Positions 1 through 64,000 of a stretch of DNA of 64,000 nucleotides are shown here, in pieces. The notes below the pieces were generated by a model. That model saw only the letters and a list, made by a program, of their open reading frames with translations, was not told the origin of the DNA and made no database searches. The stretch is from Erinaceus europaeus (lineage: Eukaryota > Chordata > Mammalia > Eulipotyphla > Erinaceidae). The stretch lies in NCBI RefSeq assembly GCF_950295315.1, contig NC_080176.1, forward strand, positions 33,197,006 to 33,261,005, written 5' to 3'. Numbering within the stretch: the first letter of the stretch is position 1; each line of letters opens with the position of its first letter. Position numbers and translations under genes: made by a program.

Positions 1-19
1 ACATTGGTTAACTTTGCTT

Positions 20-215
20 TAGAGACAGGAAGATACTTCACTCTGTAAAGCTCACACTTTATCATGTGCAAAGACCTGGGCTCAAGCCCCCTGCATCACA
101 TGTGAACAACATGTTCAGCACCAGGGTCAGCTCCATGAAAGATAGAAGAGTGCCATGACGTGGCATGTCTTTCCTTCCCTATCGCTCTCTGAAAAAAATT
201 CACCAGAAGCAGTGT
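20..215 (+). mobile_element. old tRNA-derived SINE, diverged
   Basis: A B-box-like stretch (CTGGGCTCAAGCCCC) follows CATGTGCAAAGAC, and a pyrimidine-rich end (TTTCCTTCCC) leads into a short A-run. The head is too diverged to assign to type B or D. Confidence 0.45.
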
Positions 216-785
216 AATTACACAGTGTAAATACATATACATATATATAAATACATATATATATTAATACTATATACATATATATACTAGTATTTAGCAC
301 CAATACAGAGAGGTTCTCAAAGGAAAGTCTTCACAAGTCCACCAGAAAAAGCCCCCCACACTGTGCTGGGGAGCAGAGAAGAATGAGCATCCCTCATAGT
401 GACACTGCAAACATGCCCTAAGCTCGACTCAGGGGACCTGGCACATTTACAGTCGTGTAGAAAGCTCTCCAGTTGCCTTAACTCTGGACTCCATCACCAC
501 ATCGCCCATGCCGCTGTCTGCTGTTGTTATTGAATCTGTCAATCAAGACTTTGCCTCTTCTCCCTGAGTTGGTCCTATAATCCTGCAAAACAGCAGCTAG
601 TACTCTCTCAGAGTTTACCCATCTCCTGCCCCACTAGCACTTACCTGTTCTAGTAACACCAGTAAGGTAAGTGACAGGCCCCAGATAAGCTAGGATGCTG
701 ATTAAGAACAAGCCTCAAAGTTCAAATGATTGTGGTTTTGAATCTTGGATCCCCCAAATCACTAACTGTAAGACCCCAAGGGAAA
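216..785. other. CALN1 intron, unique sequence
   Basis: No exon, RNA gene or recognisable repeat is seen apart from an AT-rich stretch of TATATA/ATACAT units at about 228-292. Short open frames here have no recognisable protein content. Confidence 0.6.
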
Positions 786-789
786 AATT

Positions 790-955
790 TAGGCTGGGAT
801 GATAGCATAATGGCTCTGCAAAAGACTTTGTTCCTGAGTCTCTAAGGTCCCAGCTTCAATCCTCAGCACCACCACAAGCCAGAGCTGAGCAGTAGACTAA
901 TGCTTCTTTCTATTTATCTCTATTTCTCTTATTAAAATAAATAAATAAAACAAAC
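790..955 (+). mobile_element. SINE type C
   Basis: Reads GATGATAGCATAATGGCTC, then AAAGACTTTG, a B-box-like CCAGCTTCAATCC and CAGCACCACCACAAGCCAGAG, with an (AAATA)n tail. It is a diverged copy of a short tRNA-derived family that recurs at 30965 and, inverted, at 5355. Confidence 0.7.
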
Positions 956-965
956 ATACTGAAAT

Positions 966-1245
966 TTAGGTGGCAGGATATGGCTCAGTAGGTAGAGCAC
1001 ATGACTTACTATGCATGAGGTCCTGCGTTCCATCCTTGGCAAAACATGGGAACAACATAAACAGGACCAGAGGAACTCCATGGATGGTGGAGCAGTGCTT
1101 TGATCTCTGCCCCCACCCACCCACTCTCCCTCTTCCTCTCTTTCAAAAACATAAGCTTAAAATTGAGCTGAGAAGTCTGTCTAGCAGTATCATACATAAG
1201 TATGGCCTTGGGTTCATTCACTGGCACTGAATAAAAATTATTTCT
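966..1245 (+). mobile_element. SINE type D followed by a second SINE fragment
   Basis: The A-box region (GGCTCAGTAGGTAGAGCACA) and B-box region (GGTCCTGCGTTCCATCC) are clear. The body contains GGAACTCCATGG and GTGGAGCAGTGC. From about 1160 a second, shorter tRNA-like head (AGCAGTATCATACATAAG ... GGGTTCATTC) ends in AATAAAAATT. Confidence 0.6.
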
Positions 1246-1389
1246 CAGGGGCCAAGCAGTGGCTACATAGATATGATAGGCCTAGACTTCTAACAGATCC
1301 CTCTCTCCACCATCTGGTCATCTCCATCAGGAACAGCATCATAGACATGCTTGTAGGCCTCTACAGGACCTTGCCCTCAATGTGAAACA

Positions 1390-2225
1390 AAAATGGTAGG
1401 GACTGCCCCACTCTTCAAAGGGAGGATGGGTCAAAATATTCTGCCACTCAAGGAAGACGGGTCCTGAAATGAGTGCAGCCTAGAGTGTTCCTAGCTTTGA
1501 CCACATAATGTAGGCTCAGACCTACAGGGATAGAGAGGTCACCCAGGCTCCTCCTGTGCTGAATATGGGCCCCTTACCAGACTGATGAGATTTACAGTTC
1601 ACAGTGTTTATATACTTAACCCATATTTAGAAGCTACTCTCTGCCCAGATCCAGCTTTCTAGTCCTGTTTCCAACTCTGACACAATCTTCCAGACAATAC
1701 CTGCATGTTAGCTACTGAGCTCTGGCAAAAATTAGTAAAGTCATGGGTCCCTTGGAATATAACTAAAATAGACTTCCTAGCTTTTTCCAAAATGAAGACC
1801 CCAAATCTCATCTGTTATATTCTTGCCTCTAGGTTCCCAATCATTAAACAATTTGTTCTTTTTTATGTCTTACTGATTTTCAGCCACCAAGCTGCAGATA
1901 CTACCATAACACCAACCTGACTTCCCTGGGCTGACAACCTTACCAATGTGTCTTGGAATCCCACTTCTCCAGAGCCCTATCCCACAATGGAAAGACAGAC
2001 ACAGAGTGGGACCTGCCAATGTCCATGGCAAGCAGATGATCAATTACAGAAGTCAGACCTTCCACTTCTGCATCCCATAATTATCCTAGGTCCATACTCC
2101 CAGTGGAATAAAGAAAAGGAAAGCTTCCAATGGTGGGGATGGGATGTGGAACTCTGGTAGTGGGAATTGTGTGGAAATGTACCCCTCTTATCCTATGATC
2201 TTGTTGATTATTAAAAGAAAAAAAA
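1390..2225 (+). mobile_element. L1 3'UTR, type L, 5'-truncated old copy
   Basis: About 830 bp collinear with the copies at 3862, 27515, 43800 and 46925. Landmarks in order are GGTCCTGAAATG, GGGCCCCTTACC, CAGCCACCAAGCTGC, TCTCCAGAGCCCTA, CAATTACAGAAG, GGTCCATACTCCCAG and GGGAATTGTGTGG. It ends in an A-rich tail with no ORF2 sequence. It belongs to an older variant ending GTTGATTATTAAAAG. Confidence 0.8.
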
Positions 2226-3533
2226 TGAAAGAAAAGGAGCTGACAAAATAGGGAGGGTGGTTTATCACCTATGAAGTTCTAGTGAAGACACAGAAGACAA
2301 AGTCTGAAAGGTTTTGAATTAAACACAAAAGGAATAAGGAAAAACACTGCCAGCATAAATATCAACAAAGGCACACTTAGCACCCCCGCCTCAAGTCTTG
2401 TTACTGATCTGTATGTATGTGATGAGGTTCAGAGCTGAAGGATATTTTTTCCTTTTGCATAATTTAGGTGTATAATGTCAGTCTCTCTCCCAAATCAGAT
2501 CATCCCTATAAATGGATTGGCTGAACCAGGTGTCCCAAAGCTGTGCTAGAGGTGGGGGGTGAGGAGTGGAATGGAGTGTCCTTGGTTTTCAACACAATAT
2601 AGACACTGTTGAGTGTTTGCAACATGGAAAAAAAAAAAAACTTCAATATATATTAGCCGTTATATGCAATGGTTACAGTCTACATAGAAGAGGCAGGTTT
2701 ATGTCTCTCCACATCTCCCCCTGCCTGGGGATCTCCACAGTCTAGCTCATTTATATAGGGGCCTGCAGCAGGAGATGAATGTGACCTACTGGGAGCCTGT
2801 CACTATGTTGACAAGAGGAGTGCAGTGGATTTGAAACATTAGAGAGTATAACAAACTTCTGTTGGCCTGAATCCTTTCCCCTGACAAGGAGCTGAACTTG
2901 AGGGTCCTTATTTTAGATAAAGAACATAGAGGAGTGGGGAGGGTGAGTGTGGGCAGAGGAGCAGTCTGCACCTGTCACTGAGCAGAGGACTGAGGACTGG
3001 AGAGGGCACTGGCCAGAAGAACCAGATTCAGGAGCTAAGGTCTCAACAATAGAACAAGGAGGAGGGCTGAGCAGTCACCTGCAGGAACAGCTGGACCCTG
3101 AGATGTCTTTTTCAGGTAGTTGGGAGTTGGGGGGTTGATCAGTAGATGAACTGGCTTCACCAAGAGCATCAGCTCCCTAAGGATAACCTCTGTCTGCTGA
3201 GGCTTCCCCAGATTGCTTAACACAGGCAAAAAAGGAGAGGCAGACTTCTGTAGATCCTTCCAAAGCCAGGTCCCTCTGCTCACTAGCAAGGAAAGTTACG
3301 GTGTACAGTTATAGACATCATGGGAAAAGGAAGTGTCCGAAATGGAGTGCCCAAAAACTGAGAAAACTGGAAGAACCTTGATATCATAGTGAGTCAACCT
3401 CACGTTGCAAGCAATAAACACAAAAGGATTAAAAATCTGGATTATTTTTGTTTGTTTTGCAGAGTCAGGGGTTTATCCAACTTGATTTCACAGCTCCCAG
3501 GTTACTTTCTCATTTACATAAAAAGAAATGAAG
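2226..3533. other. CALN1 intron, no gene seen
   Basis: Apart from an A13 run near 2628-2640, no family was recognised. Open frames on both strands around 2786-3289 overlap each other and show no domain or known motif. Confidence 0.55.
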
Positions 3534-3535
3534 TG

Positions 3536-3832
3536 TCTAGGTGTTAACACACTGGGTTAAGCACAAATAGTCTAGAGCACATGGACTCAGGTAAGGATTC
3601 CAGTTCAAGCCTCTAGCTCCCCAACTGTGGGGGGGGGGGGGGTGTCGCTTCACATATGGTGAAGCAGGTCCGCAGGTATCTTTCTCTCCCCCTCTCTATC
3701 TTCCCCTACTCTCTCATCTCTCTGTCCTATCCAATAAAAAGTTGGAAAATATGGCCTGCAGGAACTGGATTCATAGTACCAGCACTGAGCCCCAGTGATA
3801 ACCCTGGAGGTAAAATAAATAAAATATAGAGA
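3536..3832 (+). mobile_element. SINE type A with 3' extension
   Basis: Head TGGGTTAAGCACAAATAG, B-box-like TCCAGTTCAAGCC, GTGAAGCAGGTCC, T/C-rich body ending TCTGTCCTATCC, and the extension GGATTCATAGTACCAGCAC to CCTGGAGG. An insertion of 14 G residues (3629-3642) replaces the usual CACCTGCAGGGG. Confidence 0.85.
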
Positions 3833-3861
3833 GGACTGACATTTTTTTAAAAATAAAAGAA

Positions 3862-4730
3862 CTGGGATACCTGAGAAAGATGGGTCCTGATAGTGGGGCA
3901 GCTTGAAACGTTCCTACTCATGACCACAGAATGTGAGCTCAGATCTAGAGGGATGAAGAGGTCACATAGGCTCCTAAGATGAATATGGGCCCCAGATCAC
4001 ATTAAATCAATGGGGTTTACAGTCAACAATATTTATACCCCTTTCCCATATTAGGGAGCTACTCTCTTCCCTGATTCAGCTTTCTGGTCCTTTTTCAGCC
4101 ATGACATCATCTCCCTAGATAATAAATTTGATCCACCTGTATATCAGATTTCAGGCTCAGGAGAAAAAATAAAACTAGTATAGTCAAAGGCCCTTTGGAA
4201 TAGAACTAAAATAGGCCTATTAGCGATCTACAAATCGGAGACCCCCTCCAACTCTTCATCTGCACTATTCCAGCCTTTAGGTTCATGATTAGTCAACAAC
4301 TTGTTTGGCTTTATGTATGTTAACTCTCTTTTCAGCCACCAGGTTCCAGGTGCTAGAAGGATGCCAACCAGACTTCCCTGGAAAGACAACCCCACCAATG
4401 TGTCCTGGAGCAATATGTCCAGAACCCCACCCCACTAGGGAAAGAGAGAGGCAGACTGGGAGTATGGATCAACCTGTTAGTGCCCATGTTCAGTGGGGAA
4501 GCAATTACAGAAGCCAGATCTTCCACCTTCTGCATCCCATAATGACCCTGGATCTATACTCCCAGAAGGATAAAGAATAGGAAAGCTATCAAGGAAGGGG
4601 ATGGGATATGAAGTTCTAGTGGTGGGAACTGTGTGGAGTTGTACCCCTCTTATCCAACGGTTTTGTCAGTGTTTCCTTTTTATAAATGAAATAAAAGTAA
4701 AATAAAATAAATATATATTTTAAAAAAAAC
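3862..4730 (+). mobile_element. L1 3'UTR, type L
   Basis: The same 3'UTR as at 1390, from GATGGGTCCTGATAG to an A-rich tail. It carries CAGCCACCAGGTTCCAGG, ACCCCACCAATGTGTCC and GTTGTACCCCTCTTATCC and ends GTCAGTGTTTCCTTTTTATA. This is the younger tail variant with the GTCAGTGTTTCC ending. Confidence 0.85.
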
Positions 4731-4734
4731 AGAG

Positions 4735-5350
4735 CTGGGGGGTGGGAGTGGAGATTCCATAGCATCTGAGCTCTCTCCCTCCCACTTGGTAACAGAGCTT
4801 GAGCCTGAGCTGAGCACATAGCAAAGCACCTAGTAAACTCTTTCTCCTATCCATATGATGAAAGGTATGGGAAACAGATTTCCTGTGTAATTACCTCATT
4901 ACTAGTGTGGTTAAGCTAGTCAGTCTATTCTGCATTTCTCTTGTTAACCCATATACAGATTCTTTACATTAGCAGAGGAGAGTCAGAGTTTCATGACTCT
5001 TCTTGTTTATGACTGCATTCCCTCACAAAGAATTGCTGGTTTTTTTTTCTTTTTACCAATTTCGCCTTTTGCCATTTAGAATTTTTATGTCTGTGTAGAG
5101 GCATTGTTTATTAATATCATATCATTCAATTCAGTCATATTGCATTCCCCATGGCACTTTTCACTTCCCTATTTTTCTTGCTGAAAGAATTGCACTGTCA
5201 CTTTAATATCTTTCACTGTGGTTCTTTGCATTAAACAAAAAACTTATTAGGAAAGTTCTAAGACCAATAAGTTACTTTCTGTAGATATTTCCAACTTGTT
5301 TCAATATCCCCATTTCCTACATTTTCTTAGTATCATTTTTCTAAGGTGTA
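4735..5350. other. CALN1 intron, no gene seen
   Basis: AT-rich unique sequence with no recognised element. Confidence 0.5.
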
Positions 5351-5354
5351 GGTT

Positions 5355-5542
5355 TTTTAAAATGATTTACTTATTTATTTATGTATTTATTTAAATTAAA
5401 GAGGCAGAGAGAGAGAAACCAGCGCACTTCTCAGCTCTGGTGCACAGTGGTTCCAGGGGTTGAACCTGGGACCTCTGAGGCTTCAGGGATATAACTCTGG
5501 AGCATTCACTACCTGCTACACTTCTCCCTACTATTAAAGTGT
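5355..5542 (-). mobile_element. SINE type C, inverted
   Basis: On the plus strand it starts with the tail (TTATTTATTTATGTATTTAT), then AGGCAGAGAGAGAG, CTCAGCTCTGGTGCACAGTG, and the inverted B-box region GGTTGAACCTGGGACC. It ends near GCTACACTTCTCCC. Confidence 0.7.
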
Positions 5543-5607
5543 GATTTTTTTTAATTCCCAAGGTAAGTAGGTTTGTAAGTCAGCTGCTCAAGAGGATCAC
5601 ACAATTA

Positions 5608-5690
5608 TACAGAGAGAGAAAAAGAAAGAGAAGGGAGAGGGAGAGAGGAAGAGAGGGAGAGAGAGAGGGGAAAGAGGAGGGGGGGAGATA
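5608..5690. repeat. (GA)n-rich purine tract
   Basis: About 80 bp of almost pure purine (AGAGAGAGAAAAAGAAAGAG to GAGGAGGGGGGGAG). Confidence 0.85.
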
Positions 5691-5699
5691 TGAACATCT

Positions 5700-6140
5700 G
5701 GCACATCAGTCTTTGATAGTTAGCTCCTAAATAACCTCAGTGCCAGAAGGGAATCAGGTCTGAGTATGTAGTGCTCAGAATACCACTTCCATTTCAAACC
5801 AGATCTCCCCCTCACGGCACCTCTCCTAGAAAACATAGGCTAGCCATAAAAACTGAAGAACCGGAAAAGAGGGGAAAATGCTGATTCGGCCAAGGATGAC
5901 AGAACATGGTGGTGTCCGGTCAAAGCTGGAGCTTAGCTTGATTCTCTCTCCTGCAATGAAGTCAAGTTTCAAGTTTAAATATAAGTTACACTCTTGCAAC
6001 CAGGTCACTTAGTTGCAGAAGTAAGTCAACAACCTTGGAGACTCACTCCTCCCTAAAGTTCTAACCTGAGATGTGTGAGAATGATTTCCCTTGTTTTGTT
6101 GGGGCCATAGCTTCACCACTCCAGGTTACTTGTCAATTCA
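5700..6140. other. CALN1 intron, no gene seen
   Basis: Unique sequence with no recognised repeat or exon. Confidence 0.5.
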
Positions 6141-6144
6141 GAAA

Positions 6145-6347
6145 GAGAAGGGTGGTGATGAGCCTTGAGAGCATATGTGTTACTATGCTCAAGGACCCAA
6201 GTTCAAGTCCTCAGCCCCCACCTGCAGGCAGGAAGCATCACAAATAGTAAAGCAGTGCTGCAAGTATCTCTCTCTCTTTCTCTCTCTCACTACACTCTCA
6301 ATTTCTCTGTCTCTATCCAATAGATAAATAAAATATTTTAAAAAGAG
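6145..6347 (+). mobile_element. SINE type B
   Basis: ATGCTCAAGGACCCAAGTTC head, CCCCACCTGCAGG, AAAGCAGTGCTGCAAG, a TCTCTC body, TCTCTATCCAATAGATAAA and an A-rich tail. Confidence 0.8.
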
Positions 6348-6349
6348 TG

Positions 6350-6482
6350 AGATAGAGTGTCATCACAGCACTGGAGTTTCCTCCAGTGCCATACTGTCTC
6401 CCATGTGGTGCCAGGGCTTGAACTCAGGCAGTGCACATAGTGAGGCAGGTGTCCCACCTAGTAAGTTGTCTCTCCAGCATCC
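6350..6482 (-). mobile_element. diverged inverted SINE, type D-like
   Basis: GGTGCCAGGGCTTGAACTCA looks like an inverted B-box region. GTGCACATAG and GTTGTCTCTCCAGCATCC fit an inverted head. No clear tail is visible. Confidence 0.45.
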
Positions 6483-7050
6483 ATAGAATAATGTTTTTAA
6501 AACTCTTCAATGAGCCTGAGGTCACTCAGAGAAGCCTCATAAGATCTACTATCACCACTCAAAACACTTGAGGAGCCATAAACACTGTCAAAATTGGGAC
6601 CCAAAGACCACAAACTGATCCGGCCACTCACTGACCCACACAAGCATATGAGCACTGGTCAGTGGCCTAAACACACCCCCAGCTATTAGCTGACTCTCAG
6701 ATTGCACTTACCTTTCACAAAAAAGACAGAACCCATCACCACTGAGTACTTTCCCAAGGATGCCTCCAGGGCTCAAAGGAAACCAAGTAATTCATGAATC
6801 AAGGCAGCTTCCTTGACTGAATGACCCTAACTCCCCCCCTCCCAGATTGAACTGTACCCCAATGGCTCATGTCCTCAGGGCATGGCAGGCCTCCAAACCT
6901 TGCAGGGAAAGAACTTTTTCTCACTTTACCTGTCCATTCAAAGGCCAGCCTAGTCAAAGACCTTCTGGGAAAGAAGCAGCCAGTTCCTCTCAGGGAATTA
7001 GTTCTAACCCCTCTCACCTGGTGCAGACACATTTCTACTTAGGCCCAGGG
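6483..7050. other. CALN1 intron, target region of the solo LTR
   Basis: Unique sequence. Overlapping short open frames on both strands (6799-7071) show no recognised protein signature. Confidence 0.5.
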
Positions 7051-7056
7051 AAAGTG
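7051..7056. repeat. 6-bp target-site duplication, left copy
   Basis: AAAGTG immediately precedes the TGT of the LTR. The identical hexamer follows the terminal ACA at 7527-7532. Confidence 0.85.
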
Positions 7057-7338
7057 TGTTGGTATGCATGAGACCCCTTCTGTTTCATTTGGTTTAAATC
7101 CCCCCTGCTTAACACTATTCTATTTACATAACCACTTCATTCTATTTATATAACCGCTGTTAACAAGCACCTCCCTCCAGGGCATTGGTTCAATCCCCAC
7201 TGTTTCATGATATGTTTTTGCTCCACCCCCCCTCCTTGTCACACCCTGATCCTCTCCTTGTCACACTCTGATAGTCACCAGTCACTTTTCTCTCCACCCT
7301 CTCTATGTCACACCCTGTTTCTACCCTACTTGGCAAGT

Positions 7339-7347
7339 ATATATAAA
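7339..7347 (+). promoter_or_regulatory. TATA box of the LTR
   Basis: TATATATAAAG within the LTR, 78 bp upstream of its AATAAA, a normal U3/R spacing for a compact LTR. Confidence 0.7.
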
Positions 7348-7423
7348 GACAGCATTGTGAGTTTTAGAGTACTTTACCTTGAGTTTAGCTTAGCTCGTCT
7401 TAGATTGTGCTGCATCCTGCATG

Positions 7424-7429
7424 AATAAA
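7424..7429 (+). terminator. LTR polyadenylation signal
   Basis: AATAAA in the context GCATGAATAAAGAGATAC, about 100 bp from the 3' end of the LTR. Confidence 0.75.
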
Positions 7430-7526
7430 GAGATACTGCCTACAGCTCAACTATGAGTCCCTGGTCGTCTGTTACCTGCCCGTGAAGCCAGCCCGGCGAA
7501 AACAACCTAGCCCGTCGAAAACGACA

Positions 7527-7532
7527 AAAGTG
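7527..7532. repeat. 6-bp target-site duplication, right copy
   Basis: AAAGTG directly after the terminal ACA of the LTR. Confidence 0.85.
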
Positions 7533-7980
7533 CTTTAGAATCTGCCACTTTCTATCATCAGCAGAGACTACAATTAATGCCCACCCAGCAGTCACTCCCC
7601 TCCCAGGCATATAGCTGATTCTCAGTCCATGTTTACTAAAGACTCCAGTTCCAGTAGAATTGCTTAAGAATCGATCCTAGAACCTTGCAGTCAGCGTTGC
7701 ATCAGGAAGAGTGCCCACCCATCCCACAGGCATTTATTGGGTACCACATATGTGTTGGCCACAAGCCTAGGCAAAGTGGCAGTGACAGTTCCCACACTTT
7801 CCTGTTGCTGCTGCTTTCTGTAAGAACACCATCCATAAGTAAGAAAGGGTCAGTACATCTGAACAATACAGCTCCACCTCCAGAATAACAGACTATAACC
7901 TGGCCATCCCCGATACAAAAGCAGCACATTCTAGCTGAAACTCACAAGTTCCACACTGGAAAGAGACATCTTCATTTCCT
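7533..7980. other. CALN1 intron with possible ancient MIR/L2 trace
   Basis: GGCATTTATTGGGTACCACA ... GTGTTGGCCACAAGCCTAGG at 7728-7772 resembles the ATTTATTGAGCACCTACTATGTGCC-type end of ancient mammalian repeats. Otherwise unique. Confidence 0.35.
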
Positions 7981-7984
7981 TTTT

Positions 7985-8790
7985 TCACTCTCTTTTACCA
8001 CTTTAATTGTTTTGGGTTTTTTTCCAGCATTTTAGTGGAGAGGTAAATGGCTTAGAGTATAGTTGTTAACACATAGATACAATTTCTCATCTCCCTGTGA
8101 TAGGTGTCTGCACAACACTCTCACCCTCAACTTAGGTCTTCCCCACCATCATTCACCAGATCTCCACAGCTCTCCCACCCCCACCTCACAGTCCTTTCCC
8201 AGAGCCCCTTGTAATATACCACACCCAGTCCAAATTTTACTTTGTGTTTGCTCTTTCTGTCCATGTTTCTTGTTATTTTAACCAGTTTTAAGTAATTTCA
8301 GTGGCATTTAACACATTCATTCCTGTGTAAATATCACCACCATCTATCTCTTGAGCTACATTTTACTACCCCAAAATGAAACTCGGTAACCATTTAATAA
8401 TAATGTAATAATAAAACACCCCATTCACCTTTTGCCCAACCTGTGGTGCACTCCAGTCTATGAATTTGACAACTTCTAGGTGCCACGTCACATAGTCTTT
8501 GCAACTGGCTAATTCCATTTAATATGAATCAAGGTATATCCATGTTGTAGTTGTGCCAAGTTTCATTCCTTTTTAAGGCAGAATATTATATCACTACATT
8601 AAATACCACACATTGTTTATCTATGTGTCTGTTAATGAACATTTCCATTGAACTTTTTGGTTACCATGAGCAATGGCACTAAAGTCACAAACAGAAAAAT
8701 ACCTGTGAGGTCCTGCTGTAAACACCACAAGGGACTCAAGAATAGATGTTTTCAGTACTTTGAAGCATAACCCAAAAGTGGAACTTAAAA
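7985..8790 (-). mobile_element. ancient L1 (L1M-like) 3' region, antisense
   Basis: GTGGCATTTAACACATTCAT, CACCACCATCTATCTC, TACCCCAAAATGAAACTCGG, CTAATTCCATTTAATATGAA, CCATGTTGTAG and TCATTCCTTTTTAAGGCAGA are collinear with the antisense 3' region of old mammalian L1 elements. Divergence is high and no frame survives. It predates the hedgehog-specific L1s elsewhere in the window. Confidence 0.65.
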
Positions 8791-8914
8791 TAATTATATG
8801 GTAATTCTATGTTGAGCTTAAGAGCTTAATGTTTCAGGAGGTCACCTCCAGGGCTTCACTGCTCTAGGATAAGTTTTTCAGATAAAAAGGTTGAAACTGA
8901 GACAAAGAAGCAAA

Positions 8915-9152
8915 GAGAGGGAGTCTGGTGGTAGGGCAGCAGGTTAAGCGCACATGGTGCAAAGTGCCAAGGACCAGCATAAGGATCTGGGTTCAAGCCC
9001 CTGGCTCCCCACCTGCAAGGGAGTCGCTTTACAGGCAGTGAAGCAGGTCTGCATGTGTCTGTCCTCTCCTGCCTCGATCTTGCCCGCTTGTCTCCATTTA
9101 TCTCTGTTCTATCTAACAACGACAACATCAATCACTATAACAACAATAAAAA
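8915..9152 (+). mobile_element. SINE type A, tail grown into a GAA microsatellite
   Basis: GGGAGTCTGGTGGTAGGGCA head, GGGTTCAAGCCCCTGGCTCC, CCCACCTGCAAGGGAGTCGC, TATCTAACAACGACAACATC and CAACAATAAAAAAGG. The A-rich tail passes straight into the purine repeat at 9150. Confidence 0.85.
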
Positions 9153-9310
9153 AGGAGGAGGAGGAGGAGAAGGAGGAGGAGAAGAAGGAGAAGAAGAAGA
9201 AGAAGAAGAAGAAGAAGCAGAAGAAGAAGAAGAAGAAGAAGAAGAAGAAGAAGAAGAAGAAGAAGAAGAAGAAGAAGAAGAAGAAGAAGAAGAAGAAGAA
9301 AGAGAGAAAG
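9150..9310. repeat. (GGA)n then (GAA)n microsatellite, about 160 bp
   Basis: It starts with GGAGGAGGAGGAGAAGG and becomes pure (GAA)n. A single C at 9218 interrupts it, and 9219-9300 is uninterrupted (about 27 triplets). The plus strand is purine-only; CALN1 RNA would carry UUC repeats. The tract arose in a SINE tail. Confidence 0.95.
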
Positions 9311-9594
9311 ACATCACAGCATGAAATCTGTGTATGGAAGAGGCCAGCTTCAGACCTGGGCCTTGCATATGACAAAGCAGCTTTGATGTATTTTTAAGTT
9401 TGGGGAGTAAGAAAGGGCAAACTCATAACTGCTTTACAAACCATGAAGAAAATAAAATCCAGCCTATCATGATCCTGAAAAGTCAGATTTCATTTATTCA
9501 CAGATAATTTGTATGAAATTAAATTATCTTACATTCTTAAGCTTCTAGAATATGGGGTAAATAATGTCTGAGATTTAGAAACTAACTGGTTCTG

Positions 9595-9692
9595 GAGCCA
9601 GGAAGTGGTGTACCCTGTAGGGAGAACACACATTACCATGCACAATGACCTAGGTTCAAGTCCTTGGTCCCCACCTGCAGGGGGGAAACCTG
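9595..9692 (+). mobile_element. SINE type B, 3'-truncated fragment
   Basis: GGAGCCAGGAAGTGGTG, CACACATTACCATGCACAAT, AGGTTCAAGTCCTTGGTCCC and CACCTGCAGGGGGGAAA. The T/C-rich body and tail are missing. Confidence 0.7.
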
Positions 9693-10328
9693 AAGTGTTT
9701 TTTCCTTTGTTTAAAATCTGCCCAGAATCTGATCAGACTTGGGGTGAATGCAAACTTGGTATGAGCACATAGTTGATCTGTTAAGGTCATTAAGGAATTA
9801 ACAGAGTTATGTATGAGTCCCCTGCCCCAGGTCCACTAACTGCCAGCTCCACTTATCAGCCTCCAGGCAACTCGCAGCCATGCCCAACACACACTGAGAC
9901 CTTCCTTCTCCATGAAGACAAATGTGTTTGGCCATGAGCGAGTAATGCCTTAGAGCTGAAAAGTAACATATTATAATCAAAAACTATCATCAGAGACTCA
10001 GAGGAAATGCTTTCCTTCTCCAAGTATTGTGTAGAGGGGACAGTCTTTCAGAGCTCATGGGAGGTGAGGGGAGGGCCTACATGCCACAAATTAGCCTGAA
10101 GCTGTTAGCACCTACCCTGATATTTTGTATCAAACAGATGTCTTTAAAGAGAAAGAGACTGTGCAAATAGGTAAAATTTAAGATTCAACAACTCATGGGG
10201 TATGATTAGTGTCAAACCATGCAGCAGGGTTTTTATCATTTCTGTACTTCAAGAAAGACTTCAAGAATTCAGGCAAATCTGGCCCTAGTCATACCTGGAA
10301 GATGAGGAATGTACCTTAGAACCTTTAA
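9693..10328. other. CALN1 intron, no gene seen
   Basis: Unique sequence without a recognised element. Confidence 0.5.
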
Positions 10329-10331
10329 ACC

Positions 10332-10650
10332 TGGGGGTTCAGGCAGTAGCACAAAGTACAAAATGAAAGGACCCATGCAAGGATCCCAGTTCAAGCCTTG
10401 ACTCCCCACCTGTAGGGAGGTGGGGCTTCACCACCTGCTTCACAGGTGGTGAAGCAGGTCTGCAGGTGTCTATCTTTCTCTTCTCCTCTCTGTCTTCCCA
10501 TCCTCTCTCGATTTCTCTCTGTCCTGTCCAACAACAACAATAACAGTAACAACAACAATGGAAGAAAGATGGCTGCTAGAAGCAGTGGATTCATAATGCA
10601 GACACTGAGCTTCAGCGATAACCCTCAGGTACAAGACCAAAATAAGGCTC
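10332..10650 (+). mobile_element. SINE type A with 3' extension
   Basis: GGCAGTAGCACAAAGTAC head, GGATCCCAGTTCAAGCC, a local duplication of the CACCTGCTTCACAGGTGGTG region, ATTTCTCTCTGTCCTGTCC, and the extension GCAGTGGATTCATAATGCAG to AACCCTCAGG. Confidence 0.85.
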
Positions 10651-10669
10651 TCAGCACCCCCTGATATAT

Positions 10670-10681
10670 GTGTGTGGGCGT

Positions 10682-10716
<35 letters not shown>
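10670..10716. repeat. (TG)n/(CA)n microsatellite
   Basis: TGTGTGTGGGCGTGCG followed by about 15 CA units. Alternating purine-pyrimidine sequence directly after the SINE at 10332. Confidence 0.9.
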
Positions 10717-10717
<1 letters not shown>

Positions 10718-10939
10718 CTGAAAAAGACAAGAAAGTAACCAATTCCAAATTCCTAGTTAAGAGATAGTTTTGCTCTTTCACTTTAAAACATCCTTCATAC
10801 TTTCTAGTTTGATTCAATCAATTCTATTTCCACTGCACAGGCAAGAAAAAATTAAAAGAAATCCAGAAAGTTCCTATACTCTCACTCCCTGGGCCTGCTG
10901 AGCAAAGGCAGTCATGTTCAGTCCTTATAAAACACTTTT

Positions 10940-11112
10940 TCACACACCATCTGGCTGCATGCTTTTCTCATGGGCCAGGCACTGAAATGATTCAATTTTA
11001 TAGCGGGGGACTCAGAGATGTGCGATTGTTTTCATTGTGCCTAAAGTCACTGAAGTCACCAAAGACAGACCTAGGATTTGAACCAACTTCAGCTAACTTC
11101 AGAATTTCCATT
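10940..11112 (-). mobile_element. MIR-like ancient SINE, antisense
   Basis: GGGCCAGGCACTGAAATGAT, TTTTATAGCGGGGGACTCAG and AGACCTAGGATTTGAACCAA are in the order of an antisense MIR (size-statistics end, gradient end, then the tRNA-like GATTCGAACC region). Confidence 0.55.
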
Positions 11113-12355
11113 GCAGGCAAGAAAACAAGTTCTTCATCTTTGGCTGGAGGCTACCAGGACCAACCAGGTTATAAGGAGCTGACCTTTGATGTCTCTTTAT
11201 AAGTCTACCAAGCAGGGATACCTAAAGTGTATTTTTATGATGCTGTGAGAAAGACATATGTGGTCAGCAGCCAGCGTGAGCTTCTCTGAAAATCTAAGAC
11301 AGATTTGGGTTTAGGTAGGTTTCACTGTCAATCAATAAAGTGAATCAAATGAGCACATATAGGTGACCTTTATTTTTTTTAACTCAAAGAGTTCTTCCTT
11401 CAGGTAGAGCATTCTGATTTTTTGCCAAGTATGCAGGATGACCAAGAAATACACCATAGCTTATGAAGCACAGTTAAAGGATATAAAGCAATTTAGTTGC
11501 TAGAGAAGAGGTCCCTCTCAATCCCCCAGCCACCAGTAACCATAGGACTAAATGGCCACCAGGTCACAGGGTTTGGTCCCTGGACTCTTTCCCTCAACAA
11601 AGATTATAATATCATAAAGATTCAAAATTTTCTATCCCTAGGCCAACACTCTGTGCCCCCAAATTAAAATTGGACACGTAAGGGTCCACTGACTATTTCC
11701 AGTAGGGTGGGATTCAGTTCTTATCATCTCCTACTACTACCTTGTTCAAACTCCTGTGTCCCTGGTCTCAGCACCCAGCAAGCTGTCTAATCAGGGAGCC
11801 ATGAACCCCACTCTCTTTCCCCTTGACCACCTCATACCCAGACATCAAATCTGCCATAGTGAAGAGGGTATATACAGGACTTAGTGGAGGACAGAGGTTT
11901 TGACATCAAAGAAAGCTGACAATAGATTCCAGCTCACTAATTATTATTTATGTGACTTAAAAGAAACCTGATAATCTCCCAGAGTTATTGTAAACATTAA
12001 TCTTGATCACATAAACATAGTCAAGTGTTTGATTTTTTAACTTCCCAAGTCTGCTTCTCTCCAATGTATTGACACTTCCTAAATTTAGACTCCTTTCTCC
12101 CCAACTACGACAATGGGCTGTCCCAATCTATAGACAGACTCCCCTCAAATCCAGTGTCCAACCACAACTAATGTAGACTTTGTAAAGATAAAATGATCAC
12201 ACTTATGCTCATCAATATATCTTGAAAAATATGCACACAAGAAAAGAAAACAAATGAAAATTCTTTATGTACTGGTGGGTATAGGAGATGCTCAGTTTGT
12301 AAGATGTAGGTAATAATTGGTGGCTTCACCCTTTTATTGAGCAAGAAAATGCAAA
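11113..12355. other. CALN1 intron
   Basis: Unique sequence apart from the possible MIR at 11890-12035. No exon is seen. Confidence 0.5.
11890..12035 (+). mobile_element. possible MIR
   Basis: AGATTCCAGCTCACTAATTA, TATGTGACTTAAAAGAAACC and CAGAGTTATTGTAAACATTA follow the MIR order (tRNA part, TGTGTGACCTT core, TTGTGAGGATTAAA part) at low identity. Confidence 0.4.
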
Positions 12356-12357
12356 AT

Positions 12358-12570
12358 GGGCCAGACAGATAGTTAATCTAGTAAGACACATGCCTTACCA
12401 TGCACATAACTCAGGTTCAGATGCCAACACCACACTACAGTGGCACTAGAGGAAACTCTGGTCTCTCTCTCTCTCTCTCAACCCCTCCCTCCCTCTCTCC
12501 TTCCCTACCTCTCTTTTCACCTCACCACCATCTCTCTCCCTTTATCTCAACAAAAAAAGCAGCCTGGAGT
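12358..12570 (+). mobile_element. SINE type D
   Basis: GGGCCAGACAGATAGTTAAT, ACATGCCTTACCATGCACAT, AACTCAGGTTCAGATGCC, AGTGGCACTAGAGGAAACTC, a CT-rich body and a short A-run. Confidence 0.75.
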
Positions 12571-12639
12571 AGTGATATCACCTGTGCACAAGACTCTAAC
12601 TCCACGAATATGAATATATATCAGACCTTCTCCACAGAA

Positions 12640-13495
12640 AAATAAAATCACTATTCATAAACATGAAATAATCATAAGCTCCAAGTGATGCAAAGACCCC
12701 AGGTTGAAACTCCCCACTTAGAATTGTCTGTTGCCTCATCTTCAGCAAATTTGTTGCTCTTCATGGGTCTGTCCTCCAGGCAGACTAACATCACTGAGGA
12801 TTCAACATTTGAAACAGACTCTCTGATTTGCATATTCAGGGTCCCCAAAATCTGGCAAGAAAATTTGGCAGTCAGTTCAAGGCACTTTTCCCAGAAATAG
12901 ATGGCACCAATGGAAAGTGCTTAAAGCAGAAAAGCATGATCCATCCAGCAGCTGAAACCCTGAGAAACACCTTCTGCCCCAGCAAGAGCTGGCTAAGAAA
13001 TGGCACATGGCAGTGGGAGGGAAGAAGCCATAGAGGCACAGGAGATGCTGGGTTTTAAGGCGTGTCCCCAGTACCCCACTTTCCAGCTCCAGGGCCTGAG
13101 CACCAGATAGCACCACCATACAGCTCTTGAAAGCCTGCTACAAATTGCTTGGGGCACCAGACCAATGCTTTTCAGACCAGCTTGTCCACAACCCTTCCAG
13201 GTAGAGATTGCTAAACTGCTTCCCAGGTGGCTGATAAGCTACAGACCCTGAGGTTCCCATCACTGGTGTCAGCAGAGTAACAATGAGCAAAGCTCAACCC
13301 ACTGGCACTAACCCTAGAGCCAACCCAACACCTGAGTGTGCAGCTGGTGGCACATTCCCTAGGCCAGCACTGCCTTGGGCCTTGGGACCACTTAAGGAGT
13401 TTCACAGAAAAAAACTACACCGTAAACCTTTAATGTGACAAATAATCGGTACTAAAGTTAATGTTGATAGCTTAATAGAAACAATAAAACAAATG
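12640..13495. other. CALN1 intron, no gene seen
   Basis: Unique sequence, less AT-rich than its surroundings at 12900-13400. Overlapping short frames on both strands show no recognised domain. Confidence 0.5.
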
Positions 13496-13499
13496 ATCT

Positions 13500-13640
13500 T
13501 GGACCAAAGAGATATTTCACCAAGGTAGGGTGTCTACCTTGCTTGCCATGTGAAGCGCCCAGTCCTTATACCACATGGGAGTGCTATAGCATTGTGGTAT
13601 TTCTCCCTCCCTGTGTCAGCCCAGAGCAGTCAAATCATGT
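13500..13640 (+). mobile_element. SINE type D, diverged
   Basis: GACCAAAGAGATATTTCACC, CTTGCTTGCCATGTGAAGCG, CACATGGGAGTGCTATAGCA and TGGTATTTCTCCCTCCC. Confidence 0.6.
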
Positions 13641-14290
13641 ACGCACAAGGCCTCGGTGCAGAACAAAAAAGGTTCAACCAGACAATGTTAGGGGTTCTGT
13701 GAGGGTGAGAAAAAAGCTGTGGGAGAAATAAATACACAACTGGAAGCAGGGACACTCCAGGTCAAAGAAGTTCCACCTAACCAAAACAACAGTGGGTTTC
13801 CACTTCCAGAAAGCATCTCTAGGCAAACACAATCTCCAGCTTCAGGAAGTAATGAATGGAAAACAATGCCACTCCAGTATCCCCCCACACATCCCAGGTT
13901 AGAGAGGAGTGAGTGCTGCTCACAGACCCCAACTCCAGCCTCCCCATCTCCCACTACCATCACCTATGCTCCCACCCATGGAATACGTGACTGTGGGGTA
14001 TGTCTCCTTAGTTTCAAAGGAAAGTCCTGGGCATGCACTCCTGACCCTGGTGAGAATCTTAATGAGGACTTAAAAGAATTTCTACCCATTCATAGATGTT
14101 TTCCACATCAAGACTGAATCTTGCAGGATCCTAAGTCTTTCTCTCAGACAATCCAGGTTTTGGCACTTGTGTTATTGCAGCCTCTGTTTCCTTTCTTTTC
14201 TTCAGCAGTTATTTATGTGTGGCACACCTGGGCTTCATATATGTGTGAATTCATTGCTCTGGAGCAGTTTTTTTTTTAGATAAAGAAAGA
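13641..14290. other. CALN1 intron with an unrecognised 132-codon open frame
   Basis: A plus-strand frame from 13719 to 14117 is open and proline/serine/threonine-rich. It has no recognised domain, and no splice or promoter context was identified. Two partly overlapping minus-strand frames occupy the same stretch. I regard it as chance but record it because it is among the longest frames outside L1. Confidence 0.3.
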
Positions 14291-14292
14291 GA

Positions 14293-14515
14293 GCACACAA
14301 GTAGAACCTGAACTGGACTTGGTGTATTGCACCAAAGTAAAAAGACTCTGGGGTGGGTAAGGGGGGGGTGGAGAATACAGGTCCAAAAAGGATGACAGAG
14401 GACCTAGTGGGGTTGTATTGTTATGTGGAAAAACTGAGAAATGTTATTCATGTACAAACTATTGTATTTACTGTCAAATGTAAAGCATTAATCTAATAAA
14501 AGAAATTTTAAAAAG
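14293..14515 (+). mobile_element. L1 3' end, type S
   Basis: CACAAGTAGAACCTGAACTG, CAGGTCCAAAAAGGATGACA, GAGGACCTAGTGGGG, ATGTACAAACTATTGTATTT and AAGCATTAATCTAATAAAAG. Collinear with the 3'UTR of the L1 ending at 54193, and starting near the ORF2 end, so this is a strongly 5'-truncated copy. Confidence 0.85.
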
Positions 14516-14517
14516 AA

Positions 14518-14672
14518 AGAAAGAGCACAAGACAGATTGAGAGATATGAAGAGAGATACCACAGCAGAGAAGTGCCCCTCTCCCCAGTTCCACAGCATTC
14601 TCATGGGGATTGCACCTGGGTCATGTGCAAGATGAGGTAGGTGTTTTGCCAGGTAAGCCTTCTTTGGCGATT
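14518..14672 (-). mobile_element. SINE type D, inverted
   Basis: GACAGATTGAGAGATATGAA, CAGCATTCTCATGGGG, GATTGCACCTGGGTCATGTG and AGGTGTTTTGCCAGGTAAGC, the inverted order of a D copy. Confidence 0.6.
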
Positions 14673-14774
14673 TAAATTTGTCTTACTACCAAGGAAGACT
14701 GAGTTTCCTGAAATATAAAATGTATGGTTGTCCTTATGAGCTCAGAGCTAAGATACTGAGAACACTGCCAAAGT

Positions 14775-14915
14775 GCTTGGATAGGGCCAGTGAAATATCA
14801 GTAACTCACTTGTGTTACTTTGCCATGTCCACACCCAAGGTTTGAGCCCAGCCACCACCACGCTGAAGGAAGCTTTCTCTCTGCCTGACTCCTCTGTCTC
14901 TATATAAAAAGAAAA
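14775..14915 (+). mobile_element. SINE type D
   Basis: GGATAGGGCCAGTGAAATAT, CTTTGCCATGTCCACACC, AGGTTTGAGCCCAGCCACC, GAAGGAAGCTTTCTCTCTG and a short A-rich tail. Confidence 0.55.
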
Positions 14916-15094
14916 AAGTGTCCAGAGACATTCACAGTGACAGACTTTTCTGATGTGGGGCATTCACAGCTGGACAGGAAACCATTTCAGTAGACTGGCT
15001 AATATGTTACTTTTTTCTCTCAAGACCCAACTTATCTTGATCTAAGTGACAATTCTCAGTCTGCATGGGTTCTCGGGTCAACATCATCATCAGA

Positions 15095-15258
15095 GCACTA
15101 CAATTACTATTTATTAGGTACTATTACAAATACACAGTTGTATTTCCTCAAATAATCCATAGTAAGCATGTCTAACTATCCAAATGGACAAGTGAAAAAA
15201 AAAAATTCAAGGAGTCATCTAAGCATCAAATACATGCAAATTCTGCTCTCATTACAGG
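15095..15258 (-). mobile_element. possible MIR family remnant
   Basis: CTATTTATTAGGTACTATTA, ATTTCCTCAAATAATCC and CTATCCAAATGGACAAGTG have the order of an antisense MIR-type element. Identity is low. Confidence 0.35.
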
Positions 15259-15539
15259 ATGAATAATTGGGCACAACTAACACGTACTGGAACAGACCTC
15301 TCTTATCAGAGGACCTGGTGTTCATTTCTTCTCCAAGTGTTTCTGGGCCATTGCTCTGTCTATGCTTTCACTGTGTTTGTTTAAGGGAAGGTACAGGACA
15401 TAGTGAATTCTGCCTTAAAGAATGAGACAAACACACCAAAAGTTCACATCTTCCTGGGGACCTGATGGGTATCTCCACCCATCTAGCCTTCTCTGCTCCT
15501 TTCCTTTCACATTTCAATACATGAATTTTAAATACAGTA

Positions 15540-15540
15540 T

Positions 15541-15634
<94 letters not shown>
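15540..15634. repeat. (CA)n(TA)n compound microsatellite
   Basis: About 25 CA units with one AA interruption run directly into about 20 TA units (15591-15630), then ACATACATATATAT. Confidence 0.95.
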
Positions 15635-15635
<1 letters not shown>

Positions 15636-15639
15636 CATA

Positions 15640-16305
15640 TATATGGTACATTAGATATATTCAAAAAAGAACAACCTTTGAATGGTTCCAAATTATAGAT
15701 TCATCATTTCAAATCTCCTACAACAATACTTTTTCCTCAAAACAAACAAAAAAACACAAGAGATTCTTAAGACAAGAATATATGTAAGATACAAGTTTTA
15801 AAATAATGAGGAAAAAGTTTAGAGGCTGGGCAATGAGTTGATTCTGTGGGTCCAGGCTCAGCTGCAAGAGGAAAAAAAAAAAACCATGAGAAAGGTCAGT
15901 TTCTCTCTACCCTCTCTTGCCTCAGGCACCTATGCTCCTTTCAACTCAATATTCTATTGTCCTTATGATGTCATATGGAAACAGACTGTCCCAGCAACAA
16001 GGTATGAAAAGATAAACACAGAGGCAAAGTGAAACTAGGCTGTCCAGTTTCACTTCTGCTTCTATCATTGGTCAGAATTTACTAAGATACCCATAACTAG
16101 TTCTTAGAAAGACCTAGAAAGGTTGTTTATAGTCGAGCATCCATTTGTCCAGTTAAAGTCTCTGCTACTAAGGAAGAAAACTAACCATCTCTACCAAAGT
16201 CTTGTAAGAAAAAGTCTTGTAAAGACTTACGGAGCTTTGCTGCAGAACAGAAGGATTCCAGAGATAATCCAATTCCATCAAAGTCTAGCAGGGTTTCATA
16301 TATAT
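15640..16305. other. CALN1 intron, no gene seen
   Basis: Unique sequence with several A-runs. A tRNA-like stretch near 15820 is too weak to call. Confidence 0.5.
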
Positions 16306-16309
16306 TTGC

Positions 16310-16632
16310 TTCCAGGGTTATTTCTGGGGTTTAGTGCTAGCACTACAAATCCACTGCTCCTGGAGGCCATTTCCCCCACTTTGTTGCCCTTGTTGTTGCC
16401 CTCATTGTGGTTGTTACGGTTATTGTTGTTATAGCTGTTGTTGTTGGATAGGACAGGACAGACAGGAATTGAGAAAGGAGGGGAAGACAGACTGGGAGAG
16501 AAAGACAGACACCTGCAAAAGCACTTGTGAAGCAACCCCCTGCAGGTGGGGAGCTGGGGACTTAAACTGGGATCCTTATGCTGATCCTTGTGCTTTGCAC
16601 CATGTGCGCTTAACCCGCCTACACAGCCCCCT
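16310..16632 (-). mobile_element. SINE type A with 3' extension, inverted
   Basis: CCAGGGTTATTTCTGGGG, ACTACAAATCCACTGCTCC (inverted extension), TGTTGTTGGATAGGACAG, CCTGCAGGTGGGGAGCTGGG, TTAAACTGGGATCCTTATGC and CACCATGTGCGCTTAACCC. Confidence 0.85.
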
Positions 16633-16644
16633 CAGGGTTTCATT

Positions 16645-16842
16645 TTTTTAAACTTTTTAAATTATATATATTTATTTATTTGGATAGAGATAGACAGAAA
16701 TAAAGAGGAAAGAGGGCAATAGGGAGAAAGAGACATCTGAAGCATTGCTTCAACACTGGTGGGGACCAGGGGCTCAAACCCAAGTCCTTATATATTATAA
16801 CATGTACACTCAACCAGGTGTACCACCAACAAACCCCTGCAG
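16645..16842 (-). mobile_element. SINE type B, inverted
   Basis: TATTTATTTATTTGGATAGA, TTCAACACTGGTGGGGACCA, GGGGCTCAAACCCAAGTCC and ACTCAACCAGGTGTACCACC. Confidence 0.8.
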
Positions 16843-16854
16843 GGTTTAATTCTT

Positions 16855-17016
16855 ATTCTTTTTTGGGGAAGAGGGGAAGCTATAGAGCAAGAGATAAAAA
16901 GAGATAGAGACAGAGAGATTACAGCACTGAGCTTCTTTCAATGTGGTGGATGCCAGATTTGAACCTGGGTTGCATGTGGCAAAACAGCATATTATACAGG
17001 TGAGATATTTCATCAG
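16855..17016 (-). mobile_element. SINE type D, inverted
   Basis: GAGATAGAGACAGAGAGATT, ATGTGGTGGATGCCAGATTT, GAACCTGGGTTGCATGTGGC and TGAGATATTTCATCAGCTC. Confidence 0.65.
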
Positions 17017-17253
17017 CTCTTAATTCCTGTTCTTTGCTTCTCAATACATAAATAAATTGATAAGTATGACATCAAAATTTTCCTTAACATTTTACTCACT
17101 TTCAATTTAACACCTATAACCTAATTTTTTGTAGTGGTTGCTTTTAAAATGTGCTGCTATTTCTTTGATACTTTTTCATCAAGAAGAAAGGACTGAAACC
17201 TTACATTTGGACTATATTTAACTTAAAGTTATAACAGATTTGACAAGTATATG

Positions 17254-17542
17254 TTTTTTAAATTTTTTTATATTTATTTACTTATTTTCCCTTTTGTTGC
17301 CCTTTTCATTGTTATTGTCATTGTTTTTATTGATGTCATCACTGTTAGATAAGACAGAGAGAAATGGAGAGAGGAGGGGAAGACAGAGAGGGGAAGAGAA
17401 AGACACTTGCAGACCTGTTTCAGCTTCTGTAAAGCAATTCCCCTGCAGGTAGGGAGACCTGCTCAAACTGGGATCCTTACGCCAGTCCTTGCACTTTGCG
17501 CTGTGTGCACTTAACCCAATGCGCTACTGGCCAATTCCCTTG
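17254..17542 (-). mobile_element. SINE type A, inverted
   Basis: TTTATTTACTTATTTTCCCT, TTTTGTTGCCCTTTTCATTG, GAGAGGAGGGGAAGACAGAG, CCTGCAGGTAGGGAGACC, AACTGGGATCCTTACGCC and GCACTTAACCCAATGCGC. It lacks the 3' extension. Confidence 0.85.
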
Positions 17543-18835
17543 ACAAAAATGTGACATCATAGTCATGGCCAAAAAAATGATCATTCAGGGGGGCAGAGCC
17601 AAGATGACGACTTGGAAACAGCAGCTGCCATGAGCTCCAAACAAAAGCAGCTTACAACCTGAGATACTGGATAGCATAGGATACTGGGCTGTATGTAGGA
17701 GGGTGAATACATCCTGGTCAGGGTGACACCAAAATAGAGTCCTATAACTCATTCTTGGGCTGAAAAACAGAGGCCAAAAGGACAAACAAAGGAAAATCTT
17801 TTGAGCTTGATTATTTCTGAACTCACCCTTCCCTGTACCCCAGAAACAGCCCCCAGAAGCTGGTAAGCCCCTTGTAGCAGGCTTCCCACTGAGCTATTTT
17901 CTTTACCAAGATTCCTGGCTCACCACGGGTGTCATTCCAAGCGTTTTTCTCTTTGTTTTCCTCCTCCTCCTCTTCTTCTTCTTTTTTTTTTTTTTTTTTT
18001 TCTAGGTAACTGGAGCTCTATTTGGGTGACAAAATACCTGACCAATCAAAGACTCAGCCCTGTCAGGGAAAGTCTACCTGGAGGGGTTTTTTTGATGCTT
18101 TTTAGAATAGGCTGTCTTTGCTAAGGCTACCTGCAGCCAATCTGGAGCAGTCCAAGCAACAGGCTGACTAATAGGGTTTTTCACTCTATTTTATTTTATT
18201 ATTATAACTATTATTATATACACATGTCCCTTTTCCCTTATCCTTCCTCAGGTTGACAAAATTAAGTTGTTGTTTTTCTTCAATTGATAGGTGACTGGGT
18301 GTCCTATCCATTGTAAGAGGAACTAATTTCTCTCTCTCTTCTCTCTCTCTTCCCTCCAGTTTCCTTTTTTTATCCTCCTAGCTAATTCAAAATAAATAAA
18401 TAAATAACTCTTTCTTTCACTGATCCTTTTTTTTTCTTTTTCTTTTCTTCCTTCTTTTGCTTTCTGAGTTTACTGATACTCACTTGGGAAATATTTTGTG
18501 GAAGAAATCTGGCTCAGAGTGGACTCCCTATGTGTATGTGTGTTTCTCTTTTCTACTTCTCTTTCTCCTCTTGCTATGCATAGAATTTACAGTACACAGT
18601 AGATTTGCATAATTGTCTATTCTTGATGTCCCTTTATTCCTTTCTTTTTCTTTTCTTTTTTTTTTTTTTGGTATTGGTTGCTATTTTTCCTTGGACTGGT
18701 GGTGCTGTTTTGCTATCGTAACTTCTGAGGTTTCTGACTGCATTTGTGAAAGGGCTTTAGTCTAGCATGGCTTGTACACAAAACACAAAAACTGAAAATA
18801 ACAGAAGAGAAAAATTTTTTAAAAATCAATAAAAT

Positions 18836-19135
18836 AGGGAGTCAGGCTGTAGCGCAGCAGGTTAAGCGCAGGTGGCGCAAATCACAAGGACCGGCATAAG
18901 GATCCCGGTTCGAACCCCGGCTCCCCACCTGCAGGGGAGTCACTTCACAGGCGGTGACCACCAGCAGGTCTGCAGGTGTCTATCTTTCTCTCCTCCTCTC
19001 TGTCTTCCCCTCCTCTCTCCATTTCTCTCTGTCCTATCCAACAATGACAACAACAATAATAACTACAACAATAAAACAACAAGGGCAACAAAAGGAAATA
19101 AATAAAATAAATATTAAAAAAATAAAGAAAGAAAG
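18836..19135 (+). mobile_element. SINE type A inserted in L1 element 1
   Basis: Near-consensus copy: AGGGAGTCAGGCTGTAGCGC head, GGTTCGAACCCCGGCTCCCC and ACAATAAAACAACAAGGGC. It is flanked by 13-bp duplications AAATCAATAAAAT (18823-18835 and 19136-19148). It shares the GGTGGCGCAAATCACAAGG variant with the copy at 39930. The body carries a small local change (GGTGACCACCAGCAGGTCTG). It landed just upstream of the ORF1 start, so it is younger than the L1. Confidence 0.95.
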
Positions 19136-19154
19136 AAATCAATAAAATAAAAGG

Positions 19155-20099
19155 TTAAATCAAGAGCAAATAAAACTGCTACCACAATGAATCAGGACAG
19201 GAGCCCAGGATAAACTCCAAATCAGTCAGAAGTAGATAAGAAAAGTATGCAGGTAATAACAGACCTAATAACAACAGAAATGAACAAAACTGTGAAGGAA
19301 AGGGCTATCAGAATTATGGAAAAAACAGATAAGACCCTCAAATAAAATAGTAGCCACCTCAAGGTAATTAGAGAACTGAAAGCTGAAATAGCTGAGCTAA
19401 AAGGCCAATTAGCATAACAAGCTAATACTATAACTAAACTGAAGAAAGAAGCTGAGGGAAGGGAAAGTAGGCTAACAGAAGCAGAAAACAGAATTAGCCA
19501 GACAGAGGATGAGTTAGAGAAAACTAAGAAAGAAGGAATAGATGCCAAAAAGAGATTGAGAGACACTGAAAACAAGAACAAAGACATATGGGATGATCTC
19601 AAAAGAAGTAACATTCGCATAACTGGCGTACAAGAGGAAGAAAGAGAAGAACGGGAAGTAAATATTCTAGAGGAAATAATGGAGGAAAACTTCCCAGACC
19701 TAAACAACAGAAAGGACATTCAGATTCAAGAATCCCAGAGAGTCCCAAACAGAATAAGCCCAGACCTGAAGACACCAAGATACATCATAGTTAAAATGAA
19801 GAGAAGTAAGGATAAAGAAAGGATCCTAAAGGCTGCAAGAGAAAAACAAAAAGGCACATACAGGAGAAAACCCATTAAGACTATCAGCAGACTTCTCCAC
19901 TCAAACTCTAAAAGCCAGAAGAGAATGGCAAGATATTTATTGAGCCCTGAATGAAAAAGGGTTTCAACCAAGAATAATGTATCCTGCTAGACTTTCATTC
20001 AAACTAGATGGAGTCATCAAAACCTTCTCAGACAAACAACAGTTAAACAAGGCAACCATCATCAAGCCTGCCCTGAAAGAAGTACTAGAAGACCTCTAA
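19155..20099 (+). pseudogene. L1 ORF1 remnant (element 1)
   Basis: Encodes the remains of the L1 RNA-binding chaperone. The usual start (ATGGTTAAATC) reads AAGGTTAAATC here, and stops interrupt the first third (for example in CTCAAATAAAATAGTAGCC near 19338). The coiled-coil part (Lys/Glu/Arg-rich) is readable from about 19360. The longest open piece (19556-19954) covers RDTENKNKDIWDDLKRSNIR, which leads into the RRM, and the start of the C-terminal domain (KDKERILKAAREKQKGTYRR). The end TCATTCAAACTAGATGG ... GAAGACCTCTAA is intact in sequence but out of frame. It is not functional. Confidence 0.85.
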
Positions 20100-20167
20100 C
20101 AAACAAGGACATTACCATACTACTTGTTATATATCAGAGCAAATAAAAAATTGTTGAATAAAGGCAC

Positions 20168-22870
20168 TGCAATACCTTAAATCCATAATATCAATAAATG
20201 CCAATGGCTTAAACTCACCCATTAAAAGGTACAGAGTGGGAGGATAGATCAGAAAACACAACCCAACCATATGCTTCTTGTAAGAATCCTACCTGACCTA
20301 ACAAGACACAGACTTAAAGTGAAAGGATGAAAAACTATCCTACAAGCTAATGGACCACTAAAAAAAGGGCAGGAACAGCCATTCTCATCTCTGACCCAAT
20401 AGACTTTAAATTAAATAAAGTCATAAAAGATAGGCAAGGAAATTACATAATGATTAGAGGATCAATCAACCAAGAAGATTTAACTATTATTAACATCTAT
20501 GCACCCAATGAGGGTCCCTCTAAAAACATCATACACCTCCTGAAAGAACTACAAAAATATATCAATAGTAATACAGTAATAGTGAGAGACTTTAACACCC
20601 CACTCTCACATTTAGACAGATAAACAAATCATAGAATCAACAAAGAAACAGAATTAAATGAAGCAATGGACAGACTAGGCCTCCTGGACATTTTTGGACT
20701 TCTTCACAAAAAAAAAAAAAAAAAAAAAAAAACTGGAATAAACATTCTTTTCAAATCCACACAGCACATCATCAAGGATAGACCACATGTTAGGCCACAA
20801 AGACAGTATCAACAAATTAAAGAACACTGAAATCATCCCAAGTATCTTCTCAGACCTCATTAGAGTAAAGCTAACATTCAACAACAAACAGAAAATTACT
20901 AAAAGTCACAGAATTTGGAAACTCAACAGCATGCTGCTTAAGAACCACTGTATCAGAGAGACACTCAAGCAAGAAATTCAAATGTTCTTGGAATAAAATG
21001 AAAATGAAGAAACAAGAGACCAAAATATTTGGGACACAGCTAAAGCAGTACTGAGAGGCACACTCATAGCCATACAATCACACATTAGAGAACAAGAAAA
21101 AGCTCAAATAAACGACCTTACTGCATGCCTTAAGGACTTAGAGGAAGAGGAACAAAGTAACACTATAGTAACCAGAAGGACAAAAATCACTAAAATTATA
21201 GCAGAAATAAATAACATCAAAAATAAGAGAACCATAGGAAAAAAATCAATGAAACTAAATGTTGGCTCTTTGAAAAATTAAACAAAATTGACAAACCCCT
21301 AGCCAGATTCACTAAAAAAAAGGGCGGGGTAAGACTCAAATAAATAGAATTATAAATGATGGAGGAGATATCACAACTGACACCACAGAAATCCAGAAAA
21401 TCATGCAAAAATTCTATGAAGAATGATACACAACCAACCTAGAGAAGGAGGAAATGAAAGAATTCCTAAAAAAATATGGTCATCCAAAACTGAAACAAGA
21501 AGAACTACAAAACCTAAATACACCAATATCAGACAAAGAAATAGGCAATATAACAAGGTGTCAGGCTACAAAATCAATGTACAAAAATCAGTGGCATTTC
21601 TTTATGTAAACACTAAATCCGAAGAAGAAGATATCCAGAAATCACTCCCATTCACTGTTGCAGCAAAATCAATAAACCTGACCTACAAATAAACCTAGGA
21701 ATAAACCTGACCAAAGAAGTGAAAGACTTGTATAGTGAGAACTATGAGTCACTACTCAAGGAAATAGAAAATGATATCAAGAAATGGAAAGACATCCCAT
21801 GCTCATGGATTGCAACAATTAATATCATCAAAATGAATATTCTTCCCAGAGCCATGTACAAATTTAACACGATACCCATCAAAGTTCCGCCAAGCTTCTT
21901 TAAGAGAATAGGACAAAAACTACAATAATTTATCGGGAACCAGGAAGTACCTAGAATTGCCAAACAATCTTGAGGAAAAGAAACAGAAATGGAGGCATCA
22001 CACTCCCAGGTCTCAAACTATATTATAAAGCTATCATCACTAAAACAGCCTGGTACTGAACAAAAATAGGCACACAGACCAGTGGAGCATAATTGAAAGC
22101 CCAGAAATAAACCCTCACACCTATGGACATCTAATCTTTAATAAGGGGGTCCAAAGTACTAGATGGATGAAGGTGGCTCTCTTCAATAAATGGTGCTGGG
22201 AAAACTGGGTTGAAACATGCAGAAGAATGAAACTGAACCACTTTATCTCACCAGAAACTAAAGTCAAATCCAAATGAATTGAGGACCTGGATGTTAGACC
22301 AGAAACTATCAAATACTCAGAGGAAAACATTGCTGGAACACTTTCCCACAGAAGAGATTCAAAAGGCTGAAAAACACATGAAAAATTGCTTCAAGTCACT
22401 GTCAGAGAAATGCAAATAAGGACAACATGAGATACCACCTCACCCCTGTGAGAATGGCATACATCAAAAAGGACATCAGCATCAAATGCTAGAGATATTG
22501 TAGGGAGAAAGGAACCCTTCACCACTGCTATTGATAATGTAAATTGGTCCAACCTCTGTGGAGAGCAGTCTGGAGAAGTTTCACAAGGGTAGACATAGAC
22601 CTTCCATATGACTCAGTAATTTGTCTCCTGGGGATATACTCCCAGGACTACATAACATGCAGCCAAAAAGATATGTGTACACCTATGTTCATAGCAACAC
22701 AATTCATAATATCTAAAACCTGGTAGGAACCCAGGTGCCCAACAAGAGATGAATGGCTGAGAAAGCTGTGGTATATATACAATGGAATACTATGCAGCTA
22801 TTAAGAACAATGTACCCACTTACTCTGACCCATCTTGGATGGAGCTAAAAGGAATTAAAGGATATAAATT
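20168..22870 (+). pseudogene. L1 ORF2 remnant (element 1)
   Basis: Remains of the endonuclease-reverse transcriptase. The start region (GGCACTGCAATACC) lacks the ATG seen at 63559. The endonuclease part is recognisable (ATCTATGCACCCAATGAGG) but broken, including an A-run of about 25 at 20708-20732. The linker runs to about 21535, where a large deletion joins it to the sequence coding [20 protein letters not shown]. The catalytic FADD segment is therefore absent. The thumb-like part (YSENYESLLKEIENDIKKWK, CSWIATINIIKMNILP) and C-terminal part (QPLWRAVWRS, PMFIATQFIISKTW) follow in different frames. Confidence 0.85.
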
Positions 22871-24492
22871 ATGGTGCTGTTGTGTATGATACAGCAAATC
22901 CTAAAAAAAAAAGGGGTTTTTCAAAGTTAAACCAATTGGAAAATAATATGGTTACAGCAATAAGTATATATTGCCTTCTTAATCCCTAAGACAGCTTCCT
23001 CTATAGAGCCTATGTTTCCCCAGTCCTGGAACCTCTAGCTAAGGGCTCACTTTCCTGCATGCTTCTCTCAATTCATACCAAATTATACCTAGTCAACACA
23101 TGAGTACTACCTTGGTATGCTTCACTTTAGGCTGTGTCTAGAGATGTCAGGCAGGGAATGTCAACCTTTCAGCCTCATTACTCAGGTGAGACCTTTCCTT
23201 TCACAGGATTCTCTATTCCATTCCAAGTAGTTTACTTCCCAAGTCTCAAAACTTATATACCAGGTCCCATGAGATAGGGCATATGTTCACATGTATCCAT
23301 AAATTAGGGCAAAATATATACTTGAAAGCAAAAGTACACAATAGTGTGCAGTGAGTCAGTATGAAGTTCATAATGAAATAGTGTCTACTTAGACTTAGAT
23401 ACCCTCCTCACCTATTTCCTATTATACTTCCCTCACTCACTCCCAATCTATCCTTAGCAAAGCAAGGACTGCAAAAACTGAATAAGGACAAGAGACTGGA
23501 ATACTTTAACAATGACTCTTTAGTCACTAAAAAAAAAGTTCAATATCACTGATTATCAGAGAAATGCAAATGAGGACAATGAGAAACTTGTGACAGGAGG
23601 CGGAGCCAAGATGGCAACTTTGGAGCAGCAGTTACAGTGAGCTCCAAGAGGCAGCAGCTTGCAACCTGAGATTCTCTGGATAGGGTAGGATACTGGAGGA
23701 GGGTGAACACGGGCTGGTCAGGGTGACACCAAAATATAGTCCCATAACTCTCTCTTGGGCTGACAAATGGAGGCCAAGGGGACAAAGGTAAATCTTTTGA
23801 TTATTTCTGAGCTCACCCCCCACCCCAGAGCCAGCCCCCAGGGGCTGGACAACTGCTTCTTGCAGGCTTCCTGCTGAGCTATTTTCTTTACCAAGATTCC
23901 TGGCTCACCAGGGGTGTCATTCCAAGCCTCTTCCTTTAACTTCTCTTTTTTTAAGTGGCTGGAGTTCTATTTGAGTGATAAAATACCAGACCAATCAGAG
24001 CCTCATCCCAGCCTGGGAAAGACTACCTGGAGGGTTTATTTATTATTATTCTTTTGATACTTCTTACAATTGGCTGTCTTTGTTCAGGCTGCCAGAGTGG
24101 TCCAAGCTGCAGACTGACTGTTAGGGGTTTTCTACTCTATTTTATTATTGCTATTATTATACACACGTGTCCCTTTTCCATCCACCTTCTTCAGGTTGAC
24201 CAAAATTAACTGTTGTTTTTCCCATTGCTAGGTTACTGGGTGTCCTATCCATTGTGAGAGGAACTTGTTTCTCTCTACCTCTTCTCTCCGCTCTTTTTTC
24301 CCTCCTCCTAGCTAATTAAAAAAAAAAACCAACTTTTTCCTTTCACTGTTCTTCCTTTTTTCTTTCTTTTTTTCTGTCTTTCTTTCTTTCTTTCTCTTTT
24401 ATTCTCTATTTCCTTCCTCCTTTTGTTTTCTGAATACACTGATACTTGCTTGGGAATTATTTTGGGGAATATATATGACTCAGAGTGGACTC

Positions 24493-24517
24493 TGTGTGTG
24501 TGTGTGTGTGTGTGTGT
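24493..24517. repeat. (TG)n in L1 5'UTR
   Basis: About 12 TG units. The matching place in the L1s at 17588 and 61290 carries only short TGTGTATG stretches. Confidence 0.9.
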
Positions 24518-24854
24518 CTTCTCTTCTTCCCTTTCTCCCCTTTCTATCCCTAGAATTTAGAGTGGACAGTAGATTTGAATAATTGTCTATTCTTGATTTC
24601 CCTTTTTTCCTGTCTCTTTCTTTTTTTTTTTTTTGTTTTGTTTGGTTGCTATTTTTTCTTGGGCTGGAGGTGTTGTTTGACTAAATGATATTGGTTGAAC
24701 TGCATCAATCCTTGCTTCAGTTACTGTTGTTGTAATTTCTGAGGTTGGTGACTGCATTTGTCATAAAGGTATTTAGTATAGCGTGGCTGGTACTCAAAAC
24801 ACAACAACTGAAGAACGAGAGCACAGAAAAATAAAAACCACATCAATTAAAAAA

Positions 24855-25115
24855 ATGGTTAAATCAAAAGCATATAAAACTGCTACCACAATGAATCAGG
24901 ACAGGAGTCCAGAAGAGACTTCAAATCAGTCAGAAGTAACCATAGATAAGAAAAGCATGCAAGCAATAATAAACCTAATAATCACAGAAATGAAGACAAC
25001 TATGGAGGAAAGGGCTATCAGAATTAGGGAAACAACAGATGAGATCTGCAAAGAAAATACAAGCTACCTCAAGGTAATTAGAGAACTGAAAAGTGAAATA
25101 GCTGAGCTAAAAGGC
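24855..25115 (+). pseudogene. L1 ORF1, N-terminal 87 codons (element 2)
   Basis: ATG at 24855 in the context AAAAAATGGTTAAATC, equivalent to the start at 62597. The frame is open through MVKSKAYKTATTMNQ, the acidic stretch SPEETSNQSEVTIDKKSMQA and the start of the coiled coil (YLKVIRELKSEIAELKG). It is then cut off by the deletion junction. An open frame continues upstream to 24783 and downstream into non-L1 sequence, but neither is L1 protein. Confidence 0.85.
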
Positions 25116-25153
25116 CATGTGCGCTTAATGCACTGTGCTACCACCCAGCCCCC
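25116..25153 (-). mobile_element. SINE type A head fragment, inverted
   Basis: CCATGTGCGCTTAATGCACT ... CTACCACCCAGCCCC is the inverted first 38 bases of a type A SINE. The rest of the SINE should lie to the left but is replaced by L1 ORF1, so both elements are cut at a shared breakpoint. Confidence 0.8.
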
Positions 25154-26160
25154 TTTTTCTCCCTGTTTGTATGTGGGTTTTTATTTTCTATTTCAATTCC
25201 AACAGATTTTGCAGTTTGTTTCTTCCTTTATTATATAATACTACCGTGGTCACTTCGGGAAGCGAGCAGCATATAAATTGCAAATGAACAAAATGAAAGT
25301 GATAGGGACAGTACACATGTTTCTTGTCAGTCACAGCTAACAAAATACATTTTATGAACAAGAATCAGGAGGTCATAAGATTTAGGCAAGTGCTCCTTTA
25401 AGGAACGACCATCAGAGAAAGCCTCCTTGGCTCTACAGGCAAAGCTTTACAACTCTCCACTAGACTTTCTTTTCCAGGCTCAAAGGTGGGTCAAAGCTCC
25501 AGGAGAAAGTATCCAGGTAGATGAAAGATTCCAGGTTGTGAGGCTCACAGCCAAGCTGTGTACTTTGCACTTGCACTTATCTAAGATGGTGTGGCTCACT
25601 GTGTTGACTTTATTGCCTCTTTCAGAGGAGAGAGCTTTGAGCCATCAGCCTTCTCAAGTAAGAGTTGTAAGTTTTTCTTCTTATGACAGTAATATCTCTG
25701 CCCTCCCTTAAAGGACCTCTTGAAGGGAGTGTCTCTAAAAAAAAAAAAAAAAAAAAAAAAAAAGCACCTGAGTAAGGTGTGATTCAGAGATGTTTAAGTA
25801 AAATTGCAAAAGTAGAAGAGAATTAAAAAGAAAAAAAAAGTAATGCAATATTATATACCATGGACCAAGTAAGTGGGAGTGAGGCCAAGGCCTTCAGAGA
25901 ATTCACAGGGCATGAACCTGCACCCACCAGCAGCCCTGTCTGGGCTGACATGCACCTCTGATCTCCGCAAAGAGCACACTGGGCTCACACAGAGCTTTAA
26001 AAATACCTCGCCACCCACTGAAAGTTTGATTAATCAGCCAAGTTCTCACCCGTGTGTCACAGTGATGGCAGTGATATGTATATGATGGTGACATCAGGGT
26101 ACAGGGAGACACTAAATGTCTCATCTAGCAGAAAGGAAGATTCTGAGCATGAAAGTTAAC
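25154..26160. other. CALN1 intron with an isolated A27 run
   Basis: Unique sequence. A run of 27 A (25737-25763) follows GGGAGTGTCTCT with no AATAAA upstream and no clear flanking duplication. The upstream 300 bp were not recognised as a retrocopy or repeat. Confidence 0.5.
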
Positions 26161-26162
26161 TA

Positions 26163-26366
26163 CCAGGGCTCTGAAGCCATGCAGCATTTTATATTCCAGT
26201 TCCAACACCAACTAGTTGTGTGACCTTGGACAAGGTTATTTAATATCTCCACTTGCCACACTCGCAAAAACAGGATATTCGTGGAATTCTAGAGAGAACT
26301 GAATGAGTTAATTCCCATAGAACACATGGAACAGTTCTGAGCACACAGTAAACACTCAATAAGCTT
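26163..26366 (+). mobile_element. MIR
   Basis: CCAGTTCCAACACCAACTAG, TTGTGTGACCTTGGACAAGG, TTATTTAATATCTCC, GAACTGAATGAGTTAATTCC and GAGCACACAGTAAACACTCA follow the MIR consensus from the tRNA-related part through the conserved core to the 3' end. It is an ancient mammalian repeat. Confidence 0.8.
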
Positions 26367-26738
26367 CCTTTGTGATCATGATGACAATGGCAAAGGCACT
26401 TAAGAGATGAAGAGGTGTTCCCAGGTGGATCCAACATTCCTCACAGAAGCACCCAGAGCAAAGGTAGGGATACAGAAAGAATCTTACAGCAGCAGGAAAC
26501 CATCTGGAAGGCAAATGTGGAGCTGAACCAGACAAAAAAGTGGAGTCACACGGAACCCTGCTCCAGACACACAGAGTGAGATGCCCAGAGTTAAGCCATA
26601 ACTAACACAGCTGGCAGCTATGAAGAGTCAATTAAGAATTATGAAGAACAGGAATAAAATGTTAAAAGGCAAAGCACTGTGATGGTAGAAATTCACATTG
26701 AACTGCTCCAGTTAAGACATAAATTAATAATAGAAAGT
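26367..26738. other. CALN1 intron, no gene seen
   Basis: Unique sequence without a recognised element. Confidence 0.5.
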
Positions 26739-26739
26739 G

Positions 26740-26935
26740 TCTGGGTCAGAGAAATAGCTCATCAGGAAAGGCATATGCCTTGCTACACATGTGGCCAGGT
26801 TAGATTCCAGCATCACTTGGGAGTGCTGAGGCACCAAGGGAAGTTCCAGTGCAGTGATGTCTTTCCCCGTCTCTGAAGGAAAAGGCAGGCCCAGGTGCAG
26901 TGAGATTATGCAGGTGTGAGGCCTCAGCCCAAACC
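26740..26935 (+). mobile_element. SINE type D
   Basis: GGTCAGAGAAATAGCTCATC, ATGCCTTGCTACACATGTGG, CCAGGTTAGATTCCAGCATC, GGAAGTTCCAGTGCAGTGAT and GTCTTTCCCCGTCTCTGAAG. Confidence 0.7.
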
Positions 26936-27299
26936 CCCAAATTTACCTTAATGATACCCTAACAAGACCTAAAATCAAATACATACAAATACGTAGACCT
27001 GAGGAGGTGAAATCATGAGTGTGTGAGATATTTGAAGACTGAGTCCCTGACTTGGGACTTGTTAGAGGGGAATACCTTGGAATTTTCACAGATCTGCCTA
27101 GAAAAGCATAAGACCAAATTGACAGAATTATAACATGGTCAGCTAGTCACTGAATTACTAGCATAAAAATCAGCCCTCCTCTGAGAATCAAGACGACAGA
27201 ACAGAGAATCTCCCTAAAATGGAATTCACAATTATACACTAATGTATAAACATTAACAGATTTACAAAAAGATGAGAAAGTGTGCCTATCATCAATAAA

Positions 27300-27405
27300 A
27301 GGCTGAGGAAGTGGCTCAGGAGTAGAACATATGCACTGCAAGCATAAGGTCCTGGGATCTATTCCTAGCACCACATGTGACAGAGAAGACCTGGGGCTTG
27401 GAGGA
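27300..27405 (+). mobile_element. SINE type D, short copy
   Basis: GGCTGAGGAAGTGGCTCAGG, GCACTGCAAGCATAAGGTCC and CTATTCCTAGCACCACATG. It lacks a T/C-rich body. Confidence 0.55.
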
Positions 27406-27514
27406 GAGTGTTATAAAAAGTTTAAATGTAAATACCATTGAATATTTACACCATAGATCTGAGTAAGGACCCAGATATATCCCTATTTAGCACAGGAGCC
27501 TGTGTGACCTCTGT

Positions 27515-28190
27515 CACTGTCAGTCTGAGCTTACAGTCCATGGTCACAGCTAGCTACTCTCTACCTTAATCCAGTTCTCTAGCCCCATTCTCAACTCTGA
27601 CACCATCTTTCTAGACAGTGCTTTTTTTAGTCCACCTTCATGTTAGCTCAGCCAAAAATTACCAAGTCATGGGCCCCTTGGAACATACCTAAAATAGATT
27701 TTCCAGCTTCTTCCCTCATGAAGACACCTAACTTCATCTGCTTATCCTACCTTTGGATTCCTGTTTATTAGACAGTTTGTCCTGCTTTACATCTTACCAC
27801 CTTTCAGCCACCAAGTTGCAGATACTACTATGATGCCATCTTGAATTCCCTGGGCAGATGACCTCACCACTGTGTCCCCAATTTTCACCTCTCCAGAGTC
27901 TTGCCCCACTAGGGAAATACAGAAACAGGTTGGAAGTATGTATTAGCCTGCCAATGTTCATGTCCAGCAGAGAAGCAATTATAGAAGCCAGAACTCCCAC
28001 CTTCTGTACCCCATAAAGAGTTCTGGTCCATACTCCTAAAGGGATAAAGAATAGGAAAGCTTCCAGTGGAGGGAATGGGATACAGAACTATGGTGGTGGG
28101 CACTGTATAGAATTTTACCCCTGTTATTTTAAATGCTGTAAATCATTATTAAATCACTAATAAAAAATAAAATATGAAAAATGTTAAAAT
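27515..28190 (+). mobile_element. L1 3'UTR, type L, older variant
   Basis: GTCTGAGCTTACAGTCC, CTCAACTCTGACACCATC, GGGCCCCTTGGAACATACC, CAGCCACCAAGTTGCAG, CAATTATAGAAGCCAG and GGTCCATACTCCTAAAGGG, ending with the older AATCATTATTAAATCACTAA tail. Diverged. Confidence 0.8.
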
Positions 28191-28361
28191 AAAATGAATT
28201 TAAGAACAATAACAATAGAAATCAACCCAAAGCTTATCTAAAGTCTAGATGCTGGGTTTAGTACACAATGACTCTAAAGAACTACTAAAAATACAAAAAA
28301 GTATGGCCAAAGAATCAAAGAAAAATATTATCACATTAGGAAACAAATAGAAATATAATTT

Positions 28362-28862
28362 TTGTTTTTTTATTTGTAAAAAGGAAACATTGACAAAACC
28401 ATAGGATAAGAGAGGTACAACTCCACGCAATTCCTACCACCAGAACTCTGTATCCCATCCCCTCCCCTTATAGCTTTCCTATTCTTTAACCCTTTGGGAG
28501 TATGGACCCAAGGTCATTGTGGAATGCAGAAGATAGAAGGTCTGGCTTCTGTAATTGCTTCCCTGCTGAACATGGGCATTGACAGTTTGATCCATACTCC
28601 CAGCCTGCCTCTCTCTTTCCCTAATAGGGTGGGGCTCTGGGGAAGCGGAGCTCCAGGACACATTGGTGGGGTTGTCTGTCCAGGAAAGTCTGGTTGGTAT
28701 CATGCTAGCATCTGGAACCTTGTGGCTGAAAATAGAGTTAACATATAAAGCCAAACAAATTGTTGAACAATCATAAACCTATAGGCTGGAATAGTGCAGA
28801 TGAAGACTTGGGGAGTACTCCATTTTGTAGATAGCTAGTAGGCATATTTTAGTTAAGGAATA
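28362..28862 (-). mobile_element. L1 3'UTR, type L, antisense
   Basis: On the plus strand: poly(T)-like start, GGAAACATTGACAAAACC, GAGAGGTACAACTCCACGCA, CCCATCCCCTCCCC, GAGTATGGACCCAAGGTC, GAGCTCCAGGACACATTGG and CATTTTGTAGATAGC. It is the only hedgehog-type L1 copy here in the same orientation as CALN1, and it faces the copy at 27515 tail to tail across about 170 bp. Confidence 0.85.
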
Positions 28863-29019
28863 TAAAATTTTTGTATCTGAAAAAGCCATGTGTATACATG
28901 TATTGAAAGTTAAAGAATGAATAAATGTTGCACTATTAACTAGATGAGTGGTAGGCAGGTGTTTGATTTAAGTTCCACAACTTCTGTAGATTTAGATTTA
29001 GAGATTAAAAAAAAAAATA

Positions 29020-29021
<2 letters not shown>

Positions 29022-29067
<46 letters not shown>
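29022..29067. repeat. (GT)23 microsatellite
   Basis: Uninterrupted GT dinucleotide after an A-rich run (29006-29018). Confidence 0.95.
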
Positions 29068-29070
<3 letters not shown>

Positions 29071-30430
29071 AAAAAGGAGTTCAAGGCACAGGAACAACCT
29101 TATGAAGTGTGTTTTTGACAAACAGTCCTCTGCTAAAATGGGGTTGGCTGATGGGGGTGATCTCATGGATAAGGCCCAGAGCTCAATTCCAAAGGACCAA
29201 GACTGCCTAGGAGGTGACAATAGCTCCTAGTCAGAGAAATGCAAATCCAGTTCTATGTGAGGATTCAGAGAGAAAAATGCAGCCAAATACTAAAATGAAT
29301 TTCATGTTGGAAAGGTAGTAGAGTGAAAACATTACTTCCTAAATTCAAAGTGCACCCCCAAAATGTAGCTTTGGGAACATGCTCTGAAATACTAACTTAG
29401 AAACATGTATACTTGTCAGAGGCTGAGGAGACAACTTGCTAAATGCAACACTGACCCCCTTTTCTAAACTGACTTAAAGAACACGACCTCCACTGTGACT
29501 AGAATGGGAGCTTGGTCTGTTCCATCCTGTAAATGAAACTCTCAAACAGTGCATTATAGCTAAGCTGTATTTTGGTGGGGGTGACTTCCAGGTCTAGTTT
29601 GACCAATCTAGCATGGATTTTCTTCCTGAGTTTTGTTTAAATAGAAACTTCCCACATAGAACTGCAACTAGAGGTGGTCCAGTGGTTTATTCCACATCTG
29701 TCATGAGAGAGAAGGGACATTCTATCACTGGTGATTAGTGTGGGGTAACATGTCCCTGTTACCAGCAGGAGGTATCTACCAGCAGGAGGTAGCAGCTGCC
29801 ATGATGCAGGGTCAAAAGTGGAGCTCAGAGAGCAGATGAAAGAGGGTACTGCCTAGTTAAGCCTGTCCCGAAGGACACATCAGCTTCCCCGTGCAATGCC
29901 ACGTGTTCCTCAGAGGGTGAGTGACCCAAGCAATAGCAAGGCCAGAGGTAGACAGGAGAATGGCAAACAATGCCTAGGAAGCATGGGCTTCTCAGGAACC
30001 AACACACAGGCATCAGAACTGCTTCAGGCTGATTATTTTTCAAGCCCTGCCCACCTGCTCAAAAAGCAGAGCACATCTGCACAACTCTACCCAGCCCAGA
30101 TCCCCAAGATGCTGATAATAAAGTGTGGGAGGTCATAACTCAGTGTTCACCTTGGCAAAAGAAAGCAAATAAATAAATAGGAGGAATCTTCCATAAGAAA
30201 ATGAATGGCCCTTCTCCAAGTTGAGAGCCTGGTGCTCCTCATGAAGGACAAACACGGCTTCCCCAGCTTCACCCTTGGTTGTAAAGTCCAGGCCAGTTCA
30301 TCAGGGCTGGCTGCCAGCAGCACCTCCTCATCTCACTGTGTCCAGGATAATCAACACGCTGATCAGTCCTGTGCTGGGATAATGGAGAGCCCACTGAGGC
30401 AGGGAGGAGTCCTAGTCCAGCTAGCTCTCT

Positions 30431-30456
30431 GGGGGGGGGGGGAGGGGGAGGGGGGA
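30431..30456 (+). repeat. G-run, potential G-quadruplex
   Basis: G12, A, G5, A, G6 in 26 bp: at least four G3 tracts on the plus strand. CALN1 pre-mRNA would carry the C-rich strand. Confidence 0.8.
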
Positions 30457-30964
30457 AAGTTGTGCACTCTTGCAGATTTAGTAGAAAAACAAAGGCATCA
30501 CTCTTTGAATTCCTGAAGAAATCATCTCTTAAAATCATGTCATGAATATTCAAGGTAAAGTTGGGAGGGAGGAGGCTAGGATTTATGAAAGTCCTAGGAG
30601 ATTTCCAAACTCCCTTTGGTGAATGATTTTTCAGCATCTTCCAGAGTGACCCAGAAATGCTCAGATTTTCTGCCCACTTTCCATGGTTTCTGTGCAGGGG
30701 GCCATGACAGGTGCCTTCCAGTGGCCCCTGCTGATGACTAGACCCAGGGGAGTCTCTCAAATAAACATAAGTGCAAACCCACCCCAAATCAATGTTCCAT
30801 ATACTTAGGGAACAGACCCCAGGTGTTTGGAAAATTCTGGGTTTACTAGACACCCCTCTCTGTGGTCACCAGGAAGGCTCACTTGCTTAATGCTCAGGGC
30901 TCTATATCTGCTTCTGTGGCTGCACCCAATGGTTCTCTGGTCAACTAAAAGCTATAAGATCTTG

Positions 30965-31160
30965 CATGGGGTATAGAGATAGCATAGAGGTTATACAGAA
31001 AGACTTTCATACCTGAGGCTCTCTGGGCCATATTTCAATACCCAACACTACCATTAACCAGAGTTGAGCAGGGCTCTGGTAAAGACAGACAGGGGTGGGG
31101 AGAGGGAGAGAGAGAGACAGACAGAGAGAGAGAGAGAGAAGAGAAGAGAGAGAGATATCA
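30965..31160 (+). mobile_element. SINE type C with GA-rich tail
   Basis: GAGATAGCATAGAGGTTATA, AGAAAGACTTTCATACCTGA, TATTTCAATACCCAACAC, CCAGAGTTGAGCAGGGCTCT and GGTAAAGACAG, followed by a GA-rich tract (31097-31160). Confidence 0.75.
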
Positions 31161-31655
31161 AATCTGAGGGCCCACTCCACACCATAGCCGTAAGCCTCCA
31201 TTCTACTGCCTTGAACTATTCCTGGGCCTCAGGAGCCTGACTGACTGCATCACTGCTGCTTCCCCAAAACATACCGCAGGCTTCTGCTGCTTCACTGCTT
31301 CTTCATGGAAATAGAAGAGTCTCTAGCACACCAGCAAGCCAAATGGACAAATGCAAAGAAACTTCTCTTATCCCCTGCAGATTGTGAAGTCACTTGACTT
31401 CTATAGCCTGGAACAGAATCTCCCCCACCCCCACCATTGGTTTAGACTAAGACTTAACAAATATGTGGCTATCTGGGGGCCGTTTTGACTTTTTTGACTC
31501 TAGAAAGTAAATTTTAAACTGTGTTTTAAAGCAGTGTGACAAGGAGCATGGCATTCCAAAACACCAGGGAAACATATTTAGGTTCAGCCTGAATGCAGCA
31601 CCTAGGCAAAACATCTGCCTGAATCAACCTCTTCTCTATGCTAGAAAAAAAAAAA
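31161..31655. other. CALN1 intron, no gene seen
   Basis: Unique sequence, ending in an A-run before the SINE at 31662. Confidence 0.5.
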
Positions 31656-31661
31656 AAAATC

Positions 31662-31962
31662 CAGGAGCCTGGCAGTAGTGCAGTGGGTTAAGTGAACATG
31701 GCACAAAGCACAAGAACCAGTGTAAAGATCCCGGTTCCAGCCCCCAGGTTCCCTACCTGCAGGGGTGTCGCTTCTTCCCCTCTCTGTCTTCCCTTCCTCT
31801 CTAGATTTCTCTTTGTCCTAACCAACAATGACAGCAATAACAACAACAACAACAATGATAAACAACAAGGACAACAAAAGGGAATAAATGGCCTCCAGAA
31901 GCAGTGGATTCATGGTGCAGGCACTGAGCCCCAGCAATAACCATGGAGGCAAATATATATAT
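31662..31962 (+). mobile_element. SINE type A with 3' extension
   Basis: CAGTAGTGCAGTGGGTTAAG, AGATCCCGGTTCCAGCCCCC, CTACCTGCAGGGGTGTCGCT, then a deletion of the GTGAAGCAGGTCTGCAGG part, TCCTAACCAACAATGACAGC, GCAGTGGATTCATGGTGCAG and ACCATGGAGGC. Confidence 0.85.
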
Positions 31963-32507
31963 CCCTTTTAACTCTAATTTTCTTTGTTTCTGTTTTTCTT
32001 TTTAGAGGGTTGGCTTGCTTAGGCTCCAAGAGGACACTGTCCCAGGATGAATTCAGTCCTAGTGACCTCAGCTTTAGTTCAAGCCCTAAGCCAGCCCTGA
32101 ACACCAGAGCAAAGCTGCAGTACAAAGGGGAAGAGGCAATTAAGTAATTGGAGTCCATCCCCACCTCCACACAGCTTCCAGATGATTCTGACCTGGGCAG
32201 AATTCAAAGCACCACGGCCAGAAATCAAGAAACAGCCATTAACAGAGCTGAAGCCACCCCTACAGCTGGGCCTCATGGTGAAAACAATATGGAGGAGGGA
32301 CAAGGCCACTGGTGACAGAGATGCCAGGGACTAGAAAATAAATACACATGAGTCAAAATTTGCATCCAAGACACCCAAGGCCTGTCCCCATACAGAAGTC
32401 AATCAGGCTTTGACTTGACCATAACCATCAGCCAGCACCTGGTATGTTTGGCTCAGGTGTGCAGTGGCTGCCGTGGGGGCAGCCTACTAGCCTGGACAGC
32501 TCCTTAC
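31963..32507. other. CALN1 intron downstream of the exon
   Basis: Intron 3' of the exon in the direction of transcription. No repeat is recognised. The next CALN1 exon (EF-hand 1) is not in the window. Confidence 0.6.
32501..32507 (-). other. splice donor of the CALN1 exon
   Basis: Minus strand GATG|GTAAGGA: strong match to the donor consensus, in phase 1. Confidence 0.9.
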
Positions 32508-32632
32508 CATCAAGCTCCTCCACAGAGATGTTAGCAAGCTGCTCACTGTCACTGCCAGCCGAGAGAGAACGGTTGAGGTAATTGCCCTTGTACAGCAGGC
32601 CAGCAGTCACATGGTGGAAAGGCATCTTCTCC
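32508..32632 (-). CDS. CALN1: CALN1 (calneuron-1) exon with the conserved N-terminus
   Basis: Calneuron-1 is a brain-enriched, calmodulin-like Ca2+ sensor with two N-terminal EF-hands and a C-terminal tail anchor. It acts at the Golgi and inhibits phosphatidylinositol 4-kinase III-beta at low calcium. On the minus strand this 125-bp exon encodes 39 residues from ATG at 32625: MPFHHVTAGLLYKGN, then LNRSLSAGSDSEQLANISVE and ELD. The last base is the first of a split Glu codon, as expected where EF-hand 1 (EIREAFRV) begins in the next exon. Seven bases before the ATG read GGAGAAG, fitting the Trp-Glu-Lys preceding this Met in the long isoform, so either isoform can use the exon. Acceptor and donor are both good. 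Sequence is intact with no frame damage. Recognition is from memory of the family, not a search. Confidence 0.95.
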
Positions 32633-32668
32633 CTGTTCATGAGAGAAGCAGGGCAGGAAGAGAGAGAG
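32633..32668 (-). other. splice acceptor and polypyrimidine tract of the CALN1 exon
   Basis: The minus strand reads TCTCTCTCTTCCTGCCCTGC, then TTCTCTCATGAACAG|GGAGAAG. An in-frame ATG overlaps the acceptor but is intronic. Confidence 0.85.
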
Positions 32669-33250
32669 ACATCAACATTCATTCCTCCCAGCCTTCTGGA
32701 AAAAAAAATCTCACATTAACAACCACAGTTCTGAAGGGCAAGTGGGGAAAAACTCAGATCTCAATGGCCTGAACCATTCCCCAATCCTCTCAGCTTCCAG
32801 TCCTGCCTTCGCTGGACATCTTACTTCACTCTCCCCCATTTAATTATGAGCTGGGACTGCACTGTTCTTGCAGACTGTGAGACACAATATTGAGAGACCT
32901 CCCCAGAATGAGGAGCTGACTGCCACAAAAATCAGATGTATCCAGGGCAAGATAGCCATTGACTCTGGGGTCTCAAAACAAAAACAGGATGTAGCTAGGG
33001 GCAAAGTAACTTTATTGCACCCTAAGGATCTAGGACCAAACAAGATACAATGAAGTCCCCTCAGCATACCTCTTCTCCCACCCAAATTACACTAGACCAC
33101 CCACCCTTCCTGCATACAACCACCCCACTATTCCCTTGTGCCTTTCTTACCCAGGTATGAAGCTTCCTAGTCTGCATGAGAGGTTACAGATCTCACTCCT
33201 TTGTTTGCTGGTCCCTCTCAAGTTTTATCTCAATAAAAATGTCTAGGCAC
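32669..33250. other. CALN1 intron upstream of the exon
   Basis: Unique sequence. No upstream CALN1 exon or promoter is seen. Confidence 0.55.
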
Positions 33251-33251
33251 A

Positions 33252-33470
33252 GGGCTGGATGATGGCACACCTGGTTAAGTGCACACATTACAATGAGCCC
33301 CCAGTTCAAGCCCCCAGTCCCCACCTGCAGGGAGAAAGCTTCACAAGTGGTGAAGCAGGGCTGTAGGTGTCTCTCCTTCTCTCTCCTCTATCTCCCCCTT
33401 CCTCTCTATTTCTGGCTATCTCTACCCAATAAATAAATAAAGCTAATAAAATATCATTCATTTAAAAAAG
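33252..33470 (+). mobile_element. SINE type B
   Basis: GATGGCACACCTGGTTAAGT, ACACATTACAATGAGCCCCC, CACCTGCAGGGAGAAAGC, TGGTGAAGCAGGGCTGTAGG, TTTCTGGCTATCTCTACCC and AATAAATAAATAAAGC. Confidence 0.9.
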
Positions 33471-33955
33471 TTGTCGAGGCTCTCAGAGATATGTATGTCT
33501 CTGTCTCTCTCTTCCTCTGTGTCTTAACCCCCGATACTTTTTTAAAATATACTATTATCATCCAACAGTCTCCGTGCAAATAACAACACTCTCTGCTCTT
33601 TTCGTTGGCCTGACAGACCTGAACGAAGACTGCTCAGCAATGAGATATCTTGGCCAAGACCCTGGGGAGCTCCAGGGGCTTATCCATCGCCCCCCCCCCC
33701 CAAAGCAGGTACTCCAATCACACAGTACTCAGAGCAGGTAGTGGTGGTGACAGACTCTAAAATAAAGTGACTGGAGGGGATACATACTTGAGCCTCAAGG
33801 CAGGCAGAAAGCAGCAGCCTCCAACCCTCTCAGGGAACACAAGACTCCCAGGAGACATAACAAGGAAACGTCCCAGAAAAGACCTTATGCATGTCCCCAT
33901 ATCCCCCCCACCCCCCAGCTGCACAAGTTGAGGAGGACGAAAGAGGAAATAGAAG
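33471..33955. other. CALN1 intron, no gene seen
   Basis: Unique sequence with a C-run near 33690-33701. Confidence 0.5.
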
Positions 33956-33959
33956 TGAG

Positions 33960-34125
33960 TCAGGGGACTGGAGGTGCTCACCATGGAGGGCACCTGCCTT
34001 GCCATGTGTGCAGCCCAGTTTCCAGCCCCCACACCAACTGGGAGATGCCATGATGTCACAGAAAACTCCAGTAGTGTGTCTCCCTCCTACCCCTAACCCT
34101 CTGTCTCAGAAAAAATAAGAGAAAG
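33960..34125 (+). mobile_element. SINE type D
   Basis: GGACTGGAGGTGCTCACC, CACCTGCCTTGCCATGTGTG, CAGCCCAGTTTCCAGCCCC and AACTGGGAGATGCCATGATG. Confidence 0.7.
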
Positions 34126-34620
34126 GGAATAGTACTTGAAAAGGTGGGTCTCAGCCTGGCAAGAAGGGCATGACTCTGTTACACTGAGCACACTGGATTC
34201 TGCTTCTAGAAAATGACAGATGCTAAGTCTCAGAGCCCAATCAGGAAATAGGTGGGACAGATGGAAAATAAGAAACAGAGCTCAGGTGAAACAGCTGCAT
34301 TGTGAAGGTGATCTCTCCATCAGAAAAGGGATCCAAGCCTCCCTGTCTAAGTTCTGTGAGCTCTCAAGGCACCCTCCCCACACAACGATCATTCTGTGTA
34401 AGTCACTTGTCAAGCCCCTACAGCACTGAAGTTGGCATATGTATGATAAATTAAAGAGGTCTGAGTGGTCCCTCTGGGCACTACTGAACAACGAGGTATA
34501 AACTACAGGAAAAGACCGCCAACAGGAGGTGAGTCTCTGAGGACAACTGTTCAAAGCACCCAAACACTGCTGTTAATATGGACAAATGCAGTTAACATGG
34601 ACAAGCAAGGTAACAGGACA
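34126..34620. other. CALN1 intron, no gene seen
   Basis: Unique sequence without a recognised element. Confidence 0.5.
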
Positions 34621-34621
34621 A

Positions 34622-34785
34622 AAGTACATAATGATCCTAGGTCCATGGTCCCAAAAGGATAAAGAATAGGAAAGCTTCCAATGGAGAGGATGGGATACAG
34701 TGGTGGGAATTGTGTGGAACTGTACCCCTCTTATCCTATGCTTTTGTTGATCATTATTAAATCAATAACAATTTAAAAATAAATG
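34622..34785 (+). mobile_element. L1 3' tail, type L, 160 bp
   Basis: GTACATAATGATCCTAGG, AAGAATAGGAAAGCTTCC, GGTGGGAATTGTGTGGAACT and GTACCCCTCTTATCCTATGC with the older GATCATTATTAAATCAATAA end. Confidence 0.85.
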
Positions 34786-35968
34786 CACAGAGGTTCCCTC
34801 TAAGCTCTGCTAGGGTTCTACTGAGAGAATGTGAAAGACTAACTGGGACATTTCCCAGCTCCCTCCCCTGTGGGTCAGACATAGAATCTCTTGAAGGAAC
34901 TACAAGGGAGCACTCATAAAATCATGTAATTCCCAATCTTCCTTTATTAAGATATGAAGTAGAGATAGTACAGAAGTGAAAGCCAGAAAGAGAAAACTTG
35001 GAGAATAGGTTCCCTGGGAGCCCTGGAAGAATTCCAAAAGCCTCTCTGTGTGAAATCCCTCTCCTCTTAAACCTTACATACTTCATACCTGGGTCAGCTT
35101 CCTATTGGCCTGCTAGAAACGCCAGGTATGGTTACTTTACCCAACTCCCACAGTGTGCATCTTTTGTGCTCAAGTCCCAGAGTTCCCACTTTCCTTGTGC
35201 TTGTGTCCTAGTCCCTATGCCCCATATACGCAAACAGGTGCAATGAAGTGTCTGTGCTCCCCAGGCTCTCCCTATTCATTTCCTGGCCTCCATGGTTCTA
35301 GACTGATATCTACATGAAAGAATGACAAGAGAGCCAGCCATGTTTCAGGGAGACAAGCATTTATTGAGACAAAGCAAAGATAGAAAAGAGAGGAAACCAC
35401 ACATGATAGAGGTGTGTGGGCACACACACACACAGAGAGAAAGAGGTACACCATGAGTTTCTCCAGTTTTCTGAATTTTGTAGTGTTTGGGGGGGATTCT
35501 AAAGGGGGACCCTCAAAGGATAAACTTCAGCCATTGTCTCCAGAGCACATATCTGAGTTCATTTGCATTTTATGGCACTAGCAGTCAGGTGGAAAGGGAG
35601 ATACCAGAACAGGATGTAGACAACTTGGCCCCTCTTCCAAGCTGCCTGTAGAGTGCAGAGGGAAGGCTTACCAATGTCCCTCTCCTGTGTCTTGTCTGTC
35701 TTGTGACATTAGGTGACATACCTAGCAGGACACACACCAAGCCCAATCCACAACACCAAGGAAACTCCCAGATAGAAGTGACTGAACTTGGCCACCTGCA
35801 CAAACTGCTCAAGGAAGACTGGCTCAGTAGCAGAACACAGCTTCCATGCTGCTGTTTTCACTCAGCAGACTTGGCTCAGCATCAGACACTTCCACCCGGA
35901 TGTCAAACCTTCATTTCAAACTCAAGATGTCTAAAAATGAATTCATTATCTTCTTTAAAAAACAAAAA
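34786..35968. other. CALN1 intron, no gene seen
   Basis: Unique sequence. A short CACACACACACACAGAGAGA stretch lies at about 35421-35440. Confidence 0.5.
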
Positions 35969-35971
35969 TCC

Positions 35972-36183
35972 AAGGGGGGTGGCTGGGTGGTAGCACACCA
36001 GGTTAAGCACACATAGTATGAAGCAAAAGGATCCGTGCAATGATACTGTTTCAAAGTCCCTGACCCCCCACCTGCAGGGGGTCACTTCATGAGCAGTGAA
36101 GCAGATTTGCAGGTGTCTTTCTCTCCACCTATCTTCCCCTCCTCTCTCAATTTCTCTGGATCTTATCCAATAATAAAAAAAAA
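35972..36183 (+). mobile_element. SINE type A
   Basis: TGGGTGGTAGCACACCAGGT head, CCACCTGCAGGGGGTCACTT, GCAGTGAAGCAGATTTGCAG, ATTTCTCTGGATCTTATCC and an A-rich end at 36174-36182. Confidence 0.8.
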
Positions 36184-36500
36184 TTCCCCGGCTTCCCACC
36201 TGCCGGGACGTCCCTTCACAGGTGGTGGATCAGGTCTGAAGGTGTCTATCTTTCTCTCCTCCTCTCTTTCTTCCCCTCCTCTCTCCATTTCTCTCTGTCC
36301 TATCTAACAACGATGGCATCAATAACAACAATAACCACAACAACAATAAAAATCAACAAGGTCAACAAAAGGGGAAATAAATAAACAAATAAATAATTTA
36401 TAAAAAATGAAAAAACATTGGGAAAAAATGGCCTCCAGAAGCGGTGGATTCATAGTGCTGGCACCAAGCCCCAGTGCTAACCATGGAGGTAAAAAGAAAG
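36184..36500 (+). mobile_element. SINE type A, 5'-truncated, in tandem with the previous copy
   Basis: Starts mid-element with CCCCGGCTTCCCACCTGCCG, then AGGTGTCTATCTTTCTCTCC, CTATCTAACAACGATGGC, an A-rich stretch, and the extension GCGGTGGATTCATAGTGCTG to CCATGGAGG. Confidence 0.8.
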
Positions 36501-36566
36501 GAAGGAAGGAAGAAAGGAATGAAGGAAGGAAGGAAGGAAAAGAAAGAAAAAGAACAGGAAAGAAAG
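36491..36566. repeat. (GGAA)n-rich microsatellite from a SINE tail
   Basis: GAAAGGAAGGAAGGAAGAAA and similar units directly after the SINE extension. Confidence 0.85.
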
Positions 36567-37237
36567 GCACACTTCCTGATTTCTCTATTAAAGGTCATTT
36601 TCACTCATCATAACAACTGGGACAACTCTCCCAAATATTCTGTGTCCTGCAAAGTAAAACAAACATGACTGAGGCAAAAGTCAACCATCAGCCTCCAAGC
36701 TACCAGTGACTCTCTCCATAGCTAACAAGACACCTGCCCATGGGCTCAGTGCTCATGGCAGGATGCAGGTGGCAAAGTTACAGGTACAGTAGGCAACTAA
36801 CACCCCTGTCCCCAGCCAACCAAATACACCCACTCCAGCTACCATTTCTTATTTTCTCCACATTAAATTTCAGAGCAAACAGGTTGAAAAGTGAGACTTA
36901 GACCTGTAAGATAAAACTTTCTTTCCCTGTTGTTGGGGTCAGTGTAGAGATGGACAGACAGGGGAGAGCCAGGCCTGGAAAGCACCTGGAACTGGGCACT
37001 GTTGCACCACACCAGAACACATATTCCCCAGGCACAAATGTTCCCCTAGCCAGTAGGAAAGAAAATGAATGTTTCAGGAGTAATGGAAGTGGTAACAGGT
37101 ATGATGTGGCTTAGAAGTGAAGCCAAGACCTTAGAAGTTCCTAAAAGTTGATATAATAAGATTGTTAGTTCCCCACCCACCCACCCCCTCTCTGCCAAGC
37201 TGAGAGCTTCAACATGTAAATAATCTGCTCTCATTCT

Positions 37238-37275
<38 letters not shown>

Positions 37276-38470
37276 TACTACAGCATGTATGTTCTCAATT
37301 TCCCTGAATAAAGCTTAAATTTCCTGGAAAATCATGCTTTCTCCTCAATTCTTTGTTCAGTTTATGTATGATGAATCCATAACCATGTGGGGGCCAATCT
37401 CCACCAATCTTCCCCCAAGACACTGTCCCTAAGACAACACTGATTTTTTTTGGGGGGGAGGGTACATGTTGTGGCCATTTCAACTTGGACAAATTCCCAT
37501 GGTCGAGGGATGAGAAGCAATACTTCCCACGTGGTTTCAGCTTCCCACTCAGCACTGACCCAGTCAATTACAGCAGCCTCACTGCTATTCAAGTCTTTCC
37601 TAAATGTGGGGGAATGCCCAGCCCATCTTACCTAACTAGTCATTGCTCTAGTTTCTCAGAATCCCATTATTTAGAGAACCTTTTACTTGGCTTTCTGAAG
37701 CTGTGCCACACAAATTTTCATAGCCGGTTATGCTCAGATTCCAGTCCCTCCTTTGTTCAGCCACAGAATGTTACAGGCTTTGCAGCAAAAAAAATCCTCA
37801 GAAATGAATCCCACTCACTATACCAACATAATTTGCTTCTGAAAAAAATAGCTTGCCAAATTAGATGCATGCTCCGTTCATTCACTCTACACGCAAAAGG
37901 CTCAAAGTGGAAGAGAAAACATGTGCAACTGAACCATCCATATAGATAAATAATGTAGTGTTCAAGAAAGAGAACAACATTATCCCAAGCAAGCTAAAAA
38001 CAGCTGCTGTTATTAAGAACTAAATTTCACTCCAATTCACATGGGGAAACCCAAGGTTTAAGATTATCTTTTTGAATAAGTTCACTGGCAAAGACAGATA
38101 TAGTCCTAAATTAAAACTTAAAGATGGATTCTCATTTTAAAAAAGAAGGAAAATTAAGAAATATTGTCTTTTACAAGTGCAATTTACTCATTGAAAAATA
38201 TTATTTAAGCGGCTATCATGGGTATATTTTTTTCTATATGACACTATATTTTTATATTTAACAATCAGGACTTTTTGGTCAAAACAGTACTAGATTTAAA
38301 CCCCAGCTCTGCCCTTCCTAGCCATATAGGTGAATTACTGAGACTCAATCTCAGTCTCTTCTGTAAAAATTGGTCTTTGATACATATTGAAGACCAGTTA
38401 ATTTTTGTCAGCATCAGGGTGTCAGCAGTTTCAGCCAAGTTTTCAGATAGAAAGGGAAAGACAGAGTGAA
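36567..38470. other. CALN1 intron, 1.9 kb without recognised genes
   Basis: Contains a CT-rich tract at 37232-37272. Overlapping frames at 37295-37949 on both strands (up to 154 codons) show no recognised domain. Confidence 0.5.
37232..37272. repeat. (CT)n microsatellite
   Basis: About 18 CT units with one TT interruption. The CALN1 strand carries GA. Confidence 0.9.
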
Positions 38471-38474
38471 AGAG

Positions 38475-38665
38475 AGGGGTCTGGGCAGTGATGCAGCCAG
38501 TTGTGCAAGCACAAGGCCCCTGGTTCAAGTCCCCACTCCCTACCTGCAGGGAGGGAGCTTCACAAGTGGTGAAGCAGTACTAGAGGACTGACTCTCTCTC
38601 TCTTTCTCTCTCTCGCTTTCTTCTCTCAATTTTTCTCTGCCCAATCAAATGGAAAAAAGGGGGTG
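38475..38665 (+). mobile_element. SINE type B
   Basis: GGGGTCTGGGCAGTGATGCA, CCTGGTTCAAGTCCCCACTC, CTACCTGCAGGGAGGGAGC, AAGTGGTGAAGCAGTACTAG and TCTCTGCCCAATCAAATGG. Confidence 0.75.
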
Positions 38666-38689
38666 GGTCAATGACCACTGGAGCAGCAT

Positions 38690-38798
38690 ATTCACCATTC
38701 AGGCACTGAGCTGCAAAAATCATCCTGGTGGTTCAAACATGGGCCATGCATATGACAAACAGATACACTATACAGATGAGCTATCTTGCCAGTCCTAA
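38690..38798 (-). mobile_element. SINE type D fragment, inverted
   Basis: GGTTCAAACATGGGCCATGC ... CAGATGAGCTATCTTGCCAG is an inverted D head. Confidence 0.5.
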
Positions 38799-39145
38799 AG
38801 AGTATTTTGTGTAAATATGAGAGAAGTTAAGTTACAGAAAGTACTGTACTTAGCACCAGTCATGTTCTTGGTCAATATGAGCAGTGGCTATTTGCTAAGG
38901 TTTATACTACACAGGATGCACAGTAAAAGAAGGTCCTAGTTGTGCTAGGCTAAAGATAAAAACAAACTGGGTTATGAAGGGGAATCTACAGAAAACAGGC
39001 AGAATGAGCTTTAGAAAGAGACTCTGTACTTCATAATGCTGCAGGTTTGGTGTGTGAACAATCAGGTGGAAGGATGACATGTGAACATCTGAGGCAATTC
39101 CTTATAGTAAAACTCATACACACATACATAATGATACATTTTATA

Positions 39146-39199
<54 letters not shown>

Positions 39200-39893
39200 T
39201 ATATCTTTCTCGAGAGACTTAATACAGCTTCTATTTTTCCCTCTACAGGACCAAAGGCACAGGTTCATTGCTGTAGACTGATATAATAGTTTGTACAAGG
39301 AGTCTTCCAAAGTATAATTATGCAAAACCACTAAAGCAGAGAAATTCGTAAGTGTGGTCCTTTGACCAGAGCCTATGGGGCACCCTTTCTTGCTGGTCTG
39401 CAATGAGATATATGGACAAGAACTAAAAGAAAACATTGCCATTTTTATAGAAATTTGGAAAATTATTCTAATAGCTAAACACATGGCCAGAGATTTTTTT
39501 TTTAATACATTTACTTTCTTGTTCCATTTTGCCAGTAATTCACTCCTACTCTGTTTTACAAAAGTACCTGTCTACCAAGGACCAAAACTTTATTTTGTAA
39601 TTTATTTTTACTTTTTTTCCCCACAGAACAACAGAACTCCACTCCAAAAGGTCTGCTATCGGGGATCAAAGGGCCTCACACTTGTAACTCTACAACTGAG
39701 TCATTTTCCCAGTCGCAAAGTTCCTTAGGACTTTGGAAATGAGTAGTTTCTCTGAAAACAACTTGAACTATACCACACTAAAACATTAATTTGCATAAGT
39801 GTCTGATAATGGGTCATATAGTGGGGAAATATCTAGAGCAATGAATATTAACATGTCTGAATTTTTTTTCAAAGAACTTAATTTTTTAAAGTT
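38799..39893. other. CALN1 intron, no gene seen
   Basis: Unique sequence around a (TA)20 microsatellite at 39154-39193. Confidence 0.5.
39154..39193. repeat. (TA)20 microsatellite
   Basis: Uninterrupted TA after GTGTACATATAT. Confidence 0.95.
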
Positions 39894-39929
39894 TTTTTAA
39901 TTTTTTAAATTTTTTTAAAATTTTTTATA

Positions 39930-40205
39930 TATTTATTTTATTTATTTATTCCCTTTTGTTGCCCTTGTTGTTTTATTGTTGTAGTTATTATTGTTGTTGT
40001 CGTTGTTGGATAGGACAGAGAGAAATGGAGAGAGGAGGGGAAGACAGAGAGGAGGAGAGAAAGATAGACACCTGCAGACCTGCTTCACCGCCTGTGAAGC
40101 GACTCCCCTGCAGGTGGGGAGCCGGGGTTCGAACCGGGATCCTTATGCCGGTCCTTGTGATTTGCGCCACCTGCGCTTAGCCCGCTGCACTACAGCCTGA
40201 CTCCC
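39930..40205 (-). mobile_element. SINE type A, inverted, near-consensus
   Basis: CCCTTTTGTTGCCCTTGTTG, GTTGTTGGATAGGACAGAGA, CCTGCAGGTGGGGAGCCGGG, GTTCGAACCGGGATCCTTAT, TTTGCGCCACCTGCGCTTAG and CAGCCTGACTCCC. CpGs are kept in the head, suggesting youth. It shares the CAGGCTGTAG...CAAATCACAAGG variants with the copy at 18836. Confidence 0.9.
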
Positions 40206-40214
40206 AATTTTTTT

Positions 40215-40465
40215 AACTTTTAAATGGACTTTAGAATGGAGCTGCCAGACTCATTTGTAGTCTGGACTCTCCCTAGAGTGTCTAAAGTATGCATGGAATC
40301 AGGGCCGCTTCCCTCTCCCATAGGGCTTTCAGGTCCTGGTGCATGATGGTGGAGAAGGACCTGGCCTGGGGGTGACTATATTTAGCAAAAAACTAAGATA
40401 TTTTACACATGTACCCATAATTTTATTTACTGTAAACTATTAATCTCCTCAATAAAAAAATTTTG
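40215..40465 (+). mobile_element. possible L1 3' end, type S variant
   Basis: CATGTACCCATAATTTTATT ... TAAACTATTAATCTCCTCAA, then TAAAAAAATTTT, resembles the type S end (ATGTACAAACTATTGTATTT ... CCCCAATAAAG). The upstream part (AGGTCCTGGTGCATGATGG) was not matched elsewhere. Confidence 0.45.
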
Positions 40466-40872
40466 AAGAGTAGATAACAATCAATGACATACCCACACTT
40501 TGACTTTAGAATCTAAACAGTAGAGCCAGGCAGTAAAGGGAGCAAGAGATATTTATTTTCTACAAGAAGTTATTATGTACTTACATTTATTTTATATTAC
40601 TTAATTGAAGAAACATTGGCTTACAAGACTGTTTCTTTCACAGGAATATAGTTTCACATCTCCCCAAAAGAGATGTGAAAAAGGGGCATAACTTTCCCAC
40701 CTCGAAATTGCCATCCCCCTATACCATAGAATACTGTGTCCCAAACCTTCTTTCAGTCAAGGAGAGATTTTTATCTACAGAAGTTCTCCTCTATTTCAAT
40801 AACTCAGAGATCACAAACCATGACATCAGGCAGTCATTTGACTTTATTGAAATTACTTTTTGTTCTTGTTGC

Positions 40873-41065
40873 CACCAGGATTACTTACCAGGGCTCGGTG
40901 CTGGCACTATGAATCCGCCGCTCTTGGCAGCCATTTTTCCTGTCTCTCCTCCCCACTTACTAATTTTTTACATGACTGGACAGAGAAAAATTGAAGAGAA
41001 GGGGATAGAGAAGGAGAGAAAGCTAGACATTGTCCTTTGATCCACTGTGAATCAGTGACACCCCT
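40873..41065 (-). mobile_element. SINE type A with extension, inverted and shortened
   Basis: CCACCAGGATTACTTACC, CTATGAATCCGCCGCTCTTG, ACATGACTGGACAGAGAAAA and CATTGTCCTTTGATCCACTG. The head is missing. Confidence 0.65.
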
Positions 41066-41736
41066 TCCTCTAACTAGTCAGGAAACCTATCTTCCATGAT
41101 TTAGCCTGGCTGGGAATGGAAGGATTTACACATGAAAGTGTGAAATTAACTGAAGAGATAGAGGTGAGTGAGGAGGACCCTGGGAGCAATGACCAATGGA
41201 AATTATGGTCGTACATTTATTGCTTGTAATGTGTTACAATTTACTGCTTTTAATTAAGGAATAACTGCAAAAGACTTTAGATACCCCCAGAAATGTATGT
41301 GCCCTTCTTAGAGTCCAAGAATTAAGTAATGGGGACAAGGTGATCCCATCTTACGTTAGCAAAGATGCTCTACATATGTGCCAGCTAGACATCGGGCATT
41401 TGGCTAAGCACTTAGAAAACAATTGTGTTCCCTTGTTAAGATCCTGCAGGAGCATGCCAATTGGCAAATTGGGCTTGGGTAGGGTTCAAACAAACAGTAA
41501 TGAGTAAGCAGAAAACACCAACATGGGGTTCTGTATAAAAGTTCTGATTCATTAGGGAAAGAAGCACTTTCTAGATGATGTCAAACAAAAAGCATTCATT
41601 GTAGAAAATGATGTAACGTAAGGAGATCAGTTTACAAAGATTCTGGTAATGACCTTAACGAATGAGAAAGCAGAGTCTCTATGTAATGCCAATGAAAATT
41701 CATGAGGAAATATCAGAGTAAGGTAAGGCAACATCA
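41066..41736. other. CALN1 intron, no gene seen
   Basis: Unique sequence without a recognised element. Confidence 0.5.
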
Positions 41737-41737
41737 A

Positions 41738-41925
41738 GTCAAAAAGAAAAGTGGAAGGTCATTCCACCTTCTACAACCCACAATGACCCTGGGTTTATGC
41801 TCCCAGAGGAATAGAGAGTGGGAAAGCTATCAGGGGAGGGGGTGGGATATAGAGATTGGGCGGTGGGGATTGTGTGGAGTTGTACCCCTCCTACCCTATG
41901 GTTTTGTTAATTAATCCTTTCTTAA
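41738..41925 (+). mobile_element. L1 3' tail, type L, young variant
   Basis: AGGTCATTCCACCTTCTAC, CCACAATGACCCTGGG, GGGTGGGATATAGAGATTGG, GGATTGTGTGGAGTTGTACC and TTGTTAATTAATCCTTTCTT, ending in A-rich sequence. Same GTTAATTAATCC end as the copy at 46925. Confidence 0.9.
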
Positions 41926-41927
41926 AA

Positions 41928-41971
<44 letters not shown>

Positions 41972-42065
41972 AAAGAAAAGAAAAGAAAAGAAAAGAAAAG
42001 AAAAGAAAAGAAAAGAAAAGAAAAGAAAAGAAAAGAAAAGAAAAGAAAAGAAAAGAAAAGAAAAG
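41926..42065. repeat. (AAAG)n then (AAAAG)n tract grown from an L1 tail
   Basis: About eleven AAAG units switch near 41970 to about nineteen AAAAG units, with no other interruption. Confidence 0.95.
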
Positions 42066-42330
42066 GTGGGTCACCCAATAGGGTATCCATGTTACCATGT
42101 GCAAAGACGCAGGTTCAACACCCTAGCCACTACATGGAAAACCTGCAGAGGGAAGCTTCTCAAGCAGTGGAGCAATGCTGTGGTGTTTCTCCTTCTCTCT
42201 CTATCTCTTTCTCCATCTCTACATCTCTGTCTCTCATCCTCTTAAAAAATAGAAAACAGCTGCTGAGAGTGGTGGAGTCATGTAGGCACTGAGTTCCAGT
42301 TATAATCCTGGTGACCAAAAAAAAAATCAA
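42066..42330 (+). mobile_element. SINE, B/D-like head with type A-like extension
   Basis: ACCATGTGCAAAGACGCAGG, TTCAACACCCTAGCC, ACATGGAAAACCTGCAGAGG, AGCAGTGGAGCAATGCTGTG, a CT-rich body, then AGTGGTGGAGTCATGTAGGC and ATAATCCTGGTGACC. Confidence 0.7.
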
Positions 42331-42690
42331 CAAGGTGAGAGGCAAGCAGATATGCAAAGGGTACAAAAAAGTGGAAATCCAAAAATATACTAGTAGAATG
42401 AAAAACACTATTGATGGTAACAAGAAATAATTCAAATGAACAGAAAAATCAACAAATTACATAATATACCATGGACCCACCACCTGATGCAAGTACAAGG
42501 TTATTTTATTTGCTTTAGATATTTTTTTTTAAATAAAATATAATACTGATGCTCTGATCACTAGTTTTAGTCCCCTAACTCTCCACAGTGACAACTATAT
42601 TCTGGAGGTAGAATGTATCCTTTTCATCCAAGCTTTAAAATTTGTTTGTATGTGGATGTAGTGATGTAGAATGTATTACTTCTGTCAACA
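42331..42690. other. CALN1 intron, no gene seen
   Basis: AT-rich unique sequence. Confidence 0.5.
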
Positions 42691-42691
42691 A

Positions 42692-43105
42692 TTTGTCCTG
42701 CATTATATCTTAACTCTTTTTCAGCCACCAGGTTCCATATGCTAACTAGACTTCCTTGGGCAGAGGACCCTAGCATGTGTCTTGGAACTCTAGCACATGT
42801 CTTGGAACCCTGACTTCCCAGATCCCTGCCCAACTAGGGAAAGGGAGAGACTGGCTGGGAGTATGGATCAACCTGCCAACACCCATGTTCAGCAGGGAAG
42901 CAATTACAGAAGCCATACTTTCCACCTTCTGCATCAACAATGATCCAGGGTCTATGGTTCCAGAGGGATAAAAAATAGGAAAGCTATCAAGGGAGGGGAT
43001 TGGATATGGAGCTCTGGGGGTGGGCATTGTGTGGAAATGTACCCCTCTTATCCTATAGTATTTTCAATATTTCCATTTTATAAATAAAATTTTTAAAAAA
43101 GAAAG
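42692..43105 (+). mobile_element. L1 3'UTR, type L
   Basis: TTGTCCTGCATTATATCTTA, CAGCCACCAGGTTCCATATG, GAAAGGGAGAGACTGGCTGG, CAATTACAGAAGCCATAC and CCCCTCTTATCCTATAG, ending in an A-rich tail. A repeated CATGTGTCTTGGAACTCTAG/CACATGTCTTGGAACCCTGA pair is a small internal tandem duplication near 42772-42813. Confidence 0.85.
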
Positions 43106-43275
43106 AAAAATAATGTATTACTACTGTTGTATCTTTATATTTCCATAAATGACACACCATATAAATACTTTAGTAACTTGCACATCTCATGCTACAGCAG
43201 ATTTCACCTTATCCAAATCATTACACATATATGTCACTAATTCATAATCGACTGCCCCATAGTTTCTTTATTATG

Positions 43276-43530
43276 TTTTTTTTCCTCCAGGGTTACTGCT
43301 AGGGCTTGCTGCCAGCACTACAAATCCACTGCCCCTGGCAGGCATATGTTCCATCTTTTTTGGCTTGGACAGAAGGAGATTAAGAGGGGAGGGGAAGATA
43401 GAGAAAGACACCTGCAGCCCTGCTTCACCACTCGTGAAGCAAACTACTGCAGGTGGGGAGCCACGGCTCCAGCCCAGATCCTTGTGCTTCACACTATGAG
43501 TACTCAACCAGGTGCACCACTGTCTCCCCC
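43276..43530 (-). mobile_element. SINE type A with extension, inverted
   Basis: CCTCCAGGGTTACTGCTAGG, ACTACAAATCCACTGCCCC, GGCTTGGACAGAAGGAG, CTGCAGGTGGGGAGCCACGG and ACTCAACCAGGTGCACCAC. Confidence 0.8.
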
Positions 43531-43799
43531 TCCTAGTTTTTCATTTATATGCACTGCAATTTATCCATTTTCCAACTGATAGAAAAGTATATTACATGAA
43601 TATGCATATTACATGAATAGATGTATATATGTGTGGATATACCTGCCCTGTGTGTATGTACACACACACATACATATATATGTATTCATCTAGCCCATAT
43701 AGCTATAATCAATAAAATAGTATAGGATTTTGTGTAATTGTGCTAGAAAATGAGTTAAATATACATTGCTACATAACAATTTATCCCTGAACATAGTGA

Positions 43800-45215
43800 C
43801 TTTAAAAGCCCTCTTGTGGGTTTCTTCGAGACCACACCCTCACTATGGTAAGGACTGTCCTACTTTCTGATGGAGGCTGGGTCAATCTATTACAACACTT
43901 AAAGAAAACTGGTCTTGAAATGTGTGCTGCCTAGAATATTCCTAGATGTCACCATGGACAGCAAGCTCAGACTGATAGGAACTCAGGTTAAACAGACTCT
44001 TGTGTTAAATATAAATACATATGGGCCCCAGGTCAAATTGATGTGGTAAATAGTTAATTGTTAATTGTACTAATACAATTAACTAATAGTTAATTGTACT
44101 AATCTTCAAGTTTGGGAGCTACTTTCTGCTCTGATCCAGCTTTTTAGTCATATTCTCAACTCTGACACCATCTTCTCAGACAATATTTTTAGTGCACCTG
44201 CAGGTTAACTACCAAGCTACAGCAAAAATTAGCACAGTCATGAGCCCCTAAGGACATATCTAAAATAGACTTCTAGCTTCTATCCACCCTAAAATTCCCA
44301 CTCCAGTCTATTCTATTCCTACTTTATAGTTTCTATTTATTAAACATTTTGTCCTGCTTTATGTCTTACTGCATTTCAGCCAACAAGATGCAAATGCTAC
44401 TAAAATTTCATCATGAACTCCCTGGGCAGATGACTTCACCAGTGTGTCCTAGAACCTCACATCTCCAGAGCCCTACCCCTCTAGGGAAAGACAGAAACAG
44501 GCTGGCCCATTTGCAGCAGAGAAGGAATTGCAGAAGCCAAATCTTTCACGTTCTGCACCCCATAAAGAATTTTGGTCCATACTCCCAGAGAGATGTATGT
44601 TAGAAGAAGATGACCAGATCAGAGGGCTCTGAACTCCAATTTCATCAGGACCCAGAGACAGAAGAGGAGAAAAAAAGGGGGGGCGCTCAGAAGTAGTAGG
44701 TGTGACTTAGAAAGAAAAGGAGTGGCCTTAGAAAATATAGGTAGGGGAGTCGGGTGGTAGCACAGTGGGTTAAGCGCACATGGCGTAAAGCTCAAGGATT
44801 GGCATAAGGATCCTGGTTTGAGCCCCCAGCTCCCCACCTGCAGGGGAGTCACTTCACAGTTGGTGAAGCAGATCTGCAGGTGTCTATCTTTCTCTCCCCC
44901 TCTCTGTCTTCCCCTCCTCGCTCCATTTCTCTCTGTCCTATCCAACAACAATGACATCAATAATAACTACAACAATAAAAAAAACAAGGACAACAAAAGG
45001 GAATAAATAAATATATAAAAATTTAAAAAAAAAGAAAACATAGGTAGATAGATATAGTTACAGAAATAATAGTGAACTCATATCTGTGATCTTGGGAGAG
45101 CTAATGCAGTTCCCAATGGAGAGAATGGGGATACAGAGTGGTGGTGGGAAAGGTATGGAATTACACCCTGCTATAATTTTGTAAATAAATACTGAATCAC
45201 TAATAAAATAAGTGT
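43800..45215 (+). mobile_element. L1 3'UTR, type L, interrupted by a SINE
   Basis: Runs from ACCACACCCTCACTATGG through GGGCCCCAGGTCAAATTGAT, CAGCCAACAAGATGCAAATG and GGTCCATACTCCCAGAGAG to 44744. It resumes at 45033 and ends with GGAATTACACCCTGCTATAA and an older ACTGAATCACTAATAAAATA tail. About 100 bp of variant sequence precedes the SINE. Confidence 0.8.
44745..45032 (+). mobile_element. SINE type A inside an L1 3'UTR
   Basis: Near-consensus copy (GGGAGTCGGGTGGTAGCACA to AAAAACAAGGACAACAAAAG). Target-site duplications are AGAAAATATAGGTA (44730-44743) and AGAAAACATAGGTA (45033-45046), with one difference. Confidence 0.92.
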
Positions 45216-45299
45216 GACTCGGCTAGATTCACTTCCAAGATGGTGCACTCAATATTTGTGTACAAAAGATCTCACATTCTCATTAACCTGTCTTGTGCT

Positions 45300-45402
45300 C
45301 AGAGGCTTCCTCTCTTCCAGGTGGGGACCAGCAGCTTGAACCCAGATCCTTGCACAATGTAATGTGCAATTTAACCAGATGCACCACCATTCAGCCCCAA
45401 CA
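45300..45402 (-). mobile_element. SINE type B fragment, inverted
   Basis: CCAGGTGGGGACCAGCAGCT, TTGAACCCAGATCCTTGCAC and TTTAACCAGATGCACCACC. Confidence 0.65.
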
Positions 45403-45605
45403 ATACAAGTATTTTTATAATGTAGCAGCTACTTTTCCCCACACAAGTGATCACAGAAACAGAGGGAAAGTTTTTTTATAACTTGATCTGAGGAACCGCA
45501 CACTGTCACTTGCACCACATTCAAATCATCAGATTTAGTGTAGTAAGTATAGTCCACTCTTATGCAAAGGGCAATTTAGCTCTGTCTTTTGAAAGATGAA
45601 GTGTC

Positions 45606-45622
45606 AAAGAATTTGTGAACAT
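45606..45622. repeat. target-site duplication, copy 1 of 3
   Basis: AAAGAATTTGTGAACAT. The same 17 bp recurs at 47368-47384, and with one T missing at 47718-47733. Confidence 0.9.
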
Positions 45623-47370
45623 GCTATATATTAAAAAGATTCAGTTTGTGTTTTGAGAAACTTTGAGACATACAATTGATTTTCCCCCTCTCATATTAAT
45701 TAACTACTGATTTATATGTCTACATTTTGCTAGGAGTGTACATAAACACCATTCCCACCACCAAAGGACTGTGACCCATCCCTCCCTCCCACTCCCACCC
45801 CCCCCCTCGGCCCAGGAAGCTGCATGTCTACCCCTCACCACTGGGTTTTTACTTTAGTGCCCTACTTATAATTTGATCAGGTCCTGCTTTTAGTTTCATT
45901 TCAGATCTTCTTAGTCAGCTTCTGTTGATGAGTGGGATCATCCCATACTCATCTTTATCTTTCTGACTTAGTTCACTTAACATAATTCCTTCTAGCTCTG
46001 TCCAAGATGGGTCAGAGAAGGTGGGTTCATTGTTTTTGATAGCTGCATAGTATTCCATTGTGTATATATACCACAGCTTTCTCAGCCACTCATCTGTTGT
46101 TGGGCACCTGGGTTGCTTCCAGGTTTTAGCTATTATGAATTGTGCTGCTATGAACATAGGAGTGCACACCTCTTTTTGGTTGGGTGTTATGGAGTCCTTG
46201 GGGTATAACCCCAGGAGAGGAATTACTGGATCATATGGAAGATCCATGTCTAGCCTTCTGAGAGTTTTCCAGACTACTCTCCACAGAGGCTGTACCAATT
46301 TACATTCCCACCAGCAATGTAAAAGGGTTCCTCTGTCCCCACATCCTCTCCAGCATTTGTTGCTGCTGTCCTTTTTGATGTATGCCATTCTTACAGGAGT
46401 GAGGTGGTATCATAACAAAGGGACTTTTCAAAGTTAACCCAATTACCAAATAATGTGATGATAACATTAACTATCGATTGTCTTTTTGAACCCTAAGACA
46501 GCAGGAACCTCACATCTCCACTATAGAGCCCTTACTTCCCCCAGTCCTGGAACCCTTGGATAGGGCCCACTTTCCCATATGCATCTTCCAATCCAAACCA
46601 AATAATATTGCATCCGCCAATCACAAGCTAACCAACGCAACGATTGCCACCTCAACATGCTTCACCTCAGACTGTATCCAGAGACTTCACGTGTGGAATG
46701 ACAACCCTTCAGCTTCATTACTCAGGTGAGACCTTTCCTTTTATAGTACACTCTAATTTCATCTCAGGTAGTTCACTTTCTAACAAAGTCCCATAAGCTA
46801 GATATACACCAGTTTCTGTGAGAGAGAGCATATGTGCACACGTATCCATAAACTACTGCAAAATATATACCTGAAAGCAGTAGTACACTAGAGTTTGCAG
46901 TGAGTACCTCCCTAACACTTCCTCTCCACTATTCCAAGCTTGGGATCCATGATTGCTCAACAAATTGTTTGGCTTCGTATGTTAACTCTCTTTTCAATCA
47001 CCAGGTTCCAGATGCCACCAGGATGCTGGCCAGGCTTCCCTGGATTGAAGACCCCACCAATGTGTCCTAGAGCTCAGCTTCCCCAGAGACACACCTTACT
47101 AGGGAAAGAGAGAGGCAGACTGGGAGTATGGACTGACCAGTCAACGCCCATGTTCAGCAGGGAAGCAATTACAGAAGCTAGACCTTCTACCTTCTGCAAC
47201 CCTCAATGACCCTAGGTCCATGCTCCCAGAGGGCTAGAGAATGGGAAAGCTATCATGGGAGGGGGTGGGTTGTGGAGATTGGGTGGTGGGAATTGTGTGG
47301 AGTTGTAACCCTCCTACCTTATGTTTTTGTTCATTAATCCTTTCTTAAATAAAAAATTAAAAAAAAAAAA
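45623..47370 (+). mobile_element. 5'-inverted (twin-primed) L1, type L
   Basis: The left part (45623-46415) is L1 in reverse: antisense start of the 3'UTR (CATTCCCACCACCAAAGG) and the end of ORF2. At about 46416 orientation flips and the rest of the 3'UTR runs forward (GACTTTTCAAAGTTAACCC to TTAATCCTTTCTTAAATAAA) into an A-run. The two parts cover adjacent, non-overlapping pieces of the same L1, and the whole is flanked by AAAGAATTTGTGAACAT. This is the structure that twin priming leaves. It also proves that the abundant 3' tails here belong to L1, because ORF2 and tail occur within one insertion. Confidence 0.93.
45915..46388 (-). pseudogene. L1 ORF2 C-terminus in the inverted segment
   Basis: 157 codons open on the minus strand. 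They carry the Cys-rich motif C-x3-C-x7-H-x4-C ([18 protein letters not shown]), [40 protein letters not shown] and [18 protein letters not shown]. This is the last part of L1 ORF2 and is unbroken, so the insertion is not very old. It is truncated at its N-terminal side by the inversion junction. Confidence 0.9.
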
Positions 47371-47384
47371 GAATTTGTGAACAT
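47368..47384. repeat. target-site duplication, copy 2 of 3
   Basis: AAAGAATTTGTGAACAT between the L1 tail and the SINE head. It serves both insertions. Confidence 0.9.
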
Positions 47385-47720
47385 GGGAGTCAGGCAGTAG
47401 TGCAGCAGGTTAAGCGCACATGGCGTGAGGCACAAGGACCAGCGTGGGGATCCCAGTTCGAGCCCCTGAGTCCCCATCAGTAGGGGAGTCGCTTCACAAG
47501 CGGTGAGACAGATCTGCAAGTGTCTCTTTCTCTCCCCTGTCTGTCTCCACTCCTCTCTCGATTTTTCTCTGTCCTATCCAACAACAGCAACAACAACTAC
47601 AATAATAATAACCACAACAATGATAAAAAACAACAAAGGCAACAAGGGAGGAAGAGGAGCAGTGGATTTGTGGTGCAGGCACTGAGCCCTGGCAATGACC
47701 CTGGAGGCAAAAAAAAAAAA
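47385..47720 (+). mobile_element. SINE type A with 3' extension
   Basis: GGGAGTCAGGCAGTAGTGCA head, CCCAGTTCGAGCCCCTGAGT, TCTGTCCTATCCAACAACAG, GCAGTGGATTTGTGGTGCAG and TGACCCTGGAGGC plus an A-run. Flanked by copies 2 and 3 of the duplication, so it is a later insertion at the same site. Confidence 0.92.
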
Positions 47721-47749
47721 GAATTGTGAACATACTTCAAAAATCCTCA

Positions 47750-48085
47750 TGGTTTCTGGCACTCTACAGTCCTACCATTAGCCTAAGAGAGTCTCTATTT
47801 CCCTCGCAGGTTTGATAACACTTGGTGTAATCAGGCTGCTTCATTTTTCTTAATTGGATTTTCTTAAGTGTTAATTTAGGCATCTTTTTATATACAGCAT
47901 GTGGCTATTCTGATGTCCTCATCTGTAAATTTGCTGTTTACCCATGTTAGGCAATTTAGTATTTGTACACTGCTTTGCTCTTCCACTTTGCTGTTCAACC
48001 TAACTTTTAAAGTCCCCACTATTTGTTATTACTTTTGCTGTTATTGTTATATTTCAATCAATGTTAATTATCTAAGTTTTCCCAC
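47750..48085 (-). mobile_element. ancient L1 ORF2-end remnant, antisense
   Basis: TCTGGCACTCTACAGTCCTA, CCATTAGCCTAAGAGAGTC, GCATCTTTTTATATACAGCA, TGTGGCTATTCTGATGTCC and TTTGCTGTTTACCCATGTTA follow antisense old-L1 order (TCCTACCAACAGTG ... TTGCCCATTT). Strongly diverged. Confidence 0.5.
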
Positions 48086-48089
48086 TTTT

Positions 48090-48418
48090 TTGCCTCCAGA
48101 GTTATTGCTGGGGCTGCATGCCTGACCTATGTAGCCACGGCTCCTGGAGGTCATCTTTTTTCCATTGTTGTTGGTGGTGGTGGTGCTGTTATTATTGTTG
48201 TTGTTGCTACTGTTGTTGTTGGATAAGACAGAGAGAAATCGAGAGAGGAGGGGAAAAGAGAGGGAGAGAGAAAGATAGACACCTGCAGACCTGCCTCACT
48301 GCCTGTGAAAAGCGGCCCCCTAGCAGGTGGGGAGCCGGGGGGGGGGGGTCACCCTGTACCAGTCCTTCCACTCAGCACTATGTGGGCTTAACCCAGTGTA
48401 CTACTGCCCCTCCCCCTT
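48090..48418 (-). mobile_element. SINE type A with extension, inverted
   Basis: CCAGAGTTATTGCTGGGGCT, GGCTCCTGGAGGTCATC, TTGTTGTTGGATAAGACAGA, AGCAGGTGGGGAGCCGGGG and GTGGGCTTAACCCAGTGTAC. A run of about ten G replaces the B-box region at 48337-48347. Confidence 0.8.
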
Positions 48419-49485
48419 CCCACTTTTGTTTTTATTTGTCTGCTCATTACTGATTCTTCCAGGGCACTCTTTCCTTCTGAGTTCAACTTGCTTCGTAGTA
48501 AAGGGGACTTAGTAAATCTTTGACTATAAACAGAAAGCTATTTAAGTCTCTGGGAGAAAAAAAAAAAGTTCTTGTTTTAACCTCTTTAAATTATAGTTCT
48601 ACTTTTAGAGAACAAATTATTTCTTCAATACCCTGAAGGTAATTTGATGCTGATAAGAGTACTCATTCTGAACAGTTCTAAGTATATGCAGATGCAGTTT
48701 CTCTCCCAATCTCTATATTATCTCTTCTGTCAACTCTTACTAACTGTACGTTGGACCTCTTCATTCAAACTCAATATTTTTTGAGTTTTATTTTATATTT
48801 GACTCACCTAGCAAGCACTCATTATCCATATGATAATGTATTTTTCAAAGTTGAAAGTGTATTTGCAAGCCTCCCTTGCTCCTAGAACTTGGGCTAAGAA
48901 TTAGTTACAATATTTAAAAGCACTTGTGTAAGTCTAAGGTAGAAATAAAGTGAAACAGTGATGTATTAGGTCTTTAAAAATGTAGATTTGTATTATTACC
49001 CATATCTATGGTTTAACTATTCCTATAAAGGTCAATTCTGAGTTCTCAGTGTATTGTCACTGAACATGAAGTATTCCTGTCATGCAGCTATCAGATACTA
49101 CTCACAAAATGATAAATAACAAAATACCGGTAAGTAGTTAGAAAGGCATGAGTTCTCAGTATTTTCACTTTATAACAATGTTAATTGTTTAATTCATAAT
49201 GCATTATATAAGTCTACATTTCATGTATGATTCATTTATGAATGGCTATGTTTAATAAACAGTTTACACCATGCCACTGGATGAAGACCTTTTTCCTATC
49301 CACTTCCAGGCACATCTGCAAAAAAAGGAACGTCATAGAAATGGACCTATTCCTGTGGCGACACCCCACTGTCAATCCCACAGCTTATGGCCATAAATAA
49401 GTGATCGTGGTGATGGCTAAAAAGAGTAGCAGTAGTTTCTAAAATCTTACATAACAGACTCCACTCTCCAGTTTTTGGGATGTAA
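48419..49485. other. CALN1 intron, no gene seen
   Basis: AT-rich unique sequence, 1.07 kb. Confidence 0.5.
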
Positions 49486-49501
49486 AGAGAAAGGTGCAGG
49501 A

Positions 49502-49780
49502 GGGAGTCAGGTGGCAGCGCAGCGGGTTAAGCGCACATGGCGCAAAGCGCAAGAACCAGCCTGAGGATCCCGGTTCGAGCCCCTGGCTCCCCACCTGCAG
49601 GGGAGTCGCTTCACAGCTGGTGAAGCAGGTCTGCAGGTGTCTATCTTTCTCTCCCCCTCTGTCTTCTCCTCCTCTCTCCATTTCTCTCTCTCCTAGCCAA
49701 CAACATCAATAATAACTACAACAATAAAACAACATGGACAACAAAGGGAATGAATAAATATAAAAAATGAAAAAAAAGAG
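49502..49780 (+). mobile_element. SINE type A, young
   Basis: GGGAGTCAGGTGGCAGCGCA, TTAAGCGCACATGGCGCAAA, CGGTTCGAGCCCCTGGCTCC and CAATAAAACAACATGGAC. Exact 15-bp duplications AGAGAAAGGTGCAGG lie at 49486-49500 and 49781-49795. Confidence 0.95.
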
Positions 49781-49853
49781 AGAGAAAGGTGCAGGAACAG
49801 CAAACATACTGGCAGTGGCAACCTTCATGTTAGTAACTCCTTTAGAAAGTCAC

Positions 49854-50051
49854 TTATTCCTCCCCCGCCGAACATGGGCGTTAACAGGGATAGAGAATGG
49901 GAAAGCTATCAGGGGAGGGGAGGGGATACGGAGTTCTGGTGGTGGTGGTGGGAATTGTGTGAAGTTGTACCCTTCTTATCCTATGGTTGTGTCAGTGTTT
50001 CCTTTTAATAAAATTATATATATATATATGCAAAGCAAAAAAAAAAAAAAA
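49854..50051 (+). mobile_element. L1 3' tail, type L, minimal insertion
   Basis: GGGATAGAGAATGGGAAAGC, GGAATTGTGTGAAGTTGTAC and GTGTCAGTGTTTCCTTTTAA, then (AT)n and poly(A). Flanked by AGAAAGTCACTTATTCC (49837-49853) and AGAAAGTCAATTATTCC (50052-50068). Confidence 0.9.
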
Positions 50052-50071
50052 GAAAGTCAATTATTCCATTG

Positions 50072-50333
50072 CCCCCAAGGTTATCACTGGGACTTGGTGC
50101 CTGCACCATGAATCCACTGCTCCTGGAAGCTATTTTTTTCCATTTTATTGCCCTTGTTGTTTTATTGTCATTGTGGTTATTATTGCTATTGCTGTTGTTG
50201 GATAGGACAGAGAGAAATCAAGAGAGGAGTGGAAGACAGAGTGGGAAGAATGAAAGACTTGCTTCACAGCTTGTGAAACAATGAAACAACCCCTCTACAA
50301 GTGGGGAGCTGGGGGCTCAAACCAGAATCCTTT
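50072..50333 (-). mobile_element. SINE type A with extension, inverted, head missing
   Basis: CAAGGTTATCACTGGGACTT, CATGAATCCACTGCTCCTGG, TGTTGTTGGATAGGACAGAG, AAGTGGGGAGCTGGGGGCTC and AACCAGAATCC, then a break before the usual inverted head. Confidence 0.8.
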
Positions 50334-50519
50334 TTTTATATATATACATATAGCTGTTCTTTATTATCAGAAATATAGCTTTGGTAAAATAAACCAGTCA
50401 TGCATACAATTGATAACATAAACAATATAATATTGCTAACTGACATACCATTATGTATTATTTAGCCAAAATAGCTTACATAAATAAGTATAAGTAAATA
50501 ACAGGGAAAGAAAAACTAA

Positions 50520-50850
50520 AGGATATTCTAGTCTGTCTTAGTCTGTTCAGAGCACATTAACAAAGTATCATGAATTGTGTGATTACAGCAATAGACACTT
50601 ATTTTTCACAGTTCTAGAGACTGGAATTTCAAAATCAAGATGCTGATATAACTGGTTTCTGGTGAAAATTATTCATGGTTTGCAGATGGCTACCTTCACT
50701 GTAGAATGAGTAAACTCTAAAAGATATTAATTTCATTGTTAGAGCTCCCACCTTCCTGGTGTGATCCAAACCTAATTATCCTCCAAAGTTTCCATCTCCA
50801 AATATTTCACTGGGGCTAAGTCTTCACATCATAACAAATTTGGTTATGGT
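50520..50850 (-). mobile_element. MaLR-type LTR remnant (MST/MLT1-like), antisense
   Basis: TAGTCTGTCTTAGTCTGTTC, CTTATTTTTCACAGTTCTAG, AGACTGGAATTTCAAAATCA, AGATGCTGATATAACTGG, GATCCAAACCTAATTATCC and CTCCAAAGTTTCCATC have the order of the antisense 3' half of a mammalian apparent LTR retrotransposon. It is highly diverged and non-coding. Confidence 0.65.
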
Positions 50851-51047
50851 GGTTATTTGGTGGTGGTGGTGTATGTTGAAAAACTTGTCAAACCAGAATC
50901 TTTACAAAAAAATCTTTTACAAAATTAGTCAGAAACCTGTGGCCAGGGATTGTAGAAATGCAGTTAGCAGAGATCAGTCCCCACATTGCAGAGCCAAGAG
51001 GTGAGAGAAGAAAAAATCTGTTAAGTGAGCAAGCAAAAGACTGGAAG

Positions 51048-51262
51048 GGCTGGGGCCAGGTGGTGGCGCACCTGGTTAAGTGCACATTACAACACACAAG
51101 AATGTGGGTTCAAGCTCCCAGTCCCAACCTACAGGGGCGAAAGCTTTACTAGTGATGAAGCAGTACTGCAGGTCTCCCTCCTCTTTCTCCCTTTCCCTTT
51201 CCTCTCCCTCTCCCTCCCTCTTTCCTCCTCTCTGTCTCCTCCTCCCCTCTCAACCATGGTTA
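51048..51262 (+). mobile_element. SINE type B
   Basis: GGCCAGGTGGTGGCGCACCT, GGTTAAGTGCACATTACAAC, GGGTTCAAGCTCCCAGTCC, AAAGCTTTACTAGTGATGAA and a long CT-rich body. Confidence 0.85.
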
Positions 51263-51742
51263 TGATTTTCTCCAGCATTTCTGTGTCTACAACAAGGAAA
51301 AAAATAACTGTTAACTAAGTAACCATGCTGCTACTACTTAATATCCTCATGACATTTTTTAATCTCAAAGACCAGGAAAAATTCTCTGAGCACCCAAAGA
51401 GAAAACACAGGTTCCCCACAAAGGAACAAAAGAAGTCAGAGTCAGACAGAACAGCAAGTGAACACAATAAAGACCAAGTCTCCACTTGCCACTGCCTTTA
51501 AAATATATCCTGAAGCAAAATAAGTGGAGATGGTTAAAATTAAATCATAGTAAAATATTTTAACGTAAAAGTAACTGAAATAAAGCTCTAACTTCAAAAC
51601 AATTTAACATAAAAAGTAATGAAGGTCATTTTGTTTTAAAAGGATAAAATCCAAATTGAAAATATATTAGTCACATAATGATTATGAATTACATACTGTA
51701 TCATTATAAATAGAACATAATGTAAATGTACAGAAAAAGTAG
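51263..51742. other. CALN1 intron, no gene seen
   Basis: Unique AT-rich sequence. Confidence 0.5.
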
Positions 51743-51744
51743 TA

Positions 51745-51845
51745 CTATGTCCTGGAACCTCGCTTCTCCAGAGCTCTGGCCCACAAGGGAAAGATAGAAA
51801 CAGGCTGGGGGTATGGATCAACCTGCCAATACCCATGTCCAGCAA
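51745..51845 (+). mobile_element. L1 3'UTR type L, left part of a split copy
   Basis: CTATGTCCTGGAACCTCGC, TCTCCAGAGCTCTGGCCC, GGAAAGATAGAAACAGGCTG and CCAATACCCATGTCCAGCAA. It resumes at 54194 after the inserted L1, but about 85 bp of the consensus between the two parts is missing. Confidence 0.85.
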
Positions 51846-52690
51846 GAAAATTATCAGGCAATATAGTAAGGTGTCAGGCTACAAAATTAACATTCAAAAG
51901 TCAGTGGCATTCCTCTATGCGAACACAAGGTTAGATGAACATGAAATCCAGAAATCAACTCCTTTTACTATAGCAACAAAAACAATAAAATATCTAACAA
52001 TAAACTTAACCAAAGAAGTGAAAGACTTGTATAATGAAAATTGTGAGTCACTACTCAAGGAAATTGGAAAAGACACAAAGAAGTGGAAAGATATTCCATG
52101 TTCATGGGTTGGAAGAATTAACATCACTAAAATGAATATACTACCCAGAGCCATTTACAAAATGAATGCTATCCCCATCAAGATACCAAACCCACTTTTT
52201 AGGAGAATAGAACAAATGCTACAAATGTTTATCTGGAACCAGAAAAGACCCAGAATTGCCAAAACAATCTTGAGAAGAAAGAACAGAACTGGTGGCATCA
52301 CACTCCCAGATCTCAAACTGTATTATAGGGCCATTGTCATCAAAAGTGCTTGGTACTGGAACATGAATAGACACACTGACCAGGGGAATAGAATTGAGAG
52401 CCCAGAAGTAAGCCCCACACCTATGGACATCTTATCTTTGACAAAGGTGCCCAGAATATTAAATGGGGAAAGCAGAGTCTCTTCAACAAATGGTGTTGGA
52501 ATAAACGGGTTGAAACATGCAGAAGAATGAAACTGAACCATTATAGTTCATCAAACACAAAAGTAAATTCCAAGTGGATCAAGAACTTGGAAGTTAGACC
52601 AGGAACTATCAGATACTTAGAGAAAAATATTGGCAGAACTCTTTTCCACATAAATTTCAAAGGCATCTTCAATGAAATGAATCCAATTAC

Positions 52691-52705
52691 AAAGAAGACT
52701 AAGGC
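52691..52705. repeat. target-site duplication of the RPL41 retrocopy, left
   Basis: AAAGAAGACTAAGGC in L1 ORF2. The same 15 bp follows the poly(A) at 53127-53141, with the leading As shared with the tail. Confidence 0.92.
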
Positions 52706-53126
52706 TCTTGGCCTTAGCGCCATCTTCCTAGAACGATGAGAGCCAAGTGGAGGAAGAAGCGAATGCGCAGGCTGAAGCACAAAAGAAGAAAGATGAGGCA
52801 GAGGTCCAAGTAGACTTGTGCACCCATGGAAGCCACGGGAGCAGAAATAAGGGATGTCGGAGGCCAGAGGCGCTGGTACAAATTGGACTTCTGTGCTGTA
52901 GCCTAGAATTTGTTTTCAGCGGATCTAGAACCTCATCACCATTTGATCCTACGCGACCATCTTGAGTGACCTTCATTGCTCATACAAAGACACAGTCCCT
53001 TTTGCTCCTTTGCCTTAGACTTGTCATTCTGGACTAGTTCTGCTCTCCTTGTGGCTGAATGTAACCCGTGTACAATAAATAACCTCTTCTGCTATCTTAG
53101 CTGAAGGGAGAGAAAAAAAAAAAAAA
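52706..53126 (+). pseudogene. RPL41: RPL41 processed retrocopy, full-length, ORF intact
   Basis: A copied mRNA of ribosomal protein eL41, the very short, basic 60S/intersubunit-bridge protein. It starts in the 5'UTR (GGCCTTAGCGCCATCTTCC) and has ATG at 52736. The frame runs 25 codons to TAG at 52811: MRAKWRKKRMRRLK, then HKRRKMRQRSK. Length equals the family's 25 residues. The only change from the vertebrate consensus is His at residue 15, where Arg is expected (CAC for CGC). The 3'UTR keeps GGATCTAGAACCTCATC and AATAAA (53074-53079), and the copy ends in poly(A). There are no introns, and 15-bp duplications flank it, so this is L1-mediated retroposition into an L1 in a CALN1 intron. No promoter is evident. 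Confidence 0.96.
53074..53079 (+). terminator. polyadenylation signal of the RPL41 retrocopy
   Basis: AATAAA in GTACAATAAATAACC, about 30 bp before the poly(A) tract at 53113-53129. Confidence 0.85.
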
Positions 53127-53141
53127 AAAGAAGACTAAGGC
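53127..53141. repeat. target-site duplication of the RPL41 retrocopy, right
   Basis: AAAGAAGACTAAGGC, after which L1 ORF2 sequence resumes with AAGTATAAACC. Confidence 0.92.
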
Positions 53142-54193
53142 AAGTATAAACCTATGGGACTACATCAAATGAAAAAGCTTCTGCACAGCAAAAACAAACA
53201 AACAAAAAACCCTACCTAAACAAAGAGACCCGTCACAGAATGGGAGAAGATCTTTATATACCATACATCAGACAAGAGTTTAAAAACCAAAAGATATAAA
53301 GAGCTTACCAAACTCAACCACAAGAAAACAAATAACCCCATCCAAAAATAGGGGGAGGACATGGACAGAATATTCACCACAGAAGAGATCCAAAAGAGAT
53401 CCACATGAAAAAATGCTCCAAGTCTTTGGTTGTCAGAGAAATGCAAATAAAGACAACCATGAGATATCACTTCACTCCTGTGATAAAGTCATACATCAGA
53501 AAAGGTAGCAGCAAGAAATGCTGTAGAGGTTGTGGGGTCAAAGGAACCCTCCTACACTGCTGGTGGGAATGTAAATTGGTCCAACCTCTGTGGAGAACAG
53601 TTTGGAGAACTCTCAAAAGGCTAGAAATGGGCCTACCCTATGATCCTGCAATTCCTCTCCTGGAGATATATCCTGAGGAACCCAACACACCTATACAAAA
53701 AGATATGTGTATATCTATGTTCTTAGCAGCATAATTTATAATAGCCAAAACCTGGAAGCAACCCAGGTGTCCAACAACAGATGAGTGGCTGAGCAAGTTG
53801 TGGTATATATACACAATAGAATACTATTCAGCTATTAAAAATGGTGATTTCACCATTTTCAGCCCATCCTGGATGAAGCCTGAAGAAATCATGTTAAGTG
53901 AAATAAGTCAGAAACAGAAGGATGAATATGGGATGATCTCACTCTCAGGCAGAAGTTTAAAAACAAGATCAGAAGAAAAAACACAAGTAGAACCTGAACT
54001 GGAGTTGGTATATTTCACCAAATTAAAAAAACCGGGATGGGTGGGGAGGAGATTACAGGTCCAAAAAAGATGTCAAAGGACCTAATTGGGATTATATTGT
54101 TATGCAGAAAACAGAAATATTATGCATGTACAAACTATTGTATTTATTGTCAAATATAAAACATTAATCCCCCAATAAAGAAATTTTTTAAAA

Positions 54194-54312
54194 AAGAATA
54201 GGAAAGTTATCAGGGGAAGGAATGGGATACAGAGTTCTGGTGGTGGGAATTGTGTGAAATTATACCTATCTTATCTTATGCTCTTGTTAATATTTCCATT
54301 TTATAAATAAAT
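54194..54312 (+). mobile_element. L1 3'UTR type L, right part of the split copy
   Basis: AAGAATAGGAAAGTTATCAG, GGAATGGGATACAGAG, GGAATTGTGTGAAATTATAC and a CATTTTATAAATAAATTTTT tail. It completes the copy begun at 51745. Confidence 0.85.
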
Positions 54313-54373
54313 TTTTAAAATAAACATAAATAAATAAATAAATAAAACTAAACTATTTAAAAAAAGGATCATT

Positions 54374-54595
54374 AGGGGCCAAGTGGTGGTATACCTGGTT
54401 TTGCAGACGTGTCAAAATGTGCAAGGACATAGGTTCAAGCCCCTGATCCCCACCTACAAGGGAAAGCTTCACAAGTGGTAAAGCAGTGCTGCAGGTATCT
54501 CTCTATATCTCCTCCTCTCTGTCTCTCCCTGCCTCTCAATTTCTGGCTGTCTCTATCCAATAAATAAATAAGAATAATAAAAATAAAGAGTTAAA
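54374..54595 (+). mobile_element. SINE type B
   Basis: GGGGCCAAGTGGTGGTATAC, ATGTGCAAGGACATAGGTTC, AAGCTTCACAAGTGGTAAAG, TTTCTGGCTGTCTCTATCC and AATAAATAAATAAG. Confidence 0.85.
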
Positions 54596-54859
54596 ATTTA
54601 AAAAATTAATAAGATCAGCAAACTTCAGCAAAGTTACTCAAAAAATAGGTCTAGCATAGTTGGCTATCAACAGAAACAATAATAACAACAATGAGTAGGT
54701 TAATGCAAAAGTAGGTATTTTCTAGTTATATGATATAATTAACATATAGCAGTATAACTAACATAGCTAAAGGTGTACAACATGTTGATTTGCCGTAGTT
54801 AGCTAACATCTCCATTATATCACATAATTATCATCTCGTGTGTGTTGAGAACCTCTAGA

Positions 54860-55035
54860 ACCTGGTTGAGCACACATATTACAATGCACAAAGACTGGAG
54901 TTCAAACTCCTGGTCCCCACCAGCAGGGGGGAAGCTTCACAAGTGGTGAAGCAGGGATGCAAATGTCTCTCTGTCTCTCTCCCACACTACCTCCCCCTTC
55001 CCTCTCGATTTCTCTCTTACTCTAACCAAATTAAC
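54860..55035 (+). mobile_element. SINE type B, head truncated
   Basis: CCTGGTTGAGCACACATATT, GGAGTTCAAACTCCTGGTCC, GGGGGGAAGCTTCACAAGTG and GTGAAGCAGGGATGCAAATG. It ends in a (TA)n tract. Confidence 0.8.
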
Positions 55036-55071
55036 ATATATATGTATGTATATATATATATATATATATAT
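55036..55071. repeat. (TA)n microsatellite
   Basis: ATATATATGTATGTATATAT and further TA units at the end of a SINE. Confidence 0.9.
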
Positions 55072-56415
55072 GACATCTAAGACCTACTATCAGCAACTTT
55101 CATATATAATATAGTTATATATATAATATAGTTACCAATATATCAGTATTGTAAACTCTAATCATCTATTAGATTCTCAAAATATATCCACTAAAACTGA
55201 GGTGTTTTAGCAGACTTTCTTAAATAAATATTTCCTAGATAAAACTTAAAATTTAAATGAAATGCACACTATCTTAAAAGTAACAAAAATGAAAAGTTTT
55301 TATTTTTAAAATGAGTATAGCAAAAAAAAATAATAGTGACAATGTAAAGCTCTCATTGCTTTAAAAAGGAAGATTAAACTGTGAAAAATAAAATAAGTCT
55401 TGAATGGTAACTTCTTCAAAAATAACAAAATAGATTATGAAAATATAAAAGGAAAATAATGAAGAAATTAAAAACATAAATTGTTAGAGCTGGTTTTCTA
55501 AATCAAAAGCAATAAAGGAGACAAATCTCTGACAAGTTTATTAAAACAAGTAGAGAATGCATAAATAAATACATTCAAATATATGAGAATTCCATGTTCA
55601 ACTACACTAATAAATTGAAAATATGGCTTAAATTAGTGATTTTTCTCTCAAAAAAAAAAATTTGATTGTATTGAAAATATGGTCATAACATTTTGTTACA
55701 TAGTCATTTAAAGGTCTGGTTCTAGGTTGGATGTATTCCCATGTTTTATTCTAATGTCTATGATAACTAGATAAAGACACAGATTCAAATGGAACAAAAA
55801 TGTCATTGGCAGTATTTACTAAATTACAATATTCATTTTCAATTCTACCAGACAAACTTGCCAAGATTTTTGCTGATATTTGGCTGGTAAAGTTTCATCT
55901 TCCCACTATTACCTGACCAAGAAAAAGTGGATGCATTTTCATATTTTTTAACAAATCAGTCTAAAGCACACATGATCTCTTCATTTTGAAGACTCAAATA
56001 GTTGACAACATTCTGTTTTTAGATTTCTTGACTTCATAGATGTGAAGCTTATAGACTCACATCACTTTTTTAGCAACAAAATCATATCATGGTTGAACCA
56101 TTTCCCTAACAATCATTTAAAAAAATACTTTCTGTAGCAGTCTCCTCTAAAAAGCAGTGATTTCCTCAACTTTTGTTAAGATATCATCCCCAAATATGCA
56201 CAGCAGATATCCTGCCATCGCAGGAAAGAGAGGCAAATGTGGATCATTTCCCTGTTAATGACAGGTACATGTAAGACTCTTCTGTGCACTTGACACCTCT
56301 CTTAAGAACTCTGGTCTTCAACAGGCCACATGCTTACATGGGGTTTAAAAGCCATTGGAAATTATTTCAAAGGTTTAGTTATTAGAGTAAATACAGATGT
56401 ACATTGTAAGGAATC

Positions 56416-56454
<39 letters not shown>

Positions 56455-56995
56455 AGCTTGTATTAACTACATTTTGGTCCAATGTGATGGGCTTGTCAGT
56501 GTTTTAAGTGATAAAAGGCTGATGAAGGTCTCCTTGGAGAGCACAAGAAATGACAACTCAGTCGCTGTCCTGAAGTGCACTTGGACTTGAGTAATAAGCA
56601 CTATCCAAAATCCAGGGCTTTCTGGCAGGCATCTTTTCAAGCCTCTTGCCTGTTATCTGTACATTAGACCAATTAAAGCAAGTTAATATGATTTGTAAGC
56701 CCCCTTAGATGAACACCTGTGTTCCAAGGCACAGGAATAAAGGGAATGAGCTAGGCCCAACTTTCAAATATCTCCAGAAGGCCACTGTCCCTGAATACAT
56801 GACAGTTGTCACAGTGGACTGGCAGCATGTGGGTAATGAGGGCATCTCTACAGAGAACGCTAGTCACGTGTGTATGTCCCCTCCTGAAAACCACAGTTAT
56901 TAAAATGAGAAAAAAATATATGATGCCCATTACTTCTACTATTTAATCACTATCCTAGACATTTTGCTTACTGCAATAAGTAAGACATGAAGAGA
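55072..56995. other. CALN1 intron, 1.9 kb AT-rich, no gene seen
   Basis: No recognised repeat except (GT)17 at 56418-56452. Frames around it are not coding. Confidence 0.5.
56418..56452. repeat. (GT)17 microsatellite
   Basis: Uninterrupted GT from 56418 to 56452. Confidence 0.95.
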
Positions 56996-57008
56996 AATAA
57001 CTATGGTA

Positions 57009-57269
57009 GGGAGTCGGACGGTAGCACAGCGGGTAAAGCGCACGTGGCCAGCATTAAGGATCCTGGTTCGAGCCCCTGTCTCCCCACCTGCAGAGGAGTT
57101 GCTTCACAAGCAGTGAAGCAGGTCTGCAGGTTTCTGTCTTTCTCTCCCCGTCTTCCCCTCCTCTCTCCATTTCTGTCCTATCCAATGACGACGACATCAA
57201 TAACTACAACAATAAAACAAGGGCAACAAAAAGGAATAAATATTTTTTAAAAAAGAATGAAAAAAAGAG
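57009..57269 (+). mobile_element. SINE type A
   Basis: GGGAGTCGGACGGTAGCACA, GATCCTGGTTCGAGCCCCTG, ATCCAATGACGACGACATC and CAATAAAACAAGGGC. Duplications ACTATGGTA lie at 57000-57008 and 57270-57278. A short deletion joins GTGGC to CAGCATTAAGG. Confidence 0.92.
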
Positions 57270-57278
57270 ACTATGGTA

Positions 57279-58226
57279 AAAGAGTAGACCAAGGGGGGGG
57301 GGGGAAGTCAATCAAAAACCTACAGTGAAATATTTGTAAATATTTAACTTATCTTTCATAAAGTGCATTCAAAGTTGAAACTTAAGTAATGAAATTACTA
57401 AGGGAAAGATTAATAATCATGCCAACTTAAAAATGTAAAAATCTGAACAGTATAAACAGCATAAGTACAATTAATAAACAAAAAATACAAAAAGAACATG
57501 CACAGACAATTCACACAACTGGCAAGACAAAAACAACCAAGTATATGAATATAATAGCTGCTCTCATGAGTAACCAAACAAATACAATTTTAAAATGATG
57601 CTGTTATCTGCTTTTTCAATGTGGGAAGGTTTTATTTGTTTTTGTTTTGAACATTTTAGTGAGGAAGTAATAGGACTAACAGAAGACAATTTGGAGATTA
57701 TACTGTTAAAATCTAAAAAGAAAAAAAATGGTTCTCAACCCTCAACCTAACCACTAACCCTAATGTTTGAATTTTTGAACTCATTTTTGAACTCAATTCT
57801 GAAGGATGGCCAAGGAAAGTAAGCTGCTGAGCAAAAGCCCTTCCTCCACTGTGCGGGAGTGACCTGCTCACCTCCTCAAACCCTCCTTGCCAACTGGTCC
57901 CACATTTCCAAAGCTGTGCAGCCATTTCTCTCATACAGGGGATAGTGTTGAGAGGAAAACTACCTCTTACTGGCATATTTCCTTCATAAAAGTTAGAAAT
58001 GCTGATGGCCAAATGAGGATCAAGAACACCAGAGAAAGACCACTAACCAAAGCACAGGCCAGGAAAGGTAACCCCAGAGGAAATCTAGGTGAGTCAGAGA
58101 AGAGAAGATACCCTTGGATAATTTAATGAAACATTTCAAGGAGTACTGAGAGGCTGCTTCAAAAAAATAAAAATAGAAAAGAGCAGTCTGAGATCTAAAT
58201 TTCAGGGAAGTTATAATTCTGATTAG
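57279..58226. other. CALN1 intron, no gene seen
   Basis: Unique sequence, with a G10 run at 57295-57304. Confidence 0.5.
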
Positions 58227-58240
58227 AAAAACAAATCAGG

Positions 58241-58446
58241 TGGTGGTGCACCTGGTTGAGAGCACATGTTACAAAGTGCAAGAACCCGGGTTCAAGCCCC
58301 CTGAAGGGGGAAAGCTGTTCAAGTGGTAAAGCAATGCTACAGGTGTCTCTCTGTTTCTCTCTCTCTCTAACCCCTTCTCCCCTCTTAATTTCTAACTGTC
58401 TCTATCCAATAAATAAAGATAATTTTAAAAATTTTAAAAATAAAGG
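58241..58446 (+). mobile_element. SINE type B
   Basis: TGGTGGTGCACCTGGTTGAG, AACCCGGGTTCAAGCCCCCT and CTATCCAATAAATAAAGATA. Duplications AAAACAAATCAGG flank it (58228-58240 and 58447-58459). Confidence 0.9.
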
Positions 58447-58459
58447 AAAACAAATCAGG

Positions 58460-58625
58460 AGCTGGATGGTTGCACAAGGTTCAAGGCCCTGATCCCCATC
58501 TGTGGCAGGGGCAGCTTCACAAATGGTGAAGCAGTGTTACAGGTATCTCTCTTGCCTCTATCTCCTCCTCCCCTTCCATTATCTCTCTAGCCTTTTATAT
58601 TAAAATAATAATAATAATAAAACTT
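58460..58625 (+). mobile_element. SINE type B, shortened head, adjacent to previous
   Basis: GCTGGATGGTTGCACAAGGT, CAAGGCCCTGATCCCCATCT, GCAGCTTCACAAATGGTGAA, TATCTCCTCCTCCCC and an (ATA)n tail. It starts right at the second duplication of the neighbouring SINE. Confidence 0.75.
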
Positions 58626-59069
58626 AAAGAATTTTTAAAAAGAAAAACATATCAATAGTAGGACCACAAATATAAAAATTGAAATAGAAAATATGGGAAA
58701 ATTTCATTAACCAGCAAGAAAGATTAATGCAGAAGGGTCATGCCTATCTACTACACATTTCAGAATGAGAGAGCAAAAGACATGGAGAAGTAACAGAAAA
58801 AAGAAAAAAAAAAATCCAAAGCAGATTATATGAGGCTTCAGAGTGAAAAGCCTTGCCAAATATCAAGAACCTGATTAATAGTCTAAAATCATATAAAGGT
58901 AGCACTGACAGCTTTCAGAGGAAAGAACAAAATCTCTAATGAGAATACTTCCATGAAACACACTAGCAACACTAGTCACCCAGTAAGATTGGAGCCAGTT
59001 AACTTACAAGGAATGACTTGCTCATAAGAAACTTAATTTACATCCAATCAAAATCCAATTGAGACAGAG
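58626..59069. other. CALN1 intron, no gene seen
   Basis: Unique AT-rich sequence. Confidence 0.5.
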
Positions 59070-59808
59070 GGTTAGAAAATTAAGAGTTGGGCTCTCCCTG
59101 ATCAACTAGGAATACCAAAGGAGACCACCTGGGATGGAAACAAGACAGGACTAGAACGACTTCAGAAATCCACCAAATCACCGGTGAATGCAAACACATG
59201 TGGCTGGTGGAGAGAGAGAAGCCTAGGGAGAGATTAAGTGGCTGGTAACATTCCAGCAGTTTATCAGTTGAGACACCACCTCCAGTCTGTTTCACCAACA
59301 AGGGGAGAGCTGAAGGGAGGAGAGGACTCACCTGAGACTCATCAAGTGCAACTCTGAGTCTCCATTGCTACTGCCCTCAGAATCTGGAGCAGAGGCAGGG
59401 AAGCCCTGTGCTGACACTGGGGGACAGAGAACTAACCAGAAAACTCAGGAGAAGCTCTATACCTCAGTGGCATAGCGGTGAAGCTATGAAAGTCTCTTTG
59501 CATAACCACTCAATTATTTCTGCCCCACCCTGCTTTATCTCTTGGTCAGGAGTCAGTGATTAAGCTAAGAAGCCTACTTATATATTGGAATCCCTCAGGC
59601 TCCCACAGCCTACAGTCAAGAAAAAGAACAAAAGAAGCTTTTAAGCCACTGAGCTCCAACTCAGGGATTAAAATACTATTGAAATAACTATTAACTTCCA
59701 CAACTGTGAACCCTTTCATTACCTTACTTAGACATAAGTCAATCCAGGTAATAGTGATAAGTAATTTGAAAAGTACTGAGAGAGGGACCTCATAACATAA
59801 TATATAAA

Positions 59809-61043
59809 ATGGTTAAACCAACAAGAAGAAATATTGGAGAAATCAACCAGGACAAGAGTCCAGCTAAAAGCCCCCCAAAGGGTGAAGCACAAAATAATGT
59901 CAACACCCAAATACTAGTTAAGGAAATAATCACAGGAGTGAGTAAAGAGTTTGAAAGAATTGTCATCAGAAATGCAGAAACAACAAATGAGACTCTGGAA
60001 GAAAACACTAATTATCTCAAGGTTATTAAAGAACTGAAAGCTGAAGTAGCTGAGCTAAGAACACAACTAGCTGAACAAGCTAACAGTATCAGAACAGGGT
60101 AACAAAAGAGATGAACTCCAGAAACAGTAGAGGGGAGAGAGAATAGAATCTTTGAGGCTGAAGAAAGAATTAGCAAGATCAAGGATGAATTAGAAACAAC
60201 CAAAAAGGAAGTAAGAGATCTCAAAAAGAGATTAAGAGAGACTGAAAACAACAACAGAGACATATGGGATGACTTCAAAAGAAACAATACATGCATTATT
60301 GGCTTACCACAAGAAGAAAGAGAGGGAGAGAAAGAAAGCATTCTTCAGGCCATAATAGCTGAAAACCTCTCTAGTCTAGAAAACATCAAAGACATAAAGG
60401 TTCAAGAAGCCTAGAGGGTCCCAAACAGAATTAACTCAGACTTAAAGACACCAAGACACATCATATTTAGAATGAAAAGGAATAAGGATAAAGAAAGGAT
60501 CCTGGGGAGTCGGGCGGTTAAGCAGCGGGTTAAGCGCAGATGGTGCAAAGCTCAAGAACCAGCCTAAGGATCCCGGTTCAAGCCCCGGCTCCCCACCTGC
60601 AGGGGAGTCACTTCACGAGTGGTGGAGCAGGTCTATCTTTCTCTCCCCTTGTCTTCCCCTTCTCTCTCCATTTCTCTCTGTCCTATGAAACAACAATGAC
60701 ATCATTCATAACTACAATGATAAAACAACAAGAGCAATAAAAGGGAATAAATAAAATTAAATATTAAAAAAAGAAAAGATCCTGAAGGTTGCAAGAGAAA
60801 AACAAAGAGTCACCTACAGAGGAAAACCCATAAGATTAGCAGCAGACTTCTCCACACAAACACTACAGGCCAGAAGAGAATGGAAAGATATCTATCAAGT
60901 ACTCAATGAGAAAGGCTTTCAACCAAGAATACTGTATCCTGCTAGACTGTCATTCAGACTAGATGGAGGCACAAAAACTTTCTCAGACAAGGAATCAACT
61001 ATCACCAAGCCTTCCCTGAAAGAAGTTCTGAAAGGTCTCCTAT
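59809..61043 (+). pseudogene. L1 ORF1 (element 3), broken by stops and a SINE
   Basis: ATG at 59809 (ATGGTTAAACC) starts 97 open codons: basic N-terminus (MVKPTRRNIGEINQDKSPAK), VSKEFERIVIRNAETTNETL and coiled coil (YLKVIKELKAEVAELRTQLA). A stop in AGGGTAACAAAAG follows. Further coiled coil (RRLRETENNNRDIWDD-like) and RRM sequence continue in other frames. A SINE cuts it at 60505. The C-terminal domain resumes at 60785 (RVTYRGKPIRLAADFSTQTL-like, REWKDIY-like, YPARLSFRLDG-like) and ends at GGTCTCCTATAA near 61043. It comes from a different L1 lineage from ORF1 at 62597. Confidence 0.85.
60505..60772 (+). mobile_element. SINE type A inside L1 ORF1
   Basis: GGGAGTCGGGCGGTTAAGCA head with a small deletion of TAGCG, CGGTTCAAGCCCCGGCTCCC and AACAAGAGCAATAAAAGGG. 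Duplications GAAAGGATCCTG (60493-60504) and GAAAAGATCCTG (60773-60784). Confidence 0.92.
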
Positions 61044-61299
61044 AAACAGTCAGACCACCATAAATAGGCTATCAGAACACTCTAAAAATCTACAAGAATG
61101 GAGTTAAAATATCTTCTATCTTTGATATCAATAAATGTCAGTGGCCTGAATTCACCTACTAAAAGACACAGAGTAGGAAGATGTGTGTAGTTGTACCCCT
61201 CTTATCCTGTGGTTTTTGTCAGTGTTTCTTTTTTATAAATAAATATTTTTTTAAAATCTCAAGAACAGTAAAATGGTGCTGTGGGCTGAGGCAGAGGGG

Positions 61300-61310
61300 A
61301 AGATGGCGGA
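61300..61310 (+). promoter_or_regulatory. YY1-like site, first promoter unit
   Basis: AAGATGGCGGA matches the YY1 core (AAGATGGCGG) that fixes transcription start at the 5' end of human L1. Followed by CTGAGAAGCTGCTAG, repeated 460 bp downstream. Confidence 0.65.
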
Positions 61311-61448
61311 CTGAGAAGCTGCTAGCAGCGTGTGCTCTGATCACATCTGGAAATGGTAGGATTTTCTGCCTTTAGCAGGCCAATCAATAATTATAGTCAC
61401 CAGAGAGGTGACTATAATTTAATTTGGGTTAAGAATTAGAGTAAAGGT

Positions 61449-61660
61449 GGCACAGACTAGCGGGTGGGCTGCGCCAGACTTCCCAGGCGGCGCCGGGCAA
61501 GGCGGGTGCACCGGGCATTGTCCTCCGCCCGGGAAGGCGGCTCCTCCGCCGGTTGCAGAGCGCTGCTGGGCGGCCGGCAGAGGACCCAGAGGGAGCACTA
61601 TAGCTTGGGGGCTTTCTCTTGGGAGTCTCCAGGGACCACCGCAACCCTGAGGGCGGATCC
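61449..61660 (+). promoter_or_regulatory. CpG-rich segment of the L1 5'UTR
   Basis: A GC-rich stretch with roughly 18 CpGs (for example GGCGGCGCCGGGCAAGGCGG). It is the only clearly CpG-dense stretch noticed in the window, and lies between the two promoter units. Confidence 0.75.
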
Positions 61661-61759
61661 AAAGACTTAAAAGTATAGCTCTCATTGGATCAAAGGACTT
61701 GGAGCTAGTTTTCATTTTCGAGAAATCCTTTAAAAAAGTCTGGAGGAGGGGGTTCCCGG

Positions 61760-61770
61760 AAGATGGCGGA
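61760..61770 (+). promoter_or_regulatory. YY1-like site, second promoter unit
   Basis: AAGATGGCGGA again, followed by CTGAGAAGCTGCTAGC, TTTTCTGCCTTTAGCAGGCC and TTAATTTGGGTTAAGAATTA as in the first unit. Confidence 0.65.
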
Positions 61771-62596
61771 CTGAGAAGCTGCTAGCCGCTGAGCTCTGAA
61801 CACATCCCCTGGAAACAAAAGGATTTTCTGCCTTTAGCAGGCCAGCCAATAAGGTGTCATAGCGGTGACAAGGAGATGACTATAACTTAATTTGGGTTAA
61901 GAATTAGAGTAGGGGAAAAAATTCTTTTTTCTTCCTTTTAATTTTCAAGCACACCTCCTCCTCACCCCCCACCCCCCACCACAAGCAATCCCTGGGGACC
62001 AGCTCCTAGCAGGAAGGATACCCCACACCACCAAACAGGGTGCTTTTTTGAATTCACTGATACACATTTGGGAAGTTCCTTGCACTGCTCTTTAATTACA
62101 ACTCTTTTTCTTATCTTCTCCCTTTTCTCTCTCTTGTCTCTCTCTCTCTTTTTTTTTTCTTTTTTTTTAATCTTGTCATACACTTCTTCCTTCTTCTTTG
62201 CCTTTCTGAATTTTTGAATTACTTTGGGGAAGAAATCTGATGCAGAGTGGACTCTCTATGTGTGTATCTCTGCTCTAGTTCCCTTTCCCCTCTTGTTACC
62301 CCTAGAATATACGGTGGATAGTAGATTTGCATAACTGTCTATTCTTGCTATCCTCTCTTTTCACTTTCTTCACTAAGATTTGGTTACTATTTTTTCATGG
62401 ACTGGATGAATTGTTTGGCTAACTGGTAACGATTAAACTACTTCAATACTTACTTCAGTTGCCACTGTAATTCCGGAGGTTGGTGAGTGCAATTGTCATA
62501 AAGGTATTTAGTACAGTGTTACTTGTACTCAAGACACAACAACTGAGGAACAAAGGAGCATAAAAAAAAAGAAGAAAGAAACACATAAATAAAAAA

Positions 62597-63498
62597 ATGG
62601 GTAGATCAAAAACAAATAAAACTGCTACTCCAATGAATGAAGACAAGAGCCCAGAAGAAACTACAAATCAGCCAGAAGTAACCATAGATAAGAAAAGTAT
62701 GTAAGCAATAATAAACTTATTAATCACAGAAATGAAAACAACATTGGAGGAAAGGAATGGCAGTATTAGGGAAACAACAGTTGAGACCCCCAAGGAAAAT
62801 ACTGATTATCTTGAGGCAATTAGAGAACTGAAAGCTGAAATAGCTGTAATGAAGAAAGAAGCTGAGGCAAGGGAAAGCAGACTAACAGAAGCAGAAAACA
62901 GAATTAGTCACACAGAGGATGAGTTAGAGAAAACAAAGAAAGAGGTGAAAGAGCTTAAAAAGAGATTGAGAGACACTGAAAACAACAACAGAGACATATG
63001 GGATGATCTCAAAAGAAGTAACATTCGTACAATTGGCCTGCCAGAGGAAGAAAGAGAGGAAGAAACATTCTAGAGGAAATAATACAAGAAAACTTCCCAG
63101 ACCTGAATAACAGAAAGGATATCAAGGTTCAAGAGGCCCAGAGAGTACCAAACAGAATCAACCCAGACCTGAAGACACCAAGACACATCATAGTCACAAT
63201 GAGAAGAAGTAAGGATAAAGAAAGGATCCTAAAGGCTGCAAGAGAGAAACAAAAAGTCACATACAAGGGAAAACCCATAAGTGCAGACTTCTCCACTCAA
63301 ACTCTAAAAGCCAGAAGGGAGTGGCAAGATATCTATCGAGCCCTGAATGAAAAAGGGCTTCAACCAAGGATAATATATCCTTCTAGACTTTCATTCAAAC
63401 TAGATGGAGGGATCAAAACCTTCTTAGATAAACAACAGTTAAAGGAGGAAACCATCACCAAGCCGGCCCTGAAAGAGGTACTAAAAGACCTCTTATAA
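62597..63498 (+). pseudogene. L1 ORF1, two lesions (element 4)
   Basis: ATG at 62597 (MGRSKTNKTATPMNEDKSPE). Codon 36 is TAA where elements 1 and 2 have CAA, a single-base nonsense change. A long coiled coil follows (YLEAIRELKAEIAVMKKEAE, LEKTKKEVKELKKRLRDTEN), then NNRDIWDDLKRSNIRTIGLP. A frameshift near 63063 ends the frame in EEREEETF; the correct reading resumes from 63067. The C-terminal part is intact to TAA at 63496: KDKERILKAAREKQKVTYKG, STQTLKARREWQDIYRALNE, PRIIYPSRLSFKLDGG. These are the conserved Arg-Arg-Glu-Trp and Tyr-Pro...Leu-Ser-Phe features of the ORF1p C-terminal domain. Only two changes separate it from an open frame. Confidence 0.92.
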
Positions 63499-63558
63499 AC
63501 AAGAACATCACTATAATACTTGCAATATATCAGAGCAAACAAATTCTTTTTTAGAACA

Positions 63559-64000
63559 ATGGCACTACAATACATTAAATCCATAATATCAATAAATGTC
63601 AATGGCTTAAACTCACCCATCAAAAGGCACAGGGTGGGGGGATGGATCAGAAAACATAACCCAACCATATGCTGCTTGAAAGAATCCTATCTGTCACAAC
63701 AAGATAAACAAAGACTTAAAGTGAAAGGATGGAAAACTATCATACAGGCTAACGGACCACAGAAAAGGGCAGGAACAGCCATTCTCATCTCAGACATGAT
63801 AGATTTTAAATTAAATAAAGTAATAAAAGATAGGCAAGGACATTACATAATGATTAGAGGATCAATCAGCCAAGAAGACTTAACAATTATTAACATCTAT
63901 GCACCCAACGAGGGACCATCTAAATACATTAAGCATCTACTGAAAGAATTTCAAAAATACATCAATAGTAATACAATAATAGTGGGAGACTTCAATACCC
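63559..64000 (+). CDS. L1 ORF2 N-terminus, endonuclease domain, partial at window edge
   Basis: Encodes the start of the L1 endonuclease/reverse transcriptase, which nicks TT/AAAA-type targets and primes reverse transcription. The ATG in AACAATGGCACTACAATAC was chosen because it follows ORF1 by 60 bp and begins the conserved SIISINVNGLNSPIKRHRV. All 147 visible codons are open. Visible apurinic/apyrimidinic-like endonuclease features are Asn in NVNGLNS, the catalytic-type Glu in CCLKESYL (residue 42), IINIYAPNEG, and GDFNT at the very edge. The reverse transcriptase and Cys-rich end lie outside the window, so intactness of the whole protein cannot be judged. Confidence 0.92.
   Translation, partial: MALQYIKSIISINVNGLNSPIKRHRVGGWIRKHNPTICCLKESYLSQQDKQRLKVKGWKTIIQANGPQKRAGTAILISDMIDFKLNKVIKDRQGHYIMIRGSISQEDLTIINIYAPNEGPSKYIKHLLKEFQKYINSNTIIVGDFNT

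Follow-up and report, generated by a model that had tools for sequence, protein, structure and literature searches.

The closest described counterparts of the locus analyzed here are the processed ribosomal protein (RP) pseudogenes of mammals, which are intronless copies of RP mRNAs accompanied by many sister copies. The survey of human, chimpanzee, mouse and rat reports 1,462 to 2,848 such pseudogenes (PMC2687790), and of the 2090 human ones listed by Zhang et al. (2002), 258 are cited as intact in PMC2657826. With a coding sequence (CDS) of 78 bp, RPL41 is given as the shortest human RP gene; yeast is said to be able to do without it (PMC1459141). Since the parental CDS is the shortest one, open frames are to be expected among its copies far more often than among the copies of longer RP genes. 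A second described system is that of the retrogenes, which PMC2657826 defines as intact retrocopies for which there is transcriptional evidence.

Published searches for retrocopies work with thresholds: a length of at least 150 bp in RetrogeneDB (PMC5509963), peptides of over 50 aa in a survey of mammalian retrogenes (PMC2657826) and a BLAST E < 1e-10 in the survey of RP pseudogenes, where the term L41 is absent from the main text (PMC2687790). A preliminary description of the present locus held that copies as short as this one are usually missed by gene finders, and this view fits the 150 bp and 50 aa thresholds in print. Our literature search for rpl41 together with retrocopies found nothing, and the matches listed included no study of hedgehog RPL41 retrocopies, although one may still exist.

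Here we describe an RPL41 copy from the hedgehog Erinaceus europaeus. It lies in a stretch of 64,000 nt (NC_080176.1, positions 33,197,006 to 33,261,005 of the forward strand), which was analyzed as a whole and is called the window below. We are almost certain that the copy is a young processed pseudogene, i.e., a retrocopy of a known kind. It resembles the mammalian processed RP pseudogenes in being an intronless mRNA copy with many sisters; it has the open frame in common with the retrogenes, but is known from its sequence alone.

Results

Direct reading of the window places the RPL41 copy, both target-site duplications (TSDs) included, at positions 52691-53141 of the plus strand, on which all features given below are located. 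The 15-nt TSD, AAAGAAGACTAAGGC, opens the copy (52691..52705) and closes it (53127..53141); the repeat search found both, and they constitute the sole family of direct repeats of at least 11 nt reported for positions 52600-53250. The first TSD is followed by a 5'UTR of 30 nt (52706..52735), which was delimited by reading and by alignment to the parent gene. This leader begins at CTCT, the apparent transcript start of the parent, its first C being common to the TSD, and the alignment to the parent and to the other copies places in it the point of a 9-nt deletion (52731..52734). The frame of eL41, comprising 25 codons and TAG (52736..52813), is intact according to the frame reading, Pfam and PDB, and an A is retained at -3 relative to the ATG. 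The 3'UTR (52814..53112), aligned to exon 4 of the parent, carries the polyadenylation signal AATAAA at 53074..53079, the same place as in the parent, and is followed by a tail of 17 A (53113..53129), the last three of which are common to the second TSD.

The peptide encoded by the complete frame matches the Pfam family Ribosomal_L41 (PF05162) with an E value of 8.8e-12 over residues 1-25 of 25. It differs from the PDB chain 11hg_41, the sequence of which is identical in 305 entries, by a single residue, R15H: codon 15 (52778..52780) aligns as CAC (His) to the parental CGC (Arg), a CpG transition. The PDB search with the peptide of the copy matched 28 distinct sequences, and residue 15 is Arg in five of the five alignments shown. 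Rfam (at the gathering threshold) and ARAGORN gave no matches in the window.

The first DNA search of the animal's own genome (2.72 Gb, 1172 contigs) scored the best 40 of 118 candidates and returned 42 rows at 40 places; the second one, with an older copy as the query, scored the best 40 of 110 candidates and added nine places. Among the places returned, the intron-bearing one is locus L012 on contig C85, the parent gene. It comprises four exons, the first three of 28, 25 and 23 nt, separated by GT-AG introns that measure 120, 345 and 186 nt; its spliced frame encodes exactly the mammalian eL41, codon 15 being CGC (Arg). All three introns are missing from our copy, which is found at a new location on contig C93. 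Thus the preliminary description, which had claimed a full-length retrocopy with an intact 25-codon frame, one residue changed from eL41 (Arg15 to His), 3'UTR, AATAAA, poly(A) and flanking duplications, is borne out by the re-reading, by the PDB comparison and by the three introns of the parent, except for the full length: the 5'UTR does reach the apparent transcript start but lacks 9 nt before the start region, a loss that the description had overlooked.

At least 49 places are known in total, namely this copy, the parent and at least 47 other RPL41 copies. Of the 47 found, 46 cross the exon joints without introns, and L045 has the last exon alone. L045, which starts no more than a few nt away from the exon 3/exon 4 joint, was considered as a second intron-bearing RPL41 and rejected, because its upstream sequence does not match intron 3 of the parent; we read it as a probable 5'-truncated copy. 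Nearly all sister copies have the same start, the same 3' end and A-rich tails, and flank repeats are present in most of those tested. The difference of the UTRs from the parent ranges from 0.6% to 12.8% in 38 other copies and reaches 15% in one of them, the 3' end of which departs; the copy described here ranks 7th of 39 when ordered from the lowest divergence. One of the sister copies (L006) lies on a small contig, C137, of 169,917 bases. The copies also allow the changes in the parental UTR to be ordered, for example the step in the leader by which CTTCCT became CTTCT. Immediately ahead of the start region, seven copies (L005, L007, L010, L011, L015, L022 and L023) have GAA, the parent has CCA and most of the others have GCA, which hints that the GAA group may stem from an older parental allele or from a source lineage.

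The flanks of the copy belong to a LINE-1. On the upstream side, positions 51835-52527 match residues 720-915 of a PDB LINE-1 ORF2 protein with an E value of 2.3e-75; on the downstream side, 53405-53731 match residues 1091/1092-1199/1200 with an E value of 2.6e-44, and the downstream search also gave residues 1-40 of CFAP61 (E 3.6e-7), ranked under the LINE-1 rows. We take the matched ORF2 proteins to be the human protein. With the insert and one 15-mer removed, the distance between the two anchors comes arithmetically to 374 codons, compared to 372 in the ORF2 protein, and hence the host LINE-1 is nearly collinear with that protein. This inner, 5'-truncated LINE-1 extends with its ORF2 part over 51845..52690 upstream of the copy (left edge approximate), and with the end of ORF2 and the 3' end over 53142..54192 downstream of it (right edge approximate). 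Pfam recognized no family in five LINE-1-like pieces of the window. LINE-1 pieces from the flanks of three other RPL41 loci (L039, L036 and L020), which need not be the closest relatives of the host, cross the insertion site uninterrupted at identities of 86%, 76% and 78%, respectively, and the one of L039 represents the empty site, carrying the 15-mer of the TSD once and no insert. The matches to ORF2p on both sides and these three uninterrupted LINE-1s confirm that the insertion occurred in ORF2 of a LINE-1, as had been proposed.

The inner LINE-1 in turn interrupts another repeat, the parts of which were recognized from other copies in the window: a 5' part at 51747..51844 and a 3' part at 54193..54311, with some matches reaching 54347. 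Of five other window copies that were aligned, four hold both parts joined, with about 75 nt between them; the fifth one agrees over the 5' part and most of the intervening stretch, beyond which it diverges. About 75 nt of the target were thus lost where the inner LINE-1 entered (51844/54193), and no TSD was found at this junction. We read the outer repeat as the 3'UTR of an older LINE-1, a reading that is drawn from its repetition and layout and not from a library match. The earlier proposal that the host lies within the 3'UTR of another LINE-1 holds insofar as another repeat is interrupted, at a junction that shows the loss of about 75 nt and no duplication. The relative order derived from the nesting is upheld by the layout of the interrupted repeats: the outer repeat came first, followed by the inner LINE-1 and then by the RPL41 copy. 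Among the LINE-1 pieces of the examined loci, the one nearest to the inner LINE-1 is about 14% different from it, whereas the branch of the RPL41 copy accounts for about 1.5%; these values fit an insertion of the inner LINE-1 before that of RPL41.

Elsewhere in the window, positions 59809-60102 hold an open frame of 97 aa with no Pfam match above the cut-off; judged by eye, it resembles the start of a LINE-1 ORF1. Long and almost perfect simple repeats occupy 9168-9300 (AGA x 44, 95% matches) and 41926-42065 (AAAAG x 30, 98% matches).

An exact match of at least 9 nt between the 5' and the 3' flank was observed in 27 of 39 copies (this copy included, the parent left out), compared to 72 of 1482 mismatched pairs of flanks; the match is below 9 nt in the remaining 12 of 39. 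At the length found here, at least 15 nt, none of the 1482 mismatched pairs match. The parent has a genomic run of 10 A at the cleavage point, right after the end of its 3'UTR, so that some of the A residues in the tails of the copies may have been templated.

The 9 nt missing just before the start region distinguish this copy from its sisters, as not one of the 46 other copies extending this far shows the same loss. We favour a small deletion as its cause: the loss is flanked by short direct repeats, AC, which would be extended to GAAC if the template had an A at parental position 38, as 8 of 38 other copies have, and such repeats could explain a slip. The 9 nt could also have been absent from the template mRNA already, if intron 1 had been removed with the use of another 3' splice site, and the loss does begin a few nt from the exon 1/exon 2 joint. 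However, neither the parent nor the variants of the other copies have an AG at the required place, and splicing of this kind left no trace in any of those 46 copies, which leaves this explanation with a slim chance.

When compared with the present parent, the UTRs of the copy differ at 10 of 319 sites (the first 12 nt excluded), which fits a young copy. At 6 of the 10 sites most of the 38 other copies carry the letter of this copy, which indicates that it was the parent that changed there; the other 4 differences are private or nearly so. The excluded part of the leader contains one further difference, at parental position 7 (CpG), and the change is present in ten other copies as well. In the UTR tree the end branch leading to the copy has a length of 0.0155, equal to about 5 of 328 sites, and the support of the nearby branching is low (0.40). 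At an assumed substitution rate of 2-5e-9 per site and year, 5 of 328 sites would correspond to an age of roughly 3-8 million years.

The coding part has accumulated one change in 78 sites, a nonsynonymous one. Set against 5/319 or 4/319 in the UTRs, this gives a Fisher p = 1.0 in both cases, with the very low power that a single change entails. In the simulation, the frame was open after one substitution in 0.87 of the cases and after two in 0.74-0.76. Among the readable copies, this one included, 16 of 40 are open and 24 are broken, counts that lean towards older copies, as the excluded 8 of 48 that were unreadable in frame all belong to the ten least diverged. When only the 31 readable copies without indels or truncation are considered, 16 are open; a simple neutral model, in which CpGs were assumed to be ten times as mutable as the rest, predicts 17.8 +/- 2.6. 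Summed over the 39 other readable copies, the difference from the parent is lower in the coding part (194/2892) than in the UTRs (1176/11198); we tentatively ascribe this to constraint on the frame of the parent while its UTR moved. Selection on the frame of the copy was considered and finds no support in the rates, at very low power, or in the counts of open frames, which are near the neutral expectation.

The frame contains three CpGs, located in codons 9, 11 and 15, and in the other readable copies these codons are changed in 16/38, 23/39 and 20/37, respectively. Each of the remaining codons is changed in at most 7 of 35-39 copies. Residue 15 is His in 8 of 37 other readable copies and Cys in seven. 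A single simulated substitution produced R15H in 0.9% of the cases with flat rates and in 7.4% when CpGs mutated ten times as fast as other sites. In a tree built from the UTRs only, the six His15 copies then known stand in different places, as judged by eye and not by a formal test. A common origin of R15H in these copies, through shared ancestry or through another source gene, is not supported in view of this scatter and of the CpG hot spot. The CpG codon, the simulated frequency and the scattered His15 copies together make R15H unremarkable; it is among the commonest first changes and not a marked variant.

The preliminary description had treated both the intact frame and the His15 residue as noteworthy. 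Neither assessment is supported, the first because 16 of 31 is close to the neutral expectation, the second because codon 15 is a hot spot changed in more than half of the other copies.

Discussion

Our data describe the copy as an ordinary one, made by LINE-1 and one of dozens in its own genome. Its anatomy is directly visible, while the part of the LINE-1 enzymes is deduced from the TSD and the tail. A spliced and polyadenylated RPL41 mRNA would have been copied in trans by these enzymes, and the cDNA would have been inserted into ORF2 of an older, 5'-truncated LINE-1 with the duplication of 15 nt. Judging from the start position common to the copies, probably no promoter came along. Later drift would have added about 5 substitutions in the UTRs, the loss of 9 nt ahead of the ATG and, at a CpG, the transition that causes R15H. 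From the rates we infer that the frame is still open owing to its length of 78 nt and to the youth of the copy, without the action of selection.

Nothing in the sequence appears to point to a function of the copy. One might argue that a noncoding RNA arises from it by transcription of the LINE-1 or of its neighbourhood and either acts on the RPL41 mRNA or titrates the factors that regulate it. A review covers retrocopies that give rise to regulatory RNAs (PMC8071448); however, no pointer to such a role was observed in the sequence here, and we regard it as very improbable.

It is even harder to believe that the copy is a functional retrogene, the eL41 variant of which, with His15, would enter ribosomes. 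The frame is open with one residue changed, and the A at -3 and the polyadenylation signal have been retained. However, the coding part and the UTRs evolve at like rates (at low power), and the sole coding change is nonsynonymous at a CpG hot spot, where sister copies in different places of the UTR tree (by eye) became His15 as well. Additionally, the copy apparently lacks a promoter of parental origin, and the 500 nt upstream of it are CpG-poor LINE-1 with an observed/expected ratio of 0.05, compared to 0.73 around the start of the parent. A variant of this idea would be a transcription restricted to some tissues, by which the His15 eL41 would reach some of the ribosomes as a lineage-specific variant, hidden from annotation pipelines by its frame of 25 codons; on the present sequence this too seems highly improbable. 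Finally, it is scarcely conceivable that the block, cDNA-like and placed within a repeat as it is, was joined into the contig as an assembly artefact or a cDNA contaminant, as the single form of the TSD is present in another LINE-1 (L039), the copy has private mutations and its flank repeats are of the kind seen in most sister copies and seldom in mismatched pairs.

We therefore return to the processed pseudogene and to what it means. An open frame does not speak for a function in copies of eL41, because about half of the indel-free copies are open, just as the neutral simulation predicts; the value of the locus is thus one of calibration. Two of the surveys in print would omit such copies through their length thresholds. 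The RPL41 family is a natural record of how a 78-nt frame with three CpG hot-spot codons decays, and it also records the change of the parent's own UTR.
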